This document shows positions 1-64,000 of a DNA stretch of 64,000 bases, piece by piece. Made by a program: the position numbers and the translations under genes. Position 1 is the stretch's first letter; every line of letters starts with the position of its first letter. Source of the stretch: Veillonella criceti. GTDB taxonomy: Bacteria > Bacillota > Negativicutes > Veillonellales > Veillonellaceae. The stretch lies in assembly GCF_900460315.1 (NCBI RefSeq), contig NZ_UHIO01000001.1, forward strand, positions 1,703,501-1,767,500. The letters are read 5' to 3'. The notes beneath the pieces are model-generated. The model was not told the origin of the DNA. It did not search any database and saw nothing but the letters and a program-made list of their open reading frames with translations.

Positions 1-321
1 AAAATCTTAGTCAAATTAATTATATCTGTTTACTAACAACTTGAATCTTGAATATATGATTTATGAATCTAAAATTAATGGAGATAGTAAGTTGTAATAC
101 TTACTATCTTTATTATAACGTAAAAAGCTATCAGAAAAAACGAAGATTAGATGAAGTTAAAAGTTGCTAGTAATCAGGCGACTATTGCTTATTTGTCTTG
201 CTAGGGGGGACGTTTGTGTTACGATAAAGTTGATTAATGAAACATCAGTGAAGTGTTAGGATTGATGTTTCACTGCTGAGTAGGTTAGTAGAATCAACAT
301 GTTTTGGAAGGAGCGTTACAT
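1..321. other. Non-coding leader upstream of the adhesin
   Basis: No convincing gene. A+T-rich. It holds a 10-bp perfect inverted repeat with arms TGAAACATCA (238-247) and TGATGTTTCA (263-272) and a 15-nt loop, about 50 nt before the adhesin start. This could be an operator or a 5'-UTR hairpin. An AAGGAG ribosome site lies at 308-313. Confidence 0.5.
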
Positions 322-2973
322 ATGGAATGGAAACACAAACGTCAAAGCAAGATTGTGAAAGCTACATTGGGGGCTGCTGTATTCGGGGTTTTGTTAGGTG
401 GCTATAGTAGTGTGTGGGCTGCAGATAATATTATAGTAGATGGTACACAAGACGGTAGTAAAAATACCGTGACAGTAGATAAGACCGCTCGTGTTGTAGG
501 TACAGGAAATACCATAGATGATAAGAGCGAGGAAGTTAAGATTGTTGGGGATAGAAATAAGGTAACGAATAGTGACCGTCAGTTAGTTTTTGGCGATGAT
601 AATGAGATTATTAATCGTGAAATGGGGATTGTTGATAATTCAGTAAGAACGACTATATCTGATGTGGTGATAGGTAAGGGCAATAAAATAACCGACAATG
701 AAATATATAGAAAACCTTATAAGGCTGTAACTATTATTGGTAATAATAATGAGTTGAAAAAAGCAGCTAATACAATAGTTATTGGAGATAATCAGACTTT
801 TGGTACAAGTGCTCCAGATAGTTCTATTATTATTGGTTCATTGACTCCAGAAGATGTGGAAAATGGGGTAATAAATTGGGCTGCTGCCAACATAGCGATC
901 GGACATGGAGCTTTAAACCGTGCAGAAGAAAGTATTGCTGTGGGGAATAGAGCAAGAACAGGATATTCAAATCAACTTATTATGGGAAATAGTTCATCAT
1001 TTGATGAAAAGACAGGAACGTTTGGTTCTATTTATGGACATATGAATAGGGTTGAAAATTCTGAAAAAATAAATACTTTTACATCAGCTAAAGGGGCCTC
1101 GATACAAGTTACAGGTTCTTACAACGCAGTAAAAGATTCGACAACCTCTTTAGTTTATGGGAGTGGTAATAAAATTACTAATTCACAAGGTTATTCATAT
1201 GAGCTAGTAAATGGGAAATCATTCTTGCCTAATAAGAAAGATGTGGCAGCTAATTTACTCATGTCGTTACAATTATATTCTTCTGATGTTGATGGTGGAA
1301 GACCTGGTTCTATAGAATTTACAAAAGCAGTTGATTTAATGCATGATTTTACACAGAATATGGGTGGAAATATAACTGTGTTCGGGAATGGTAATATCGC
1401 TGATTATACTAATCGTTCTCAAATTTGGGGTAATGGCAACACACTTACAGGGAATACAGATAAATATAGTGTTAATAACACAATAGGTGGGTTTTCAAAT
1501 ATTGGAGAAAGTATTAGTCAGAGTACTATTATAGGGGCAGGTAATATAGTTAAAAATAGTGAAGATAATCTTGTATTAGGGGATTATCATGCAGTAGAAA
1601 ATGGTAAGCATAATATTATTATTGGTTCTAGAAGCTATATAGAAAAAGAAGTAGAAAAAGATTTTGGTGTTCCTGCAAAGGAAGTTGGATTTGATTCTAC
1701 TTATAAAATTACTGAACGTACTGCAGAAAAACCGCATACTGCGAATATCTCCAATGCCGTAATGCTTGGCTACAACACAGATGTTTCACAAAATGGTGGG
1801 GTAGCATTAGGCAGTGACTCTGTAGGTTCTGTAGGTGCAAATAATCAGGGTGGCTATAATGTAGGAAACAATATAAATACATTTAATTTAGGGACAGACA
1901 CTACTTGGAATTCTAATTTAGCAGCTATTTCAGTAGGGGATAGTTCTGATGCATCAAATGTTAAAACACGTCAAATTACTAACCTGGCAGCTGGTAAAAA
2001 TGATACTGATGCGGTTAATGTAGCGCAATTGAAATCAGCTCGTGTAGAGTTGAGTGGTTCTGGTAATATAAAAGTGAATACAGTTGTTGATACAGATGGT
2101 CATTTAAAATATACTATTTCTAGTACTGGTGGTAGCTCTGAAGGTGGTTCTAGCATTACATATACTGCTGGCGATAATATTTCTATTACAGATGGTATTA
2201 TTTCAGCAACTGACACTCGTAATACGCTCGAAGCAGGCAGTCATATAGGACTTGGTGAGACTAAGCTGGCTGATGGTAGCATAAAATACACAGTTAATGT
2301 AAAAGCCGATGGTAAAGTGGAATCTGGCAATACCGGACTTGTAACAGGTGGTGCTGTTTATAATGAAACGCACGTTTCAAAAGATGGTAACTATGTAAAA
2401 CAGAGTTATACAGCTGGTCAAAACTTAGTAGCCTTAGATAGTCAGGTGAAAACGAATACAGACAGTATTAATTCGATTAACAATCAGATTACGGATATGA
2501 ATAGTAGTGTGACGAACTTAGGTAACCAAGTAAATCGTTTAGATAATCGAATTGAGCGTGTTGGGGCTGGTGCAGCTGCGTTAGCAGCATTACATCCACA
2601 GGATTTTGATCCAGAGGCTAAATGGGATATTGCTGCTGGTTATGGCAATTACCGTTCAGCGAATGCTGTGGCAATTGGTGCGTTTTATCGTCCATCTGCT
2701 GACAAGATGTTCTCCATTGGCACTAGTCTTGGTGGCGGTGAAAATATGATTAACGTAGGGGTAAGTTTGAAACTTGGCAGTAGCAGTCCATATACTGGTT
2801 ATTCTAAGGCAGCACTTGCCAATGTAGTTGCTGAACAATCAGAACAATTGCAGGCTCAGAACTCTACTATTTCAGCGTTGCAAGAAAAAGTGGCGTTACA
2901 GGCTCAAGAAAATGAAGTATTACGTACGCAGGTACAAGATATTATGCGCCAGTTAGCTGAGATAAAAAAATAA
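322..2973 (+). CDS. YadA-like trimeric autotransporter adhesin
   Basis: 883-residue surface adhesin, expected to trimerise and pass through its own outer-membrane barrel. Residues 1-37 are a signal peptide (MEWKHKRQSK, hydrophobic core, cut after VWA). Then come about 500 residues of YadA-head-type repeats rich in GNGN, GDNN and AIG/VIG turns. Near 550-575 is a neck motif (TRQITNLAAGKNDTDAVNVA), followed by a stalk with a heptad-like segment (NSINNQITDMNSSVTNLGNQ). The membrane anchor spans about 750-819 (RIERVGAGAAALAAL ... NVGVSLKLG). Unusually, about 64 residues follow the anchor, mostly Gln/Glu/Leu heptads predicted to be coiled coil. Start ATG 322 is chosen because AAGGAG lies 8 nt upstream; an in-frame TTG at 304 overlaps that site. 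Monocistronic, with a terminator at about 3085. The family call is firm; the ligand is unknown. Confidence 0.93.
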   Translation: MEWKHKRQSKIVKATLGAAVFGVLLGGYSSVWAADNIIVDGTQDGSKNTVTVDKTARVVGTGNTIDDKSEEVKIVGDRNKVTNSDRQLVFGDDNEIINREMGIVDNSVRTTISDVVIGKGNKITDNEIYRKPYKAVTIIGNNNELKKAANTIVIGDNQTFGTSAPDSSIIIGSLTPEDVENGVINWAAANIAIGHGALNRAEESIAVGNRARTGYSNQLIMGNSSSFDEKTGTFGSIYGHMNRVENSEKINTFTSAKGASIQVTGSYNAVKDSTTSLVYGSGNKITNSQGYSYELVNGKSFLPNKKDVAANLLMSLQLYSSDVDGGRPGSIEFTKAVDLMHDFTQNMGGNITVFGNGNIADYTNRSQIWGNGNTLTGNTDKYSVNNTIGGFSNIGESISQSTIIGAGNIVKNSEDNLVLGDYHAVENGKHNIIIGSRSYIEKEVEKDFGVPAKEVGFDSTYKITERTAEKPHTANISNAVMLGYNTDVSQNGGVALGSDSVGSVGANNQGGYNVGNNINTFNLGTDTTWNSNLAAISVGDSSDASNVKTRQITNLAAGKNDTDAVNVAQLKSARVELSGSGNIKVNTVVDTDGHLKYTISSTGGSSEGGSSITYTAGDNISITDGIISATDTRNTLEAGSHIGLGETKLADGSIKYTVNVKADGKVESGNTGLVTGGAVYNETHVSKDGNYVKQSYTAGQNLVALDSQVKTNTDSINSINNQITDMNSSVTNLGNQVNRLDNRIERVGAGAAALAALHPQDFDPEAKWDIAAGYGNYRSANAVAIGAFYRPSADKMFSIGTSLGGGENMINVGVSLKLGSSSPYTGYSKAALANVVAEQSEQLQAQNSTISALQEKVALQAQENEVLRTQVQDIMRQLAEIKK

Positions 2974-3014
2974 ATAAACAATAAGCAATGAGAAATAAGT
3001 AATACATGCTCAGT

Positions 3015-3056
3015 GTTAAGTGCTAAGTATTAAGTATTAAGTGCTAAGAGTTAAGT
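3015..3056. repeat. Six tandem copies of a degenerate heptamer
   Basis: Six consecutive 7-bp units follow the pattern (G/A)(T/C)TAAGT: GTTAAGT, GCTAAGT, ATTAAGT, ATTAAGT, GCTAAGA, GTTAAGT. They lie in the gap between the adhesin stop and its terminator. The region is non-coding, so copy-number change would not alter the adhesin protein. Confidence 0.8.
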
Positions 3057-3084
3057 AGAACGTATTTCAGTGGTTGAGCAAAAG

Positions 3085-3123
3085 AAAAACGTAGCATTCG
3101 TAAATGAGTGCTACGTTTTTTAA
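3085..3123. terminator. Bidirectional terminator between adhesin and XRE regulator
   Basis: The stem AAAACGTAGCA / TGCTACGTTTT is flanked by an A-run on the left and a T-run on the right. It can terminate both the adhesin (+) and the convergent regulator gene (-), whose stop codon lies inside it. Confidence 0.8.
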
Positions 3124-3401
3124 TCTTGCAAAGACTCTAAACATATTTGTTGATCTTTTCCATCGAGGTTTAACAGCATACCAATTTCAATTTGCAAGCC
3201 CGTGGCGATATGAACGAGCATAGCAATAGACACATTACCATTGTATTTGCCCCGCTCGATACGACCTAGGGCGCCAGAGCTAATTGAGGCTCTTTTAGCA
3301 AGCTCGTCTTGTGTTAAACCACGCAAGGTTCGATAGTAGGCAATACGGGCGCCAATTTGTTTAATGACGGCCTGCTTTTTTAAATCTATGTCTTTGTCCA
3401 C
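3120..3401 (-). CDS. XRE-family HTH transcriptional regulator
   Basis: Small DNA-binding protein of about 93 residues, essentially a single Cro/C1-type helix-turn-helix: IGARIAYYRTLRGLTQDELAKRA followed by ISSGALGRIERGKYNG. The second helix pair matches the recognition-helix pattern of the family. The start is uncertain. GTG at 3401 has GAGG 8 nt upstream, whereas GTG at 3410 directly abuts that site. It is convergent with the adhesin gene and could regulate it, but nothing in the sequence proves this. Target unknown. Confidence 0.8.
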   Translation of the reverse strand: MDKDIDLKKQAVIKQIGARIAYYRTLRGLTQDELAKRASISSGALGRIERGKYNGNVSIAMLVHIATGLQIEIGMLLNLDGKDQQICLESLQD

Positions 3402-3578
3402 CAAGGTCACCTCACAATAATTTTAATTGTATACATAAATTATGTCATAAAATGCTTGTCGGTAAGGCACCTAAATATGGCGTATTTATGACTAAATAGT
3501 TTTCTTTTGTATTTTGTGGCTTCGGGGCTTGATTTGTTGGCAAAAACAAGGTAATATAGTAGGGTAATAATTAAATAT

Positions 3579-3667
3579 GGAGAGGTGTCCGAGTGGTTTA
3601 AGGAGCTGGTCTTGAAAACCAGTGACTCCGCAAGGGGCCGTGGGTTCGAATCCCACCCTCTCCGCCA
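3579..3667 (+). tRNA. tRNA-Ser (anticodon TGA)
   Basis: 89-nt class II tRNA with CCA encoded. The acceptor stem is GGAGAGG (3579-3585) with CCTCTCC (3657-3663), followed by G and CCA. The anticodon arm CTGGTCTTGAAAACCAG gives anticodon TGA, reading UCA. There is a long variable arm (TGACTCCGCAAGGGGCCG) and a T-arm GGGTTCGAATCCC. It sits at the left edge of the A+T-rich defence island. Confidence 0.97.
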
Positions 3668-3670
3668 TTA

Positions 3671-3706
3671 AAAAGCGACTTTTCGGTATTTTGAAAAGTC
3701 GCTTTT
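3671..3706 (+). terminator. Terminator after tRNA-Ser
   Basis: 14-bp perfect stem, AAAAGCGACTTTTC (3671-3684) with GAAAAGTCGCTTTT (3693-3706), starting four bases after the encoded CCA. Confidence 0.85.
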
Positions 3707-4052
3707 GATTAGTAAAAATAATTATAAGTTTGTTATAAAACTAGTAGAAATAGTATTTGTACATACATAGGATGTTATAAAATTATGAATATCTAATTTT
3801 ATAGAAAAGTATAAAAAATATTAAAAATGCCCCCTTTTTGCCCCTAAGATGCCCCTTTGATAAAAATAAAAAATTGTAACGATAAGTGTTTTTGGTTAAA
3901 AAATAGAGCGATATCTTTCGATACCGCTCTCGCAAAACATTTCTGTTTTTCTCTGTAAATGTATCTTATATTAGATTGTACCAATTGTCAATGACTTTTA
4001 TGAATAAATCAAAAGTAGAACGAATAATATCGTTTCTTTTATAGGCTCTATC
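3707..4052. other. A+T-rich gap between tRNA-Ser and the Abi gene
   Basis: No gene seen. It contains three TGCCCC repeats at 3828-3855 (listed separately). It also contains a hairpin at 3905-3930 with an 11-position stem AGAGCGATATC / GATACCGCTCT (one mismatch) and loop TTTC. The hairpin lies downstream of the minus-strand Abi gene and may help terminate it. Confidence 0.5.
3828..3855. repeat. Three TGCCCC direct repeats at 11-bp spacing
   Basis: TGCCCC begins at 3828, 3839 and 3850, exactly 11 bp apart, so all three face the same side of the helix. C-runs are rare in this very A+T-rich stretch. Repeats of this type next to a tRNA 3' end resemble arm-type sites of tyrosine integrases, but no integrase gene is present here. 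Confidence 0.6.
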
Positions 4053-4916
4053 TCAATATAATCTGTTTTTGAACTCAGTTAAATCATTACATATTTTATT
4101 ATGGACTCCTGTACTGGATACAATTAGATTATGTGCATAAAATGTTGTTATGATTTGATAAAAAGGAGCACGATATAAATGCTTTCTTCTGATTCCCTTT
4201 GATAATCCGATTTTAGATAATGCGTTTATAATTTCTAAGTTGGGTCGTAAACTTGGAGGCAATTTAGCACGTAAATCATTAATTATACAATTATTATGTG
4301 CACAAGCATTGCGTAAATCTTTTACAGTACGCATAAGATACATTCTGAGTTTTAGCTCTTTTGAATTAGTTTGGGAGGCACAAAAATTGTAGAAATGGAG
4401 ATATTGTCCAAAAGAAATAATTTCGATAAAAACCCAGACTGGACAATGAATAGGATTATTCACCATATATTTATTATATAAGTTTCCACAATAGACGCTC
4501 CCTTTATTTTTATTTAAGTCAGATTTTAGTCGTTGTAGGTTGTCTGGTGATAATTGTGCAAAATAGTCAGAAATTATTTCATATGCATCAAATTTATTTT
4601 CTTGGAGTATTTTTAATAGATGGACTTTAGAAAAGTGTTCTAAATTTAGCGACATTTCTAATAAAATTTTTCTAAGCCTATTATCTATAATTGCTAAATC
4701 TATTAGGTCTGCAAAGTCAAGATTAATATATTTATCTTGATGTAGATCTTTTGTAAAGTTTTTACGAAAGGAACGAAGTTTAAAATAATTATTATTTGAT
4801 TCTAAATAGTGTATGGCTTTATTTTTGGAAATATCATTAAATTGAATTCCCTTCGCTTCGCAATGTTTTATCTGCTCTTTAGGTGTTAAAAAGTTTCCTC
4901 CAGACAAGAAAATCAT
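4053..4916 (-). CDS. Abi_2 (AbiD/AbiF-like) family protein, HEPN fold
   Basis: 287 residues, resembling the Abi_2 family of abortive-infection proteins. The N-terminal half carries the typical pattern: LTPKEQIKHCEAKGI, then IHYLESNNNYFKLRSFRKNF, then FADLIDLAIIDNRLRKILLEMSL. The C-terminal half contains RNACAHN, which fits the R-x4-H catalytic motif of HEPN ribonucleases. In this family, phage infection is thought to unleash RNA cleavage that halts the host; that is family knowledge and is not shown here. It is divergent from the DUF262 gene across about 300 bp. The start is soft, because AAAGGA lies only one to two bases before the ATG. Strongly A+T-rich compared with the flanking genes, which suggests transfer. 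Confidence 0.82.
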   Translation of the reverse strand: MIFLSGGNFLTPKEQIKHCEAKGIQFNDISKNKAIHYLESNNNYFKLRSFRKNFTKDLHQDKYINLDFADLIDLAIIDNRLRKILLEMSLNLEHFSKVHLLKILQENKFDAYEIISDYFAQLSPDNLQRLKSDLNKNKGSVYCGNLYNKYMVNNPIHCPVWVFIEIISFGQYLHFYNFCASQTNSKELKLRMYLMRTVKDLRNACAHNNCIINDLRAKLPPSLRPNLEIINALSKIGLSKGIRRKHLYRAPFYQIITTFYAHNLIVSSTGVHNKICNDLTEFKNRLY

Positions 4917-5223
4917 ATCCTTTCTTTATTTAATGTTTAAGTACATAGTTATGGAATTAAAAATGCCTACTCCATTGAGTAGACACTTAGTTGTATTATT
5001 ATGTAGTACTTTGCATATTGTTTGCTAACTTTCGTTATTTTATAGTTACATTATAGTAAATCAAGTATACAATATCAATGAGAAAAGCATTTTAAAAGTA
5101 TTTTACATTTATATTGTTAATTTCAATATTTTATAGGTAGAGGTGCATTTAAAATAATCTTGTGCATTTCAAAAATATATGATCTAATAAATATATATTC
5201 TTTAAATATTAGGGAGAAATGAT
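4917..5223. promoter_or_regulatory. Divergent promoter region of the two defence genes
   Basis: No gene seen. Very A+T-rich. It holds a perfect hairpin CTACTC-CATT-GAGTAG (4967-4982) in the Abi leader. It also has a direct repeat GTGCATTT at 5143-5150 and 5162-5169 (19 bp apart) just upstream of the DUF262 gene. A possible promoter for the latter is TTGTGC (5160-5165) with a T/A-rich -10 around 5183. No dedicated regulator gene is present. Confidence 0.45.
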
Positions 5224-7071
5224 ATGGCAGAAATAACATCAACTATGAAAACATTGAAAGAGATTTTGTATAATGAAGATATTTTTACTATTCCCGATTT
5301 TCAGAGAAGTTTTGTATGGGGAGCTAATGAGGTAAATGTATTATTTAATGATTTTGATGAAGATACAAATGGATTTAAATGTAATAAAAAAGATTTAAAT
5401 AATTTGCCTGGATATTTACTAGGGAATATAGTACTTGTTCAAGATGAAGAAAATAAAAAACAGTATGAAGTAATAGATGGACAGCAGCGATTAACGACTT
5501 TAACATTATTATTTTGTGCTTTATATTATAAATTCTCTGAACTTAGAGAGACAGAAAATGATGTTAAATGGGGGAAACATGCAGCTCAACTTTGTGATTA
5601 CTATTCTATTCTCGACGGTGAGTTTCAATTTGAAAGTGTAAAAGTTTTACATAATGACAGTTTAGAATTTAAAAATACTTATCAAGATATTATAAAATCA
5701 GGAGAATTTAATAATACTGATAATCAAAGTTCTAATAATATAATTGAAGTTTATGAAGCGATAGAAGACAATCTTAATAAAATAGCTAATGAGGATATTG
5801 AATTACTAGTGACGTTTAAGTCGTATTTAACTGAAAAAGTGAAATTAATAGTAACAACAGCTCCATCTATTGAAAGAGCATTTCAATTATTTGAAGTTCT
5901 TAATGATAGAGGTCAAACCTTAGAGCCTATGGATTTATTAAAAAATCATTTTTTAAAAGAATTATCAAATAATTTAAGTATAAATCAAATTAACGAATTT
6001 GTAGTTAATTGGAATACATTTTTAAAAAATTTAAAAGTTGGGAAAAAAGTTATTACTGCATCGACATTTATGAAACATTTTATTTTATCTGATAGAGGGG
6101 ATAATATTAAAAAAAATAGTCTGCTATCTTATTTTAAAGAAATTTATTTAGATCCGATAAAAGAGGCAGATAGACCTAATTATATACTTAAATTATCTGC
6201 AAAATTAAAAGAAATGAGTCGTATATATTCTAGTATTGAAAAGAATTCTTTAGAAAATGATTATTTAAAAAATAATAAATCTTTATTTTGTATATTTAAA
6301 TTATTATCAGTTACACAAATGCATCCAATATTAATGAATTTTTATCATTCAGATGAAAAAATAAAAAGTGAAGCAGCTAATATATGTGTACAATATGGTG
6401 CAGCTGTAATTTTTTCTTTTACTCAAACAAATCATATTGAAAAAGAGCTGCCTTCTATCATAAGAAAGTTAAAAGATTCTTCTAATGATAATGATAAGAT
6501 TAAAATACTTAAAGAGGAAATTAGAAAAAAAATAAAACCTTATATAGAAGATTTAAATCAATTATTACCTACAAAAGATCTAGCAGGAGCTAATAAACAT
6601 CAATCTTCAAAAGCATTACAATTATTAAAATTTATTGAGTTATATTTTTGCGAAAATGATAATATTATGTCTGTTGCAGGTTCTAAAATACAGCTTGAAC
6701 ATATTATGCCATATGATTCAGATTATAAGGAATATAATTATGATACGGAAGAAAATCGAATTAATTTTTTAAATCGTATAGGTAATTTAACATTACTTAT
6801 GAAGAATGCTAATTCTTCTGCTAGCAATAAGAAATTTGAGGAAAAATCTGCTTATTATGAAGCTTCAGAATTTAAAATAACCTCTACATTAGTTAAAGAA
6901 GCACAAACACCTGTAGCTAAAGGACAACATAGAACTTTGATTGATAATATAAATAATTATTTGTTTATGAAAGATACAAAGCAAATTAAATTATGGAGTG
7001 CAGAGGAGATTAATCAGCGTGGTCTTCAAATTACTAAATTGATGGATAATTTACTTACTGGTCAAATATAA
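5224..7071 (+). CDS. DUF262-DUF1524 nuclease (GmrSD-like defence protein)
   Basis: 615 residues. The N-terminal DUF262 domain is marked by FTIPDFQRSFVW (21-32) and DGQQRLTTL (85-93), the signature of its ParB-like nucleotide-binding fold. The C-terminal DUF1524 is an HNH-type nuclease with LEHIMPYDSD near residue 490 and NRIGNLTLLMKNANSSASN with a following KFEEK. This joined architecture is found in GmrSD-type modification-dependent restriction enzymes and in related nucleases such as SspE. The exact target (modified phage DNA or another cue) cannot be read from sequence. Clear AGGGAG before the ATG. Codon use is extremely A+T-rich, unlike the housekeeping genes around it. It ends at a strong terminator. 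Confidence 0.88.
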   Translation: MAEITSTMKTLKEILYNEDIFTIPDFQRSFVWGANEVNVLFNDFDEDTNGFKCNKKDLNNLPGYLLGNIVLVQDEENKKQYEVIDGQQRLTTLTLLFCALYYKFSELRETENDVKWGKHAAQLCDYYSILDGEFQFESVKVLHNDSLEFKNTYQDIIKSGEFNNTDNQSSNNIIEVYEAIEDNLNKIANEDIELLVTFKSYLTEKVKLIVTTAPSIERAFQLFEVLNDRGQTLEPMDLLKNHFLKELSNNLSINQINEFVVNWNTFLKNLKVGKKVITASTFMKHFILSDRGDNIKKNSLLSYFKEIYLDPIKEADRPNYILKLSAKLKEMSRIYSSIEKNSLENDYLKNNKSLFCIFKLLSVTQMHPILMNFYHSDEKIKSEAANICVQYGAAVIFSFTQTNHIEKELPSIIRKLKDSSNDNDKIKILKEEIRKKIKPYIEDLNQLLPTKDLAGANKHQSSKALQLLKFIELYFCENDNIMSVAGSKIQLEHIMPYDSDYKEYNYDTEENRINFLNRIGNLTLLMKNANSSASNKKFEEKSAYYEASEFKITSTLVKEAQTPVAKGQHRTLIDNINNYLFMKDTKQIKLWSAEEINQRGLQITKLMDNLLTGQI

Positions 7072-7095
7072 AATAAATTTTATATTTCCTTCCCT

Positions 7096-7127
7096 GGGAT
7101 ACCCTCATTGTCTGAGGGTATCCCTTT
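7096..7127 (+). terminator. Terminator of the DUF262 gene
   Basis: 12-bp perfect stem, GGGATACCCTCA (7096-7107) / TGAGGGTATCCC (7113-7124), with a 5-nt loop and then TTTT. It marks the right edge of the A+T-rich block. Confidence 0.88.
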
Positions 7128-7203
7128 TGTTATACTTATAGAGCAATCATATGCCATGTTATTGTATAACTATAATTATTTTTCACATAGTTAAGGAGTC
7201 TTT

Positions 7204-8391
7204 ATGTCGTCCACATATTCTTTTTACAATCGAGTCAAATTAGTAGCTAATGGAACGATTGATTTATTATCGTCGTTATTTCTGCCTATTATAGCTTTAT
7301 TGGTATCTACCGGGATTTTAAAGGGCTTATTCATTCTGCTTACGGTGAATGAGTTTGTAGTACCTAATACGAGTACCTACGCTATTTTAAATGCTATGAG
7401 TGACGCCTTTTTCTATTTTATCCCTGTCTTTTTAGCCTATACGGCAGCGAAACGATTTCAAGTTGATCCGTTCACAGCGATGTTATTGGCTTGTGTTTTG
7501 GTATATCCCGAAGTGACACAGCTTATGAAAGCTCCTGCGGCGGGTGGTATGGAGTCGGCAGAAGCGTTAGTAAAGGGAATGACGGGCCAGACAAACTGGG
7601 TTGGCCCTGATTTATTTGGTCTACCTGTGGGGCAGGTTATGTATCCTTCGTCAGTGATTCCTATTTTACTGGCCGTATACTGTATGAAATATGTTCAGAA
7701 TTTTGGTGAAAAAGTATTTCCTGAAGCGGTGCAAGGTTTATTTACGCCACCGCTATGTATTGTTGTAATGACGCCGTTCACGCTTGTAATTTTAGGCCCC
7801 ATCGGCACTTGGTTAGGGGCTTTATTAGGCAATGGGTATGAGTTAATTTATAGTTTAAGCCCTTTACTAGCTGGATTAGTAGTAGGTACAGTACAACCGT
7901 TTCTTGGTATGCTTGGTTTGCAATGGGGCTTTTTCCCAATTGCTATTAATAATGTAGCCGTATATGGTTTCGATACATTAATGCCTTTGTTTGGGTCGGC
8001 TATGTTTGCGCAAGCCGGTGCTGCATTAGCGGTAGCGGTACGAACTCGTAATACATTGTTTAAGTCAGAAGCTTTTTCTGCAGGTATTATTGCTTTATTA
8101 GGCGTAACCGAGCCCGCTGTATTTGGAGTGACACTTAGGTTGAAACGACCTATGGTTTGCGCTTGTATAGCGGGTGGTCTTGGCGGTGCTGTGGCTGGCT
8201 TTTTTAAGGTTAGTGCTGCTTCTTTTGCTATTCCTGCAGTTACCACTTTGCCTGTATTTATGGGACCGTCCTTCATGTGGTACCTATTAGCATTAGGAAT
8301 TGCTTTTGGTTTAAGCTTTGTATTGACGTTAGTGGTTGGTTTTACAGATGTTGTAGAAATAACGAATAATAAGCTTAATGAAAATAAATAA
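7204..8391 (+). CDS. Stand-alone PTS system IIC protein (beta-glucoside/glucose superfamily)
   Basis: 395-residue integral membrane protein with about ten hydrophobic segments. It matches the EIIC domain of BglP-like permeases: FLPIIALLVSTGILKG, then SDAFFYFIPVFLAYTAAKRF, then ITEP-like LLGVTEPAVFGVTLRLKRP. This domain translocates the sugar while EIIA and EIIB phosphorylate it. No EIIA or EIIB domain is fused or adjacent. It must therefore borrow partners, act as a facilitator, or be a remnant. Start ATG 7204 has AAGGAG upstream. Substrate not assignable. Confidence 0.85.
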   Translation: MSSTYSFYNRVKLVANGTIDLLSSLFLPIIALLVSTGILKGLFILLTVNEFVVPNTSTYAILNAMSDAFFYFIPVFLAYTAAKRFQVDPFTAMLLACVLVYPEVTQLMKAPAAGGMESAEALVKGMTGQTNWVGPDLFGLPVGQVMYPSSVIPILLAVYCMKYVQNFGEKVFPEAVQGLFTPPLCIVVMTPFTLVILGPIGTWLGALLGNGYELIYSLSPLLAGLVVGTVQPFLGMLGLQWGFFPIAINNVAVYGFDTLMPLFGSAMFAQAGAALAVAVRTRNTLFKSEAFSAGIIALLGVTEPAVFGVTLRLKRPMVCACIAGGLGGAVAGFFKVSAASFAIPAVTTLPVFMGPSFMWYLLALGIAFGLSFVLTLVVGFTDVVEITNNKLNENK

Positions 8392-8437
8392 AAGGTTGTA
8401 ACAGCTATATTAATTCATAGTTGTTACAACCTTTTTT
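8391..8437. terminator. Bidirectional terminator between the IIC gene and the purine permease
   Basis: Stem AAAGGTTGTAAC / GTTACAACCTTT followed by a T-run, in the gap between two converging genes. Confidence 0.85.
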
Positions 8438-8482
8438 GTTACTAATTTTTGTTACTAATTTTTGTTTAAATGTCGTTTCAGA

Positions 8483-9850
8483 TTAATACCAAATATAGCG
8501 AATCAATACGATGATAGCTAATGGGTACATAATCCAGTGTACTTCTTTAGTACGACCAGCAATAATTTTAAGCAGTGGATACATGATAAGGCCTGCTGCC
8601 ACACCATTAGCAATGCTGTAAGTGAATGGCATTAAAGCGATAACCATGAAGGATGGGAAGGCTTCGGTCCAATCGGAGAAGTCGATGTCGCGAATTGGCT
8701 CCATCATAAGGGCCCCTACAAGAATTAGAATAGGAGCAGTCGCACAGTTTGGTACGAGCGTAATAAGTGGTGCAAACAGTAAAGCTAAGAGGAATAGCAC
8801 GCCACAAGTGACAGCGGTTAATCCCGTACGGCCACCAGCACCAACGCCTGCAGCACTTTCTACGAAGGCCGTAATGGTACTAGCACCGAGTAAAGCACCA
8901 AAGCTAACGCCCACAGCATCCACTGTCATTGCTTTGCCAAGACCTGGGAATTTTCCTTCTTTAGGATTAGCAATGCCTGCTTTAGTAGCAGTACCAATTA
9001 AGGTACCCATGGAGTCGAATAACTCTACGAAGGTGAAAGAGAAGATGATAGTAACTAGGCCAAGGTGCATAGCACTGGCAATATCAAGTTCAAAGAAAGC
9101 TGCTTTGCTGAAATCTGGTACGGCCATAATGGAGAAGTTTTCAGGAAGCTGTGCATTGCCTGTGGCATAAGCGAGGATACTTGTTACAACGGCACCGATA
9201 ATGAAAGCGCCTTGTACATTGCGGGCCATTAATAGAGCGGTAAAGATAAGACCAAAAAGGGCTAAGGCCACTTGGGGATCCATAAGATTACCGAGCGTTA
9301 GTATCGTTTCAGAAGAACCAGGTGTAGAATGACCTTGGGTAGCTACAACTTGTGCCAAGCTATCAGGGGATAAAGATAAGGTTACTGTCATAAGGCCGGA
9401 GAGTTTCAAACCAATGATGGTGATGAAAAGGCCGATACCAACTGTGATGGCAATTTTCATGGCCGCCGGAATCCCTTCAACAATATGTTGACGAACTGTA
9501 GTGAGTGTTAAGAATAAGAACACTAGACCGGAAATAAAAACGGCGCCCAAAGCGGTTTGCCAAGCAATGCCCATACCGAGTACAACGGTAAAGGTGTAAA
9601 AGGCGAGTAGGCCAACACCAGGGGCTAAACAAATTGGATAATTGACTAGGACACCCATCGCGATAGTTACCAGACCGCCACCAAGGGCTGTGGCAATGAG
9701 GACAGCGTCTTTATCCATGCCGGCGATACTTAATAAATTTGGCGCTAGAAATAGAATATACGCCATGGTGATAAAGGTGGTTAACCCGGCGATAATTTCA
9801 CCTTTCACCGTCGTGTTGCGCTCTTTGAGTGCGAACAGTTTTTCTAACAT
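8483..9850 (-). CDS. NCS2-family purine (adenine/guanine/hypoxanthine) permease
   Basis: 455 residues with about 12-14 membrane segments, AzgA/PbuG-type. Visible family features are KGEIIAGLTTFITMAYILFLAPNLLS at the N-terminus, CLAPGVGLLAFYTF where the family has its gating motif, and FVELFDSMGTLIGTATKAG followed by VGVSFGALLGASTITAFVESAAGVGAGGRTGLTAV. It probably imports purine bases by proton symport for salvage. AGGAGG lies 5 nt before the ATG. It is divergent from the Rrf2 gene. Which base it prefers cannot be read from the sequence. Confidence 0.9.
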   Translation of the reverse strand: MLEKLFALKERNTTVKGEIIAGLTTFITMAYILFLAPNLLSIAGMDKDAVLIATALGGGLVTIAMGVLVNYPICLAPGVGLLAFYTFTVVLGMGIAWQTALGAVFISGLVFLFLTLTTVRQHIVEGIPAAMKIAITVGIGLFITIIGLKLSGLMTVTLSLSPDSLAQVVATQGHSTPGSSETILTLGNLMDPQVALALFGLIFTALLMARNVQGAFIIGAVVTSILAYATGNAQLPENFSIMAVPDFSKAAFFELDIASAMHLGLVTIIFSFTFVELFDSMGTLIGTATKAGIANPKEGKFPGLGKAMTVDAVGVSFGALLGASTITAFVESAAGVGAGGRTGLTAVTCGVLFLLALLFAPLITLVPNCATAPILILVGALMMEPIRDIDFSDWTEAFPSFMVIALMPFTYSIANGVAAGLIMYPLLKIIAGRTKEVHWIMYPLAIIVLIRYIWY

Positions 9851-9962
9851 AATAACCTCCTATAGATGGTATAGAAATAAGTTCATTCCTATTGTATCAT
9901 GGCCGTTAGGAAATGTGGAGAGTATAGGTAGGAAAAAGTCTGTTAGGGTAGGAAGTTTTTAA

Positions 9963-9999
9963 TTCCCCTCTATGATAGGGGAAAATACTGTGTTATAAT
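9963..9999 (+). promoter_or_regulatory. Promoter with inverted repeat upstream of the Rrf2 gene
   Basis: Perfect 7-7-7 inverted repeat TTCCCCT-ctatgat-AGGGGAA (9963-9983), followed by a consensus -10 TATAAT at 9994-9999. The repeat covers where the -35 box should be, as expected for a repressor operator. Autoregulation by the downstream Rrf2 protein is a reasonable inference. Confidence 0.6.
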
Positions 10000-10038
10000 G
10001 AATTTAGTAATTCCTACTGTGAAAGAGGTATATGAGAG

Positions 10039-10566
10039 ATGAAAATATCAACTAAGGGTCGTTATGCTTTGCGCGTATTAGTTGACCTAGCAGAAAATGG
10101 TAAAAAGAAAAACGTTTCCATTCGCGAGATTGCTGAACGTCAACGTATTTCCGATAAATATTTAGAAGGTATTGTAGCACGTCTTAGTGCGGCTGGTTAT
10201 GTAAAGAGTGTACGTGGTAAATATGGCGGTTATCGGTTATCGAAGGAGCCAAAAGAATATACTGTGTACGATATTTTACGAGCTGCTGAGGATTCGATTG
10301 CGCTAGTTGCTTGTTTAGAAGATGAAGTAAATCAATGTCCTCGTAGTAAAACCTGCATGACGTTGCCTTTATGGGAGCATATGCAAGCTCAATTTAAAGA
10401 GTATATGGAAAAATTGACGTTACAAGATGTATTGGACAAAAAATTTGATGTGCCGGCAGATGACGGTGATGATGTGACAGAGGAAGTGCTGGCTGATGTG
10501 GCTTCGTCTGAAACGAGTGATGACACACCTGTTAAGTCAGATACGGTAGGGCCTGCTTCTGTATAG
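10039..10566 (+). CDS. Rrf2-family transcriptional regulator (IscR/CymR-like)
   Basis: 175 residues. Residues 1-70 form the Rrf2 winged helix (MKISTKGRYALRVLVDLA, IREIAERQRISDKYLEGIVARL, VKSVRGKYGGYRL). Cys92, Cys100 and Cys106 lie in the loop that binds an Fe-S cluster in IscR (three Cys plus a His), so an iron-sulfur sensor is plausible. CymR proteins of this family instead act on cysteine metabolism without a cluster. Residues about 140-175 are an acidic Ser/Thr/Asp-rich tail not typical of the family. No isc or suf genes are adjacent. Confidence 0.88.
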   Translation: MKISTKGRYALRVLVDLAENGKKKNVSIREIAERQRISDKYLEGIVARLSAAGYVKSVRGKYGGYRLSKEPKEYTVYDILRAAEDSIALVACLEDEVNQCPRSKTCMTLPLWEHMQAQFKEYMEKLTLQDVLDKKFDVPADDGDDVTEEVLADVASSETSDDTPVKSDTVGPASV

Positions 10567-10577
10567 TCAATGTGATT

Positions 10578-10616
10578 TAACGCGCCTTTAAGTATAGCTT
10601 AAAGGGCGTTTTTCTT
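10578..10616 (+). terminator. Terminator of the Rrf2 gene
   Basis: Hairpin AACGCGCCTTTAAG / CTTAAAGGGCGTTTTT followed by T residues, about 15 nt after the stop codon. Confidence 0.8.
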
Positions 10617-10639
10617 TACTTAGTTAATTAACAGGTTAA

Positions 10640-10686
10640 CAATTCAAGTTCAATTGCTTGACAGTGATAGTATAGTTGTATAGAAT
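10640..10686 (+). promoter_or_regulatory. OhrR-gene promoter with palindromic operator
   Basis: Near-consensus sigma-70 promoter: TTGACA (10658-10663), a 17-bp spacer, then TAGAAT (10681-10686). Directly upstream is a palindrome, CAATT-caagttc-AATTG (10640-10656), with AATT half-sites like those bound by OhrR proteins. Negative autoregulation is inferred. Confidence 0.65.
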
Positions 10687-10724
10687 TATATTGTAAGCTA
10701 ATTAATTGAGATGAGGAGATAACT

Positions 10725-11180
10725 TTGATAGAAAAAAATATAGATGAATTGGCCTTAAAAAATCAACTGTGCTTTCCCTTATATGCTTGTGCTAAAGAGA
10801 TTGTACGTGCCTATCAACCCTTATTAGAACCTATGAATTTAACTTATACACAGTATATTGTTATGATGGTTCTTTGGGAACATAGTCATTTAAATGTAAA
10901 ATCATTAGGTGAGTATTTATATTTAGACTCTGGTACATTGACACCTTTATTGCGTAAGATGGAAGCCAAGGGATTTTTAACACGGACTCGGTCTAAAGAG
11001 GATGAACGAACAGTGATTATTTCGATTACCGAAGAAGGTCGTGCTTTACAGCAACGGGTAGCTCATGTGCCACAGGCGATGGCTAAGGTAGTGAAACTAT
11101 CGCAGGAAGAATTTGAAACGATGTATCAGTTGCTATATAAAATGATTGCCCAACTTACAGGGCGAGAACAAAAAGAATAA
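10725..11180 (+). CDS. ohrR: MarR-family regulator, OhrR-like organic-peroxide sensor
   Basis: 151 residues. It shows the OhrR-type N-terminus NQLCFPLYACAKEI with Cys16 in the position of the redox-sensing cysteine of Bacillus OhrR, then PLLEPMNLTYTQYIVMMVLWEH and the winged helix LYLDSGTLTPLLRKMEAKGFLTRTRSKEDER. A second Cys22 nearby could permit a disulfide switch. OhrR usually represses ohr, a peroxiredoxin-like hydroperoxide reductase. Here the next gene is an MFS exporter and then msrAB, so this sensor may control those. The start is TTG 10725, with GAGGAG 6 nt upstream. Confidence 0.82.
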   Translation: MIEKNIDELALKNQLCFPLYACAKEIVRAYQPLLEPMNLTYTQYIVMMVLWEHSHLNVKSLGEYLYLDSGTLTPLLRKMEAKGFLTRTRSKEDERTVIISITEEGRALQQRVAHVPQAMAKVVKLSQEEFETMYQLLYKMIAQLTGREQKE

Positions 11181-11204
11181 TACGAATTAGAATTGTAGCT
11201 CTGT

Positions 11205-11236
11205 AAGCTCCTTGGATATAGTTCAAGGGGCTTTTG
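11205..11236 (+). terminator. Terminator after the OhrR-like gene
   Basis: Imperfect hairpin AAGCTCCTTG / CAAGGGGCTTTT. It suggests the exporter downstream has separate or read-through transcription. Confidence 0.65.
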
Positions 11237-11294
11237 CGCACTTTTTAGAAAGGCGCATGGCGTTAAGTGTTAGTAGTAAGAAAGAAGGAATCCT

Positions 11295-12497
11295 ATGGCA
11301 GAATCTAATGGTGGTATGCGTAATGTATGGATTTTAACTGTTTGCATGACAGGTTTATCGATATGTTATACGATGTTGGTCCCTTTTTTACCCGTGTATT
11401 TATTAGAATTAGGGGTAGAACATAATCGTGTGGCCTTATGGTCAGGCGTTGTGTTTTCAATTACCTTTTTTGTAGCAGGTGTGATGGCGCCTATTTGGGG
11501 ACGTATGGCCGATACACGCGGTAAAAAAATTATGGCGATTCGTGCTGGTATTTTTATCGGTATTGCATATATATTAACTGGCTTTGTACAAGATGCGTGG
11601 CAACTTTTAGCCACACGTGCTTTGATGGGCTTTGCTAATGGCTTTATGCCAGCAGCTATGACGATGGTGTCGCTGAGCGTGGCTAAAGAAAAGACAGGGA
11701 CGGCACTGGGAATTTTTCAGACTGGTCTGATTGTAGGTAATGTTATTGGACCGTCTTTAGGGGGGCTGATTGAAGCTGCAGTAGGGATGCGACCTGTGTT
11801 CTTTATTGCGGGGATTGTCCTATTTATTGCCAGTGCTGTGGTGTTTTTCTTTGTAAAAGAACCAAAGGTAACGGAAGAGGCCACTGTAACGACTAGTTCA
11901 TTCCGCGAAGATTGGCATTTTGTAAAGCAACGTAAAGTATTGACTGATTTATTATGGTTATTCTTTATTATGCAATCGGCTATTTTAATGTTGCAACCTA
12001 TCTTAGCTTTATATGTAGGGCAATTGCAGGGCACGATGGAAGGAGCCGCTTTATTGTCCGGTATGATTTTAAGTATTGGTGGTTTAGCTGGCGCTGTCAC
12101 TACGAATCTATGGGCCGCTTTTGGGCAGCGTAAAGGCTATTTTAAAGCGGTGTGCTATGCTCTTTGTGGGACAGGTTTATTCTTATTCTTACAAAGTATG
12201 CCACTGGGGATTACTTGGTTTGGTAGTTTACAGATTTTAGTCGGTTGCTTTATTGTTGGTGTTAACCCTTTGTTGAGTGCAGCAGTAGCTCATTATACAG
12301 AGCCTGCTTTTCGTGGTCGTGTATTTGGGATGACAACGACAGCGAATCAATTTGGCTCCATGGTAGGGCCTTTATTTGCTAGTGGCGTGACGACCCTGTT
12401 GGGAATACAGTATGTATTTTTAGTAACAGGGGCATTACTCATGTTTGTAGCCTATCAAGTATATCGTCGTCGAGTAAAATCAGCAGATGCTTTTTAA
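11295..12497 (+). CDS. MFS multidrug/efflux transporter (MdtG/TetA-like)
   Basis: 400 residues, about 12 membrane segments. The loop 2-3 motif of drug:proton antiporters appears as GRMADTRGKKIMAIRAG near residues 70-87, and the antiporter motif C region as GIFQTGLIVGNVIGPSLGG near 140-160. It likely exports toxic organic compounds using the proton gradient. It follows the OhrR-like regulator, so oxidant-linked control is possible. AAGGA lies 5 nt before the ATG. Substrate unknown. Confidence 0.85.
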   Translation: MAESNGGMRNVWILTVCMTGLSICYTMLVPFLPVYLLELGVEHNRVALWSGVVFSITFFVAGVMAPIWGRMADTRGKKIMAIRAGIFIGIAYILTGFVQDAWQLLATRALMGFANGFMPAAMTMVSLSVAKEKTGTALGIFQTGLIVGNVIGPSLGGLIEAAVGMRPVFFIAGIVLFIASAVVFFFVKEPKVTEEATVTTSSFREDWHFVKQRKVLTDLLWLFFIMQSAILMLQPILALYVGQLQGTMEGAALLSGMILSIGGLAGAVTTNLWAAFGQRKGYFKAVCYALCGTGLFLFLQSMPLGITWFGSLQILVGCFIVGVNPLLSAAVAHYTEPAFRGRVFGMTTTANQFGSMVGPLFASGVTTLLGIQYVFLVTGALLMFVAYQVYRRRVKSADAF

Positions 12498-12755
12498 ATT
12501 AGTGTCAACTTAGTTAGATTTTTAGTTTAAATTTATCTTTTAGTCTAACTGTACCTGTTAGTATTGATTTACTATTTGGTTGGGCGTCATACTAGCTTTT
12601 GTCCTAGTAGTATAGTATGATATATTATATTGAGATATATCTATGTAAAAGGTATATGCTTGAGGGGGATTGAGAACTTGTTTTACAAAGTTCTTTGCCA
12701 TGGCTAGGTAAGGCCATGGGATAAAAAGCGAGTTTTATGAAAGAGAGGGTTTAAT
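12498..12755. promoter_or_regulatory. msrAB leader with nested inverted repeat
   Basis: No gene. It contains a nested hairpin: TCATACTA (12587-12594) pairs with TAGTATGA (12613-12620), with ACTAG/CTAGT inside. A further small repeat, CCATGG...CCATGG, lies near 12698-12719. The T-rich repeat region around 12540-12570 gives no further clear signal. Confidence 0.4.
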
Positions 12756-13739
12756 ATGAACATTCAAACTGTATATGGTGATAAACGAACTATTTATGTG
12801 GCCGGTGGCTGTTTCTGGGGCGTTGAAGGTTATTTTAAACGAGTGCAAGGCATTGTAGCGACTGAAGTTGGTTATGCGAATGGTAAAACTGAAGCACCTA
12901 CGTATGAGCAAGTATGCAAAGATGATACAGGCCATGCAGAGACTGTTAAATTAGATTATGATCGTCATATGATTTCGTTAGAAGAGATTTTGCTTCATTT
13001 ACTTCGGATTGTAGATCCTTATTCTGTCAATAAACAAGGTGGCGATGTGGGGGTACAATATCGTACGGGTGTATATTATACGAATGAAGCAGATAAAATA
13101 AAAATTGAACGTTTATTTAAACATGTGGATCCGGACGGTAAGTTTGCGATTGAAGTGAAACCGTTGGAACATTTTTTTGATGCAGAAACATATCATCAAG
13201 ATTATTTAGATAAAAATCCTGATGGTTACTGTCATGTATCGTTGCATAAAGCTGACGAGCCTTTGGTAGGGTTGCCAGCCTATGTAAAAGAAGAAGCAGC
13301 TGTGTTAAAAGCTCGTATTGGTGCTGATGCGTATGCGATTACACAAGAAAGTGCGACAGAACCTCCTTTTACAGGCGAATATGATGATCATTTTGAACGA
13401 GGTATTTATGTAGATATTGTCAGTGGCGAACCACTGTTCTTATCGGCTCATAAATTTAACTCTGGTTGTGGTTGGCCTGCGTTTTCTCGTCCAATTGTAG
13501 CGAATGCAGTGGATTATAAAGAAGATGATTCGATTATTGGACGACCTCGTGTAGAGGTGCGTAGTGCTCACGGAGATTCCCATTTAGGGCATGTATTCCC
13601 TGATGGTAAAGCGGAATTGGGCGGTTTACGTTACTGTATTAATAGTAAATCGTTGCGTTTCATCAAAGCTGATGATATGGTGGCTGAAGGCTATGGGGCT
13701 TGGTTGCCGATTTTGGAGGCAGAAGAAACCGATAAGTAA
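12756..13739 (+). CDS. msrAB: Fused methionine sulfoxide reductase MsrA-MsrB
   Basis: 327 residues. The MsrA domain (about 10-165) has [11 protein letters not shown] with catalytic Cys19 and reduces the S-epimer of methionine sulfoxide. The MsrB domain (about 200-318) reduces the R-epimer. It carries [23 protein letters not shown] and the catalytic-cysteine motif [12 protein letters not shown]. The zinc-binding CxxC pairs of some MsrB proteins are absent. No signal peptide, so it is a cytoplasmic protein-repair enzyme. It lies just downstream of an OhrR-like sensor, consistent with an oxidative-stress cluster. Confidence 0.95.
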
Positions 13740-13782
13740 TCAAATTTCTTATCATTATGATGATTTTTGATGAATACTTTTC

Positions 13783-13816
13783 CAATGTATACAAAATACT
13801 TGTACACCCTACATTG
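13783..13816. promoter_or_regulatory. Inverted repeat containing a TGTATAC motif upstream of the aldehyde dehydrogenase
   Basis: CAATGTA (13783-13789) pairs with TACATTG (13810-13816). Inside are TGTATAC (13786-13792) and TGTACAC (13801-13807). A similar paired TGTATAC element occurs near 45486 and a related one near 48924. A regulator site is inferred. Confidence 0.4.
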
Positions 13817-14006
13817 AAAAATATCTATTTAAGGAGTATACTGAGTATATAGAAAAAAATAGATATTATAGTTATTGATATTTATTGATTTCTATTGAGT
13901 GACATATTGATTAGCATATCGTAAGTATGATAATGGATAACTACAATGTTAAAAGCTGAGTAAATTTATCAGTTTGCTGAGCTCTGGGTTACAAGGAGGA
14001 ATGAAT

Positions 14007-15500
14007 ATGTCTTTACAATTAAAAGAACAATATGGTTTGTTTATTAATAATCAGTGGGTGCCAGCCAGTGATGGTGGCACTTATGAAGTACATAGTCCAG
14101 CTAATGGTGCGTTATTGGCTAAAGCAGCAGAAGCAACTAAAGAAGATGTTGATGCAGCCGTTGTAGCAGCGACAAAAGCGTTTGAAACTTGGAAGAAAAC
14201 AAGTCCTCAGGAACGTTCGGAATATTTACTTAAAATTGCCGATGCGCTAGAAGCACAGGCTGAGCATTTTGCTATGGTAGAATCGTATGATAATGGTAAG
14301 CCAATCCGTGAAACACGTGCTGTAGATGTACCTTTTGCGATTGATCATTTCCGCTATTTTGCTGGCGCTATTCGCGCTGAAGAAGGCTCCGCTAATATGC
14401 TGGATGAAAATACATTGGCACTGATTTTAAATGAGCCAATCGGTGTTGTGGGGCAGGTTATTCCTTGGAACTTCCCATTCTTGATGGCTGCTTGGAAAAT
14501 AGCGCCTGCATTGGCTGCTGGTTGTACAATTGTTATTAAGCCATCCAATCATACATCTCTTAGCTTGTTAGAATTTGCTAATATTTTCCAGCAGATTTTA
14601 CCACCAGGTGTTGTGAATATTATTACTGGTAAAGGCTCTCGTTCTGGTCAATATATTCTTGACCATCCTGGTTTCAATAAATTGGCTTTTACAGGGTCTA
14701 CAGAAGTGGGCCTTAATGTATATAAAGCAGCATCGGAACGTTTAATTCCAGCAACTCTTGAATTAGGTGGTAAATCCGCTAATATTTTCTTTGAAGATGC
14801 TAAATGGGATATGGCGTTAGATGGTGCTATGCTCGGTATCTTGTTCAATCAAGGGCAAGTATGTTGTGCTGGTTCGCGTATCTTCGTTCAAGATACAATT
14901 TATGATAAATTTGTAGCAGATTTAGCTAAGTTGTTTGATAAAGTTAAAGTAGGCATGCCTTGGGAGGATTCTACCGAATTAGGGGCTCAGATTTATGAAG
15001 CCCAGACAGAAAAAATTCTTGATTATGTAGAAATTGCTAAACAAGAAGGAGCTCGTATTGCGGCTGGTGGCGTTCGTGTAACGGATGGCGAATTTGGTAA
15101 AGGGTGTTTTGTTCGTCCAACCTTAATCGTAGATGCGACCAATGATATGCGCGTAGCCCGCGAAGAAATCTTTGGGCCAGTAGCGGTTGTTATTAAATTC
15201 CACAGTGAAGACGAAGTAATTAAAATGGCTAACGACAGTATTTATGGGCTCGGTGGTGGCGTATGGACCCGCGATATTAATCGTGCTGTTCGTGTAGCGC
15301 GGGCCATTGAAACTGGCCGTATGTGGGTAAACTGCTACAATAGCATTCCTGCAGGGGCTCCATTTGGTGGCTATAAACAGTCTGGTATTGGCCGTGAAAC
15401 GCATAAAGTAATTTTAGAACACTATAGCCAGAAGAAGAGTATTCTTGTAAATCTTGGTGAAAACCCATCTGGTTTATATAATTTAGATGTAGACAAATAA
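14007..15500 (+). CDS. NAD(P)-dependent aldehyde dehydrogenase
   Basis: 498 residues, full-length ALDH superfamily. Visible features are the oxyanion Asn in GQVIPWNFPFLMAAWK, the cofactor-binding IVIKPSNHTSLS and FTGSTEVG, the general base in LELGGKSANIFF, and the catalytic cysteine pair in FNQGQVCCAGSR. It oxidises an aldehyde to the acid and is closest in appearance to broad-range acetaldehyde/betaine-aldehyde types. Start ATG 14007 is 7 nt from AAGGAGG; an ATG at 14001 is too close to that site. It stands alone between its own leader and a strong terminator. Physiological substrate uncertain. Confidence 0.92.
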   Translation: MSLQLKEQYGLFINNQWVPASDGGTYEVHSPANGALLAKAAEATKEDVDAAVVAATKAFETWKKTSPQERSEYLLKIADALEAQAEHFAMVESYDNGKPIRETRAVDVPFAIDHFRYFAGAIRAEEGSANMLDENTLALILNEPIGVVGQVIPWNFPFLMAAWKIAPALAAGCTIVIKPSNHTSLSLLEFANIFQQILPPGVVNIITGKGSRSGQYILDHPGFNKLAFTGSTEVGLNVYKAASERLIPATLELGGKSANIFFEDAKWDMALDGAMLGILFNQGQVCCAGSRIFVQDTIYDKFVADLAKLFDKVKVGMPWEDSTELGAQIYEAQTEKILDYVEIAKQEGARIAAGGVRVTDGEFGKGCFVRPTLIVDATNDMRVAREEIFGPVAVVIKFHSEDEVIKMANDSIYGLGGGVWTRDINRAVRVARAIETGRMWVNCYNSIPAGAPFGGYKQSGIGRETHKVILEHYSQKKSILVNLGENPSGLYNLDVDK

Positions 15501-15585
15501 TTACATTATAGCTACATTAGATAAGTATTAGATATTTAAAAGAGTTTATAGCTAGTATTAGGATATATGAATTCTAATATATAGA

Positions 15586-15635
15586 AAAAGGACCGAACTG
15601 AGGTACATAAGGTACTACTCAGTTCGGTCCTTTGT
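15586..15635. terminator. Bidirectional terminator between aldehyde dehydrogenase and queE
   Basis: 16-bp stem AAAGGACCGAACTGAG / CTCAGTTCGGTCCTTT with a 16-nt loop between converging genes. Confidence 0.88.
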
Positions 15636-15641
15636 GTTTAG

Positions 15642-16301
15642 CTAAACGCCTTTAGCATCTGGATCCCATATAAATTTGTGGATTTGTAATTGTAAACGTA
15701 CTTGCTGTAGGTGATTCGTTAAAAGATATTCAACAATATCTTTTGGATCAATTTTGCCAAATACAGGGGAGACAAAGATATGGCCTTTTGGCTGTTTCGT
15801 AGTTACAATTTCTTTCATCTTTTGTAAATCGCTATAAGAGCTGACTACAAATTTTAGTACATCCTTATCTGTTAAGGAGTCACATAGCTTTGGCTGCATA
15901 TGCTCTTCGGCTGCAGAATCAGGGCATTTATAATCAAAGGTGTAGAAAACATTGGCCCGTTGAAAGGGTGGTAAAATACTGCCATTGGTTTCAATGTTAA
16001 ATTCGTAAGGTCCATACGGTGTTGTACGAGCGCTTAATACATCAATCAGTGCTTCTACTTCCTTAGCCTGTAACAGAGGTTCGCCACCTGTAATGGTAAT
16101 ATAGCGATTGCCTAAGGCCTCTAGGGCGTCGGCCATTTCATTGATTGTGTACGTTTCAAAAACTGCATCATCGCCATAGCTATAGAGAGTGTCACAATAC
16201 ACACAACGGAGATTACAGTCATGTAATCGTAAAAAGGAACAGGGAAAGCCTTGGCGTGTGCCTTCCCCTTCGATAGAGCTAAAAAGCTCAATCACGTTCA
16301 T
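15642..16301 (-). CDS. queE: 7-carboxy-7-deazaguanine synthase QueE
   Basis: 219-residue radical-SAM enzyme converting 6-carboxytetrahydropterin to 7-carboxy-7-deazaguanine in queuosine/preQ0 synthesis. The [4Fe-4S] motif CNLRCVYC (C-x3-C-x2-C) is near residue 27, just after ELFSSIEGEGTRQGFPCSFLRLH, which is diagnostic for QueE. TITGGEPLLQ follows. The start ATG 16301 lies inside the last codons of queD (14-nt overlap), so the pair is translationally coupled. queC and queF are not in this window. Confidence 0.93.
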   Translation of the reverse strand: MNVIELFSSIEGEGTRQGFPCSFLRLHDCNLRCVYCDTLYSYGDDAVFETYTINEMADALEALGNRYITITGGEPLLQAKEVEALIDVLSARTTPYGPYEFNIETNGSILPPFQRANVFYTFDYKCPDSAAEEHMQPKLCDSLTDKDVLKFVVSSYSDLQKMKEIVTTKQPKGHIFVSPVFGKIDPKDIVEYLLTNHLQQVRLQLQIHKFIWDPDAKGV

Positions 16302-16626
16302 AGATAGCCACGTTCCCTTCTGATTCTTGGACAACAACTTTGAAACATTTTTCGCCGAGTTCGTCAGCAATCCATTTGGCCATATTTTCGGCAGTCGGAT
16401 TAATATCACCCATAATATCATTTACATGTTTATGATCGAGACGGCCATGGATGGCTTCTTTGATATGACCAAAGTCGATGACCATACCATTTTCGTCGAG
16501 TTCAGCACTGCGAGCATAAATGTGGACAATCCAGTTATGACCATGTAAATTTTGGCATTTACTCTTATAGGTTAATTTTAATTGATGAGATGCACTAATT
16601 TCTAATTTTTTGACAACAGTAAACAT
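16288..16626 (-). CDS. queD: 6-carboxy-5,6,7,8-tetrahydropterin synthase QueD
   Basis: 112 residues, PTPS fold. Zinc-ligand histidines appear in SASHQLKLTYKSKCQNLHGHNW, where the catalytic Cys and the HGH motif are present, and DHKHVND follows near residue 67. It acts on 7,8-dihydroneopterin triphosphate, one step before QueE. It heads the two-gene queDE operon. A TATAAT-like -10 lies about 15-20 nt upstream of the start on the minus strand. Confidence 0.94.
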   Translation of the reverse strand: MFTVVKKLEISASHQLKLTYKSKCQNLHGHNWIVHIYARSAELDENGMVIDFGHIKEAIHGRLDHKHVNDIMGDINPTAENMAKWIADELGEKCFKVVVQESEGNVAIYERD

Positions 16627-16659
16627 TCTATCCTCTCTTTAATATATTATAGTTCTATT

Positions 16660-16692
16660 TAATGCCTAGTTAATGTCTAGTTAATGTCTAGT
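16660..16692. repeat. Three tandem copies of an 11-bp unit
   Basis: TAATGCCTAGT (16660-16670), TAATGTCTAGT (16671-16681) and TAATGTCTAGT (16682-16692), followed by a degenerate partial copy. They lie in the gap between dapL and queD, upstream of the queD promoter. One turn of helix per repeat. Confidence 0.75.
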
Positions 16693-16746
16693 TTTTAATA
16701 TTTAGTTTTTTATCTTTAGACTTCAATTGTTATTGAAATTTTAATA

Positions 16747-17976
16747 TTATATTTTTAAAGTTTTAATTCGCTCAATGGCACGTAAGGTATTTTCACGACT
16801 ACCGAAAGCTGTAAGTCGTAGATACCCTTCGCCACAAGGTCCAAAACCGGCGCCTGGTGTACTTACGATATGTACTTTTTCTAATAATAAATCAAAGAAT
16901 TCCCAGCTGGTCATACCCGTTGGCACTTTAAGCCAAATGTAAGGAGCATCAATGCCACCGAATACAGTTAAGCCAATGGCTTCTAGGCCTTCACGGATAA
17001 TGCGGGCATTTTCTTTGTAGTAAGCAATAGCTTCACGGGTTTGCTTGTAACCGGCTTCGGAATAGACGGCTTCGGCAGCTCGCTGAACGATATAAGGAAC
17101 ACCATTAAATTTGGTACATTGACGACGATTCCACAATGGATTTAAGGCCTGCTTTTCGCCGTTAGCCGTATTAATTACCAAGTCTTTAGGTACGACTGTG
17201 TAGGCGCAGCGTGTACCTGTGAAACCAGCTGTTTTAGAGAAAGAGCGGAATTCGATAGCCACCTCGCGGGCTCCTTCAATTTCATAGATACTGTGGACAG
17301 TATCTTCACTACTGATAAAGGCTTCATACGCAGAGTCAAACATGAGCACGGTATCATTGGTTTTACACCAATCTACCCATTCTTTAAGGCGTTGACGGGT
17401 TAACACGGTACCTGTTGGATTGTTAGGACAACAAAGATAGACAATATCTACACGCTTTTCAGGGAAGGCTGGGGAGAAACTGTTTTCTGCATTCGTTGGT
17501 AAGTACACAATATTTTCAAATTTGCCATCTACGAATTGGCCTGAACGACCACCCATAACATTGCTATCTAAGTAAACGGGGTATACTGGGTCAGTAATAG
17601 CTACTGTATTGTGGGCACTGAATAATTCTTGGATATTGCCAACATCAGATTTAGCACCATCAGAAATGAATACTTCGTCAATATCTAGTTGGATACCCCG
17701 TGGTTTGTAGTCATGCTCAATGACGGCTTGACGTAAGAATTCATAACCTTGTTCAGGGCCATAACCACGAAAGGTATCGGCTTGACTCATTTCATCAACT
17801 GCTTTGTGCATGGATTCAATAACAGCAGGGGCTAGTGGTTGGGTTACATCGCCAATACCTAAGCGAATAATGTCGGCATCAGGGTGTGTTTTTTGAAATT
17901 CCGCTACTTTACGAGCTATGTTAGCAAATAAATAGGAACTTTGAAGATTGGAATAATTTTCATTGACTAAAGCCAT
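16747..17976 (-). CDS. dapL: LL-diaminopimelate aminotransferase
   Basis: 409-residue fold-type I PLP enzyme. It converts tetrahydrodipicolinate directly to LL-2,6-diaminopimelate, the short route to lysine and peptidoglycan meso-DAP. Family marks are [59 protein letters not shown] and the Schiff-base lysine in [22 protein letters not shown] precedes the ATG. Its 5' region is unusually long, with a structured RNA and an intrinsic terminator between a promoter and the gene, so attenuation is plausible. Confidence 0.95.
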
Positions 17977-18144
17977 AGGAGACCTCCTTTTAAAATGCTA
18001 TGTAACGACTATATTACAGAGGTTCTTTACGCATAGATAATATAGCTAAAGGATTTAAAACTATATAATATAGAAAATATTAAATTTATTGTTTTATTTT
18101 ACTATATATGTGACCTATATGGCAATAAAGATAGTAAAATAAAG
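17977..18144. other. Leader between attenuator-like terminator and dapL
   Basis: No gene. It contains a 13-bp perfect inverted repeat with arms at 18093-18105 and 18131-18143 (TTTATTTTACTAT and its complement). The outer arm abuts the T-run of the terminator on the minus strand. It could form a hairpin that competes with, or follows, the terminator. Confidence 0.45.
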
Positions 18145-18178
18145 AAAAACAGGAATCCGGGGAGGGATTCCTGTTTTT
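18145..18178. terminator. Intrinsic terminator in the dapL leader
   Basis: 14-bp perfect stem AAAAACAGGAATCC / GGATTCCTGTTTTT with a 6-nt loop. On the minus strand it ends in a T-run, placing a strong stop about 170 nt upstream of dapL. It either ends a small RNA or attenuates dapL. Confidence 0.85.
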
Positions 18179-18199
18179 CTTGTAAGGGGAGTGTTAGTG

Positions 18200-18323
18200 T
18201 TAATCAAATGAAATATCGATTACCTACATCGGCTGAACAGGGAGGGTTCAAATCCGATATAGTTCCCTGTAATCAATGATAGAGGTAACCCGAATGGGGT
18301 ATCGGAATTACCATTCATTTGAT
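18200..18323 (-). ncRNA. Structured RNA upstream of dapL (unidentified; riboswitch or small RNA)
   Basis: About 120 nt closed by a 10-bp perfect helix, ATCAAATGAA (18203-18212) with TTCATTTGAT (18314-18323). Inside, ACAGGGA/TCCCTGT (18237-18243, 18264-18270) and ATCGG/CCGAT (18228-18232, 18254-18258) interleave, giving an H-type pseudoknot. Further helices, GGTAA/TTACC and CCC/GGG, can form. The minus strand is favoured: a promoter lies just outside it and an intrinsic terminator follows. It does not carry the signatures I know for lysine, SAM, T-box, TPP or c-di-GMP aptamers. A 6S-like or other stand-alone RNA remains possible. Confidence 0.6.
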
Positions 18324-18326
18324 GAT

Positions 18327-18355
18327 ATTATAATAAGCTATCAGTATGAAAGCAA
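18327..18355 (-). promoter_or_regulatory. Promoter of the structured RNA/dapL leader
   Basis: On the minus strand there is TTGCTT (18350-18355), a 17-bp spacer, then a perfect TATAAT (18327-18332). The expected start near 18320 falls at the closing helix of the structured RNA. Confidence 0.65.
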
Positions 18356-18470
18356 AATGAACGTTTTGAGAAATTATCGACTTTTTTTGTTAAATTTTTG
18401 CATTTAAGTTAATAGGCGTAAATTCTCGTAAACCCCAGTGTATATAGTAGTTGGCATTTATCCTAGAAAT

Positions 18471-19193
18471 TTAATGTACTATTGATTTAATTATATGTCC
18501 ATTAACACCATCAATAATTAATTCATAGGTCAAGCCAGAACGTGCCGCTTTGATTTGATAGAATGGATGCTTTTGAAATTCATGAGGTGGCGTACGACTA
18601 AAGTCGTTAGCAGGCCTTGTTTTAGGCTCGCTATTTTGATTAACAGGTACATTATTTACTTCTCCATTAGGTATTGGTTCTATTAGGGGTGCTTTAGCGC
18701 TAACTGCATTTTTATGAGTTGCATTTGTTTTTTCAGGTACTTTCAATGGTGGTAGTGAGGTCACATTACCATTTTCTTCGGGAATTACCACATTTTCAGA
18801 ATCACCGGCATCATCTTGGGATGTTACATTACATGTATTGGCATGATTTTTACTTAATTGAGATGGTGCTGGTAAATCATCAAAGGTGATGAGTGATATT
18901 TCTTTAAATGTGAGTTCGCTGAGGGGAACGCCTGTATTAATAGACGTTAATTCTTTAATACGATCTTCACTGAGCAATGACATATTATTAGCCGTAGCTT
19001 GGGCTTTCACCATTTCAGAACGAGCCGCTGTTACTTTGGCTTGTTCTTCAGCTTCTAAATAATCGTGAATCCCATAGACTACAGCACCAATGATACAGAC
19101 CGCAATAGATAGGGAGAGCAGACGACGAATCCGTCGCGTTGGAGGTTCTGTATCATTCGTTTCTACAGAAACGGGTTGTAATAAATGTTTCAT
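18471..19193 (-). CDS. Membrane-anchored protein with C-terminal PepSY-like segment, two-component partner
   Basis: 240 residues. One membrane helix (about 25-46, LLSLSIAVCIIGAVVYGI) is followed by a short coiled-coil-like stretch. Then comes a long low-complexity Pro/Asn/Glu-rich linker (about 100-205). The C-terminal tail FYQIKAARSGLTYELIIDGVNGHIIKSI resembles a half PepSY repeat. Its start overlaps the end of the histidine kinase by 4 nt, so the two are co-translated. PepSY proteins beside kinases are thought to sense or inhibit outside the membrane; that role here is inferred. Its last codons end an operon of three. Confidence 0.6.
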   Translation of the reverse strand: MKHLLQPVSVETNDTEPPTRRIRRLLSLSIAVCIIGAVVYGIHDYLEAEEQAKVTAARSEMVKAQATANNMSLLSEDRIKELTSINTGVPLSELTFKEISLITFDDLPAPSQLSKNHANTCNVTSQDDAGDSENVVIPEENGNVTSLPPLKVPEKTNATHKNAVSAKAPLIEPIPNGEVNNVPVNQNSEPKTRPANDFSRTPPHEFQKHPFYQIKAARSGLTYELIIDGVNGHIIKSIVH

Positions 19194-20650
19194 GGTAAAT
19201 CCTTTCCAGAGGCCTCAACGGTCGTTGTAGGAAATTCCAAAATAAAGCTAGTTGACACATGAGGTTCACTTACAGCGTAGGCTTTAGCTTGGTGTAGTTT
19301 TATAATGTTTTGTACAAAATAAAGTCCTAAGCCAAGTCCTTGGTCTGCCTTTTTAGTACGAGCTTGATCAACTTGATATAATCGGTCCCAGATTTTAGCC
19401 AAGTCCTCTTCATTAATGCCTTCACCATTATCACTAACAGTGATGCGAATGGCTTCGTCCGTTTTGTCTAAGGCAATGGTAACCGTGTCTTTGGTAAATT
19501 TAATGGCATTATCCACTAAGTTGCCAACGGCCCGTTTTAAAAAGGGGAGATTACCAGTTATGGATAGATTTGGCTCAAGTGTAGCTTGTAAAGTGATAGA
19601 TTTTTCTTTACAAATACGACGATAACTATCGACAACTTCTTGCATCATATGACTTAAATCAAGGGGATCCTTTTTGATATTATCCATGTTATCAAGACGG
19701 GCAATATCTAATAATTGTGTGACCATAGCCGTCATAAAACGGCTTTGCTGGAAAATATGTTCAAAACTTTCTTTGGCTTCGTCTATATTATCAATATAGG
19801 CTCTACCAAAATCACTTTCTGCTTGAATGACTGCAATGGGGGTTCGTAATTCGTGAGATACATCAGAACTGAATTGTTTCTCGCGAAGGGATGAGTTTTC
19901 TAAGCTATCCAACATGCTATTGAAAGTTTGCGATAGGGCTGCAATTTCATCATGACTGTCGACGAGTTGTTCAATTCGCTGTGATAAGTCACGCTTTTGA
20001 CCAATAGTAGCAGCTGTTTTTGTCATATTACGAATGGGGCGTAAGCCACGTTTAATAATCCAATAACCGCCACTGGTACCAATGACTAAGAAGATGACAC
20101 CCCCTAAGAGTAGGGACCAAAGCATGATATTAGCCGCTCGACTGGCGGTCGTAGCTGGTAAAACGCCGCGTACCCAACCATGAAAAGCCGGATCAGCTAC
20201 TGGTGCATCATAATAGTAGAAAGTCGAATTTTTTACTGTTATTTCTGTAATATGATGTGGTGATAGCATACTTTCTGGCGGAAAACCATCAGGAATTGCG
20301 CCCTTAATAGCGACCCCGTTGTCCATGTAGAGTACAGTAAATACCCCTTCTTGGAATGGCCGAAATCGTGTTAAATTATCGGCGGTATTAATGACTCGTG
20401 ATTGCAGTGTGCTACGCATTTCTGAATCTTCCCACAATTGTGTGAATTGCATAATGAAGACGGAGAGCATGAGTAGCATGAGTAGTAAGAAAATGGAATA
20501 CCAACCCGTAATTTTTAATGTAATGGGTAATCGGTTGAATGGATTGATACAAGTGCCATTCTCGTTGCGAACAAAGAGGGAACGCAGCCAATGAAACCAT
20601 TGGCTGATTCCCTGTAAGTTTGAGTTTCTATTCTTCCACTTTGAATACAT
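19190..20650 (-). CDS. Sensor histidine kinase
   Basis: 486 residues. Two membrane helices (about 48-70 and 175-200) bracket an extracytoplasmic sensor of about 100 residues. Then come HAMP (about 200-255), HisKA with phospho-acceptor His266 in SSDVSHELRTPIAV, and HATPase with N-box NLVDNAIKF, G1 DNGEGI and G2 GLGLGLYFV. It is expected to phosphorylate the response regulator encoded immediately upstream. Start ATG 20650 has GAGG 8 nt before it, inside the regulator gene; a GTG at 20659 would abut that site. Signal unknown. Confidence 0.92.
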   Translation of the reverse strand: MYSKWKNRNSNLQGISQWFHWLRSLFVRNENGTCINPFNRLPITLKITGWYSIFLLLMLLMLSVFIMQFTQLWEDSEMRSTLQSRVINTADNLTRFRPFQEGVFTVLYMDNGVAIKGAIPDGFPPESMLSPHHITEITVKNSTFYYYDAPVADPAFHGWVRGVLPATTASRAANIMLWSLLLGGVIFLVIGTSGGYWIIKRGLRPIRNMTKTAATIGQKRDLSQRIEQLVDSHDEIAALSQTFNSMLDSLENSSLREKQFSSDVSHELRTPIAVIQAESDFGRAYIDNIDEAKESFEHIFQQSRFMTAMVTQLLDIARLDNMDNIKKDPLDLSHMMQEVVDSYRRICKEKSITLQATLEPNLSITGNLPFLKRAVGNLVDNAIKFTKDTVTIALDKTDEAIRITVSDNGEGINEEDLAKIWDRLYQVDQARTKKADQGLGLGLYFVQNIIKLHQAKAYAVSEPHVSTSFILEFPTTTVEASGKDLP

Positions 20651-21302
20651 AGCCAACACCTCGTACGGTATGAATTAATTTTGCTTCGTCGGCTACATCA
20701 AGTTTTTTACGTAAATCCTTAATATATACATCAATTAGGTTAGAATAGCTTTCATAATCGTATTCCCATACATGATCAAGAATCTGTTGACGAGATAGTA
20801 CGATATTTACATTGCTAGCTAAATAATATAATAAATCAAATTCTTTAGCCGTTAATACTAATTCGTGGCCATGCAAAGTAGCAGTACGACTTTGACTATT
20901 AATTGTTAAAGGACCTGCTTCTAAATCGTTGTGAGCATGGTTGTAGCTACGACGAGATAATGCATAAATACGAGCGATTAACTCTTCAAATTCAAAAGGT
21001 TTGACTAAATAGTCATCGCCACCGTGGTTAAACCCTTTAATTTTATCTTGAAGAGCATCTTTAGCTGTTAAGAATAAAACAGGTGTCTTATTACCTTCTT
21101 GACGCAAATGTTGAACTACTGTGAAACCATCCATCTTAGGTATCATTACATCCATGACTACGACATCATAACTAGATGTATTAATATGGTCTAAGGCCGT
21201 TTCACCGTCAAAACAGCAATCAACTGTCATAGACTCTACGCGGAGACGTTTAGCTATAATATTATTTAACATTTCTTCGTCTTCAACTAGTAAAACTTTC
21301 AT
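20628..21302 (-). CDS. OmpR/PhoB-family response regulator
   Basis: 224 residues. The receiver domain has acidic pocket EDEE (7-10), phospho-acceptor Asp51 in VVMDVMIPKMDG, and the conserved Lys in DDYLVKPFEFEE. The C-terminal winged helix (about 130-222) shows LTAKEFDLLYYLASN and VDVYIKDLRKKL with HTVRGVGYVF. First gene of the operon with the kinase and the PepSY-like protein. The arrangement resembles CusR/QseB-type systems, but no target gene can be named. Confidence 0.94.
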   Translation of the reverse strand: MKVLLVEDEEMLNNIIAKRLRVESMTVDCCFDGETALDHINTSSYDVVVMDVMIPKMDGFTVVQHLRQEGNKTPVLFLTAKDALQDKIKGFNHGGDDYLVKPFEFEELIARIYALSRRSYNHAHNDLEAGPLTINSQSRTATLHGHELVLTAKEFDLLYYLASNVNIVLSRQQILDHVWEYDYESYSNLIDVYIKDLRKKLDVADEAKLIHTVRGVGYVFKVEE

Positions 21303-21594
21303 ATAATCACTCCTGTCTTACAGAAATAAGCCTGTTTCACGCCCAGAGGGAAAGTAACAGACTATAATAAGTAATAAATTGTATGCCGAATCTTATTAAG
21401 AGACTCTTCATAATTAATTATAACAATTAATTAATAGCGATTTTATGCGCCCAGTATAGCGTAAGGGAATGAACTCCTTATGAAGAGATATCCTTTATGC
21501 ATTAAATTTATGATAACTAAATTGTGTACCTTTGTGTTTTATGCATAGATTGGACGTTTTTTGGACGTTTGACAAAAATCATAAAAAAAAACGG

Positions 21595-21609
21595 TGATAA
21601 TGATTTTCG
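21595..21609 (+). promoter_or_regulatory. Fur-box-like site (weaker)
   Basis: TGATAATGATTTTCG matches 11 of 14 defined positions of the 7-1-7 Fur consensus TGATAATnATTATCA. It lies about 300 bp upstream of frdA. Confidence 0.45.
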
Positions 21610-21730
21610 ATTAATTATTCCGTTTTTCTATTTTGAAATATAAAAGAAAGGAATAGTTGTGAAATAAATATTGATTTAATGGGAAAGGATAGATGTTTAG
21701 GGTTTAATTCTACCCTAAAAATAGGGGATT

Positions 21731-21761
21731 TATATAAATGATAAAAATTATCATTTATATA
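21731..21761. promoter_or_regulatory. 31-bp palindrome containing a near-perfect Fur box upstream of frdA
   Basis: Two 14-bp perfect arms, 21731-21744 and 21748-21761, flank AAA. The core TGATAAAAATTATCA (21739-21753) matches 13 of 14 positions of the 7-1-7 Fur consensus. It lies 38 bp upstream of the -35 box, in front of an iron-sulfur enzyme operon. The same 15-mer occurs at 41392. Confidence 0.65.
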
Positions 21762-21909
21762 GGCTGTTTTCAAGTATGAGTAATTGAGTTTGGACAAAAA
21801 GCTTTAAAAACCGCTATAATTAAGTAACAAGCTATAGGATTGGTATGCATTAGGTATTGCATACCGTTAATAAGACTGTAGGAAGTAGGTACAAGTTTAG
21901 GAGGTTATT

Positions 21910-23628
21910 ATGGAACAGTTTGATGTTCTAGTAGTAGGCAGCGGCGGAGCTGGCCAACGAGCAGCTTTAGAAGCAGCTCATCAAGAAGGTTTGCGCGTTG
22001 CTCTTATTACCAAAATTTTCCCTAGTCGTTCTGCAACGGCTATGGCTCAAGGCGGTATTAATGGCGTATTAAACAATGTGGCAAAAGAAGACACTATTGA
22101 AGATCATATCTTTGATACTGTAAAAGGTAGTGACTATCTTGCTGACCAGGATGCTGTTGAATTCTTTATCAACCGTTGTCCTGAATTAATCAAAGAACTT
22201 GATTATTTTGGTGTACCATTCTCCCGTACTAGTGAAAACAAAATTGCACAACGTAATTTCGGTGGTCAGGCATATCCTCGTACATGCTATAGTGCCGATA
22301 AAACGGGTCACGTAATTTTGCATACCTTGTATGAACAATGCTTAAAGGAAAATGTACATTTCCTTCAAGATTGGTACTTATTAGACATCGTAAAAACTGA
22401 CGACGGCGCTGTAGGTGGGGTTGTTGCTTGGAACATGAAAGAAGGCCGTGTAGAAAAAATCGCGACTACTGCACTCGTAATCGCTACTGGTGGTGCTGGT
22501 CGTATGTATTGGACACGTACTTCTAATCCTTACCTCTCCACTGGTGACGGTATGGCAGCATGCTTCCGCGCTGGTGTAGCTTTGAAAGACCCTGAAATGG
22601 TTCAGTTCCATCCAACTGGTCTTGGTAAGAGCGGTATCTTAATGTCCGAAGCTGTTCGTGGTGAAGGTGGTTACCTCTTAAACAATAAAGGGGAACGTTT
22701 TATGAAGGACTATGCGCCTAGTAAAATGGAATTAGCACCTCGTGATGTAGTAGCAAAAGCTATCGAAACTGAAATTGCAGAAGGTCGTGGCTTTGGTACT
22801 GGTCTTGATGCTTATGTAGTAGCTGACGTTCGTCACTTACCAAAAGAAGTCATTCTTGAAAAACTTCATGGTATCCGTGATTTGGCTATCACTTTCGAAC
22901 ATGCTGACCCATTAGTTCAACCAATTCCAATTCGTCCAACTTGTCACTATTCTATGGGCGGTATTGATGTAAACGATTATAAAACTTGCGGTACTTGCGT
23001 ACCTGGTTTATTCGCTGCTGGCGAAGCTGCTTGTGTATCTATCCACGGTGCTAACCGTCTTGGTGGTAACTCCTTGGCAGACGCTGTTGTATTTGGTAAA
23101 GTAGCTGGTGAAGGCGCTGTAGATTATGTTAAAAATAATGCAGCTAAAGATGCTACTAAAGCTCTTAACGATGCAGCTAACAGCTGGGAACAGAAATTCC
23201 GTGAAGTAACTGGTCGTACAACTGGTCGTCCTATTTCTGAAATTCGTGATGAAATGGCGCTTTCCATGTGGAATAACGTAGGTATCTTCCGCGAAGAAAA
23301 GAAAATGGAATTAGAATTAGAAACTTTGAATCGTTTGATTGAAGAATATAAAACTTGCTACGTTGGCGATACTAACCGTACGTTCAATATGGCTTTCGTA
23401 AACTACATCGAAGTAGGTAGCTTATTAACAGTGGCTAAAGCTGTTACTTTGGGCGCTCTTCGTCGTAAAGAAAGTCGTGGTAGTCACCTTCGTGAAGACT
23501 TCGCGAAACGTGATGATGCTAACTTCTTAAATCATACTGTAATTAAACTTAAAGAAGATGGCGAATACGAAGTGGGTCAGAGTGAAGTTGTAATCACTCG
23601 CTTCGAACCAAAAGAAAGGACGTACTAA
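21910..23628 (+). CDS. frdA: Fumarate reductase/succinate dehydrogenase flavoprotein subunit (type E)
   Basis: 572 residues. Rossmann motif VVGSGGAGQRAALEAA is at 8-23. Active-site segments are QFHPTGL, EAVRGEGGYLLN, APRDVVAKAI, HYSMGGID and ANRLGGNSLADAVVFG. It carries the FAD site of fumarate/succinate interconversion, needed for propionate formation by the methylmalonyl pathway. At the position where most family members have the FAD-linking His (RSHSAAAQGG), this protein reads RSATAMAQGG with Ala42, so the FAD is probably not covalently bound. No Tat signal, hence cytoplasmic. The codon use is notably biased, as in highly expressed genes. Confidence 0.93.
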   Translation: MEQFDVLVVGSGGAGQRAALEAAHQEGLRVALITKIFPSRSATAMAQGGINGVLNNVAKEDTIEDHIFDTVKGSDYLADQDAVEFFINRCPELIKELDYFGVPFSRTSENKIAQRNFGGQAYPRTCYSADKTGHVILHTLYEQCLKENVHFLQDWYLLDIVKTDDGAVGGVVAWNMKEGRVEKIATTALVIATGGAGRMYWTRTSNPYLSTGDGMAACFRAGVALKDPEMVQFHPTGLGKSGILMSEAVRGEGGYLLNNKGERFMKDYAPSKMELAPRDVVAKAIETEIAEGRGFGTGLDAYVVADVRHLPKEVILEKLHGIRDLAITFEHADPLVQPIPIRPTCHYSMGGIDVNDYKTCGTCVPGLFAAGEAACVSIHGANRLGGNSLADAVVFGKVAGEGAVDYVKNNAAKDATKALNDAANSWEQKFREVTGRTTGRPISEIRDEMALSMWNNVGIFREEKKMELELETLNRLIEEYKTCYVGDTNRTFNMAFVNYIEVGSLLTVAKAVTLGALRRKESRGSHLREDFAKRDDANFLNHTVIKLKEDGEYEVGQSEVVITRFEPKERTY

Positions 23629-23629
23629 G

Positions 23630-24586
23630 ATGAGACAGATTACTTATAATATCCATCGTTATAATGAAGGTCGCTCCTATGTACAGACCTATTCCTTTGA
23701 CTATGAACCAGATCGTACAATCCTTTGGGGCCTTCAAAAAATTAAAGATACTATCGATCCAACCTTAACATTCATCGCTGCTTGCCGTAGTGCTGTTTGT
23801 GGTGCTTGCTCCATCAAAGTTAATGGTCAAGCTATGCTTGGTTGTGAAAGTAAAATTGATGATATTACTGAACGTTTTGGTAGTGATACTATCGAAATCG
23901 CACCAATCGGTAACTTCGATGTAATCCGTGACCTTGCTGTTGATTGGGAAGCTAAAGTTAACCGTCTTAAAACAGTGGCTCCATGGATTTTCATGAAACC
24001 TGAATTCAATCGTGATATGGGTTCCCGTCAAACTCCAGAAGATTTCAAAAAATTTGTTACTAACACAGAATGTATCCTTTGCGGTTGCTGTGCTTCCGAA
24101 TGTAACAAATTGTCTGCAAATCGTGAAGACTTCTTGGATCCATATGTTTATACAAAAGCAAATCGTTTTGTTCAAGATTCCCGTGACGTTGCACCAATGG
24201 CTCACGTAAATCCTGCTTTTGAAAATGGTCTTTGGAAATGCGTTCATTGCATGAACTGTATTTCCCGTTGTCCAAAACATTTAAAACCAGCTAAAGATAT
24301 CTCTGAACTTCGTGCAGTAGCTACTAAAGCTGGCTTAACTAATAAAGGTACTCGCCATGCACTTGCATTCCGTGATGACCTTATTAAAACTGGCCGCTTG
24401 AACGAAGTAACAATGAGTCTTAAAACAGATGGTCTTGTAGATTCCGCAAAACAAGGTCTCTACGCTATGCGTCTCTGGGCACATGGTAAGATTAATCCTC
24501 TTGAACTTGTAGTTCCACACAAACCAGTTCAAGGTATTAAGGATGTGCGCACCATTGTTAAAGCAGCAGAGGAGGCAGAAAGATAA
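23630..24586 (+). CDS. frdB: Fumarate reductase/succinate dehydrogenase iron-sulfur subunit
   Basis: 318 residues. The N-terminal plant-type ferredoxin domain has CRSAVCGACSIKVNG...LGC for the [2Fe-2S] cluster. Two further cysteine sets, CILCGCCASECN near 150 and CVHCMNCISRCP near 203, serve the remaining Fe-S clusters. It relays electrons between the flavoprotein and the CCG-domain subunit. It begins one base after the frdA stop, and its stop overlaps the next start as TAATG. Confidence 0.95.
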   Translation: MRQITYNIHRYNEGRSYVQTYSFDYEPDRTILWGLQKIKDTIDPTLTFIAACRSAVCGACSIKVNGQAMLGCESKIDDITERFGSDTIEIAPIGNFDVIRDLAVDWEAKVNRLKTVAPWIFMKPEFNRDMGSRQTPEDFKKFVTNTECILCGCCASECNKLSANREDFLDPYVYTKANRFVQDSRDVAPMAHVNPAFENGLWKCVHCMNCISRCPKHLKPAKDISELRAVATKAGLTNKGTRHALAFRDDLIKTGRLNEVTMSLKTDGLVDSAKQGLYAMRLWAHGKINPLELVVPHKPVQGIKDVRTIVKAAEEAER

Positions 24587-25464
24587 TGAAATACGCATTT
24601 TTCCCTGGTTGTGTACTTGAAGGTGCCGCCAAAGAAGATTTTATCGCCACTGTTGCGGTTGCTAAAAAATTAGGCATTCAAATTGAAGAATTAGAAGGTT
24701 GGACTTGCTGCGGTGCGTCTCATGTTCAAGACGTTGATCCATTAGCAGTTCTTGCTACGAATGCTCGTAATATTGCTTTAGCTGAAGCACAAGGCGTTCA
24801 GTTAATGACAGTTTGTAACACTTGTACGTTGATGCTTCGTGAAGCTAAAAACGAACTTGATCGTGACGAAACTCAACGCGCTCGCGTTAACAATATTTTA
24901 GGTCAAGCTGGCTTAAAATATAAAGGTACTAGCGATGTAACTCATTTCTTATGGGTATTGATTCGCGACTATGGTTTGAACAACCTTAAAGCTAAAGTTG
25001 TAAAACCTTTAAGTGGTCTTCGTGTAGCTGAATACTATGGTTGCCATCTTCTTCGTCCAGCTGAAGAAACTGGTTTTGAAGATTTCCAAATCCCAACTAG
25101 CTTAGCGGATGTAATTAAAGCTATTGGTGCTACACCAATTGATTTCTCCCGTAAACTTGATTGCTGTGGTTTCCATGCTGTATATCCAGCTCATGATTCT
25201 GTAATGCAGATGACTGGTTCCATCAATGCTGATGCAGCTAAAGAAGGGGCTGACTGTGTAGTAACACCTTGCCCACTTTGTCAAATGCAGCTTGATATGT
25301 TCCAAAAAGAAGCAAAACAATACGTTCCAAACGACAAAGATATGCCTATCATTCATATGAGCCAATTAATTGGTTTAGCTTTAGGCATTAGCCCTGCTGA
25401 ACTTGGTATGACTAAACGTCATATGACTAGCACTGTTGCTTTGAACCGTTTTGTAGGTGCATAA
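24586..25464 (+). CDS. CCG-domain (heterodisulfide-reductase B-like) subunit of type-E fumarate reductase
   Basis: 292 residues. Two cysteine-rich CCG domains are visible: WTCCGASH followed by VCNTCTLML, and DCCGFHAVYP followed by TPCPLCQMQL. It corresponds to SdhE/MfrE of the SdhABE or MfrABE class, which replaces the haem-containing membrane anchor of classical enzymes. There are no membrane helices, so contact with menaquinol is peripheral or electrons come from another donor. Translationally coupled to frdB. No SdhF-like gene follows. A terminator ends the operon. Confidence 0.92.
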   Translation: MKYAFFPGCVLEGAAKEDFIATVAVAKKLGIQIEELEGWTCCGASHVQDVDPLAVLATNARNIALAEAQGVQLMTVCNTCTLMLREAKNELDRDETQRARVNNILGQAGLKYKGTSDVTHFLWVLIRDYGLNNLKAKVVKPLSGLRVAEYYGCHLLRPAEETGFEDFQIPTSLADVIKAIGATPIDFSRKLDCCGFHAVYPAHDSVMQMTGSINADAAKEGADCVVTPCPLCQMQLDMFQKEAKQYVPNDKDMPIIHMSQLIGLALGISPAELGMTKRHMTSTVALNRFVGA

Positions 25465-25515
25465 TTGCATATGTTTAGGTAATACAGGCCTTCATTAGAT
25501 AGCTTGTACCTATAG

Positions 25516-25550
25516 AAAGCCCCTGTTCATCTTTGGTGAACAGGGGCTTT
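25516..25550. terminator. Terminator of the frd operon
   Basis: 14-bp perfect stem AAAGCCCCTGTTCA / TGAACAGGGGCTTT with a 7-nt loop; works in both directions between converging genes. Confidence 0.9.
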
Positions 25551-25606
25551 GTCGTGTATATGGGGTATGAAATGGAAACGAATGGCCTTGTTAGTTATAT
25601 GAGTTG

Positions 25607-26284
25607 TTAAAATCCTAATTCTTCATTAATAATAATAATTTCCATGGTATCCATATTGCGCATCTTTTTATAATAAATTGTTAAGGCGTTACAAATACGA
25701 TCTGGGGAGGCACAGTCATAGCATTTATCTTGACGAAGGGCACAAGGATTTTTAGAATATTTTTTGTTTTTCACAACATTTTGTGGAGCTGCTACATTAC
25801 GCGCACGATAAATAGCAGAACTTAAATCAGGGGTGATTTTATTAATTCCTAAGACAAAGAATACTTCTTCAGAACCAAAGAGCGAGCAGGCTACACGATT
25901 GCCGGTACCATCAATATTGACCATTTCGCCAGTCTGTGCTAATGCATTAACAGAGGTCAAAAAAACATCTCGTTGCATGGTACGCAATGCAGTTTGGCGG
26001 AAGGTTTCACCTTCTAGTGGGCGATGAATATCTGTAATTTCTTTATTTTGCGGTTCTAGGGCCTCAAAGACTTGTAGTTCCTGTAAGGTTCGAGAATCAC
26101 CAATGGCAACGCGTTTATTTTGAATACGCGATTTTAAATATTCAACCGCTTCAGCGCCGGTTTCAAAATAGTGAGGTACAAAATTATTGCGTTTTAAGTT
26201 TGCTAGTGTTTTATTTATATCAATAGGGGTCTCCGATAAATCGGGATGAACGATTGCGTGAATTGTTGTTTCTGTATTAGCCAT
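25607..26284 (-). CDS. LUD-domain protein (LutC/YkgG-like lactate utilisation family)
   Basis: 225 residues. The LUD core is visible as VAIGDSRTLQELQVFEAL, VFLTSVNALAQTGEMVNIDGTGNRVACSLFG and VFFVLGINKI. The C-terminus adds a cysteine cluster, NPCALRQDKCYDCASPDRICNAL, possibly metal- or Fe-S-binding. In LutABC the LUD subunits help oxidise lactate, but no lutA or lutB lies here, so this is a stand-alone member. Function undetermined. GGAGTG lies upstream of the ATG. Confidence 0.85.
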   Translation of the reverse strand: MANTETTIHAIVHPDLSETPIDINKTLANLKRNNFVPHYFETGAEAVEYLKSRIQNKRVAIGDSRTLQELQVFEALEPQNKEITDIHRPLEGETFRQTALRTMQRDVFLTSVNALAQTGEMVNIDGTGNRVACSLFGSEEVFFVLGINKITPDLSSAIYRARNVAAPQNVVKNKKYSKNPCALRQDKCYDCASPDRICNALTIYYKKMRNMDTMEIIIINEELGF

Positions 26285-26478
26285 AGTAGCCCACTCCTTT
26301 ATTGAATTGTTCTTTGGTATAGATTCATTGTAACATGTATGAGGACACAGGACTATGGTAAAGGTGTTTTTTCATGTAAAATTTAGGTCGATTCGGTATA
26401 GTGCTCATAGGTAGATTACACAGAAACTAAGAAAACATGTTATAATATGGATGAATTAAGTCAATAAGGAGAAGAACC

Positions 26479-27213
26479 ATGAATTGGAAAAAAGTATTAC
26501 TGGTAGCAACTGTATGTACTGCATGTACGATGGGAGTGAGTCAAGCGGACAGTCGTTTAGCTGATGTGAAGCCCACTGATTGGGCCTATCAGGGGATACA
26601 AACTTTGGTGAAACATGGAGCTATTACAGATACTAAAGGGTTAAATTTAAATGGCCAAGTATATACTCGTTATGAATTAACCCCTTTAATTGCTGATATA
26701 GTAGAAAAACGCGAACAGATGAATGATAATGATAAAAATATTGCTATTCGTTTGTATAGTGAGTTTCGTGATGACTTAATGCAGTATAATCGAGATCAAG
26801 AGATTAAAGAGGAAATAAAAGCAGGTAAGCGAGATGAAAGTGCTGCCGCCAATGGTGAAACACCGGCTTTGACGAAGGAAGAGATTGCGGAACGGATGAA
26901 CTCGTTTGAAGTGGATCACAGTCGTGTAAAAACCGGTGGTGATGTGCGACTTCGTTTTGGCAAGGGGGGAAAAAATGACTATCGAGCTCGTGTAGGGATA
27001 GTCATTGGCGGTGGTAATGTAGCAGCCCCTGATGCTTTATTTGATAAAGCAGGCCGTCGTGCTATTGAAGAAGCTGATAAAGAGGCTGAAAAGTCTAGAG
27101 AGCAGTTCGCTAAAAATCGTGCGCGTATAGAAGCTGAAGAAGCAAAGAAAAAAACGGAAGAAGCAAAGGAAAAAGCGGAAGCTGATGCTGTAAACAATGA
27201 AACTAAGGCGTAA
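26479..27213 (+). CDS. Short SLH-domain envelope protein
   Basis: 244 residues. The signal peptide is about 1-24. One S-layer-homology domain (about 25-82) starts with LADVKPTDWAYQGIQTLVKHGAI, the pattern used by Negativicutes OmpM porins to bind peptidoglycan. Residues 150-175 (VKTGGDVRLRFG...YRARVGIVIGGG) look like the first strands of an OmpM-type barrel. Instead of a barrel, the protein ends in a Lys/Glu/Ala-rich heptad helix (about 185-244). It could be a periplasmic tether or spacer, or a truncated OmpM relative. Good ribosome site AAGGAG. Confidence 0.72.
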   Translation: MNWKKVLLVATVCTACTMGVSQADSRLADVKPTDWAYQGIQTLVKHGAITDTKGLNLNGQVYTRYELTPLIADIVEKREQMNDNDKNIAIRLYSEFRDDLMQYNRDQEIKEEIKAGKRDESAAANGETPALTKEEIAERMNSFEVDHSRVKTGGDVRLRFGKGGKNDYRARVGIVIGGGNVAAPDALFDKAGRRAIEEADKEAEKSREQFAKNRARIEAEEAKKKTEEAKEKAEADAVNNETKA

Positions 27214-27333
27214 GTTAAGCTAACATAAGACAGTAACCATTTTAATTGTGTGTTTAGGTTACTTGCGGTTATCTTGCTTATATTAACTAGCCGATTAGTA
27301 ATCAAATACTATAGATAGGGAATGGTGAAGTGT

Positions 27334-28593
27334 ATGTTTGTGAGTCGTATTAAAGAGAAATTGAACACGGTCCATCAACAGGGCATGCAAGTGTCAGAAG
27401 TATTTCGATATATTGGACCTGGGATTATTGTAACGGTAGGATTTATTGATCCAGGTAACTGGGCGGCGAATTTAGCAGCTGGCGCTATGTTTGGCTATAA
27501 TTTGTTGTGGGTGGTTACATTATCTACAATTATGCTAATTTTATTGCAACATAATGTGGCCCATTTAGGGATTGTAACAGGTCGTTGTTTATCGGAATGT
27601 GCGTATGATGCATTGCCACGGTGGCTGTCGAGTATTCTGTTGAGTACCGCTGGGTTAGCAGCGGCTGCTACGGCACTGGCAGAGTTTATTGGTGCTGCCA
27701 TTGCGCTTAAAATGCTCTTTGGCATCCCTCTTTTTATAGGGTCGATTCTGACAGCGATTATTTGCACGGGTATGCTCTTAACAAATTCGTATAGTAAGCT
27801 TGAAAAAGTTATAGCTGGGTTTGTATCACTCATTGCATTGGCCTATTTGGCTGAGTTGTCTATGGTAGATGTTGACTGGGCAGCATCTGGCCTTGGGTGG
27901 GTAAATCCAACATTACCTAATGAATCCATGCTTGTTATTTTGAGTATTTTAGGGGCTGTTATTATGCCTCATAATTTATTTCTTCATTCTGAAATTATTC
28001 AGAGCCGTGAATTTAATAAAGCAGACCCTGCTGTTATGCAAAAACGTTTGCGGTATGAATTTTTAGATACGATTTTTTCTATGGGCATTGGTTGGGCTAT
28101 TAATTCGGCGATGATTATTTTAGCAGCGGCTACATTTTTCCAACAGGGAATTGTAGTGGAAGAGCTAGAACAGGCTCAGGAATTATTAGTGCCCTTGATA
28201 GGTCCTTCGGCGGGGGTTATTTTTGCACTCGCTTTATTATTTGCTGGTTTTGCATCATCCGCAACCGCTGGTATGGCTGGCGCGAGTATTTTTGCTGGTA
28301 TGTTTGGTGAATCTTATGATATGAAAGATTTTCACAGTCGTATAGGTTTAGCTTTGACCTATGTGCCGGCATTAGTTCTGATCTTGTTTATTCAAGATTC
28401 CTTTAAAGCGTTATTGATTTCACAGATGTTCTTGAGCTTACAGTTGCCATTTACTATTTTCTTGCAACTGTATTTAACTGGCTCTGCTAAAGTGATGGGG
28501 GCTTATAAAAATAAACCATCCACCGCGATTATGTTGTGGATTATTGGTATTGTTGTGACAGGTATGAACATTTATTTATTGTTTGAAGCGTAA
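27334..28593 (+). CDS. mntH: Nramp-family divalent metal (Mn/Fe) transporter
   Basis: 419 residues, about 11 membrane segments. Metal-site motifs are present: FIDPGNWAANLAAG (DPGN, helix 1) and GAVIMPHNLFLHSEIIQ (helix 6). It imports Mn2+ or Fe2+ with protons. Start ATG 27334 has GGTGA 5 nt upstream; ATG 27322 is an alternative but sits too close to its GGGA. No MntR or Fur box is evident in the short leader. Confidence 0.9.
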   Translation: MFVSRIKEKLNTVHQQGMQVSEVFRYIGPGIIVTVGFIDPGNWAANLAAGAMFGYNLLWVVTLSTIMLILLQHNVAHLGIVTGRCLSECAYDALPRWLSSILLSTAGLAAAATALAEFIGAAIALKMLFGIPLFIGSILTAIICTGMLLTNSYSKLEKVIAGFVSLIALAYLAELSMVDVDWAASGLGWVNPTLPNESMLVILSILGAVIMPHNLFLHSEIIQSREFNKADPAVMQKRLRYEFLDTIFSMGIGWAINSAMIILAAATFFQQGIVVEELEQAQELLVPLIGPSAGVIFALALLFAGFASSATAGMAGASIFAGMFGESYDMKDFHSRIGLALTYVPALVLILFIQDSFKALLISQMFLSLQLPFTIFLQLYLTGSAKVMGAYKNKPSTAIMLWIIGIVVTGMNIYLLFEA

Positions 28594-28597
28594 TGAA

Positions 28598-28638
28598 TAG
28601 GAACGCCCTTCGTGTATAAAAAGAGGGGTGTTCTTTTT
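28598..28638 (+). terminator. Terminator of the Nramp gene
   Basis: Imperfect hairpin AGGAACGCCCTT / AGAGGGGTGTTCTTTTT followed by T residues, five bases after the stop codon. Confidence 0.7.
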
Positions 28639-28800
28639 GTATTATAGGAGTAGGCGTTGGCATACTCTGTAGCGTATAGTAATTTATCTGGAAACTATGC
28701 TATAATTATGTAATTAATGGGAAAATATGAGCGCTTTTTAGCAATTGTATATTAATTCTTTCCGTGTCATGATTTCATTTGTAAATAGGAGGTAATAACT

Positions 28801-29403
28801 ATGGCAGATGTTCTTCGTTCTGACTATGAGGAAATTGTTGAAGATGTGTCGATTCAGCTACAATCTCAATTGAATGCAGCTGAGTCGGGAACAATTATAG
28901 ATTTATTTCAAAGTGATACGTTGGATCCAGCGCAGAATTTATTATTCTTTGGGGCAGCGGAACGCGCGTTATTAGACTACCGTAAAGGTCATAATAAAAA
29001 GACGGTATTTGTTCGCGTACAGCCTGAAGGCTTGTCGACAGCTGAACCCGTAGCGACACCAGTAAGCGCTTTGTTAGATCGTTTGATTTTGCGTCGTATG
29101 GACGAATTCATGCATGATAAAGTGTTTGTAGAAGATATATATTATGATGGTGAACAAATCGTTTATAGTGGTGCTGGTTTAAAAAATCGTCATGTTGTGC
29201 TAGTTATAGATAGTATTGATGAAGGGTCGCCTTATTTGTCAGAAGTGATGTCCCTTTGTGAAGAAATGAAGGCAAAATTTATTGTGGCACTGCCATTAGT
29301 GATTTGGAGCCAAGCTGTGCAAGAACGCTTAGCGGCTGAGTTAAACGAAGATGGTGACAATCAACAGGGGATTGAAATTAATGAAAATACTCCTGTCTCC
29401 TAG
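28801..29403 (+). CDS. Phosphoribosyltransferase-like protein of unknown function
   Basis: 200 residues, no firm assignment. The segment LKNRHVVLVIDSIDEGSPYLSEVMSLCEEMKAKFIVALPL resembles the PRPP-binding loop region of type I phosphoribosyltransferases (hydrophobic strand, acidic pair, small-residue loop). The second acidic residue of the usual DDxxxTG pattern is replaced (IDSIDEGSP). An N-terminal helix is rich in Asp/Glu. It overlaps yaaA by 23 nt, so the two are coupled. Strong AGGAGG. Catalytic activity is doubtful. Confidence 0.55.
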   Translation: MADVLRSDYEEIVEDVSIQLQSQLNAAESGTIIDLFQSDTLDPAQNLLFFGAAERALLDYRKGHNKKTVFVRVQPEGLSTAEPVATPVSALLDRLILRRMDEFMHDKVFVEDIYYDGEQIVYSGAGLKNRHVVLVIDSIDEGSPYLSEVMSLCEEMKAKFIVALPLVIWSQAVQERLAAELNEDGDNQQGIEINENTPVS

Positions 29404-30133
29404 TAAAACTAAGACTTTACAGGGCACACCAAAAGCTGCGTTATTTCAGGCAGCTATGACGGATGCTATTATTGATCATTTACAAACATTGACTGTTTCT
29501 GAGTTGGGCAAAGCTTTGAAATTAGCTGAACCTAAAACAGAGCCTTTAGTGGCATTTTATCAAAACTATAGAAACGAACCGTCGGGGACTGCGATTGAAA
29601 GTTATAATGGGTTAGCATTTAAGAACTTAGCTTGGAATCAATTAAGTGAAACCGCACAGGCTTTTGGTGCTCGTCACATCTACATTTTATCGGCGTTATA
29701 TGGCTTGGTGAGTCCGTTAAGTCCTATAAAAGAATATCGTCTTGATTTGGTGGACCGCATATTTCAAAAAACTGCGCCTGCAACGGGCTTGCTAGCAGGT
29801 TGTAAGTCGTTATATGAGCTCTGGAAAAAGCCTGTTACGGAGGCGTTAGTTAAGGAAGATTGGCTACTTAATTTAGCCTCTAAAGAATATTATAAATTGG
29901 TAGACCATCCGCGTATGGTAACGGTGGAGTTTCTAGAATTAAAACAAGGTGTATGGAAACAGCTCAGTACATCGTCGAAACAGATGAGGGGGCAATTGGC
30001 CCATTATATGGTGGCGCAGGAAGCAACCTCTTGGCACGAATTACCACAGCAAATTGGTGAATTTACGCGTGTGACTGAATTACCAACGAGTTTGCATGAA
30101 CCATTGCTTGTTGAATATCGACGCCATAGCTAA
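29381..30133 (+). CDS. yaaA: Peroxide stress protein YaaA (DUF328)
   Basis: 250 residues. It has family hallmarks MKILLSPSKTK at the start, then YNGLAFKNLAW near 90, IYILSALYGLVSPLSPIKEYRLDL near 120, and LVDHPRMVTVEFLE near 190. In E. coli YaaA lowers free iron during peroxide stress. Start ATG 29381 is inside the preceding gene, with AGGGGA 9 nt upstream. Confidence 0.93.
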   Translation: MKILLSPSKTKTLQGTPKAALFQAAMTDAIIDHLQTLTVSELGKALKLAEPKTEPLVAFYQNYRNEPSGTAIESYNGLAFKNLAWNQLSETAQAFGARHIYILSALYGLVSPLSPIKEYRLDLVDRIFQKTAPATGLLAGCKSLYELWKKPVTEALVKEDWLLNLASKEYYKLVDHPRMVTVEFLELKQGVWKQLSTSSKQMRGQLAHYMVAQEATSWHELPQQIGEFTRVTELPTSLHEPLLVEYRRHS

Positions 30134-30229
30134 AGGGGCTGTTAGGTTTACCTGTAATTAGTTGATTTGACGGATTAAGTAATCATTAAAGTTAGTTTAT
30201 AAAGATAAGAGAGAACAACAAGAGTGACT

Positions 30230-31348
30230 ATGACAGTACAAGATATTTTAAAGAAAGACTTGGTCGGTTCTGATACGTTAACCGTGGAAGAATTGCGCTT
30301 CCTCATGAGTGTTACGGATGAAGCCGATTTGCAAGCTATTTATAAAAAGGCTTACGAGGTAAAAGCTCACTATGTTGATAAAGTGGCGTACTATCGTGGT
30401 CTTATTGAATTTTCCAATCGGTGTATTAAAAATTGCGAGTATTGTGGAATTCGGCGTGAAAATGATAAGACGGAACGCTTTGATATGAAGCGGGATGATA
30501 TTATAAAGATGGCGCAGTGGGCTTATGATCATGAATATGGATCTATTACCTTACAGTCTGGTGAACGTAGTGATGAAGCCTTTGTAGACTATGTGGTAGA
30601 ACTAATTCGTGATATTAAAGCCATTGGTGATGGTTCACTGGGGATTACTATGTGTGTCGGTGAACAGTCAGAAGAAGCGTATCGTCGTATGGTGGAAGCA
30701 GGCGCTAGTCGCTATTTGCTTCGAATCGAAACGAGTAATCCTACACTATATAGTAAGATTCATCCAAATGATGAATTACATTCTTTTGAAACGCGCGTGG
30801 CCTGTTTGAAGAGCTTACGTAAAGTAGGTTTTCAAGTGGGCACGGGTGTTATGATTGGCTTACCCTATCAGACGGAAGAGGATTTGGTGAATGATATCTT
30901 GTTCTACCGTGATATGGACATTGATATGATTGGCATGGGGCCGTATGTAGTGCATCATGACACGCCACTAGGACAAGAAGCATTAGCCATGGGACTTGAT
31001 GATCAAGAAGGAAAACTACGTCGTATTCAATTAGGTCTTAAGATGATTGCGTTAACACGTTTATTCTTAAAAGATGTAAATATTGCAGCAACGACAGCTT
31101 TGCAGGCTCTTGATCCATTGGGCCGTGAAAAAGGATTAGCTGCAGGGGCTAATATTTTGATGCCAATTATAACCATTCCTGAACATCGTGCTAAATATTT
31201 ATTGTATGATAATAAGCCTTGTGTAGATGATAATGCCGATAAATGTAAAGATTGCTTGACGCGCCGTGTCATGTCTATTGGTGATATGGTAGGTTGGAAA
31301 CAAAATGGTGATTCTAAACATTATGGGAAACGAACAGGGTTGTATTAA
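30230..31348 (+). CDS. hydE: [FeFe]-hydrogenase maturase HydE (radical SAM)
   Basis: 372 residues. Radical-SAM cluster motif CIKNCEYCGIRR is near residue 65, followed by ITLQSGERSD, ITMCVGEQSEEAYRRMVEAG and RYLLRIETSNPTLYSKIHP, typical of HydE. It helps build the H-cluster of [FeFe]-hydrogenase. The partners hydF and hydG and any hydrogenase gene are absent from this window, so it is encoded apart from them or serves another role. Start ATG 30230 is preferred over GTG 30224 from the AAGAG position; the ribosome site is weak. Confidence 0.88.
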   Translation: MTVQDILKKDLVGSDTLTVEELRFLMSVTDEADLQAIYKKAYEVKAHYVDKVAYYRGLIEFSNRCIKNCEYCGIRRENDKTERFDMKRDDIIKMAQWAYDHEYGSITLQSGERSDEAFVDYVVELIRDIKAIGDGSLGITMCVGEQSEEAYRRMVEAGASRYLLRIETSNPTLYSKIHPNDELHSFETRVACLKSLRKVGFQVGTGVMIGLPYQTEEDLVNDILFYRDMDIDMIGMGPYVVHHDTPLGQEALAMGLDDQEGKLRRIQLGLKMIALTRLFLKDVNIAATTALQALDPLGREKGLAAGANILMPIITIPEHRAKYLLYDNKPCVDDNADKCKDCLTRRVMSIGDMVGWKQNGDSKHYGKRTGLY

Positions 31349-31354
31349 GTAAAC

Positions 31355-31412
31355 AAAAGGGACTATAACAAATGATAGTAAAATGGCTACTATTATCGTT
31401 ATAGTCCCTTTT
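31355..31412 (+). terminator. Terminator of hydE
   Basis: 15-bp perfect outer stem AAAAGGGACTATAAC / GTTATAGTCCCTTTT enclosing a small inner hairpin. Confidence 0.85.
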
Positions 31413-31499
31413 GCGTGTTCACTAGTGAATATTGAAGAATAAAAGAGTATATTTGTTGATATAATCATATGATTAGTAATTTATTTATAATGGCATAAA

Positions 31500-31540
31500 A
31501 AAGAGGCAGAAAACACTAGTACAGTGTTTTCTGCCTCTTT
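31500..31540. terminator. Terminator of mscL
   Basis: 18-bp perfect stem at 31500-31517 / 31523-31540 with a 5-nt loop, flanked by A-run and T-run. It faces mscL on the minus strand. Confidence 0.9.
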
Positions 31541-31554
31541 ACTATAGGTTTTTA

Positions 31555-32013
31555 TTAAGAATTTTTTACAACAGGGGTGATTTCAGATGTACAATGTGGA
31601 CAACGAGTTGCATCTTCAGCCACTTCTTGTTTACAGAATGGGCAAAGGGTTGGATCTTCTTTAACTTCTTCTTTCTTAGGGAATAAGCGATTTACTTGTT
31701 TGATTACTAAGTAAATAGCAAATGCGACAATTAAGAATTGAATTAGAGAGTTTAAGAAGCTACCGTATGCGATAACTGGAATACCAGCGGCTTTGGCTTC
31801 AGCTAGAGTAGCTGCTTGTTCGCCGGTTAAACTGATGAAGAAATCAGAGAAGTCTACACCGCCAAGGATTAAGCCGATAGGTGGCATAATAATATCGCTT
31901 ACTAATGATGCTACGATTTTACCGAAAGCAGCACCAATAACAACACCGACTGCCAAGTCAATTACATTGCCACGTAAGGCAAACTCTTTGAAACCTTTAA
32001 TAAATTCTTTCAT
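31555..32013 (-). CDS. mscL: Large-conductance mechanosensitive channel with zinc-ribbon tail
   Basis: 152 residues. Two membrane helices are present: [32 protein letters not shown] with the conserved pore glycines and alanines, and [25 protein letters not shown]. They form the pentameric tension-gated safety valve. After a Lys/Glu linker, the C-terminus carries [19 protein letters not shown], a four-cysteine zinc ribbon (CxxC...CxxC) in place of the usual cytoplasmic helix bundle. Start ATG 32013 is 7 nt from AGGAGG; the ATG at 32019 is only 1 nt away. Confidence 0.93.
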
Positions 32014-32244
32014 TTTCATTCCTCCTAATGATACCCTTACATAGTATATAGCACTTGCTATATGTATGATTTGTTAACTGTATGGTATATATGTATAATT
32101 TCTGAAAATAGTATAGCACAACTTATGAGGTAATGTATACAGGAAAATTTATAAATTTCGATATAAAGTATTACCACTATTAAGTGCCTATTTTATAAGG
32201 TGTTTTATGTTAGGTAATGATGTAATATTTTTGATATATATGGT

Positions 32245-32281
32245 GAAACCGTCACTGTTTGAGAGAGCTAGTGACGGTTTC
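32245..32281. terminator. Probable terminator of thiW-cytX
   Basis: 12-bp stem GAAACCGTCACT / AGTGACGGTTTC with a 13-nt loop just after the cytX stop. The T-run is short, so it is weaker than its neighbours. Confidence 0.55.
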
Positions 32282-32290
32282 GTAGCTTGT

Positions 32291-33499
32291 TTAATTGTTA
32301 ACCTTCTTTGAGATAGGCGTCAACCATTTGCCTACTATATAAGTAAGACAAGCAATAGTAATCATTACAGGGAAGGTTGTGCCTAAGGGCGTTTCATAAG
32401 TGAGTACATTACGATATAATATAAAACCTAGTAGCCAAAGGACTAAGTTAGGAAGGTAAAATTTACGCCCAGATGCATCCTGCTTAAGGAGAAAGTATTG
32501 GGTAAAGAGAATCGCAATCATGGGCGTGAATACAGAACCAATAAGAAATAGGAAGTTTTCATATTCTGTCATTGGTATGAAAATGGCCAAGATAATGCCA
32601 ATTATTGTAAAGATAATAGCTGTTGTTTTTTCAGATAATTGGGGCCAAATGCTAATGGCACTTACACCCGCTGAAAAGGCATCTAAGTAGGTTGTAGTGA
32701 CTGTAGCAAAGATAATGATAAGGAGAGGCCAGAGGCCGAGACCTGTTTTTAACATGACGGCGGCAATGTCGGTTTCACCAGCATAAAGGGCGGAACCAAG
32801 ACCAATTACATACATCCAAATGCTAACAATTGTATAGGTTATGGTACTCAGTATAGTGGCAGCTACAGGCCGTTCAGCATGGCGCGTATAGTCAGAGACT
32901 AAGGGCAACCAAGATAAAGGCATCGCCGTAGCTAATTCAACAGCAGCGCCAAAAGATAGCGTTTGCTCATCATTTAATTGTAAGGTAGTAGCTATAACTG
33001 ATTGGGGATCAAAGATAATAAAACTGAGCCAAACTGTGAGGATAAATAATAATGTAACAGCTACAAGGTTTAGTCGAGTTAAATTGGTGAAACCTAGTAG
33101 CAACCAAAGTATAATAAGTCCGCCAATAATGAGAGACCAGATAGTAGTACTCAATGGATAAATGGCATCTGTCGCAGCTGCGCCAGTTATAATCATAACG
33201 GTTGTCCAGCCAATGAGTTGTAATACGTTAGCGAGGGCAAAACCTGAAGCGCCTGTATGACCAAAGCCAATACGTACTGTTTCCATAGCACTACGTTCTG
33301 TTTGCGCACCAATAAGTCCAGCTAAGAAAAATAGACAGCCCCCAATTAAATGACCTAGAATAATAGCCCATAGACCTTGGCTAAAACCTAATGGTGCAAA
33401 GAGGGTACCAGTAAAAATTTCAGCGATAGATAAGGCAGCGCCAAACCATAATAAGCTGTGTGATAAAAGTTTTGTTTTTGGTGTAGTTGTTGTACTCAT
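32291..33499 (-). CDS. cytX: CytX-type hydroxymethylpyrimidine transporter (NCS1 family)
   Basis: 402 residues, about 12 membrane segments. The N-terminus LLWFGAALSIAEIFTGTLFAPLGFSQGLWAIILGHLIGG matches NCS1 permeases of the CytX branch, which import the thiamine pyrimidine precursor. It is placed after thiW in one transcription unit under a TPP riboswitch, which supports the thiamine role over cytosine. A hairpin (CATACCCCTACCAAC / GTTGGAAAGGGTAT) occupies the 58-bp gap between the two genes. Confidence 0.88.
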   Translation of the reverse strand: MSTTTTPKTKLLSHSLLWFGAALSIAEIFTGTLFAPLGFSQGLWAIILGHLIGGCLFFLAGLIGAQTERSAMETVRIGFGHTGASGFALANVLQLIGWTTVMIITGAAATDAIYPLSTTIWSLIIGGLIILWLLLGFTNLTRLNLVAVTLLFILTVWLSFIIFDPQSVIATTLQLNDEQTLSFGAAVELATAMPLSWLPLVSDYTRHAERPVAATILSTITYTIVSIWMYVIGLGSALYAGETDIAAVMLKTGLGLWPLLIIIFATVTTTYLDAFSAGVSAISIWPQLSEKTTAIIFTIIGIILAIFIPMTEYENFLFLIGSVFTPMIAILFTQYFLLKQDASGRKFYLPNLVLWLLGFILYRNVLTYETPLGTTFPVMITIACLTYIVGKWLTPISKKVNN

Positions 33500-33557
33500 A
33501 GAATACCCTTTCCAACGGCCTTTGTTGGTAGGGGTATGAGAATTTAGGACCTACCAA

Positions 33558-34079
33558 TTATAAGGTATGTTGTTGTAAGTTCTGTAAGGCTCCGGTACGA
33601 CGTAATGTGAAGAGCAAAATTCCAGCCAATAGGGAGCCACCTATGGTAGAAACCAAAAAAGGAACCACGTAAGTATAAAACGCTATTTGTCCGGCTGTTT
33701 TACCAAGCACTAAAATGGCTAATGGATAAGCAGATAAACCACCTAAAATACCAGTACCGAAGACTTCGGCCCCTAAGGTGAGTAATAGACTGCCTGTCCG
33801 ATGATATACAAGGCCGGCCAAGAGGGCACCAAACATGCTACCAGGATACGCTAAAATACTCCCTAAACCGAGTAATAGACGTAGTGTACTGGCACAAAAA
33901 GCAACGCTAACGCCGGCATAACGGCCTAAGAAAACAGCGCAGAGAATGTTGACCATATGTTGTACAGGCGCACATTTACTAATTCCTACAGGAAAGGAAA
34001 AGGTACTGCCTACAACAGCTACGGCGATTAATAAACTAGCTATGGTTACTTTTTTTACATTACTTGAAGATGAATTCAT
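33558..34079 (-). CDS. thiW: ThiW, S-component of a thiazole-precursor ECF transporter
   Basis: 173 residues, about five membrane segments, with VAVVGSTFSFPVGISKCAPVQHMVNILCAVFLGRY near the N-terminus, characteristic of ThiW. It captures the thiazole moiety of thiamine for an energy-coupling-factor module encoded elsewhere. With CytX it lets the cell salvage both halves of thiamine. Expressed from a leader with a TPP riboswitch. AGGAG lies 6 nt before the ATG. Confidence 0.9.
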   Translation of the reverse strand: MNSSSSNVKKVTIASLLIAVAVVGSTFSFPVGISKCAPVQHMVNILCAVFLGRYAGVSVAFCASTLRLLLGLGSILAYPGSMFGALLAGLVYHRTGSLLLTLGAEVFGTGILGGLSAYPLAILVLGKTAGQIAFYTYVVPFLVSTIGGSLLAGILLFTLRRTGALQNLQQHTL

Positions 34080-34085
34080 TACAAA

Positions 34086-34187
34086 CTCCTGTAGCGGTCG
34101 AGACTGATTGGTCTCCTCTCACGCCGGAACACGGCTTCCCATCGCTGTAATGACAACTGTCGGGCGCTCCCCCGCCAGTTGGTCTTT
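34086..34187 (-). promoter_or_regulatory. Second structured leader segment between TPP terminator and thiW
   Basis: G+C-rich island of about 100 nt in an A+T-rich context. Helices visible on the minus strand are CAACT / AGTTG enclosing GGCG / CGCC, then GCCG-tgttc-CGGC, then GAGAC-caatca-GTCTC. AGCG / CGCT can close the last two. The text TGAGAGG followed by a stem and then CGACC echoes half of a TPP aptamer. I do not recognise a known riboswitch class. Confidence 0.45.
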
Positions 34188-34194
34188 TCAGACT

Positions 34195-34231
34195 ATATAA
34201 AAAACAGAGGTACCAAATACGGTACCTCTGT
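34195..34231 (-). terminator. Riboswitch expression-platform terminator
   Basis: 11-bp perfect stem ACAGAGGTACC / GGTACCTCTGT with a 6-nt loop and then six T residues on the minus strand, right after the TPP aptamer. Confidence 0.9.
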
Positions 34232-34251
34232 AAGAGTTTTTGTCGTCTATA

Positions 34252-34342
34252 ACATCTTCCTACGACGGCATTATCCGTATCAGGTATAAGGGTCGAAGTT
34301 AGATGACTTCCTCTCAGCCTACATTCATAAGCTCCCCTGAAA
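34252..34342 (-). promoter_or_regulatory. TPP riboswitch (THI element)
   Basis: On the minus strand it has all conserved TPP-aptamer blocks in order: AGGGGAGC, GGCTGAGAGG, CGACCCTTATACCTGAT, GGATAATGCCG and CGTAGGAAG. Binding of thiamine pyrophosphate should favour the following terminator and switch off thiW-cytX. Confidence 0.96.
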
Positions 34343-34567
34343 TTTCTATGGTGATTATAGCACAGCTTAGTATGATTGTGCAACTGAAATTGTGTGCTTT
34401 ACAGGAATTGATGAGTATGCTATTATAAGACAATCATTTAAATATGTATCTGCCACCGGGTAGAGTGCGTAAGCATGTTGTGCATATCAGTAGGTCTTAG
34501 AAGATATGTATAATGTGTTTTTTTATTTTATAAGGGCATTGATAATTTGAGATAGAGGAGAGGCAGT

Positions 34568-35113
34568 ATGAATCTTGTATTTAAGAAGATTACCACAGAT
34601 GATATTGCAAAATTACAACAAATTGCTAAGGATACATTTAGAGAAACCTTTGGTCATCACAATACAGACGCTGAATTAGCGGCGTATTTCAATACAGCCT
34701 TTAGTCATGAGACCTTGACTAAAGAGGTACTGAATCCAGAATCTCAGCATTACTTTGCCATTTTAGATGGCACCATAGCAGGGTATTTGAAATTAAATCA
34801 GGGGGCGGCCCAAACAGAACAAGAATTAGAGAATGCCTTTGAGGTACAACGCATCTATGTGTTGCAAGCGTTTCAGGGGCAAGGTTTAGGAAAATTCTTG
34901 TTTGAAAAAGCACTACAATTGGCCTGTGAAACTGATTGCGAATGGGTTTGGTTAGGCGTTTGGGATCAAAATTATAAAGCACAACGTTTTTATGCGAAAT
35001 ATCAATTTGAACGCTTTGGTGAGCATCAGTTTCCCGTGGCAGATAAAGTAGATACGGATTGGTTATTGCGCCGTTCGGTCGCATCGTTGCAGGCACAATT
35101 TGGAAATAAATAA
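34568..35113 (+). CDS. GNAT-family N-acetyltransferase (PaiA-like)
   Basis: 181 residues. The GNAT acetyl-CoA loop is VLQAFQGQGLGKFLFEKAL near residues 97-115, with the preceding strand FEVQRIYV and the later VWLGVWDQNYKAQRFYAKYQFERFGEH. The extended C-terminal WLGVWDQN motif is like the spermidine/spermine acetyltransferase PaiA, but the substrate cannot be fixed from sequence. Monocistronic; GAGGAG upstream. Confidence 0.85.
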   Translation: MNLVFKKITTDDIAKLQQIAKDTFRETFGHHNTDAELAAYFNTAFSHETLTKEVLNPESQHYFAILDGTIAGYLKLNQGAAQTEQELENAFEVQRIYVLQAFQGQGLGKFLFEKALQLACETDCEWVWLGVWDQNYKAQRFYAKYQFERFGEHQFPVADKVDTDWLLRRSVASLQAQFGNK

Positions 35114-35117
35114 AAGA

Positions 35118-35188
35118 AACCCTTATTCTAGGGCATATAATCCAGCAGGTCAGCTTGGTTATACGCGCTATGAATAAGGGCTTTTTTA
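35118..35188. terminator. Branched bidirectional terminator
   Basis: Outer stem CCCTTATTC / GAATAAGGG with A-run and T-run ends, enclosing about 45 nt that can form a second small hairpin. It separates the GNAT gene from fruA. Confidence 0.65.
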
Positions 35189-35210
35189 TAAGTAGGGAGA
35201 AATTTTATAA

Positions 35211-37172
35211 TTAGTCTTTTAGTGGTTTTTTTAGAATAGCTAACAGAAGTGCTGTTACTACAGAACCAATGAGAATAGCACCTAAGTACATTAATGGATT
35301 ACCGATTGTAGGTACTACGAAGATACCACCATGAGGAGCTCGTAAAGTGCATTCAAAGGCCATAGATAATGCACCAGCTACAGCGGCACCGATAATACAA
35401 GATGGGATTACGCGAATAGGATCAGCGGCAGCAAAAGGAATAGCGCCTTCTGTAATAAAGGATAAGCCCATAATGTAGTTTGTAATCCCTGATTTTCGTT
35501 CAGCAGGGGTGAAACGATTTGGGAAGAAGGTTGTGCAAAGCGCGATAGCTAATGGAGGAACCATACCACCTGCCATAACAGCGGCCATGACGCCATATTC
35601 GCCGGTAGCTAATAAGCCAGTGCCAATTACATAGGCTGCTTTATTAACAGGGCCACCCATGTCAACAGCCATCATACCAGCAAAGATTAAGCCGATAACC
35701 ACACGACTACTTGTGTTCATACTTTTTAAGGCATTCATTAAACTCTCGTTTAAAGCACCTACTGGTGGGTTAATGATGAAGGTAATAATAATACCCATGA
35801 GAAGAACACCAAGTACGGGATAGAGTAATACAGGTTTGATACCTTCTAATGTATGTGGTAAACCAGAGAAGGCTTTTTTCAATAGAAGCATTAAATAACC
35901 AGCCACAAAACCAGCTAATAGTGCTCCTAAGAAACCAGATCCCCCAGCATTGGCTAGATAGCCACCGACAAAACCAACAGCCAATCCTGGGCGGTCAGCA
36001 ATACTCATGCCGATGAAACCAGCTAATACAGGAAGCATGAAACTAAAGGAAGCACCACCAATTTTCATAAAGAAGGCGGCTAGTTCTGTACCAGAACCGA
36101 ATTTACTTGGGTCAGCTGGATTAAAATCATCAAATAGGAAGGCCAGTGCAATAAGAATACCACCGCCAATAACGAACGGGAGCATGTGAGAAACACCGTT
36201 CATTAGATGTTTGTAGATTTGACGTCCAATGCTGTCGTTAGCTGTTACGGTACTACTTGTATTGTCTTCGCCGTTTGCTTTATAAATTGCGGCTTGACCA
36301 CTTGTGGCCTCTGTAAGGAGTTCTTTGGCTTTATTAATACCATCGGCTACTTTTACTTGGATGAGTGGTTTACCATTGAAACGGGCCATGGGAACACTTT
36401 TATCAGCCGCAACAATAATACAGTCTGCTTGCGCAATGTCGTCAGCGGTAAGAGCATCTTTAACACCACTAGCGCCATTTTGTTCTACTTTAATAGAAAT
36501 ACCCATATCAGCGGCTGTGCGGCTTAATGCTTCGGCTGCCATTGCCGTATGGGCAATGCCTGTAGGGCAAGCCGTTACTGCTAGTACTTGATAGTGATTG
36601 GCTAAGGTTACATTGGTAGCGGTGTCGGTTGTTTGTGGCGCCGCTGTAGTAGCTGGTGTTACATTTTGTTCAACTATCGCTAAGGCTTCTGTTTCTGTCA
36701 TTTTGGGTTTGAATTGGTCGGCTTCTTTAACATCGATTAGTGCCAGGAATCCTTCTACCGTTTGTGCTTTAATTAGCGCTTCTTTAAAAGCTGGATCCAT
36801 GATGAGGGTCGCTAAATTGGCAAGCACCTGCACATGGGTATCCGCTTCACCTTCAGGGGCGGCAATCATGAAAAATAGTCGTGAGGGCTCACCATCAAGG
36901 CTTTCAAAGTCCATACCGGCAGGGACGGTCATAGCGGCTAAGCCAGGCGCCTTTACACCAATGCTTTTGGCATGTGGGGTGGCAAGTCCCATACCAAGGC
37001 CGGTGGAACCAGATTCTTCACGAATAAGGACATCTTTTATATATTGTTCTTTGTTTCGTAAGTTGCCACTGGCCTCCATTAAATCCGCTAAGTGACAAAT
37101 GGCTTCATCTTTTGTACTTGGTGAAGCGTTTAATTGAATGGATTGCTTTTTTAATAAGTCCGTAATTTTCAT
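35211..37172 (-). CDS. fruA: Fructose-specific PTS enzyme IIABC
   Basis: 653 residues in the order IIA-IIB-IIC. IIA has the phospho-His67 in GLATPHAKSIGV. IIB has phospho-Cys202 in AVTACPTGIAHTAMAAEAL. IIC runs from about 315 to the end with LPFVIGGGILIALAF, GFIGMSIADRPGLAVGFVGG and AEGAIPFAAADP-like signatures. It imports fructose as fructose-1-phosphate. Third gene of the fruR-fruK-fruA operon, 10 bp after fruK. Confidence 0.96.
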   Translation of the reverse strand: MKITDLLKKQSIQLNASPSTKDEAICHLADLMEASGNLRNKEQYIKDVLIREESGSTGLGMGLATPHAKSIGVKAPGLAAMTVPAGMDFESLDGEPSRLFFMIAAPEGEADTHVQVLANLATLIMDPAFKEALIKAQTVEGFLALIDVKEADQFKPKMTETEALAIVEQNVTPATTAAPQTTDTATNVTLANHYQVLAVTACPTGIAHTAMAAEALSRTAADMGISIKVEQNGASGVKDALTADDIAQADCIIVAADKSVPMARFNGKPLIQVKVADGINKAKELLTEATSGQAAIYKANGEDNTSSTVTANDSIGRQIYKHLMNGVSHMLPFVIGGGILIALAFLFDDFNPADPSKFGSGTELAAFFMKIGGASFSFMLPVLAGFIGMSIADRPGLAVGFVGGYLANAGGSGFLGALLAGFVAGYLMLLLKKAFSGLPHTLEGIKPVLLYPVLGVLLMGIIITFIINPPVGALNESLMNALKSMNTSSRVVIGLIFAGMMAVDMGGPVNKAAYVIGTGLLATGEYGVMAAVMAGGMVPPLAIALCTTFFPNRFTPAERKSGITNYIMGLSFITEGAIPFAAADPIRVIPSCIIGAAVAGALSMAFECTLRAPHGGIFVVPTIGNPLMYLGAILIGSVVTALLLAILKKPLKD

Positions 37173-37182
37173 AATTTTCCTC

Positions 37183-38079
37183 CTACAGTAATGCTTCTAT
37201 GTCAGCTCGATTAGCTAGCCACTCTTGAAAGGCGGACGCTGAACCAGCGGCGACACCCATGGCAAGGGCTTTATCGTAGTCTCCTTTTGATTCTAGGTAA
37301 CCGGCTAAGAATCCAGCGACCATAGAGTCACCAGACCCTACGGAATTGACGAGTGTTCCTTGTGGGACTTTTTTGGTACGCACTTGTCCGTGCTCATCTA
37401 ATAAAATGGCACCATCGCCAGCACGAGATACTAATACATTGCGGGCCCCTTTAGCTTGTAATTGACGAGCGGCCTTAATAATATCTTCTTCCGTTTCAAA
37501 GGTAGTATTAAATACACTTTCTAATTCATGATGATTGGGTTTGATTAAGAATGGTTTATAGGCTAATACATTCATGAGTAAGTCTTGTGTGGCATCTACT
37601 ATAATTTGAATCTTACGAGTTTGTAAGCGCTCCATAATTTGGCGATACATAGTGTTAGGTAATCCTTTAGGGATACTGCCTGATAAGATGAGAATATCAC
37701 CATCTACTAATGAATCTAATTGCTGATATAGTGTGGCTACGTCCTCTTCAGTAATGGTAGGGCCTTGCGCATTGATTTCTGTTTCACCTTGGCTTTTGAG
37801 TTTTACATTTATGCGTGAAGTACCTGTTTTTAAACGGACAAAGGCTTCTTTACAGCCTTCTTGTTTTACTTGACGGATGATTTCGTCACCGGTAAAACCA
37901 GCAATAAAGCCTAGGGCTGTATTGTCATGACCAAGATGGCGCAACACGATGGATACATTGATACCTTTGCCCCCCGCTACGATAAAATCATCGTAAGTAC
38001 GATTGACACCGTTTGGTTGAAAGGTGTGCAGGCGCATGATATAGTCCAAGGACGGGTTAAATGTTACCGTATAAATCAT
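37183..38079 (-). CDS. fruK: 1-phosphofructokinase
   Basis: 298-residue PfkB-family kinase making fructose-1,6-bisphosphate from fructose-1-phosphate. N-terminal signature VAGGKGINVSIVLRHLG; C-terminal ATP/active-site signature NSVGSGDSMVAGFLAGY with catalytic Asp. Start overlaps the fruR stop by 4 nt. Confidence 0.96.
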   Translation of the reverse strand: MIYTVTFNPSLDYIMRLHTFQPNGVNRTYDDFIVAGGKGINVSIVLRHLGHDNTALGFIAGFTGDEIIRQVKQEGCKEAFVRLKTGTSRINVKLKSQGETEINAQGPTITEEDVATLYQQLDSLVDGDILILSGSIPKGLPNTMYRQIMERLQTRKIQIIVDATQDLLMNVLAYKPFLIKPNHHELESVFNTTFETEEDIIKAARQLQAKGARNVLVSRAGDGAILLDEHGQVRTKKVPQGTLVNSVGSGDSMVAGFLAGYLESKGDYDKALAMGVAAGSASAFQEWLANRADIEALL

Positions 38080-38822
38080 GGTAATACCTCTCTCACTTCT
38101 GTATAGGATGAATAGGCGCCTTTTACGTGTGTTGTAATAATAGTCGCACTTTCTAAAGGGGCAAACGTAATGGGGGAAATTTTATCAAACTTAGAAGAAT
38201 CACATAGAACGTAAGCATGATGACAGTGATGCATAGCTTTTGTTTTAATGGCGGCTTCTGCTGGATCAGGTGTACTATAACCGCCTTTTACACTTACCCC
38301 ATTCGCCCCAAAGAATCCTTTGGTAAAGTTAAATACGTCTAATTGTTGTAAGGCGGTGTCGCCAATAATCGCACCTGTTACAGCTTTGACTTGGCCACCA
38401 AGCAAAATGACCCGGCCGTGTCGCGCAGCTAAGAAGGCGGCATGGGAGGTTCCGTTGGTAACAAAGGTTACATTTTGGGCTTTTACATAAGGTAAAATAC
38501 GTTCTGTCGTTGTACCGGCATCAATGAATACAAAATCGTGGTCTTCAATGAGACTAGCAGCTTCGCGGGCAATGGCTTCTTTTTCGTCCGTGAATAGATT
38601 GGCTTTGGTATTCATGTCAGGTTCTGTAGTGAAATAATCTACATCACAACTGACAGCACCGCCATGAACTTTTTGTAACAAACCTTTGTTATGTAGTTCT
38701 GTTAAGTCACGGCGAATAGTGGCCGCCGAAGAATCTAAGTCTTGCACTAATTCTTGGACAGTAACGGCTCGTTTAGTACGAAGTCGATCGAGAATTAAAG
38801 ATTGGCGTTCTTCAGATAACAT
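38076..38822 (-). CDS. fruR: DeoR-family repressor of the fructose operon
   Basis: 248 residues. The N-terminal winged helix reads RQSLILDRLRTKRAVTVQELVQDLDSSAATIRRDLTELHNKGLLQKVHGGA, the DeoR signature. The C-terminal sugar-phosphate sensor domain has FIDAGTTTERILPY and VTNGTSHAAFLA. It likely responds to fructose-1-phosphate. First gene of its operon; AGGAG precedes the ATG. Confidence 0.92.
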   Translation of the reverse strand: MLSEERQSLILDRLRTKRAVTVQELVQDLDSSAATIRRDLTELHNKGLLQKVHGGAVSCDVDYFTTEPDMNTKANLFTDEKEAIAREAASLIEDHDFVFIDAGTTTERILPYVKAQNVTFVTNGTSHAAFLAARHGRVILLGGQVKAVTGAIIGDTALQQLDVFNFTKGFFGANGVSVKGGYSTPDPAEAAIKTKAMHHCHHAYVLCDSSKFDKISPITFAPLESATIITTHVKGAYSSYTEVREVLP

Positions 38823-39188
38823 GAGTAGCTCCTAACGTTAACATAGATTGTGAAACATTAAATATATTGAAATATAGTAAATAAATATTTATTAATTCTA
38901 TGAACTTTACATCTTATTTACAATATAATCATAATCAATCATTTAGTCAATAAAAAACAGACAAAATTGAGCAAATGTAATCATTAACAATAAAATTTTT
39001 GCAAAAATGCGATAAATGCATAGAGAATATTAAAAAAGTGAATGGAAATTCAAGGCTTGATAATTATTAGTAAACCATACTAAAGTTGTTGGAGTTGACA
39101 ATAAAAATCTGACATGGTTAAATAACATTGAAATTACTTTATTTAGTATAGTTTATACAGGTAGCGCTAGGTAGGAAGGGATTATATT
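38823..39188. promoter_or_regulatory. Divergent promoter region fruR / bioD
   Basis: 366 bp, no gene seen. On the bioD side there is a promoter TTGACA (39095-39100), a 17-bp spacer, then TTAAAT. The fruR leader is A+T-rich, with a small GTTAAC-centred palindrome near 38835-38845 that could be the FruR operator. No cre site or clear BirA operator was seen. Confidence 0.45.
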
Positions 39189-39878
39189 ATGGCACAAGAA
39201 GTACAGAGTAAGGGTTTGTTTGTTGTCGGTACAGGTACGGATGTAGGAAAGACATATATAACAGGTCTACTGGTGAAAGCTTTGCGTGAGGGAGGCTATA
39301 AAGCTGGTTATTATAAAGCCGCTGTTAGTGGGGCGCCTTCTATTGCCGACAGTGATGCAGGTTATGTCAATAAAGTAGCTAATATGGGGGCTCCTGAGGA
39401 TACTTTATTATCGTATTTATATGACCATGCTGTATCACCTCATTTAGCGGCTCAGTGGGAAGGCAATCCGGTAGAACAAAGTGTAGTAACGGCTGCTTTT
39501 GAAGCGGCTAAAGAGCGTTATGAGTATGTAACGATGGAGGGCAGTGGTGGTATTATGTGTCCTCTTCGCTATGATGAAATTGATCAGATTTTCTTAGAAG
39601 ATGTGATTCAATGGTTTCATTTGCCGACTGTATTAGTGGCTCATGCAGGGCTTGGTACGATTAATGCGACTGTATTGACGATTGAATATTTACGTGCCCG
39701 TCAGATTCCTGTAAAAGGTGTGATTTTAAATTATTACACTAATAGTCCTATGGAACAGGATAATAAGAAAATGATTGAAACATTAACCGGAGTCCCTGTT
39801 ATCGCTTGTGTACCAGAAGGGGCCAGTGACTTAGGTGTCAGTGCGGATTCATTAGCAACTTTATATGATGAAGTATGA
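39189..39878 (+). CDS. bioD: Dethiobiotin synthetase
   Basis: 229 residues. P-loop GTGTDVGKTYITGLLVKAL is near the N-terminus. Then come YKAAVSGAP, which binds the diaminopelargonate side, and EGSGGIMCPL. It closes the ureido ring of biotin using CO2 and ATP. First gene of a bioD-bioA pair; bioB and bioF are elsewhere. Confidence 0.95.
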   Translation: MAQEVQSKGLFVVGTGTDVGKTYITGLLVKALREGGYKAGYYKAAVSGAPSIADSDAGYVNKVANMGAPEDTLLSYLYDHAVSPHLAAQWEGNPVEQSVVTAAFEAAKERYEYVTMEGSGGIMCPLRYDEIDQIFLEDVIQWFHLPTVLVAHAGLGTINATVLTIEYLRARQIPVKGVILNYYTNSPMEQDNKKMIETLTGVPVIACVPEGASDLGVSADSLATLYDEV

Positions 39879-39971
39879 TGTGGTACAGAATAACTGAATA
39901 ATTGGTTAGTTAAGTAGGTAAGTAATTAGGTAGGTAATTGGGTATATTAGGTATTGAAAGAGGCGATTCGT

Positions 39972-41321
39972 ATGAAATCACAAGTGTGGGTAGAAAAAGA
40001 TTTAGCGCATATCTGGCATCCTTGTTCTCAGATGAAAGATTATGAAACATTGCCACCGATTGTTATTGACCATGGTAAAGGTTCTTATTTGTATGATGTG
40101 GATGGTAAAGAATATATAGATATTATCAGCTCATGGTGGTGCAATTTATTAGGCCATTGTAATCCTAAAATTAATCAGGCAATCAAAGAGCAACTAGATA
40201 CTTTGGAGCATGTTATTTTTGCTAACTTGAGTCATAAACCAGCGATTACTTTGGCTGAAAAGTTAGTTGAAATTTTACCGAAAGGGTTGAATAAATTACA
40301 TTTTAATGACAATGGTTCGGGGGCTGTAGAATGCGCGCTTAAAGTGGCGTTTCAGTATCAGTACCAGACGGGTCATCCAGAACGACAGAAGTTTATGTGC
40401 CTTAGTGAAAGCTATCATGGTGAAACGATGGGGGCTTTAGCTGTGGGGAGTATGGATTTATTTGCTAAAATGTATCAGCCTATGTTGATGGAAACAATTC
40501 ATACAGAAGCACCTGATTGTTATCGTTGTCCTTATAATAAAACGCGTGAAACTTGTGATTGTGAATGCTTCGTCCATATGGAAGAAAATTTTGCTAAGCA
40601 TAGTCATGAGTTAGCGGCTGTAATTGTAGAGCCAATTGTGCAAGGTTGCGCAGGGATGCGTATATATCCACCAGCATATCTCAAAAAATTACGCGCTCTT
40701 TGTGATGAATATGGTGTATTACTGATTGCCGATGAAATTGCAACGGGGTTTGGTCGTACAGGTAAAATGTTTGCTTGTGATCATGCCGGTATTACGCCTG
40801 ATATTATGACTATTTCAAAGGCCTTAACAGGTGGTTATATGCCAATGTCCATTATGGCTGTTACAGATGCGATTTATGATGCTTTTTATGCTGATTATTT
40901 CGAATATAAAGCGTTTATGCATAGCCATACTTATAGTGGTAATCCATTGGGCTGTGCTGCCGCCTTAGCGACTATTGATATATTGCAACATGATGGTGTT
41001 ATGGAAGAAGCGAAGGATAAAGCAGTTTTTCTTCATAATGCGTTGCAAGAAGCCTTAGGCAATCATCCTAATGTAGGTGAAATTCGTCACATTGGTCTTA
41101 TTAATGCCATTGAATTAGTAAAAGATCCTAAGACAAAGGAACCATTACCAAGTAAGGCTCGTACAGGCTATGAAATTTATAAAAAAGCATTGGACAGAGG
41201 TTTGTTATTACGGCCATTAGGTGATATTTTATATTTTAATCCAGCTTTGACAACTCGTGAGGACACCTTAGAAGAAGCCATTCGACGGACAGTAGCTTCC
41301 TTTGATGATGTGTTGGGTTAA
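39972..41321 (+). CDS. bioA: Adenosylmethionine-8-amino-7-oxononanoate aminotransferase
   Basis: 450 residues, class III aminotransferase. Features: WHPCSQMKDYE near the start, SSWWCNLLGHCNP, LADEIATGFGRTGKMFACDHA (written in the gene as LIADEIATGFGRT...), and the PLP lysine in TISKALTGGYMPMS. It makes 7,8-diaminopelargonate, the BioD substrate. Start ATG 39972 has AGAGG 8 nt upstream; the TTG at 39954 has none. The bioD-bioA gap is filled with GTAGGTAA-type degenerate repeats. Confidence 0.95.
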   Translation: MKSQVWVEKDLAHIWHPCSQMKDYETLPPIVIDHGKGSYLYDVDGKEYIDIISSWWCNLLGHCNPKINQAIKEQLDTLEHVIFANLSHKPAITLAEKLVEILPKGLNKLHFNDNGSGAVECALKVAFQYQYQTGHPERQKFMCLSESYHGETMGALAVGSMDLFAKMYQPMLMETIHTEAPDCYRCPYNKTRETCDCECFVHMEENFAKHSHELAAVIVEPIVQGCAGMRIYPPAYLKKLRALCDEYGVLLIADEIATGFGRTGKMFACDHAGITPDIMTISKALTGGYMPMSIMAVTDAIYDAFYADYFEYKAFMHSHTYSGNPLGCAAALATIDILQHDGVMEEAKDKAVFLHNALQEALGNHPNVGEIRHIGLINAIELVKDPKTKEPLPSKARTGYEIYKKALDRGLLLRPLGDILYFNPALTTREDTLEEAIRRTVASFDDVLG

Positions 41322-41391
41322 TTATTATTAATAATTTGCATTTGCCATAAAAGTAAAATCAGAGTACTCTATATATAGAAAATATTAAATA

Positions 41392-41406
41392 TGATAAAAA
41401 TTATCA
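41392..41406 (+). promoter_or_regulatory. Fur-box-like palindrome upstream of the methyltransferase
   Basis: TGATAAAAATTATCA, identical to the core site at 21739-21753 and matching 13 of 14 consensus Fur positions. It lies 70 bp before the methyltransferase start. Confidence 0.6.
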
Positions 41407-41476
41407 ATTTAAAGCTTGTAATTTATTTTTCTATACATAATGTAACGTTAGAAGTGACGTTATATGGAGGACTTTT

Positions 41477-42301
41477 ATGAGCAATACAACAGTAACAAAT
41501 GTAAATACAAATAATGAAGAATGGCAAGTAGAGCGTGATGCTTGGAATAGTCGGTCCGAATTTTTTGTGGAACTACATGAGAAAATTGAACGAACGGCAC
41601 AAGTTGACCATTTTATTGATTTTTTAAGGAAACATGATCTACTACCTGCTACTGGTGGGCGAACGTTAGATATTGGTTGCGGTGTAGGTGACTATGCCCT
41701 TGGTTTAGCTAAACTTGGCTATAAAGCGACAGGTATTGATTTGTCGAATGGCATGATAGAAGGTGGGCGCCAGTTAGCTGAAAAAGAAAATTTAGATCTT
41801 GATTTATATGTAGCTCCTTGGAGTGAGGTAACACGTTTAGCTTTGGGATGGGATAAAGGCTTTGATTTGACCTATAGTTTTTTCTGCCCGGTTATGTTTG
41901 ATCCACAAAATATTGAGGCGATGACGCGGACGAGTCGTAATAAATGTTTACTCGTTGCTTTTGCGGGTCGTCAAGATACGATAGTTGATGCATTGACGGA
42001 ACATTTTTATGGTGTTGATGATTTTGACTGGCAAGCTAATATTGACGGTGTTTTACATAGGGTGAAATCTGTTGGTCAAACGGTCAATGTGGAATATATT
42101 ACGACACCTGAAGAAGAGTTTTTTACAGAAGAAGAAGCCTTACGTTATTTTACAATGCGTCTTCATAGTGAAGAGTGGGGGTCGGTAGAGGCGATGAAAG
42201 AAGAAATTTTACCTTTACTTGCGCCATATCGTCAGGCTGATGGACGTATTCGCAATACGTCAGAAGATAAAGTGGCTTGGATTTCGTGGTCTGTGAAATA
42301 G
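41477..42301 (+). CDS. SAM-dependent class I methyltransferase
   Basis: 274 residues. SAM-binding motif I is LDIGCGVGDYALGLAKLGYKATGIDLS near residues 60-86, preceded by an N-terminal helical cap. Motif II/post II is DLTYSFFCPVMF. The substrate is unknown. It is monocistronic, with a Fur-like palindrome upstream and a terminator behind, so an iron-linked role is possible but unproven. Confidence 0.8.
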   Translation: MSNTTVTNVNTNNEEWQVERDAWNSRSEFFVELHEKIERTAQVDHFIDFLRKHDLLPATGGRTLDIGCGVGDYALGLAKLGYKATGIDLSNGMIEGGRQLAEKENLDLDLYVAPWSEVTRLALGWDKGFDLTYSFFCPVMFDPQNIEAMTRTSRNKCLLVAFAGRQDTIVDALTEHFYGVDDFDWQANIDGVLHRVKSVGQTVNVEYITTPEEEFFTEEEALRYFTMRLHSEEWGSVEAMKEEILPLLAPYRQADGRIRNTSEDKVAWISWSVK

Positions 42302-42306
42302 GAAAT

Positions 42307-42341
42307 GGCTTGAAATGAGTATTCATTTCAAGCCGTTTTTT
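42307..42341 (+). terminator. Terminator of the methyltransferase gene
   Basis: 12-bp perfect stem GGCTTGAAATGA / TCATTTCAAGCC, a 4-nt loop, then six T residues. Confidence 0.9.
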
Positions 42342-42461
42342 AGTATTAATTATATGTTGCTATGCTTATTGTTATATATATTGAGACTTGCAAACTATGA
42401 CTAAGCGGGTATAATGGTAGTTAGACGAATTTCGATGACTGGAAGAAAGAAGGGTGATTTT

Positions 42462-42854
42462 ATGAAATATATAATGAAAACATTAAGTATATTAGGTTTT
42501 GTTGGTATTTTAAGTTTTGGTTTTATGAGTTCTGTTCAGGCTCAAGATTATTGGTACTATGTAGGTGCCGATAGTTATGATAATACATTATCTATTGATA
42601 ATAGTAGTGTAGATAAAGATGATAAAGTAGCCCAATTATGGATTCGTGTGATGCGACCAGGTGGGGATTATTATTTTGAAAAGATGGAAATAAAGAAAGA
42701 CACTCATACGATTCAAACGTTAGAAATCCGATATTTTCATAATAATGGGATCCCTTATAATGATGCAGAGTATACGTATGACAAAACGCCTCAAACGGTG
42801 ACACCAGGTACTATGGGGGAAGATTTATATAAATTAGTGTGGGGTGCCCAATAA
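42462..42854 (+). CDS. Secreted or periplasmic protein of unknown function
   Basis: 130 residues. The signal peptide is 1-28 (MKYIMKTLSILGFVGILSFGFMSS, cut at VQA-QD). The mature part is small and rich in Tyr/Asp: YWYYVGADSYDNTLSIDNSSV, then QLWIRVMRPGGDYYFEKMEI. This pattern is reminiscent of the small surface-adhesin-E-like domain, a weak resemblance. Start ATG 42462 has AAGGGTGA upstream. Its end overlaps or abuts the next gene. Confidence 0.6.
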   Translation: MKYIMKTLSILGFVGILSFGFMSSVQAQDYWYYVGADSYDNTLSIDNSSVDKDDKVAQLWIRVMRPGGDYYFEKMEIKKDTHTIQTLEIRYFHNNGIPYNDAEYTYDKTPQTVTPGTMGEDLYKLVWGAQ

Positions 42855-42858
42855 ACCA

Positions 42859-43815
42859 ATGATATTGCATATCTTTCTGACAACAGTTATGCCAATTCTG
42901 CTGCTAGTGTTAATTGGCTATTTTATGGACAAGAAGTTTCATTTAGATTTAGATACGCTAAGTAAAATTAATTTTTATGTAGTAGCACCAGCATTTTTAT
43001 TTACGAATACGTATAGTTATACGGTAACCGCAGAAAGCGCAGAAGTTGTATGGCTCACGGTGATTGGCTTTATTGCCACTTGGTTAGCAAGTTTAGTTTT
43101 TGAAAACGTATTACGTTTAAAAAAAGAAAAGTGTGGTATTTTTCGAAATGCAGTTCTTTTTAATAATTGCGGTAATATAGGCGTACCGTTAATCGTTTTT
43201 ATTTATTCCAATGATCCGTTTCTACAAAATGGACAACCTATATGGTTACAAGCGGCTATTGCTATTCAAATTGTTGTATTTGTGTGGCAAAATATAGTGA
43301 CTAATAGTTTTGGTTTTTATTTTGCTGGACAAGGTAAAATGAGTCGGTATGATGCGTTTTTACTTGTTTTTAAAATGCCTATAATCTATGCAGTAGCCGG
43401 TGCTTTATTATGTAATTTTGGCGCTGTACCAATTAAAGAAACCTTCTTTTGGCCGGTGCTTATGAATGTAAGTAATGCACTCGTGATGGTAGCGTTATTT
43501 ACATTAGGCGTTCAACTAGCGCGGACTCCTTTTGACTTCTTTAATCGAGAAGTTATGTGGGGGAGTGCGGTTCGTTTAATAGCGGGCCCTCTCGTCGCTT
43601 GGGGGACCATTGTTGCGTATGATATGTGGGTTGAACCTGTATCAACATTAGTTATGCAAGTATTAGTCATTTCAGCCGCCGTGCCTAGTGGTGTAACAAC
43701 GGCTCTTATTGCAGGCGTTTTAAAAACGGAAACTGAATATGCTACTCAATTAGTAGTGGCTACTACAGTATTATCGGCCGTCACTTTACCAGTAGTGATT
43801 ATGCTAGTGAAATAA
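42859..43815 (+). CDS. AEC-family transporter (malate permease/auxin efflux carrier type)
   Basis: About 318 residues, about ten membrane segments with the N-terminal pattern IFLTTVMPILLLVLIGYFMDKKF, then FNNCGNIGVPLIVF (AEC motif with conserved Asn/Pro) and SAAVPSGVTTALIAGVL near the C-terminus. AEC proteins move organic acids such as malate. The start is uncertain: ATG 42859 or GTG 42844, the latter overlapping the preceding gene by 11 nt. Either way coupled to it. Confidence 0.82.
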   Translation: MILHIFLTTVMPILLLVLIGYFMDKKFHLDLDTLSKINFYVVAPAFLFTNTYSYTVTAESAEVVWLTVIGFIATWLASLVFENVLRLKKEKCGIFRNAVLFNNCGNIGVPLIVFIYSNDPFLQNGQPIWLQAAIAIQIVVFVWQNIVTNSFGFYFAGQGKMSRYDAFLLVFKMPIIYAVAGALLCNFGAVPIKETFFWPVLMNVSNALVMVALFTLGVQLARTPFDFFNREVMWGSAVRLIAGPLVAWGTIVAYDMWVEPVSTLVMQVLVISAAVPSGVTTALIAGVLKTETEYATQLVVATTVLSAVTLPVVIMLVK

Positions 43816-43828
43816 AAAGAATACAGAT

Positions 43829-43908
43829 AAAAAATCCCCTGTGGTGGTGATGCTAGACCATTGTTCGTAAGAACGCCGGTTTTGTCAGCGCCATCGTAGG
43901 GGATTTTT
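43829..43908. terminator. Large branched bidirectional terminator
   Basis: Outer stem AAAAATCCCCT / AGGGGATTTTT enclosing about 58 nt with an inner GATGGCG-side stem and a GTTC-ttac-GAAC hairpin. Lies between converging genes. Confidence 0.75.
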
Positions 43909-43971
43909 ATAATTATATTAAATTTTGTACACATAATAGCTAACTAATTTGCTGTATACATCTCGAGGTGC

Positions 43972-45225
43972 TTACCAATTCCCCATCCATGTAATAATGA
44001 TTGCATTGATGAAGTCGATTAAGAAGGCACCAACTAAGGATACGATTAACCAAGCTTTAGGGGATGGGCCATATTTTTCAGCTAAAGACTGCATGTTAGC
44101 TAAACCATTGGCTGTAGCACCCATAGCAAAACCAATACCACCAACACCAAGCATTACGCCGTCGTAATTTTTACCAAAGAGTAAGAAGTAACCAAGCCAT
44201 GCAAAAAGAATCATTAAAAGTGTTTGGGCGATTAAGATTACAATCAATGGAAGCGCTAAGTTGACTAATTCGTATAGTTTTAAACTATTAATCGCCATGG
44301 TAACATATACAGTAAGCGCTACTTCAGAGACTACGTTTAGACCGCCACCTTGTACACGATAAGCACCAGTGAAGTCGCCAATGTTACGAATAATAGCGGC
44401 TACTAACATTGCACCAATATACGCTGGTAAAGTAATGAGTGTATTTAAATAGCCACTTAATACAGCGCCTAAACCAACGCCAACAAATACAAAAGCGGCA
44501 CCTTTTAATACGCCATTTACATCCGTTGTTTCTTCTTCTTCAAGAATAGACATATCAAATACATGAGGTTCTAATTGGGCCGAGGCCGCTGATTCTTTGT
44601 TTTCACTAGCATCGTCTACTTTGTGAGCCCCTGGTGTTTTAATATTATAGCGTTTAATTAAGAATTCACCGAACGGACCACCTAATACAAGGGCTACAAC
44701 CATACCAAAGGTAGCGGCTGTGATGGCAACCGTTGTAGCACCTTCAATGCCATAGGTTGATTCAAAATAAGGACCAAAGGCGGCAGAGGTGCCGAGGCCA
44801 CCCATCAAGGACACAGCGCCTGCTAAGATGCCATAGTGAGGATCAATGCCCATAGCACCAGCAATGGTCATACCTAATAGGTTTTGGAAGAAACCTAGTA
44901 CAGAAGAAATTACTAAATACAGAATGAGGGCTAGACCACCATATTTGATTAACTTTAAGCTCGCCATCATACCGATTGTCGTAAAGAACACTAATAAGGC
45001 AACGGTAGACAAGGTATTATCAAAATCTACTTGTAAAATACCATTTACGCGTAAACCAGAGAGTATAAATGCTAATGGTAACCCGCCAATTACAGCGGCT
45101 GGTAGACTAAGTTTTTGAAATAAATGAACTTTGTTTTTAATCCAAACCCCAATAAAATACGTTACAAATGCGAGTGCGACAGCTTGTGTACTACTAATTT
45201 TGACAGTCAAGATTTCTGCGCCCAT
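43972..45225 (-). CDS. gltS: Sodium/glutamate symporter
   Basis: 417 residues, about ten membrane segments in two inverted halves. GltS features: AVIGGLPLAFILSGL, VFFTTIGMMASLKLIKYGG, GAVSLMGGLGTSAAFGPYFE with the first re-entrant Gly/Ser loop, and GVGGIGFAMGATANGLANM with the second. It takes up glutamate with Na+. Start ATG 45225 is 8 nt from AAGGAGG; an upstream in-frame ATG has no ribosome site. Confidence 0.92.
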   Translation of the reverse strand: MGAEILTVKISSTQAVALAFVTYFIGVWIKNKVHLFQKLSLPAAVIGGLPLAFILSGLRVNGILQVDFDNTLSTVALLVFFTTIGMMASLKLIKYGGLALILYLVISSVLGFFQNLLGMTIAGAMGIDPHYGILAGAVSLMGGLGTSAAFGPYFESTYGIEGATTVAITAATFGMVVALVLGGPFGEFLIKRYNIKTPGAHKVDDASENKESAASAQLEPHVFDMSILEEEETTDVNGVLKGAAFVFVGVGLGAVLSGYLNTLITLPAYIGAMLVAAIIRNIGDFTGAYRVQGGGLNVVSEVALTVYVTMAINSLKLYELVNLALPLIVILIAQTLLMILFAWLGYFLLFGKNYDGVMLGVGGIGFAMGATANGLANMQSLAEKYGPSPKAWLIVSLVGAFLIDFINAIIITWMGNW

Positions 45226-45856
45226 AAACAACGCCTCCTTTGAGCATGTGAATGACCCCTTTTTATGGTGAAATGGGGGTTTCATAATACGGATGCGTTG
45301 TATTGGATATAGAGTATTAAACCTTAGATTATGAATACGTAAAGCAAATCGTACTATGAAACAAAAATGAGAATTTGAGAAAGTTAATATTCACTGGAAA
45401 AGTACTTTCTTACACGTAATTATACGGCTGACTTAATTATACTATGGTGATGGTTAAAAATACAATAGTTTTACGAAAATTTTCTATGTATACAAAATCA
45501 TGTATACCACTATAGAGTTAATATGCACGGCTTTGCGATGTTTTTATTTTTTATAAAAACTCAAAATATATTCTATATCTTGTGTATTAATTACAATTAA
45601 AGTGACTGTTTATGCGCATAATTTCAGAATTAATTCATGAAAATAAACATTTTAGAATACATATGTAATGTAAAAAAAGACAAAATGTAATGCTGTGATA
45701 GAAGAAAGTATAGTTACAGTCTCTAATGGCAGTTCTTGTTAGGGTTTGTATCTTATTGGTAGATATGTCATAAAAAGCGTATAATATAAACAAAAATAGC
45801 TTATAGATGGACATCTATAAGCTATGAGTTGAATGATTTGAGAAAGGAGTCTTAAT
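45226..45856. promoter_or_regulatory. Long divergent intergenic region gltS / glcG-like gene
   Basis: 631 bp with no supported gene. It contains two TGTATAC elements (45486-45492 and 45500-45506). A promoter for the rightward gene is TTGGTA (45756-45761), an 18-bp spacer, then a perfect TATAAT (45780-45785). A perfect palindrome follows at the expected transcription start. The remainder is A+T-rich and featureless to the eye. Confidence 0.5.
45796..45825. promoter_or_regulatory. Perfect 14-bp-arm palindrome at the glcG-like transcription start
   Basis: ATAGCTTATAGATG (45796-45809), then GA, then its exact complement (45812-45825). It begins 10 nt after the -10 box. It may be an operator overlapping +1 or a stable 5' hairpin in the mRNA; there is no T-run, so it is not an obvious terminator. 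Confidence 0.7.
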
Positions 45857-46324
45857 ATGAGTGAAGTAAGTGAGTTAACTTCAGAACTATCAAGTGCAGC
45901 TGAAGCTACTGTATTGCGTAAAATGGCAAAGTTATTATTAGAAGGGGCCGAGCATAAAGCCGAGGAATTAGGCGTGCCTATGGTTATTTCTATTGTGGAT
46001 GCTCATGGTAACCCTGTTTTATTGTATCGCATGGTAAATGCTCTCTTAGTGAGTACTGACATAGCTGCCGGTAAAGCGTATACAGCGGTTGCCTTTAAAT
46101 GTAAAACCGCTGTATTGCACGATAAAGTTCAGCCTGGGGCGAATTTATTTCAGGTAGAATCGATGGTATCAAGACGATTGGTAACATTTGCTGGTGGGTA
46201 CCCTCTCAAGTTAGGCAAGCAAATCATTGGTGGTTTAGGTGTTAGTGGAGGTACGGTAGATCAAGATACCGCTGTAGCGGAAGCGGCTTTAGCTTATATG
46301 GAAGCACAGTGTTTAAATAGTTAG
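45857..46324 (+). CDS. GlcG/HbpS-family protein, paralogue of the PduO C-terminal domain
   Basis: 155 residues. It is very similar over its whole length to residues about 230-367 of PduO in this window: both share LRKMA/LRRMA, LLEGA, MV/GVPVVI..IVD.HGNPVL.YRMV.ALLVSTDIA.GKAYTAVA.KCKT, and IIGGLG(V/I)SGGTV. The family binds haem or a similar cofactor in some members; in PduO this domain's role is unclear. It is transcribed away from gltS just before the pdu locus, so it is probably a duplicated, separately regulated pdu component. Confidence 0.85.
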   Translation: MSEVSELTSELSSAAEATVLRKMAKLLLEGAEHKAEELGVPMVISIVDAHGNPVLLYRMVNALLVSTDIAAGKAYTAVAFKCKTAVLHDKVQPGANLFQVESMVSRRLVTFAGGYPLKLGKQIIGGLGVSGGTVDQDTAVAEAALAYMEAQCLNS

Positions 46325-46339
46325 GTTAACTTAAGGGGA

Positions 46340-47575
46340 TTATTGTTGATCTAAATATTGCACAAGTTCTAAGAGATATTGTGTGCCAGCCACTAAATCG
46401 TCAATATTAATGGCTTCTGCTGGGTTGTGACTGATACCTTTTTCACAAGGGATAAAAATCATACCTACATCAGTATAATCGCCCCAATTCATAGCATCAT
46501 GGCCAGCGCCACTGGGTAAGGTCATGTAGTTATAATTGCCTTTGTTAGCAACTGTTTCCATAGCATTCAGCATTGTTTTACTCATCATGAGTGGTGTTTC
46601 ATTGGCTATGAGTTCTAGGTCAATTGGAATCTGGCGAGTATTGCTAATTTCAGTAATAGCAGCTAGAATGTCTTCGGCAACATCAGTTTTAGCTGTATTT
46701 GAAATGCTACGAATATCAAGCCCTAAGGTGACTTCACCAGGAATTACATTCATTACGCCAGGGGTAGCTTCAATCACACCTATAGTCGCTACTACAGGTG
46801 TAGGTTCATAGGCTTTGGCAATACGTTCGGTTGCTAAAATAATATCAGCTGCTGCACAGAGACCATCATGACGATGTGTCATTGGAGTTGCCCCACTATG
46901 CCCCGCCGTGCCGTGAATGTGCACTTTATAGCGCGTAGGGGCGGCAATACCAGTGACAATGCCAAGCTGATGTTTGGTTGTTTCTAGGACGAGGCCTTGT
47001 TCAATGTGAAGCTCTAAAAATGCTTTAAGTGGTGTATGATAAGAGCCATGGGGTACTTTTTCAGGATCCATACCACGCTGTTGTAGTACTTCGTAAAGGC
47101 TAAGCCCCGTTTTATCGCTTAGTTGGATGAGTCGTTGTTTACTTAGTTGACCACGCATAGCTTGACTACCAAGGGTGGCAGAGCCAAAGCGGCTGGATTC
47201 TTCACACATAAAGAGGGCAATATCAATAGGTGATTCGAGGCGCTTATTAGATGTTTGTAAGGCTCTTACGACCTCAATGGCGGCTACAATACCAGCCAGG
47301 CCATCGTAGTGTCCACCTTGGGGGACGCTGTCTGTATGAGAACCTATCATGATGGCTGGTGCACTAGGATTTAACCCTTTATAGCGTCCTACTACATTGC
47401 CGAAGTTATCATATTGTATAGTGAGTTTCAGTTCTTTTAGGCAATCAATTAGATACGCCCGTCCTTGCCAATCTTGTTCAGTAAAGGCAACACGGTTAAT
47501 GCCAGGAATACCTTCGATTGTACTGAGGGCATGCATTTGATTTAGATGTTGTTGGAGACGGTCTTTGTGTATCAT
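46340..47575 (-). CDS. M20-type amidohydrolase (N-carbamoyl-amino-acid hydrolase/allantoate amidohydrolase family)
   Basis: 411 residues. Metal-binding pattern of the subfamily: IMIGSHTDSVPQGGHYDG (His and Asp ligands), ALFMCEESSRFG (Glu general base and ligand), FLELHIEQG and SGAGHDAMNWG near the C-terminus; dimerisation insert HIHGTAGHSGATPM in the middle. It cleaves a C-N bond in a carbamoyl, ureido or related acid. Start ATG 47575 is 5 nt from AAGGAG. It is not an obvious pdu function; the neighbourhood gives no substrate. Confidence 0.87.
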   Translation of the reverse strand: MIHKDRLQQHLNQMHALSTIEGIPGINRVAFTEQDWQGRAYLIDCLKELKLTIQYDNFGNVVGRYKGLNPSAPAIMIGSHTDSVPQGGHYDGLAGIVAAIEVVRALQTSNKRLESPIDIALFMCEESSRFGSATLGSQAMRGQLSKQRLIQLSDKTGLSLYEVLQQRGMDPEKVPHGSYHTPLKAFLELHIEQGLVLETTKHQLGIVTGIAAPTRYKVHIHGTAGHSGATPMTHRHDGLCAAADIILATERIAKAYEPTPVVATIGVIEATPGVMNVIPGEVTLGLDIRSISNTAKTDVAEDILAAITEISNTRQIPIDLELIANETPLMMSKTMLNAMETVANKGNYNYMTLPSGAGHDAMNWGDYTDVGMIFIPCEKGISHNPAEAINIDDLVAGTQYLLELVQYLDQQ

Positions 47576-47691
47576 ACTAACTCCTTTGGTTTTAATGTAG
47601 TAAACGGTATGGTAGTTATAGCTATTATATGATAGTTTATATATCATATGTCATATAATGTATAAGCTATTAATTATAAAATTCAAATTAT

Positions 47692-47818
47692 ATAAAAAAG
47701 CAGTATTTAATTCATGTAAAATATGTCGTTATGGCGGAAGTGATTGAAAAGCAGGCCTTGGTGGCCTCAGCCTTTCAATCCGTCAAGTTTACGGCGTAAA
47801 GAATTAAATACTGCTTTT
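47692..47818 (-). terminator. Large multi-branched hairpin/terminator after pocR
   Basis: 18-bp perfect closing stem: AAAAGCAGTATTTAATTC and its exact complement lie at the two ends of a 127-nt segment. Inside are TTTACG-cc-GTAAA-type, GATTGAAA / TTTCAATC and AGGCC-accaa-GGCCT helices. On the minus strand a T-run follows, so it can terminate pocR. It is much larger than needed for that, and a processed small RNA is possible. Confidence 0.65.
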
Positions 47819-47819
47819 A

Positions 47820-48704
47820 TTATTTATATTTTCTCCGATAAGAATGTGGTGTTTCAGACGTGGCTTCTTTGAAGACTTTGCAGAAGTAACTAGGGCGGTT
47901 ATAGCCAAGATTACGAGCAATGGATTCGATGGAAGAGTCTGACCCACGGAGCATGAGTTTCGCTTGGTCTAGTTTACGTTCATTAATATATTGTACTAGC
48001 GAGAGCCCCACTTCTTGTTTGAAAATCTTAGACAGATACGATTCGCTTAAATATACATGATTAGCAATATCTCGCAAAGATGGATTATGGCATAAATTTT
48101 TATCGATGTATGTCAAGGCTCGTTTAATCTCTGGTCGATAGTTGGTTTTCATCTGCTGACAACTACTACAATTAGTGCTTTGTAATTCCGGTAAATCAAG
48201 ACTCATGTTGAGGATATCTGGAAAATGATGTCCAGCCATGAGATTCAATACTTTAGTCGCGCTAGTGATTTCTTCTGATGAGTAGGTTGGTAATTGGCGA
48301 TAGTAGCTTTTTAGCGTACTATCGTTATGCCATTCGCTACGTGCCGTAATTAAAGGCATTTGGGAATCAGTAGCGATAGTTTGTCCCGCTACGATATAAC
48401 CTAGTAGATGGCCATTATGAATGATAGGCACAGAAATATCAATAATACCTGCATGACAGCGATAAGCTGAAGGACACCGCCCTTTAGACGCTTCCAGTCC
48501 ACCATAGGCATCACAATAGGCACAAAGGCGCGATAAGGTTGGATGACTGCGAACATATTTGCAGAACTTACTAAAATTATATTTGTTAGAGAGGACTCGA
48601 CCACGTAGGTCTACATATACGGCCGCTAAGTCCGTAATGTTAGTAAAATCGCGCATGATTTCATTAACCATGCTTGATTCAGTCTTAAAATTATTGGTTG
48701 GCAC
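47820..48704 (-). CDS. pocR: PocR-type regulator of the pdu locus
   Basis: 295 residues. The N-terminal PocR sensory domain has paired cysteines (KFCKYVRSHPTLSRLCAYCDAYGG and CPSAYRCHAGIIDISVPI) and senses the diol in known homologues. The C-terminal AraC-type double HTH reads ALTYIDKNLCHNPSLRDIANHVYLSESYLSKIFKQEVG and SIESIARNLGYNRPSYFCKVFKEATSETPHSYRR. Divergently placed next to pduA, it should activate the operon. Start GTG 48704 has a GGGGGTGG ribosome site 5 nt upstream; TTG 48743 is an alternative. Confidence 0.9.
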   Translation of the reverse strand: MPTNNFKTESSMVNEIMRDFTNITDLAAVYVDLRGRVLSNKYNFSKFCKYVRSHPTLSRLCAYCDAYGGLEASKGRCPSAYRCHAGIIDISVPIIHNGHLLGYIVAGQTIATDSQMPLITARSEWHNDSTLKSYYRQLPTYSSEEITSATKVLNLMAGHHFPDILNMSLDLPELQSTNCSSCQQMKTNYRPEIKRALTYIDKNLCHNPSLRDIANHVYLSESYLSKIFKQEVGLSLVQYINERKLDQAKLMLRGSDSSIESIARNLGYNRPSYFCKVFKEATSETPHSYRRKYK

Positions 48705-49000
48705 CGTTGCCACCCCCTTTTTTTCTGTTGTATGGGCGTACAAACAAAATAAAAAAAGATTGAAAAGTAGTAATAATTAAAATGATAAAAAATCATGATG
48801 AATACAGAACTTACTATAATTTTATGACTTTTAATAATTATTATTATAACAAAAAATTGTTATTTGCAGAATAAAATAATAAAATTTAGCAAAAATGTGT
48901 TAAAAAATAGGATACTGTTATTTTGTATACTATTTTTATACAGAACCGCAATATTTGTGGTAGAAAAATAGGATTGCGCCAAAGATAGGAGATGAATTGT
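48705..49000. promoter_or_regulatory. pocR-pduA divergent control region
   Basis: 296 bp, no gene. Two direct repeats AAAAATAGGAT at 48903-48913 and 48964-48974, 61 bp apart (close to six helical turns), are candidate AraC/PocR half-sites. Between them lies TGTATA (48924-48929) facing TATACA (48937-48942). The rest is A+T-rich. No B12 riboswitch box was found. Confidence 0.5.
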
Positions 49001-49288
49001 ATGTCGCAAGAAGCATTGGGCATGGTTGAGACGAAAGGCTTAGTAGGAGCTATCGAAGCAGCAGATGCCATGGTAAAAGCTGCTAATGTATCATTAGTTG
49101 GCACTGAAAAGATAGGATCTGGTTTGGTAACTGTTATGGTACGTGGTGATGTAGGTGCTGTTAAAGCCTCTGTAGATGCAGGTGCGGTAGCGGCAGAACG
49201 AGTTGGCCAAGTGGTATCTACTCATGTTATTCCACGGCCTCATAGTGAAGTGGAACGCTTGATCTTAAAAGAGAAAGGTGATGCGTAA
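49001..49288 (+). CDS. pduA: PduA, hexameric BMC-H shell protein
   Basis: 95 residues, one BMC domain: [26 protein letters not shown], pore segment [20 protein letters not shown], and STHVIPRPH. It forms hexagonal tiles of the microcompartment shell whose central pore passes the diol. Start ATG 49001 is 9 nt from AGGAG; ATG 48992 abuts that site. Stop overlaps the pduB start as TAATG. Confidence 0.95.
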
Positions 49289-50103
49289 TGAGTAATACGG
49301 AGCAAATGGTAGACGAAATTCTAAAGCGTGTTTTAAGTAAGGCTGATAATTTGTCAGCTACATCTAACAAGCAAAGTGAAAACAAAGGAGCGGAACAAGT
49401 TATGGCGAATAGTTGCAGTTTAACAGAATTTATCGGCACAGCTAAATTCGGTGACACAATTGGTTTAGTAATTGCTAACGTAGATCAGCAAGTGTTAGAC
49501 GCTATGAAATTGACTAAAAAATATCGTTCTATCGGTGTTGTTGGTGCTCGTACTGGTGCTGGCCCTCACATTATGGCAGCTGATGAAGCAGTAAAAGCAA
49601 CGAATACTGAAATCGTAAGTATTGAATTAGCGCGCGATACTAAAGGCGGTGCTGGTCATGGTTCTTTAATCATCTTTGGTGGCGATGATGTATCCGATGT
49701 AAAACGGGCTGTAGAAGTTACCCTTAAAGAAGTGGAACGGACTTTTGGTGATGTATATGGCAATGAAGCAGGTCATATTGAATTACAATATACGGCGCGC
49801 GCTAGTCATGCGATTAATACCGCATTTGGGGCTCCTGAAGGTAAAGCCTTTGGCCTTATTGTAGGTGCACCAGCAGCGATTGGTGTAGTTATGGCCGATG
49901 TAGCTGTTAAAGCGGCTAATGTAGATGTAGTTGGCTATGGTTCACCAGCTAGTGGCACAAGTTTCTCCAATGAAGTTATTTTACAAATCTCTGGTGATTC
50001 CGGTGCTGTTCGTCAAGCCGTTATTACAGCTCGTGATGTAGGTAAAGAATTATTAGGTACTTTGGGTAGTGAACCTAAAAATGATGCCCCTTCTTATATC
50101 TAA
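49288..50103 (+). CDS. pduB: PduB, trimeric tandem-domain shell protein
   Basis: 271 residues with an N-terminal amphipathic helix ([19 protein letters not shown]) and two BMC domains. The first starts at TEFIGTAKFGDTIGLVIANVD and the second at AFGLIVGAPAAIGVVMADVAVKAANVDV. An internal start at 49402 (Met39, MANSCSLTEF), with AAAGGAG upstream, would give the short form PduB'. In Salmonella the long form links shell and core. Confidence 0.95.
   Translation: MSNTEQMVDEILKRVLSKADNLSATSNKQSENKGAEQVMANSCSLTEFIGTAKFGDTIGLVIANVDQQVLDAMKLTKKYRSIGVVGARTGAGPHIMAADEAVKATNTEIVSIELARDTKGGAGHGSLIIFGGDDVSDVKRAVEVTLKEVERTFGDVYGNEAGHIELQYTARASHAINTAFGAPEGKAFGLIVGAPAAIGVVMADVAVKAANVDVVGYGSPASGTSFSNEVILQISGDSGAVRQAVITARDVGKELLGTLGSEPKNDAPSYI
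49402..50103 (+). other. Probable internal translation start producing PduB'
   Basis: ATG 49402 in the pduB frame, preceded by AAAGGAG at 49384-49390 (11-nt spacing). The product would lack the first 38 residues and begin MANSCSLTEF, matching the known two-start arrangement of Salmonella pduB. Confidence 0.65.
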
Positions 50104-50130
50104 CCCTTATACAGAAAGGAAGCTTGAAAT

Positions 50131-51792
50131 ATGAGATCAAAACGTTTTGAAGTATTAAGTCAGCGCCCTGTTAATCAGGATGGATATGTAAAAGAGTGGG
50201 TAGAAGAAGGCTTTATAGCTATGGAATCCCCACAAGATCCAAAGCCTAGTATTCGGATTGAAAATGGTAAAATTGTTGAACTTGACGGTAAACGCCGTGA
50301 AGATTTCGACTTAATCGATACATTTATTGCTAATTATGCAGTTCGTTTAGAACGAGCTGAAGAAGTTATGGCTATGGATTCCCGTCAAATTGCTAATATG
50401 ATTTTGACGCCAACTGTACCTCGTAGCGAAATTGCTAGCCTAGCTAAATCGATGACACCAGCTAAGATGGTAGAAGTAGTTAGCCATTTTAATGTAGTTG
50501 AAATGATGCAATGTATGCAGAAAATGCGTGCCCGTCGCACCATGGCTAATCAGGCGCATGTAACGAATGTTAATGACAACCCGGTTCAAATTGCCGCTGA
50601 TGCAGCCGAAGGGGCATTCCGCGGGTTTGCAGAAGAAGAAACGACAGTAGCAGTTGCTCGTTATGCGCCGCTAAATGCTATTAGTATTCTTGTTGGTTCT
50701 CAAGCTGGTCGCCCTGGTGTATTAACGCAATGCTCCTTAGAAGAAGCGACTGAATTAGAACTTGGTATGCGCGGTTTTACAGCGTATGCAGAAACTATTT
50801 CAGTATATGGGACGGAAGATGTATTCACTGATGGTGATGATACACCATGGTCTAAAGCATTTTTGGCCTCAGCCTATGCTTCTCGTGGTTTAAAAATGCG
50901 GTTCACTTCTGGTACAGGTTCTGAAGTACAGATGGGCCAAGCAGAAGGTAAATCCATGTTATACCTTGAAACTCGTTGTCTCTACATTACTAAAGGGGCT
51001 GGCGTACAAGGTATCCAAAATGGATCTGTAAGTTGTATCGGTATTCCAGCAGCGGTACCATCGGGGATTCGCGCTGTTATTGCGGAAAACTTAATTGCGG
51101 CTATGCTCGATCTTGAATGTGCGTCTAGTAATGACCAGACATTCAGTCATTCTGATCTACGTCGTACGGCTCGTACTCTTATGCAATTCTGTCCGGGTAC
51201 TGACTTTATCTGCTCTGGTTATAGCTCCACACCAAACTATGACAACATGTTTGCTGGTTCTAACTGGGATGCAGAAGACTATGATGATTGGACAATTATT
51301 CAACGTGACCTTAAAGTCAATGGTGGCTTGAAACCAGTTCGTGAAGAAGAAGTGGTAGCAGTTCGTAATAAAGCGGCTCGAGCACTTCAAGGTTTATTTG
51401 CCGAATTAGGTTTGCCAGCTATTACGGATGAAGAAGTGGAAGCGGCTACTTACGCTCATGGTTCTAAAGACATGCCTGAACGTGATAAAGTAGCTGATAT
51501 TAAAGGGGCTGCCGATATTATGGCTCGTGGTGTAACAGGGATTGACTTTGTTAAAGGCCTTGCCAAACGTGGCTTTAATGATATTGCCCAAAGCGTACTT
51601 AATTTGTTAAAACAAAAAATTGCTGGTGACTATTTGCAAACAGCGGCTATTTTTGATGATAAGTTTAATGTAAACTCCGCTATTAATAATCCAAATGATT
51701 ATGCTGGTGTAGGTACTGGCTATCGCTTGGAAGGCGAAGATTGGGAAACTATCAAAAATATTCCAAATGCAATTGATCCACGAGATATATAA
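50131..51792 (+). CDS. pduC: Propanediol/glycerol dehydratase large subunit
   Basis: 553 residues, full length. It forms the TIM barrel that binds the diol and the adenosyl moiety of coenzyme B12. Conserved stretches: KRFEVLSQRPVNQDGYVKEWVEEGF, HFNVVEMMQCMQKMRARR, NVNDNPVQIAADAAEG, GTGSEVQMGQAEGKSMLYLE and SNDQTFSHSDLRRTARTLMQ. It converts 1,2-propanediol to propionaldehyde or glycerol to 3-hydroxypropionaldehyde; sequence alone does not decide between them. AAGGA precedes the ATG. Confidence 0.96.
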   Translation: MRSKRFEVLSQRPVNQDGYVKEWVEEGFIAMESPQDPKPSIRIENGKIVELDGKRREDFDLIDTFIANYAVRLERAEEVMAMDSRQIANMILTPTVPRSEIASLAKSMTPAKMVEVVSHFNVVEMMQCMQKMRARRTMANQAHVTNVNDNPVQIAADAAEGAFRGFAEEETTVAVARYAPLNAISILVGSQAGRPGVLTQCSLEEATELELGMRGFTAYAETISVYGTEDVFTDGDDTPWSKAFLASAYASRGLKMRFTSGTGSEVQMGQAEGKSMLYLETRCLYITKGAGVQGIQNGSVSCIGIPAAVPSGIRAVIAENLIAAMLDLECASSNDQTFSHSDLRRTARTLMQFCPGTDFICSGYSSTPNYDNMFAGSNWDAEDYDDWTIIQRDLKVNGGLKPVREEEVVAVRNKAARALQGLFAELGLPAITDEEVEAATYAHGSKDMPERDKVADIKGAADIMARGVTGIDFVKGLAKRGFNDIAQSVLNLLKQKIAGDYLQTAAIFDDKFNVNSAINNPNDYAGVGTGYRLEGEDWETIKNIPNAIDPRDI

Positions 51793-51804
51793 GGAGGAAT
51801 CCAC

Positions 51805-52485
51805 ATGGCTGAAGTTAATGAGCAAGTTTTACGCGCACTCATCATGGAAGTGCTTAAAGAAATGGGCACTGCTAGCGAGCCTGTAACATTCTCTGGCTCC
51901 TCCGCAGCACCTGCTTCACGTCCTAAAGAAGACGATACAGATGATACCTGGATTCAAACAGGTGGTCCTGCTGAATCTCATACAGCCCCTGATGAAGTTG
52001 TAATTGCCGTAGGGCCGGCCTTTGGTCGTAGCCAACGGACTACGATTGTAGGGGTACCACATCGCAATGTAATTCGCCAACTAGTAGCAGGTATTGAAGA
52101 AGAAGGGTTAAAAGCACGCGTAGTTCGTGTATATCGTTCTTCCGACGTAGCGGCTGTTGCTGTAGAAGGGGATAAATTATCTGGTTCTGGTATTTGTATC
52201 GGTATTCAATCTAAAGGGACTACGGTAATTCACCAACGTGATTTACAACCATTATCTAATTTAGAATTATTCCCACAAGCACCATTGCTTACAGAAGAAG
52301 TATATCGCGCCATTGGTAAGAATGCAGCTAAATATGCAAAAGGGGAATCTCCTACACCAGTAGCGACCTTAAATGACCAGATGGCACGGCCTAAATATCA
52401 AGCCTTGTCAGCCCTATTACACATTAAAGAAACAAAACGGGTAGTTAAAGGTAAACCGGCTGATGAATGCCGTGTGAGCCTATAA
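51805..52485 (+). CDS. pduD: Propanediol/glycerol dehydratase medium subunit
   Basis: 226 residues. The N-terminal helix [19 protein letters not shown] is an encapsulation peptide that targets the enzyme into the compartment, followed by a Ser/Ala/Pro linker. The core (about 65-226) shows [22 protein letters not shown] and the C-terminal [10 protein letters not shown]. It contributes to the B12-binding site. AGGAGG upstream; 12 bp after pduC. Confidence 0.96.
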
Positions 52486-52495
52486 GGAGGCCACT

Positions 52496-53014
52496 ATGAG
52501 TACAGAAATGGAATCTATGATTCGTAAGATTTTAGAAGATATGCAAAAAGGCGCACCAGCACCTATGACAGCTAGCACTACACATAGTGCACCGACTGGT
52601 CGCACCGCTACGGTAGCTGATTACCCAATTGCTAAAAAACATCCTGAGTGGATTCGCGTAGGCGATAAAGGTCTTGATGACATTACCTTAGACAGTGTTA
52701 TGAACGGCCAAGTGTCGATGGAAGATATGCGCATTAGTCCTGAAATTTTAAAAGCACAAGGACAAATTGCTAAAGCAGGTGGTCGCGATCAAATCGAATT
52801 TAACTTCTCTCGTGCCGCTGAAATGACTAAAGTAGGCGATAAGCGTTTGCTTGAAATGTATAATGCTCTTCGTCCTTATCGTTCTTCTAAGCAAGAATTG
52901 TTGGCGATGGCTGATGAATTAGAACGAGAATATGGTGCTGTTATTTGTGCAGATTTCGTTCGTGAAGCGGCAGAAAATTATGAACGCCGTAAAAAATTAA
53001 AAGGTGATAACTAA
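52496..53014 (+). CDS. pduE: Propanediol/glycerol dehydratase small subunit
   Basis: 172 residues. The N-terminal helix TEMESMIRKILEDMQKG resembles an encapsulation peptide. The core has DYPIAKKHPEWIRVGDKGLDDITLD, EMTKVGDKRLLEMYNALRPYRS and FVREAAENYERRKKLK. Completes the (CDE)2 holoenzyme. AGGAGG upstream. Confidence 0.96.
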   Translation: MSTEMESMIRKILEDMQKGAPAPMTASTTHSAPTGRTATVADYPIAKKHPEWIRVGDKGLDDITLDSVMNGQVSMEDMRISPEILKAQGQIAKAGGRDQIEFNFSRAAEMTKVGDKRLLEMYNALRPYRSSKQELLAMADELEREYGAVICADFVREAAENYERRKKLKGDN

Positions 53015-53032
53015 GAGTTAGGAGTTAAAGAT

Positions 53033-54859
53033 ATGAAGCGAGTCGTTGGTATTGATATAGGAAACTCCACAACTGAATCAGCTTTGGCGGAAATTCATGA
53101 GTCTGGTGAAGTCCGTTTCCTAGGGTCGGCCATTGCAGATACGACTGGCATTAAGGGGACCAAAGATAATATTCAGGGATTGTTTGCCTCCCTTAGACAA
53201 TTAGTTGCCAAAACGGGCCTGTCCTTGCAGGACATCGATTTAATACGTATCAATGAAGCTACCCCGGTTATTGGCGATGTGGCGATGGAAACAATTACTG
53301 AAACAATTATTACTGAATCAACGATGATTGGTCATAATCCTAAAACCCCTGGTGGACTGGGTATCGGCGTTGGGCAGACGGCTCATATATTACAACTACT
53401 AGATAAACCTATGACTGAGGACTACATCGTAGTGGTACCAAAAGAAATAGATTTTCAACTAGTAGCGGAATTAATTAATGCCTATGTAGTGAAAGGCTAT
53501 CATATTACGGGCGCTATTTTGCAAGCTGATGATGGCGTGTTGGTAGCGAATCGGTTACAACAACCGATACCGATTATTGATGAAGTGGCGTATGTCGATA
53601 AAGTGCCGCTGGGTATGCTCGCAGCGGTAGAAGTTGTAGAACCGGGCAAAGTTATTTCACAATTATCAAATCCCTATGGGATTGCTACCGTGTTTAAATT
53701 ATCAGCGGAAGAAACTAAGAATATAGTACCGATTGCACGGGCTTTAATTGGCAATCGTTCAGCAGTAGTTATTAAGACGCCTGCTGGGGATGTAAAAGAA
53801 CGTGTCATTCCTGCTGGCTCCGTCGTTGTCAGTGGCGATGGACGTACGGTATCCGTTGATATATCAGCTGGGGCGGAACAAATTATGGCTACTCTTGGCC
53901 AAGTATCAAAAATTGAAAATGTGTGTGGTGAAGCGGGTACTAATGTAGGGGGCATGCTTGAAAAAGTTCGTCAAACTATGGCTAATCTGACTAATAAATC
54001 ACCGAATGATGTATTTATTGAAGATTTATTAGCAGTAGATACGTCGGTGCCGATTAATGTTAAAGGCGGGCTCGCTGGTGAGTTCTCTATGGAACAAGCG
54101 GTAGGCATTGCTTCCATGGTAAAATCGGACCATTTGCAGATGGAAATTATTGCCAAGGAAGTGGAACGAGAATTACGCATTCCTGTTGAGATTGGAGGAC
54201 AAGAAGCAGAATCTGCTATTTTAGGGGCCTTAACTACACCAGGTACAGAAACACCATTAGCGATTCTTGACTTAGGCGCTGGCTCAACGGATGCTTCTAT
54301 TATGGGGCCTGATGGTAAAGTGAAGGCGATACATCTAGCTGGCGCTGGTAATATGGTCACTATGTTAATCAACTCCGAGTTAGGTCTTGAAGATATTCAC
54401 TTAGCCGAAAGTATTAAAAAGTTCCCGTTAGCCAAAGTCATTAGTGTATACCACATTCGACACGAAGATGGTAACGTACAGTTCTTTACGGATCCATTGC
54501 CGGCTTCTTTATTTGCAAAGACCGTTATTGTAACGGATGAAGGACTCGTTCCCATTGAAGGGGATGTGTCCATGGAGAAGATAAAGATTGTCCGTCAAAC
54601 AGCTAAAGAACGAGTATTTGTGACGAATTCCTTACGAGCTTTACGTACTGTAAGTCCAACTCATAATGTACGGGATATTCCATTTGTTGTTATTGTGGGC
54701 GGGTCTGCTTTAGATTTTGAAGTACCACAACTGGTAACCGATGCCTTATCACATTTTAATTTGGTGGCTGGTCGAGGCAATGTACGAGGCACTGAAGGAG
54801 CACGTAATGCGGTGGCAACAGGACTTATCCTGGCCTATGCTAAAGAACGGAGGGGATAA
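53033..54859 (+). CDS. pduG: Diol dehydratase-reactivating factor large subunit
   Basis: 608 residues. ATP-dependent chaperone that expels damaged cobalamin from inactivated dehydratase. The actin/Hsp70-like start is RVVGIDIGNSTTESALAE; LAILDLGAGSTDASIMGPDG is the second phosphate motif; VVIVGGSALDFEVPQLVTDAL and GRGNVRGTEGARNAVATGL follow at the C-terminus. Works with PduH encoded 3 bp downstream. Confidence 0.96.
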   Translation: MKRVVGIDIGNSTTESALAEIHESGEVRFLGSAIADTTGIKGTKDNIQGLFASLRQLVAKTGLSLQDIDLIRINEATPVIGDVAMETITETIITESTMIGHNPKTPGGLGIGVGQTAHILQLLDKPMTEDYIVVVPKEIDFQLVAELINAYVVKGYHITGAILQADDGVLVANRLQQPIPIIDEVAYVDKVPLGMLAAVEVVEPGKVISQLSNPYGIATVFKLSAEETKNIVPIARALIGNRSAVVIKTPAGDVKERVIPAGSVVVSGDGRTVSVDISAGAEQIMATLGQVSKIENVCGEAGTNVGGMLEKVRQTMANLTNKSPNDVFIEDLLAVDTSVPINVKGGLAGEFSMEQAVGIASMVKSDHLQMEIIAKEVERELRIPVEIGGQEAESAILGALTTPGTETPLAILDLGAGSTDASIMGPDGKVKAIHLAGAGNMVTMLINSELGLEDIHLAESIKKFPLAKVISVYHIRHEDGNVQFFTDPLPASLFAKTVIVTDEGLVPIEGDVSMEKIKIVRQTAKERVFVTNSLRALRTVSPTHNVRDIPFVVIVGGSALDFEVPQLVTDALSHFNLVAGRGNVRGTEGARNAVATGLILAYAKERRG

Positions 54860-54861
54860 AT

Positions 54862-55239
54862 ATGGAACTTGTCATCACGGCAAAACCCACGATTATGATT
54901 TATTACCACCAAGGTATAGGGCCAGAACAGTTTCAAGATGTGTTATATGGCATTGAAGAAGAAGGAATTCCTTATACATTAGAAGAACGGGCCATAAGTA
55001 GTGAAGTTTTGACCATGGCCGATGAAGCCTCTCATGTATCGGCTTTGTCGGTAGGGTTAGGTTGTACGGCTGAAACGTTGGTACTTAGTTATAAAAATTT
55101 GCCGCCAGAACAATTTATGTACCGGTTGCAACATTATAAAAAAGAAAAACAAGCTATGCGTGCATTGGGTGCCAATGCCGCACGGTTAGTAAAGGGGAAT
55201 CCTTTTAAGTCCGACCCCAGATTGGAGGTGGCATTTTGA
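54862..55239 (+). CDS. pduH: Diol dehydratase-reactivating factor small subunit
   Basis: 125 residues. Pattern of the family: KPTIMIYYHQGIGPEQFQDVLYGIEEEGIPY, then ASHVSALSVGLGCTAETLVLSYKNLPP and ALGANAARLVKGNPF. It mimics the dehydratase beta subunit and swaps with it during reactivation. Its stop codon overlaps the TTG start of pduK. Confidence 0.94.
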   Translation: MELVITAKPTIMIYYHQGIGPEQFQDVLYGIEEEGIPYTLEERAISSEVLTMADEASHVSALSVGLGCTAETLVLSYKNLPPEQFMYRLQHYKKEKQAMRALGANAARLVKGNPFKSDPRLEVAF

Positions 55240-55832
55240 AAGACGCATTAGGACTTGTAGAAGTGGCCGGCTTAGCGAGTGCTATTCAAGTAGCCGATGT
55301 CATGGTAAAGTCAGCGAATGTAACAATGATTGATATAGAAAAGGCGAAGGGTAACGGTTGGATGACTGTTAAGGTTCGCGGTGATGTAGGCGCCGTACAG
55401 GCAGCTGTACAAGCTGGTGCGGCAGAGGCCCAACAGTTTGGTCATCTTATTGCGCAGAAGGTAATACCAAGACCTGCTGAAGGACTTGATACTTGGTTAT
55501 TGGCTAGTGGTGGTGAAACTGTATTACAAGGCATTTCCGTAAAAGCAGCTCCAAAGCCTGAGAAAGTTAAGGAAGCTGTGCCTGTAGTAACGGAATCGGT
55601 AACACCAACTCCAAAGCAAGAAAAAGCTAAACCAAAGGCCACTGAGCCAGAAGCAACAGCTGATGAAACGAAAAGCGCATTGCTAGAAGTTTTTAAGCCA
55701 GGTAGTACGGCTAACGCAAATACTACATCAGTTAGTAAGCTAGCTAAAACTAATACAAGCGCAAGTTCGCCAGCTAAAGCGACCCCAAAGAAGCGAACAA
55801 GTCGCGCTAAAAGTACGAAGCCAAAGGCATAA
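55236..55832 (+). CDS. pduK: PduK-like BMC shell protein with a long basic tail
   Basis: 198 residues. Residues 1-85 are a BMC domain ([55 protein letters not shown]). The remaining 110 residues are Lys/Pro/Thr/Ala-rich, with many KPK/KAT units, a short hydrophobic SALLEVFKPG, and a strongly basic end (KKRTSRAKSTKPKA). No cysteine cluster is seen in the tail, unlike the tail of some PduK proteins. Starts at TTG 55236 with GGAGG upstream. The tail could bind nucleic acid, another shell face or a partner; unknown. Confidence 0.88.
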   Translation: MKDALGLVEVAGLASAIQVADVMVKSANVTMIDIEKAKGNGWMTVKVRGDVGAVQAAVQAGAAEAQQFGHLIAQKVIPRPAEGLDTWLLASGGETVLQGISVKAAPKPEKVKEAVPVVTESVTPTPKQEKAKPKATEPEATADETKSALLEVFKPGSTANANTTSVSKLAKTNTSASSPAKATPKKRTSRAKSTKPKA

Positions 55833-55878
55833 GCCTTGGTATATAACAAAGTAAAGATGTTTTAAAGGAGGATTTACA

Positions 55879-56148
55879 ATGAATAATGCATTAGGCATGG
55901 TAGAAACAAAAGGCTTAGTAGGCGCAATTGAAGCGGCTGACGCAATGGTTAAAGCAGCGAATGTAACGTTGACTGGTTATGAAAAAATCGGTTCTGGCTT
56001 GGTAACTGTTATGGTACGCGGTGATGTAGGGGCTGTTAAAGCTGCCGTAGATGCTGGTTGTGCAGCAGCTAGCAAAGTAGGTGAAGTGGTATCTACCCAT
56101 GTAATCCCTCGTCCTCATGGCGATGTAGAAAGCATTTTAGTTAAATAA
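55879..56148 (+). CDS. pduJ: PduJ, hexameric BMC-H shell protein
   Basis: 89 residues, near-identical to PduA through [20 protein letters not shown] and [17 protein letters not shown], with a shorter C-terminus. A main shell facet component. AAAGGAGG upstream. Placed after pduK, the reverse of the Salmonella order (J then K). Confidence 0.95.
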
Positions 56149-56169
56149 TAACGTGTAAAGGATGTAATT

Positions 56170-56790
56170 ATGGATAGAGATGCTTTAAAAGCGCTCATTC
56201 GTCAAGTTATCCAAGACGTCCAAACGCCAGTGATTCCTATTGGAATATCTAATCGACACATTCATTTAAGCCAAGCTGATTATGATCACTTATTTCCTCA
56301 TATTACATTGCAACGGAAAAAAGATTTAAAACAGCCTGGTGAGTTTGCTTCGGAGCAGTTTGTAACCTTAGTGGGTCCTAAAAATGAAATCACTAAGGTT
56401 CGCCTCTTAGGGCCTTTGCGCAAAGCATCTCAAGTTGAAATTTCTATGACCGATGCTCGTACATTAGGGGTAAATCCACCAATTGTATTATCCGGCCATT
56501 TAGAAACGGCGGTGCCTATTACGCTCAAAACAGAGCATGCGCAATTGACATTACCTTGTTGTATTGTGGCTAAACGTCACATACATGTAAATGCTGAGGA
56601 TGCGCCTAAATTAGGCGTTGTAGATGGAGAAACTGTAGCTGTGCGAGTTGGATCGGAACAGAGAACCACGGTGTTTGAAGATGTGATGATTCGGGTATCG
56701 CCTAGTTATGTAACAGAAATGCACTTGGATACGGATGAGGCGAATGCAGCTCAAGTAGGAAATAATACGACAGCAACAATTATAAGGTAG
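56170..56790 (+). CDS. pduL: Phosphate propanoyltransferase PduL
   Basis: 206 residues. N-terminal encapsulation helix MDRDALKALIRQVIQDVQ. Zinc-binding and catalytic motifs come in two repeats: ISNRHIHLSQADYDHLF and AKRHIHVNAEDAPKLGV. It converts propanoyl-CoA and phosphate to propanoyl-phosphate, regenerating CoA inside the compartment. No propionate kinase gene (pduW) follows in this window. Confidence 0.95.
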   Translation: MDRDALKALIRQVIQDVQTPVIPIGISNRHIHLSQADYDHLFPHITLQRKKDLKQPGEFASEQFVTLVGPKNEITKVRLLGPLRKASQVEISMTDARTLGVNPPIVLSGHLETAVPITLKTEHAQLTLPCCIVAKRHIHVNAEDAPKLGVVDGETVAVRVGSEQRTTVFEDVMIRVSPSYVTEMHLDTDEANAAQVGNNTTATIIR

Positions 56791-56799
56791 GTGGCAAGT

Positions 56800-57642
56800 A
56801 TGCGGAGCATAGACGAAGTGAATGAATTATTGGTAGCTTTTAATCAGTGTGTGTTAGAAGGACCAGCACGGACAATTTCAGAAACGGAAGCTAGTACATT
56901 ACGAGTAGGGATTGACTTAGGTACTTCTTCGATTGTTATTGCTGTTGTAGATGAAGCTGGACTACCAGTATACGGCGCTTTGGAATATGCAAAAGCAGTA
57001 CGTGATGGATTAGTAGTAGATTATATAGGAGCCGTAACGATAACACGTCGCTTAAAAGCTGAAGCAGAAGCAGCGTTAGGATGCTCACTTACAAGGGCGG
57101 CAGCGGCAGTACCACCAGGGACGTTAGGTAAGAATAAAGATGTTGTAAGCCATGTATTAGAAGGGGCTGATTTTGAAGTGACAGCTATCTATGATGAACC
57201 TACAGCTGCCGCTAAGGTTCTTGGCTTGGTTAATGGTGCTGTTGTAGATGTAGGTGGTGGTACTACAGGAATTACCATCATTAAGCGGAGCAAAGTAAGC
57301 TATACCGTTGATGAGCCTACAGGTGGTTCTCATATGACATTGGTGTTAAGTGGGAGCTATGGTATATCGCAAGAAGAGGCCGAAACGTTAAAACGAGATG
57401 CTTCACAAGAGCGTGAAGTATATCCGTTAGTTCGTCCCGTTGTTGAAAAAATGGCCACCATTTCTGCCAACGCGCTAATCACGGGTAAATATCGTAAAAC
57501 CGGTCCTGTATATGTTGTTGGTGGTGCTACTAATTTTACAGAATTTGCGGATACCTTTAAAAAGGTAGTTGGTCGTGAGGTAATTAAGCCTCTATATCCA
57601 GAATTTGTAACACCCTTAGGAATTGCGTTAGGCAGTTCTTAG
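56800..57642 (+). CDS. EutJ-like actin/Hsp70-fold protein
   Basis: 280 residues. Sugar-kinase/Hsp70 fold with phosphate loops VGIDLGTSSIVIAVVDEAG and GAVVDVGGGTTGITI, plus IYDEPTAAAKVLGL, a connecting motif of Hsp70. It matches EutJ, found in ethanolamine and in some Firmicute pdu operons; it may be an assembly chaperone, a role not firmly established. Start ATG 56800 is 5 nt from AGGTGG, right after pduL. Sits where Salmonella has nothing between pduL and pduM. Confidence 0.85.
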   Translation: MRSIDEVNELLVAFNQCVLEGPARTISETEASTLRVGIDLGTSSIVIAVVDEAGLPVYGALEYAKAVRDGLVVDYIGAVTITRRLKAEAEAALGCSLTRAAAAVPPGTLGKNKDVVSHVLEGADFEVTAIYDEPTAAAKVLGLVNGAVVDVGGGTTGITIIKRSKVSYTVDEPTGGSHMTLVLSGSYGISQEEAETLKRDASQEREVYPLVRPVVEKMATISANALITGKYRKTGPVYVVGGATNFTEFADTFKKVVGREVIKPLYPEFVTPLGIALGSS

Positions 57643-57663
57643 GGTTCTGAAACAGAGGTAAGT

Positions 57664-58155
57664 ATGGACGAAATTATTGCAGTAGTACTCAAACGCTTGC
57701 AGGCGCGAATGAAAAGCCAAGCTACGGTAGACTTGGCTGACGAAAATTCGCTTGTTGAAACTAGTTTGCTCCATCATCATTACATTAAAGTAACTGGCGT
57801 CACACAGGCTCATTTAGAAGCGTTGCAACAACGTCAAGCGGGGCCTTGGTTGACTTGGATGGACCAAGCCATTGCGTATGGCTGTGACATTAGCTTAGTA
57901 ACTACTATGGTGGTAAATCAGCAGTGGAATCCTGAAATGATACTTCAGTGGCCTGTACGTTTCATCGATAAACAAGGGCGGCAGGTATATAGTTTTAAAG
58001 AGCGAATTATTAGTGCGTCAGCGATTCGTACCTGCAAGAATGAGTCCGTTATTCTTAAATTTCGTGGACAACGATTCACCGCTTTAGGGCTTGACGAATT
58101 GCGGTCCCGCCAGCTGGAATGTGTAGAAGGGACGAAGCGATATGCAGACTGGTAG
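57664..58155 (+). CDS. pduM: PduM-like microcompartment protein
   Basis: 163 residues. N-terminal amphipathic helix MDEIIAVVLKRLQARM, then a conserved core with the segment VVNQQWNPEMILQWPVRFID and FRGQRFTALGLDELR. Assigned from position and this pattern; PduM is needed for correct compartment formation in Salmonella. Ends 14 nt inside pduN. Confidence 0.78.
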   Translation: MDEIIAVVLKRLQARMKSQATVDLADENSLVETSLLHHHYIKVTGVTQAHLEALQQRQAGPWLTWMDQAIAYGCDISLVTTMVVNQQWNPEMILQWPVRFIDKQGRQVYSFKERIISASAIRTCKNESVILKFRGQRFTALGLDELRSRQLECVEGTKRYADW

Positions 58156-58414
58156 AGTAATAGGTAGTATTGTATCTACGCAAAAGCATGATTCCTTAGT
58201 AGGGTTGAAGCTTATGATTGTACAATACGTAGATGGCAACCAAGAACCGTTACCTTCCTATGAAGTGGCGGCTGATACAGTTAGCGCGGGGATTGGTGAA
58301 TATGTGCTGTTGACACGAGGATCATCGGCCCGGCATGTATTTGGCGATGATGAACATACTAATAGTGCAGTCGATTGTGCTATTGTAGGGATTATTGATA
58401 GTTTTGATAAATGA
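58142..58414 (+). CDS. pduN: PduN, pentameric vertex protein (EutN/CcmL family)
   Basis: 90 residues. GRVIGSIVSTQKHDSLVGLKLMIVQYVDG and the RGSSARH...SAVDCAIVGIIDSFD tail are typical of the vertex caps that close the shell. Overlaps pduM by 14 nt and pduO by 4 nt at the upstream frame, so tightly coupled. Confidence 0.94.
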   Translation: MQTGRVIGSIVSTQKHDSLVGLKLMIVQYVDGNQEPLPSYEVAADTVSAGIGEYVLLTRGSSARHVFGDDEHTNSAVDCAIVGIIDSFDK

Positions 58415-58425
58415 GGAGGCCAGCC

Positions 58426-59529
58426 ATGGCAATTTACACAAAAACTGGCGACAAAGGTACGACAGGACTCTTTGACGGCACTCGCGTAGCAAAAAACTCA
58501 GAGCGCGTAAATACGTATGGCACGTTAGATGAGTTGAATGCGCATTTAAGTGTGTGTGAAAAGCTGGTTCGGTATCCAGAAACAAAAACTATCTTACATC
58601 GGTTACAAGGCTTGCTATTTCAGCTTTGTGCAGAAATAGCGACAGTGGATCAAGCTAAATTGAAACAATATAGTACCCTCGTAAGTGAGGACGATATAAA
58701 AGAGTTAGAGATAATCATTGATCGCTATACGCAAGCCTTGCCACCGCTTAGAAGTTTTATATATCAAGGTAATAATTTAGCTGCGGCAGAACTACATGTA
58801 GCTCGTACAGTATGTCGTAGAGCAGAGCGTATGCTTAATGGCTTACGACAAGGAGAGCCTGTGAGGCCAACAGCCTTGGCTTTTGTAAATCGTTTGTCAG
58901 ATTGTATTTATACTTTGGCTCGAATGGAAGATTTTATATTTCAGGTAGATGACATTGTAACGAAAGTAGTTGCTAAATTAGCTAAACTACCTACTGACAA
59001 TACGTTGGTAGATACTATAAAGACAAGTAATTTGGCTATTACAAAATCGAGTGAAGATACGCCTGTAGTGGCTAATTTTGGACAAGCAGTTGCATTAGAT
59101 AGTCAGGCTGAAGCGCAATTATTGCGACGCATGGCTCAGCAATTGCTAGAGGGAGCGACGGCTAAGAGCGAAGCTATGGGAGTGCCGGTAGTGATTGCAA
59201 TTGTCGATCGGCATGGCAATCCTGTATTAACGTATCGCATGGTAGATGCTTTATTAGTAAGTACAGATATAGCTGTAGGTAAAGCATATACAGCAGTGGC
59301 TCTAAAATGTAAGACAGAACAACTAAATGAAGTAACTCAGCCTGGCGCAGAGTTATATCAAATAGAATCTATGGTTACACGCCCCTTAGTTACATTTGGT
59401 GGTGGGTTTCCCTTGACAGTGGCAGGGCGAATTATAGGCGGTCTCGGTATTAGTGGCGGGACAGTGGCTGAAGATATTGCTATTGGAAAGTATGCCATGG
59501 ATTACATGGAGGCTAATGATGGAAAATAG
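58426..59529 (+). CDS. pduO: PduO, ATP:cob(I)alamin adenosyltransferase with GlcG/HbpS domain
   Basis: 367 residues. Residues 1-185 are the PduO-type adenosyltransferase (YTKTGDKGTTGLFDGTRVAKNSERVN for ATP, ARTVCRRAERML for the cobalamin site). It makes coenzyme B12 for the dehydratase. Residues about 225-367 form a GlcG/HbpS domain, nearly duplicated in the separate gene at 45857. Start ATG 58426 is 6 nt from GAGGAGG. The last 11 nt overlap pduP. Confidence 0.95.
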   Translation: MAIYTKTGDKGTTGLFDGTRVAKNSERVNTYGTLDELNAHLSVCEKLVRYPETKTILHRLQGLLFQLCAEIATVDQAKLKQYSTLVSEDDIKELEIIIDRYTQALPPLRSFIYQGNNLAAAELHVARTVCRRAERMLNGLRQGEPVRPTALAFVNRLSDCIYTLARMEDFIFQVDDIVTKVVAKLAKLPTDNTLVDTIKTSNLAITKSSEDTPVVANFGQAVALDSQAEAQLLRRMAQQLLEGATAKSEAMGVPVVIAIVDRHGNPVLTYRMVDALLVSTDIAVGKAYTAVALKCKTEQLNEVTQPGAELYQIESMVTRPLVTFGGGFPLTVAGRIIGGLGISGGTVAEDIAIGKYAMDYMEANDGK

Positions 59530-60934
59530 ACAAGAATTAGAACGCATGATTCGCTCAATGGTAATGAGCATGATGAACGGCACCGATACAGGCGCCGCTG
59601 TTAGTGAAGGGGCGTTGCCTGACGAACCAGGTGTTTTTACAACTGTAAATGCGGCCGTAGCGGCTGCAAAACAAGCTCAAATTCAATTTGAAGAATGTAC
59701 CTTAGCAACGCGTGGTAAAGCGATTGAAGCAATTCGTCAAGGCATGCGTCCGCTAGTGAATAAATTGGCACAAATGACATACGAAGAAACGGGTATGGGT
59801 CGTGTAGCTGATAAGATTATTAAACTAAATCTAACGATTGATAAGACACCAGGAGTAGAAGATTTAAAGACGGAATGTGAAACTGGTGACAATGGTATGA
59901 CATTGTATGAATTATCTCCTTATGGTGTTATTGGGGCTGTTACGCCAAGTACCAATCCTAGTGAGACTTTAATTTGTAATGCCATTGGCATGTTAGCGGC
60001 TGGGAATGCAATTTTCTTTAGTGTTCATCCTGGGGCTAAGAAATTATCACGTTGGTTAGTCAGTCAATTAAATCGTATTGTATCTGAGTCGATTGGCATT
60101 GATAACCTTATTGTTACGATTGCAGAGCCTTCTATTGAAGCGGCGCAAGAAATGATGGTACATCCAGATATTCCATTACTTGTTGTAACTGGTGGTCCTG
60201 GTGTCGTTCATCAAGCGTTGTGCAGTGGTAAGAAAGTGATTGGTGCTGGCGCTGGTAATCCACCGGCTTTTGTTGATGAAACGGCGGATATTCGCAAGGC
60301 TGCTCAGGATATTGTAATGGGTGCTAGTTTTGATAATAATATCCTTTGTATTGCTGAAAAGAGTGTTGTTGCCATTCGTTCGATTGTAGATCAGCTCATT
60401 AGTGAAATGAAATTAGCTGGCGCTGTACTCATTGAGAAGGAAGAAGAGATTCAAAAGTTATTGGACCTTACTTTGCAAAAAAATCAGACGCCAAGCCGCA
60501 AATATGTAGGACGTAATGCAGGGGTTATCCTCCGTGATGCTGGTATCAAAGTAGATGGTGATCCTCGTTTAATTATTATGAAAACAGATAAGCATCATCC
60601 ATTCGCTACGATTGAAATGCTTATGCCAATTCTACCCATTGTAACAGTAGATAGTTTTGAAGATGGTTTAGCGACTGCTTTATTCTTAGAAGCTGGTTTA
60701 CATCATACTGCTACCATGCATTCCTTGAATATGGAACGTCTTAATAAAATGGCGCGAGCTATGAAAACATCTATTTTTGTTAAGAATGGTCCTTCTTTTG
60801 CTGGCCTTGGTTATAATGGGGAAGGAACAACTACATTTACTATTGCAACACCAACGGGAGAAGCGACAACATCAGCTCGTCATTTTGCTCGTCGTCGTCG
60901 TTGCTGTTTAACGACTGGATTCCAAATTCGTTAG
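59519..60934 (+). CDS. pduP: CoA-acylating propionaldehyde dehydrogenase PduP
   Basis: 471 residues. Encapsulation helix MENRQELERMIRSMVMSMM. NAD-binding region PYGVIGAVTPSTNPSETLICN (about 134-154) and catalytic Cys277 in FDNNILCIAEK. It oxidises propionaldehyde to propanoyl-CoA. Start ATG 59519, inside pduO, is 6 nt from GGAGG; an upstream in-frame start would break the targeting helix. The C-terminus FARRRRCCLTTGFQIR is usual for the family. Confidence 0.95.
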   Translation: MENRQELERMIRSMVMSMMNGTDTGAAVSEGALPDEPGVFTTVNAAVAAAKQAQIQFEECTLATRGKAIEAIRQGMRPLVNKLAQMTYEETGMGRVADKIIKLNLTIDKTPGVEDLKTECETGDNGMTLYELSPYGVIGAVTPSTNPSETLICNAIGMLAAGNAIFFSVHPGAKKLSRWLVSQLNRIVSESIGIDNLIVTIAEPSIEAAQEMMVHPDIPLLVVTGGPGVVHQALCSGKKVIGAGAGNPPAFVDETADIRKAAQDIVMGASFDNNILCIAEKSVVAIRSIVDQLISEMKLAGAVLIEKEEEIQKLLDLTLQKNQTPSRKYVGRNAGVILRDAGIKVDGDPRLIIMKTDKHHPFATIEMLMPILPIVTVDSFEDGLATALFLEAGLHHTATMHSLNMERLNKMARAMKTSIFVKNGPSFAGLGYNGEGTTTFTIATPTGEATTSARHFARRRRCCLTTGFQIR

Positions 60935-60946
60935 GAGGTAGCCGCT

Positions 60947-62068
60947 ATGAATAAGTGGACATTTCCTACGAATATCTATGCTGGAGCGGATGCCTTGTCA
61001 CGGCTAAGCCAGTTTCAGCAAGAACGCATTTTAGTCGTGTGTGATCCCTTTTTAGAGGGGACTGATAATTTAGAACACGTTCTAAATTTTATGCGGCCTC
61101 ATAATACAGTATGTATTTATACGGATGTAGTGCCAGACCCCCCTATTGGTCATGTAGTCAAAGGTGTGGAAGTAGTGCAACAACAGCAGCCTACAGTAGT
61201 GATGGCCATTGGTGGTGGTTCGGCCATTGATTTGACAAAAGCTATTTTATATTTTGCTCGTAAAATGGGGTATCAAGGTGTTCGTTATTTTACAGTTGTA
61301 CCAACTACTAGTGGTACGGGTTCTGAAGTAACCTCTTTTGCTGTGATTACAGACCCTGAGTCGCAGACAAAGTATCCTATTGTAGATGATAGTGTATTGC
61401 CACAAGAAGCGATTTTGACGCCTTTATTTGTAAAAACAGCACCACCTAAAGTTACTGCTTATAGTGGTATGGATGTGTTAGTTCATGCGATTGAAGCTCT
61501 TGTAGCTAAAGGAGCGAATCATTTTACCGATGCGTTAGCTGAAAAAGCCTTGGCTTTAGTATTTACATATCTTCCTAAATGCTTTGCACCAACAGCGACT
61601 GAAACCGATCGGATGGCCATGCATGAAGCCTCCTGCATGGCAGGACTTGCGTTTAATCAGGCAGGGCTTGGTATTACGCATGCATTAGCTCATCAACTTG
61701 GCGGACAATTTCATATTCCTCATGGGTTGGCTAATACCATGCTTGTAGCAAGAGTTGTGATGTTTAATGCCTTCCACGATGAGGAGGCTTATAGAAAATA
61801 TGTACAGCTTGCAAAGATGCTCGGCTTTGCAGAGCAAAGTACAGATAAACGAGATGCCTTAGTGGCACTCGTTAAAGCTATTTTAAATTTAGCTCGGTCT
61901 TTAGAGTGTCCGCTCAATATTACAGCAGCGGCCTCTGTAACAGCCCAAGAAGCAAGACAGAAAGTATCAACGATGGCGGCAAAGGCTATGAAGGATATGA
62001 CCTATCAAACAAATCCATATGCCGCTTCACAAGATGATTTAGAAAATCTATTATTGATGATTATGTAA
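60947..62068 (+). CDS. pduQ: Iron-containing 1-propanol dehydrogenase PduQ
   Basis: 373 residues, class III alcohol dehydrogenase. NAD-site AIGGGSAIDLTKAI, PTTSGTGSEVTSFAVITD, and metal ligands in GMDVLVHAIEALVAKGANHFTDALAEKAL and THALAHQLGGQFHIPHGLANT. Reduces propionaldehyde to propanol, recycling NADH within the compartment. AGGAGG upstream; 12 bp after pduP. Confidence 0.94.
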   Translation: MNKWTFPTNIYAGADALSRLSQFQQERILVVCDPFLEGTDNLEHVLNFMRPHNTVCIYTDVVPDPPIGHVVKGVEVVQQQQPTVVMAIGGGSAIDLTKAILYFARKMGYQGVRYFTVVPTTSGTGSEVTSFAVITDPESQTKYPIVDDSVLPQEAILTPLFVKTAPPKVTAYSGMDVLVHAIEALVAKGANHFTDALAEKALALVFTYLPKCFAPTATETDRMAMHEASCMAGLAFNQAGLGITHALAHQLGGQFHIPHGLANTMLVARVVMFNAFHDEEAYRKYVQLAKMLGFAEQSTDKRDALVALVKAILNLARSLECPLNITAAASVTAQEARQKVSTMAAKAMKDMTYQTNPYAASQDDLENLLLMIM

Positions 62069-62078
62069 GGAGTCACCT

Positions 62079-62804
62079 ATGGATACGACACAAGTCCTAA
62101 TTAGTGAATTTATTGGCACTGCCGTATTGATGGCTTTTGGTAGCGGTACTAATGCATCTGTTTTACTAAAAAACACCTTGGCTAAAGCATTCAATCCAAA
62201 CTGGATGACAATTATGTTTGGCTGGGCCTTTGGCGTTGCTTTTGCGGTGTATATTGGTATTGCCTTAGGCGGTCCCGCTCATTTGAATCCTGCGTTGACA
62301 GTGGCATTAGCTGCTGGTGGTATGTTCCCTTGGGAGCATGTAATTCCTGTAAGCCTAGCACAAATTGCAGGCGCTTTCGTAGGGTCAGCGCTTGTTATGA
62401 TTCATTATTACCCTCATTTTAAACAGACAAAAGAAGATGAGGGCAATGTAGTTGGTATTTTTGCTACAGCACCAACAAGTGATAATCGTTTATTAAATGT
62501 AATTTCTGAAATTATTGCTACCTTTATGTTTGCCTTAGCTATTTTATGTTTAGGTAAAATGGGGGATGGTTTATTTCCTTTTATCGTAGGGGTATTAGTA
62601 GCGGCTATTGGTTTATCGTTTGGCTCTACAACAGGATTTGCCTTAAATCCAGCTCGTGATTTTGGACCGCGTTTAGCGTATACGATTCTACCTGTCCCTA
62701 ATCGAGGGGCTACGAATTGGGCTTATGCTTGGGTACCTGTTATAGGGCCAATTATTGGAGCTAGTGCAGCGGTAGGGCTATTTTTAGCTATTGCTCCTAA
62801 ATAG
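62079..62804 (+). CDS. pduF: Propanediol/glycerol diffusion facilitator PduF (GlpF-type aquaporin)
   Basis: 241 residues, six membrane segments. Both NPA boxes are present: GGPAHLNPALTVALAAGG and GFALNPARDFGPRL. The D after NPAR marks an aquaglyceroporin rather than a water-only channel. Lets 1,2-propanediol or glycerol enter the cell. In Salmonella pduF is a separate, divergent gene; here it is between pduQ and pduU. Confidence 0.94.
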   Translation: MDTTQVLISEFIGTAVLMAFGSGTNASVLLKNTLAKAFNPNWMTIMFGWAFGVAFAVYIGIALGGPAHLNPALTVALAAGGMFPWEHVIPVSLAQIAGAFVGSALVMIHYYPHFKQTKEDEGNVVGIFATAPTSDNRLLNVISEIIATFMFALAILCLGKMGDGLFPFIVGVLVAAIGLSFGSTTGFALNPARDFGPRLAYTILPVPNRGATNWAYAWVPVIGPIIGASAAVGLFLAIAPK

Positions 62805-62974
62805 GGTAGTAATAGACCGTGTTAATAGGTGAAACTATTAACAGATGTCTATGACTATATATAATTGATGGTTCTGTAATATGACCTCCCAAAATTAGCG
62901 TTTTAGGCTAAGCCCTATATTACAGACCATCATATTAGTCCCTATGGTGAGTTATGGGCAGAAAGGATATATGT
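62805..62974. other. Intra-operon gap with two inverted repeats between pduF and pduU
   Basis: 170 bp, no gene. First repeat: GTTAATAG (62821-62828) / CTATTAAC (62835-62842). Second: TGATGGTTCTGTAATAT (62866-62882) pairs with ATATTACAGACCATCA (62917-62932) with one bulge. The latter encloses a 34-nt loop. No T-run follows, so a processing or stability structure is as likely as a terminator. Confidence 0.5.
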
Positions 62975-63337
62975 ATGGACTTTTTAGAGGCTGTTGAAAA
63001 TAAACAACGGATTATTCAAGAATTTGTGCCAGGTAAGCAAGTTACGATTGCACATATTATTGCTAATCCTAAACCAGAATTATTTCGTAAAATGGGGCTA
63101 GAGGAAAAACAACGGAGCGCTATAGGGATTTTAACGATTACACCAGGGGAAGGAACTATCATCGCAGCTGATATTGCCACTAAAGCGGCTGGAATTGAAC
63201 TCGGTTTTGTGGATCGTTTTTCGGGCGCGTTATTAATTACTGGTGATGTGTCGAGTGTAGAGTCAGCTATGAAAGGTGTCATTGATGGACTCGATAAGAT
63301 TTTAGGATTTTTTCCTACTAAGATTACACGGACTTAA
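62975..63337 (+). CDS. pduU: PduU-like circularly permuted BMC shell protein
   Basis: 120 residues. An N-terminal extension precedes [23 protein letters not shown], typical of PduU/EutS. Then the permuted BMC core: [53 protein letters not shown] (quoted in pieces: [39 protein letters not shown]). The extension forms a beta-barrel cap over the pore in known structures. Start ATG 62975 is 7 nt from GAAAGGA; ATG 62954 has no site. Confidence 0.9.
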
Positions 63338-63511
63338 TGATAGGCGAATAAGCAGTTAAAGAGACTTATTTTACCCGTTAATTAACACTACTATAAACGT
63401 TGCTAGTTAGTGAATTATGTGTACTTTGCAATAGGTATTCATAGTGATTCTGTAGTATAATAAGAAAGTAACCTAAGTGACTTAATGAAACTTAGATTGT
63501 GAGGTGATTAG
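63338..63511 (+). promoter_or_regulatory. Leader upstream of pduV
   Basis: 174 bp without a gene. A -10-like TATAAT occurs near 63455-63460. An inverted repeat CTAAGT...ACTTAG spans about 63472-63494. Suggests an internal promoter, or a long untranslated spacer in the operon. Confidence 0.35.
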
Positions 63512-63958
63512 ATGGAACAGGCTTTAAAGACAGTGATTATGGTGGGCCGTACCGAAGTAGGTAAAACTACCTTAGCGAATACCTTAATGTATGGTAGTCC
63601 AGAGGCCTTAAAAACACAATCTATTGGTCGCATTGGTTCGATTATTGATACGCCTGGTGAATTCATAGAAAATCCCATTTATTATCGTGCGATTTTATTG
63701 AGTGCTTATGATGCGGATGTGGTATTATTTCTTAATGAAGCCAATGAATCGGAAAGCATTTTTCCACCTAACTTTGCCGCTTCTTTTAATCGGGAAGTCA
63801 TAGGAGTTATTACTAAAATTGATTTAGGTGGCGATGTAACGAGAGCCCGTAAAAATTTACAGGCGGCTGGCGTAAGTCAAATCTTTGAGATATCTGTACA
63901 TGATGCAGAATCGGTTCAACGTTTACGTGATTATATTTCTCGTGAAAGGCCTTTATAA
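63512..63958 (+). CDS. pduV: PduV-like GTPase (EutP/PduV family)
   Basis: 148 residues. P-loop GRTEVGKTTLANTL (12-25), Walker B/G3 DTPGEF (47-52), G4 TKID (about 106-109). PduV associates with the outside of the compartment in Salmonella. It has its own leader (63338-63511) with a TATAAT-type -10 near 63455 and a CTAAGT/ACTTAG inverted repeat, so separate control is possible. Good GAGGTGATT ribosome site. Confidence 0.88.
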   Translation: MEQALKTVIMVGRTEVGKTTLANTLMYGSPEALKTQSIGRIGSIIDTPGEFIENPIYYRAILLSAYDADVVLFLNEANESESIFPPNFAASFNREVIGVITKIDLGGDVTRARKNLQAAGVSQIFEISVHDAESVQRLRDYISRERPL

Positions 63959-64000
63959 ATCGTTAGATAGTTGGCGAAGCGAGATGTCTTAGTAGTGAAT

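Follow-up and report, generated by a model that had tools for sequence, protein, structure and literature searches.

On the minus strand of the window (the whole 64,000-nt stretch of Veillonella criceti DNA analyzed here), ahead of dapL, sequence comparison identifies a free-standing small RNA (sRNA) gene of ~180 nt (18142–18323) that is previously uncatalogued and conserved throughout Veillonella. Its predicted transcript starts near 18323, the first base of a closing helix (P1) and 7 nt past the −10 element, and ends with an intrinsic terminator at 18142. The RNA strand from 18325 to 18139 folds with a minimum free energy of −66.4 kcal/mol, whereas shuffled sequences average −34.5 kcal/mol; with z = −8.07 and 0 of 200 shuffles as good, the fold is more than chance would produce. 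Farther upstream on the same strand are genes for a sensor histidine kinase (19190–20659; HAMP, HisKA and HATPase_c) and an OmpR/PhoB-family response regulator (20628–21302; Response_reg and Trans_reg_C), the proposed activator of the sRNA. Between the kinase and the sRNA, the minus strand also encodes a 240-aa protein (18471–19193) that matches nothing in Pfam or NCBIfam and has a seemingly PepSY-like C-terminus; this protein is found in close relatives and absent from V. magna and V. montpellierensis.

The RNA is predicted to form a closed three-way junction followed by an unpaired linker and a 17-bp terminator. The structured core (18203–18323) is closed by P1, the perfect 10-bp helix already described in the initial annotation (18314–18323 / 18203–18212), in which the predicted 5′ end of the transcript, AUCAAAUGA or a variant of it, pairs with UCAUUUGAU in 21 sequences. 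Inside P1 lie the P2 hairpin (18284–18312), whose C-rich loop (AUACCCCAUU) keeps its C-run and whose stem carries compensatory changes in both Veillonella groups, and the P3/P4 stem with an asymmetric 5′ bulge, which ends in the apical P4 hairpin (18233–18249) with its C-rich loop CCCUCCCU. The linker that follows, ACUAACACUCCCCUUACA (18181–18198), is identical in alignments of all 21 species and is our proposed main seed. Compensatory changes in both groups are also found in the terminator (18142–18181), which had been recognized earlier with a 14-bp stem, but the stem is a perfect 17 bp (18142–18158 / 18165–18181), with the loop CUCCCC in the window's group.

Covariation, the check that the initial annotation had proposed, supports this fold in both groups. 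In the alignment of the window's group, 98.2% of the cells pair and 9 pairs are changed on both sides, compared with a shuffled mean of 2.6 (0 of 500 shuffles as high); for the 12 sister-group sequences the corresponding values are 100% and 5 pairs, compared with a mean of 1.2 (again 0 of 500). A covariance model built from the sister group only (R1) matches the window at 18143–18323 with 55.4 bits (E = 8e-10), and also matches V. magna and V. montpellierensis.

An H-type pseudoknot had been proposed within the core. The 7-bp ACAGGGA/UCCCUGU helix that it requires is indeed present (18264–18270 / 18237–18243, the second strand within P4), but the dominant inner fold is the nested three-way junction: the helix conflicts with four nested pairs, and forcing it in nested folds costs 3.1–7.2 kcal/mol. 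It is pairable in all seven window-group sequences (100%), and because six of its seven pairs never vary there, covariation provides no evidence for or against it. The C-rich bulge of the sister group, AUCUCCCG, cannot form the pseudoknot. It is possible only in the window's group and might there, as a trait of this lineage, mask one C-rich loop.

Homologues of the sRNA are present, one per genome, in 21 Veillonella species that span both genus-level groups. A DNA search recovered the full element in all 7 window-group genomes (79–100% identity) and a short strong match in the sister group. The 18-mer ACUAACACUCCCCUUACA occurs once each in 20 of 21 genomes (7/7 window-group species and 13/14 sister-group species) and, even with one mismatch allowed, is absent from all other genomes among 380 Negativicutes; V. 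agrestimuris also carries the sRNA, beyond the 20 family genomes that match the 18-mer. In an organism-named collection, the species on the window's side include V. ratti, V. seminalis, V. magna, V. intestinalis and relatives, and those on the sister side V. parvula, V. atypica, V. rogosae, V. denticariosi, V. tobetsuensis, V. caviae, V. montpellierensis, V. agrestimuris and others; the few matches in unrelated genera fall in unrelated sequence contexts. Searching a sample of 120 Negativicutes with R1 found only Veillonella, and the weak matches that a search up to E 10 gave in neighboring genera, at best E 0.001, look like terminator matches. One sister-group species, represented by a 240-contig assembly (G023), keeps the regulator and its box, and no sRNA copy was found in it. 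The phage and virus collections gave no relevant match to the sRNA.

What else might the segment be? At Rfam gathering thresholds, the only matches in the whole window are a TPP riboswitch (34240–34348, minus strand; 70.2 bits, above the gathering score) and a tRNA (3579–3664), and at E values up to 10 there is no credible match on the sRNA strand. The strongest sub-threshold match, Phe_leader (E = 0.004), falls on the other strand, where it covers the terminator and AT-rich flank. A known class such as 6S RNA was the outcome that the initial annotation had named as fatal to its proposal, and the ~180-nt size and closing helix would fit 6S RNA (RF00013) or another catalogued RNA. We give this a negligible probability, since no known class matches the sRNA strand above chance, RF00013 included, and a genuine 6S RNA is found elsewhere in the genome (G000:C1:2162000–2162172, 90.8 bits). 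That the segment instead codes for a small protein is extremely improbable: a 32-codon ORF from an ATG at ~18318 is open in six close relatives, but it has no Shine-Dalgarno sequence, its ATG lies ~5 nt from the predicted transcript start, and neither V. magna nor any Veillonella s.s. retains the frame. Moreover, the pairwise codon differences are 79 non-synonymous versus 21 synonymous, the pattern expected of stem compensation and not of coding.

The remaining alternative at the level of gene identity is a cis-acting riboswitch or transcription attenuator of dapL, which was part of the original proposal. In its favor, the RNA precedes dapL, shares its strand and has a terminator at its end, and dapL does begin about as far on as had been noted (~170 nt; its start at 17976 is 166 nt past the terminator). 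Synteny nevertheless makes this reading highly unlikely. The two adjoin in the window and in its close relatives but nowhere else: V. magna and V. montpellierensis have no dapL nearby, and other, opposite-strand genes follow their sRNA, while in most Veillonella s.s. the sRNA sits between opposite-strand genes. Promoter, fold and terminator are kept in these genomes, so the sRNA is not a dapL switch, and the conserved linkage to a downstream gene that is general for riboswitches and attenuators is not seen. Furthermore, the predicted fold has no antiterminator interleaving with the terminator, and dapL has a promoter-like site of its own past the terminator (TTGCCA-18-TAAAAT, 18096–18125, minus strand; 10/12 consensus), which recurs in Veillonella sp. 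R32. The initial annotation had itself seen no lysine-riboswitch, T-box or SAM signatures, and Rfam covariance models for these and other cis-regulators agree, with no riboswitch or T-box family match. Its other suggestion, a stand-alone small RNA of roughly 180 nt, is borne out by a promoter, fold and terminator that persist where dapL is absent nearby.

The promoter of this stand-alone sRNA gene holds the best clue to its control. The pair previously identified, TTGCTT (18355–18350) and TATAAT (18332–18327) with a 17-nt spacer, is there, but TTGCTT is not conserved as a −35 element. What is conserved is a direct repeat with an 11-bp period, TTCATTTTGCTTTCAT (18346–18361, minus strand), which we propose to be a response-regulator box. 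The likely −10 element is TATTAT (18330–18335, minus strand), aligned in 21 species, although the overlapping TATAAT (18327–18332) is also possible. All 21 sRNA promoters have TTCAY-N6-YTCAY followed after exactly 10 nt by TANNNT; that is, an OmpR-family type of direct repeat at a fixed distance from the −10 element, as in csRNA promoters, is found in 21 of 21.

A second box and −10 element (21453–21484, minus strand) precede the response-regulator gene and suggest autoregulation. The strict box pattern occurs 5 times in the whole genome of the window's organism, compared with 2 occurrences for a reversed control, and these sites include the sRNA promoter and one 182 nt before the start of the regulator gene, which lies just upstream of the sRNA. 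A weight matrix run over 800 kb of the same genome gave 34.4 bits for the regulator box and 33.7 bits for the sRNA box, both of which were among its training sites, compared with a maximum of 17.2 bits for the reversed matrix. The third-best site scores 23.5 bits (G000:C1:1578431, plus strand) and lies 54 nt before a gene for a HydF-like GTPase; in G023, a box also precedes a HydF-like GTPase gene (L246). Each of 28 family genomes has one orthologue of the response regulator, and in 27 of the 28 the box precedes its gene, V. montpellierensis having the gene without the box. The regulator box is strict in the window's close relatives and in other genera, whereas in V. magna, G023 and Veillonella s.s. 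its second half reads CTCAY. At the regulator promoter of Veillonella s.s., the assignment of the −10 element is uncertain. The strongest evidence linking sRNA and regulator is that in Veillonella s.s. the sRNA is no longer beside the regulator, yet the box is kept at both genes. The sRNA appears to be switched on by the neighboring cell-envelope sensor system, whose regulator would bind the shared box and act as an activator. Support for this new sRNA family is good with respect both to the gene itself and to its place in a two-component regulon; its function is proposed by analogy.

The box is not confined to these two genes. In 12 family genomes the pattern occurs 3–11 times per genome, compared with 0–6 for the control, and box-bearing promoters precede genes for OmpH/Skp-like, HlyD-type membrane-fusion, HtrA-like protease, PepSY and PAP2 proteins. 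In the window's own genome, a box lies 165 nt before an OmpH/Skp-like gene (G000:C1:1583744, plus strand; L082), and in two other genera OmpH genes likewise have boxes in front of them (L239, L240, L241). Elsewhere in the Veillonellaceae the box is found before HlyD-type membrane-fusion, HtrA-like and PAP2 genes (L227, L234, L250, L236, L238), and PepSY genes carry it in a neighboring genus. This distribution suggests a regulon that is larger in other Veillonellaceae than in the window's genome. Judged by its gene content, it resembles an envelope-stress regulon, and envelope stress would be the likely signal.

A second recurrent feature is the set of C-rich single strands. Each of six species examined has three to four unpaired CCC runs: in the window's group they lie in the P2 loop, the P4 loop and the linker, with a C-rich terminator loop as well, and in other lineages in the P2 loop, the P3 bulge, the P4 loop and the linker. 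They are kept between lineages while the loops and surrounding sequence are replaced. Their enrichment is modest relative to mononucleotide shuffles (P = 0.004–0.15) and not significant relative to dinucleotide shuffles (0.10–0.43).

Several characterized sRNAs share parts of this design. In streptococci, CiaR, also an OmpR-family regulator, acts at csRNA promoters on TTTAAG-N5-TTTAAG, which has an 11-bp period and lies 10 nt from the −10 element; the csRNAs have an unpaired region complementary to the Shine-Dalgarno sequence and a terminator within 250 nt (PMC3091779). The Veillonella promoter has the same geometry, an 11-bp-period repeat 10 nt before the −10 element, but the repeat sequence, the regulator and the bacteria differ, the core is a three-way junction rather than two stem-loops, and there is one copy per genome rather than several. 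With a different repeat and fold, the sRNA does not belong to the CiaR csRNA family in the strict sense. LhrC1–5 of Listeria monocytogenes depend on LisRK, are induced by cell-envelope stress, and pair with the Shine-Dalgarno region through three redundant CU-rich sites, in a loop, a single strand and the terminator loop (PMC4132741). The Veillonella sRNA likewise presents several unpaired C-rich sites and appears to be under two-component control, although for LhrC control and targets are experimental whereas here they are predicted; the two have no known sequence similarity, and LhrC has five copies. RsaE-type sRNAs of low-GC Firmicutes use an unpaired C-rich UCCC motif to block ribosome binding (cited in PMC4132741); the motif is alike, and Rfam shows no sequence or structural match. 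In E. coli, CpxQ is the sRNA output of a two-component envelope-stress system, with a Skp-family chaperone tied to the response (PMC4817254). CpxQ, however, comes from the cpxP 3′ UTR, whereas the Veillonella sRNA is an independent gene, and what the OmpH/Skp gene offers on the Veillonella side is a box-bearing promoter, not a shown target.

Taken together, we consider it likely that this is a stand-alone, trans-acting sRNA, activated by the response regulator through the direct repeat and blocking translation by C-rich anti-Shine-Dalgarno pairing. The response regulator encoded at 20628–21302 would bind the TTCAY-N6-YTCAY repeat, which replaces a −35 element, and turn on transcription from the P1 helix (~18323) to the terminator (18142); through the second box, it would also control its own gene. 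The C-rich single strands, chiefly the linker ACUAACACUCCCCUUACA, would then base-pair with the G-rich Shine-Dalgarno regions of mRNAs, for envelope proteins or others, and block their translation. Repression by pairing, probably through several exposed C-rich loops, is favored because LhrC, RsaE and other sRNAs use similar C-rich motifs to bind Shine-Dalgarno sequences (PMC4132741).

Target prediction did not set the real linker apart from chance. Over 675 start regions in 800 kb of the window's genome, duplex energies of the real linker were no better than those of shuffled linkers, and the top predicted pairing, with the start of a LysP-like permease gene (G000:C1:1555508–1556959, minus strand; −22.4 kcal/mol), was equaled by 31 of 60 shuffled linkers. 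Exact anti-seed sequences next to an ATG in 28 genomes fell at scattered genes and recurred only among close relatives, and no conserved target was found. Moderate pairing with the linker is predicted for the mRNA of the regulator itself (rank 21 of 675) and for the OmpH mRNA (rank 50), no more than a hint of feedback. In the regulator leader (21303–21352, minus strand), a hairpin-like sequence, CTGTAAGACAG, lies beside GGAGTG before the regulator start and is kept in close relatives; it is partly complementary to the linker, and feedback at this site is possible.

Two other modes of action could also use this architecture. Several similar C-rich single strands on a rigid, conserved scaffold might act as a decoy that captures a protein, specific for C-rich RNA or otherwise RNA-binding, instead of contacting mRNAs, and the finding that shuffled linkers pair as well as the real one would fit such a role. 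We regard a protein decoy as unlikely: a direct reading of the alignment finds no CsrA-type GGA loops in the sister group, and pairing with Shine-Dalgarno sequences is a known role of C-rich loops in low-GC bacteria (PMC4132741). Multiple equivalent C-rich sites would also suit a sponge that captures another small RNA, a G-rich one, by base pairing, but no partner RNA is known, and we think this decidedly improbable. Anti-Shine-Dalgarno repression of mRNAs remains our preferred reading.

Veillonella is a human commensal genus and among the few Firmicutes groups with an outer membrane. In the open-access literature we found no regulatory sRNA described for it. The element would supply it with a defined sRNA gene for which activator, promoter box, start, end and seed are all predicted; it also yields a ready Rfam-style family and removes a mistaken dapL riboswitch from the picture. 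In addition, it opens to direct testing the question whether an sRNA arm governs envelope biogenesis in diderm Firmicutes in the way known from proteobacteria. A broader idea, which we hold only tentatively and would place short of an even chance, is that an outer-membrane Firmicute has in this sRNA a principal, conserved output of its envelope-stress two-component system: a multi-seed anti-Shine-Dalgarno RNA whose scaffold loops have been rebuilt between lineages while its C-rich seeds, invariant linker and regulator box were kept, even after the gene moved away from the regulator. If true, the envelope-stress sRNA arms known from proteobacteria and Listeria would have an independent counterpart here.
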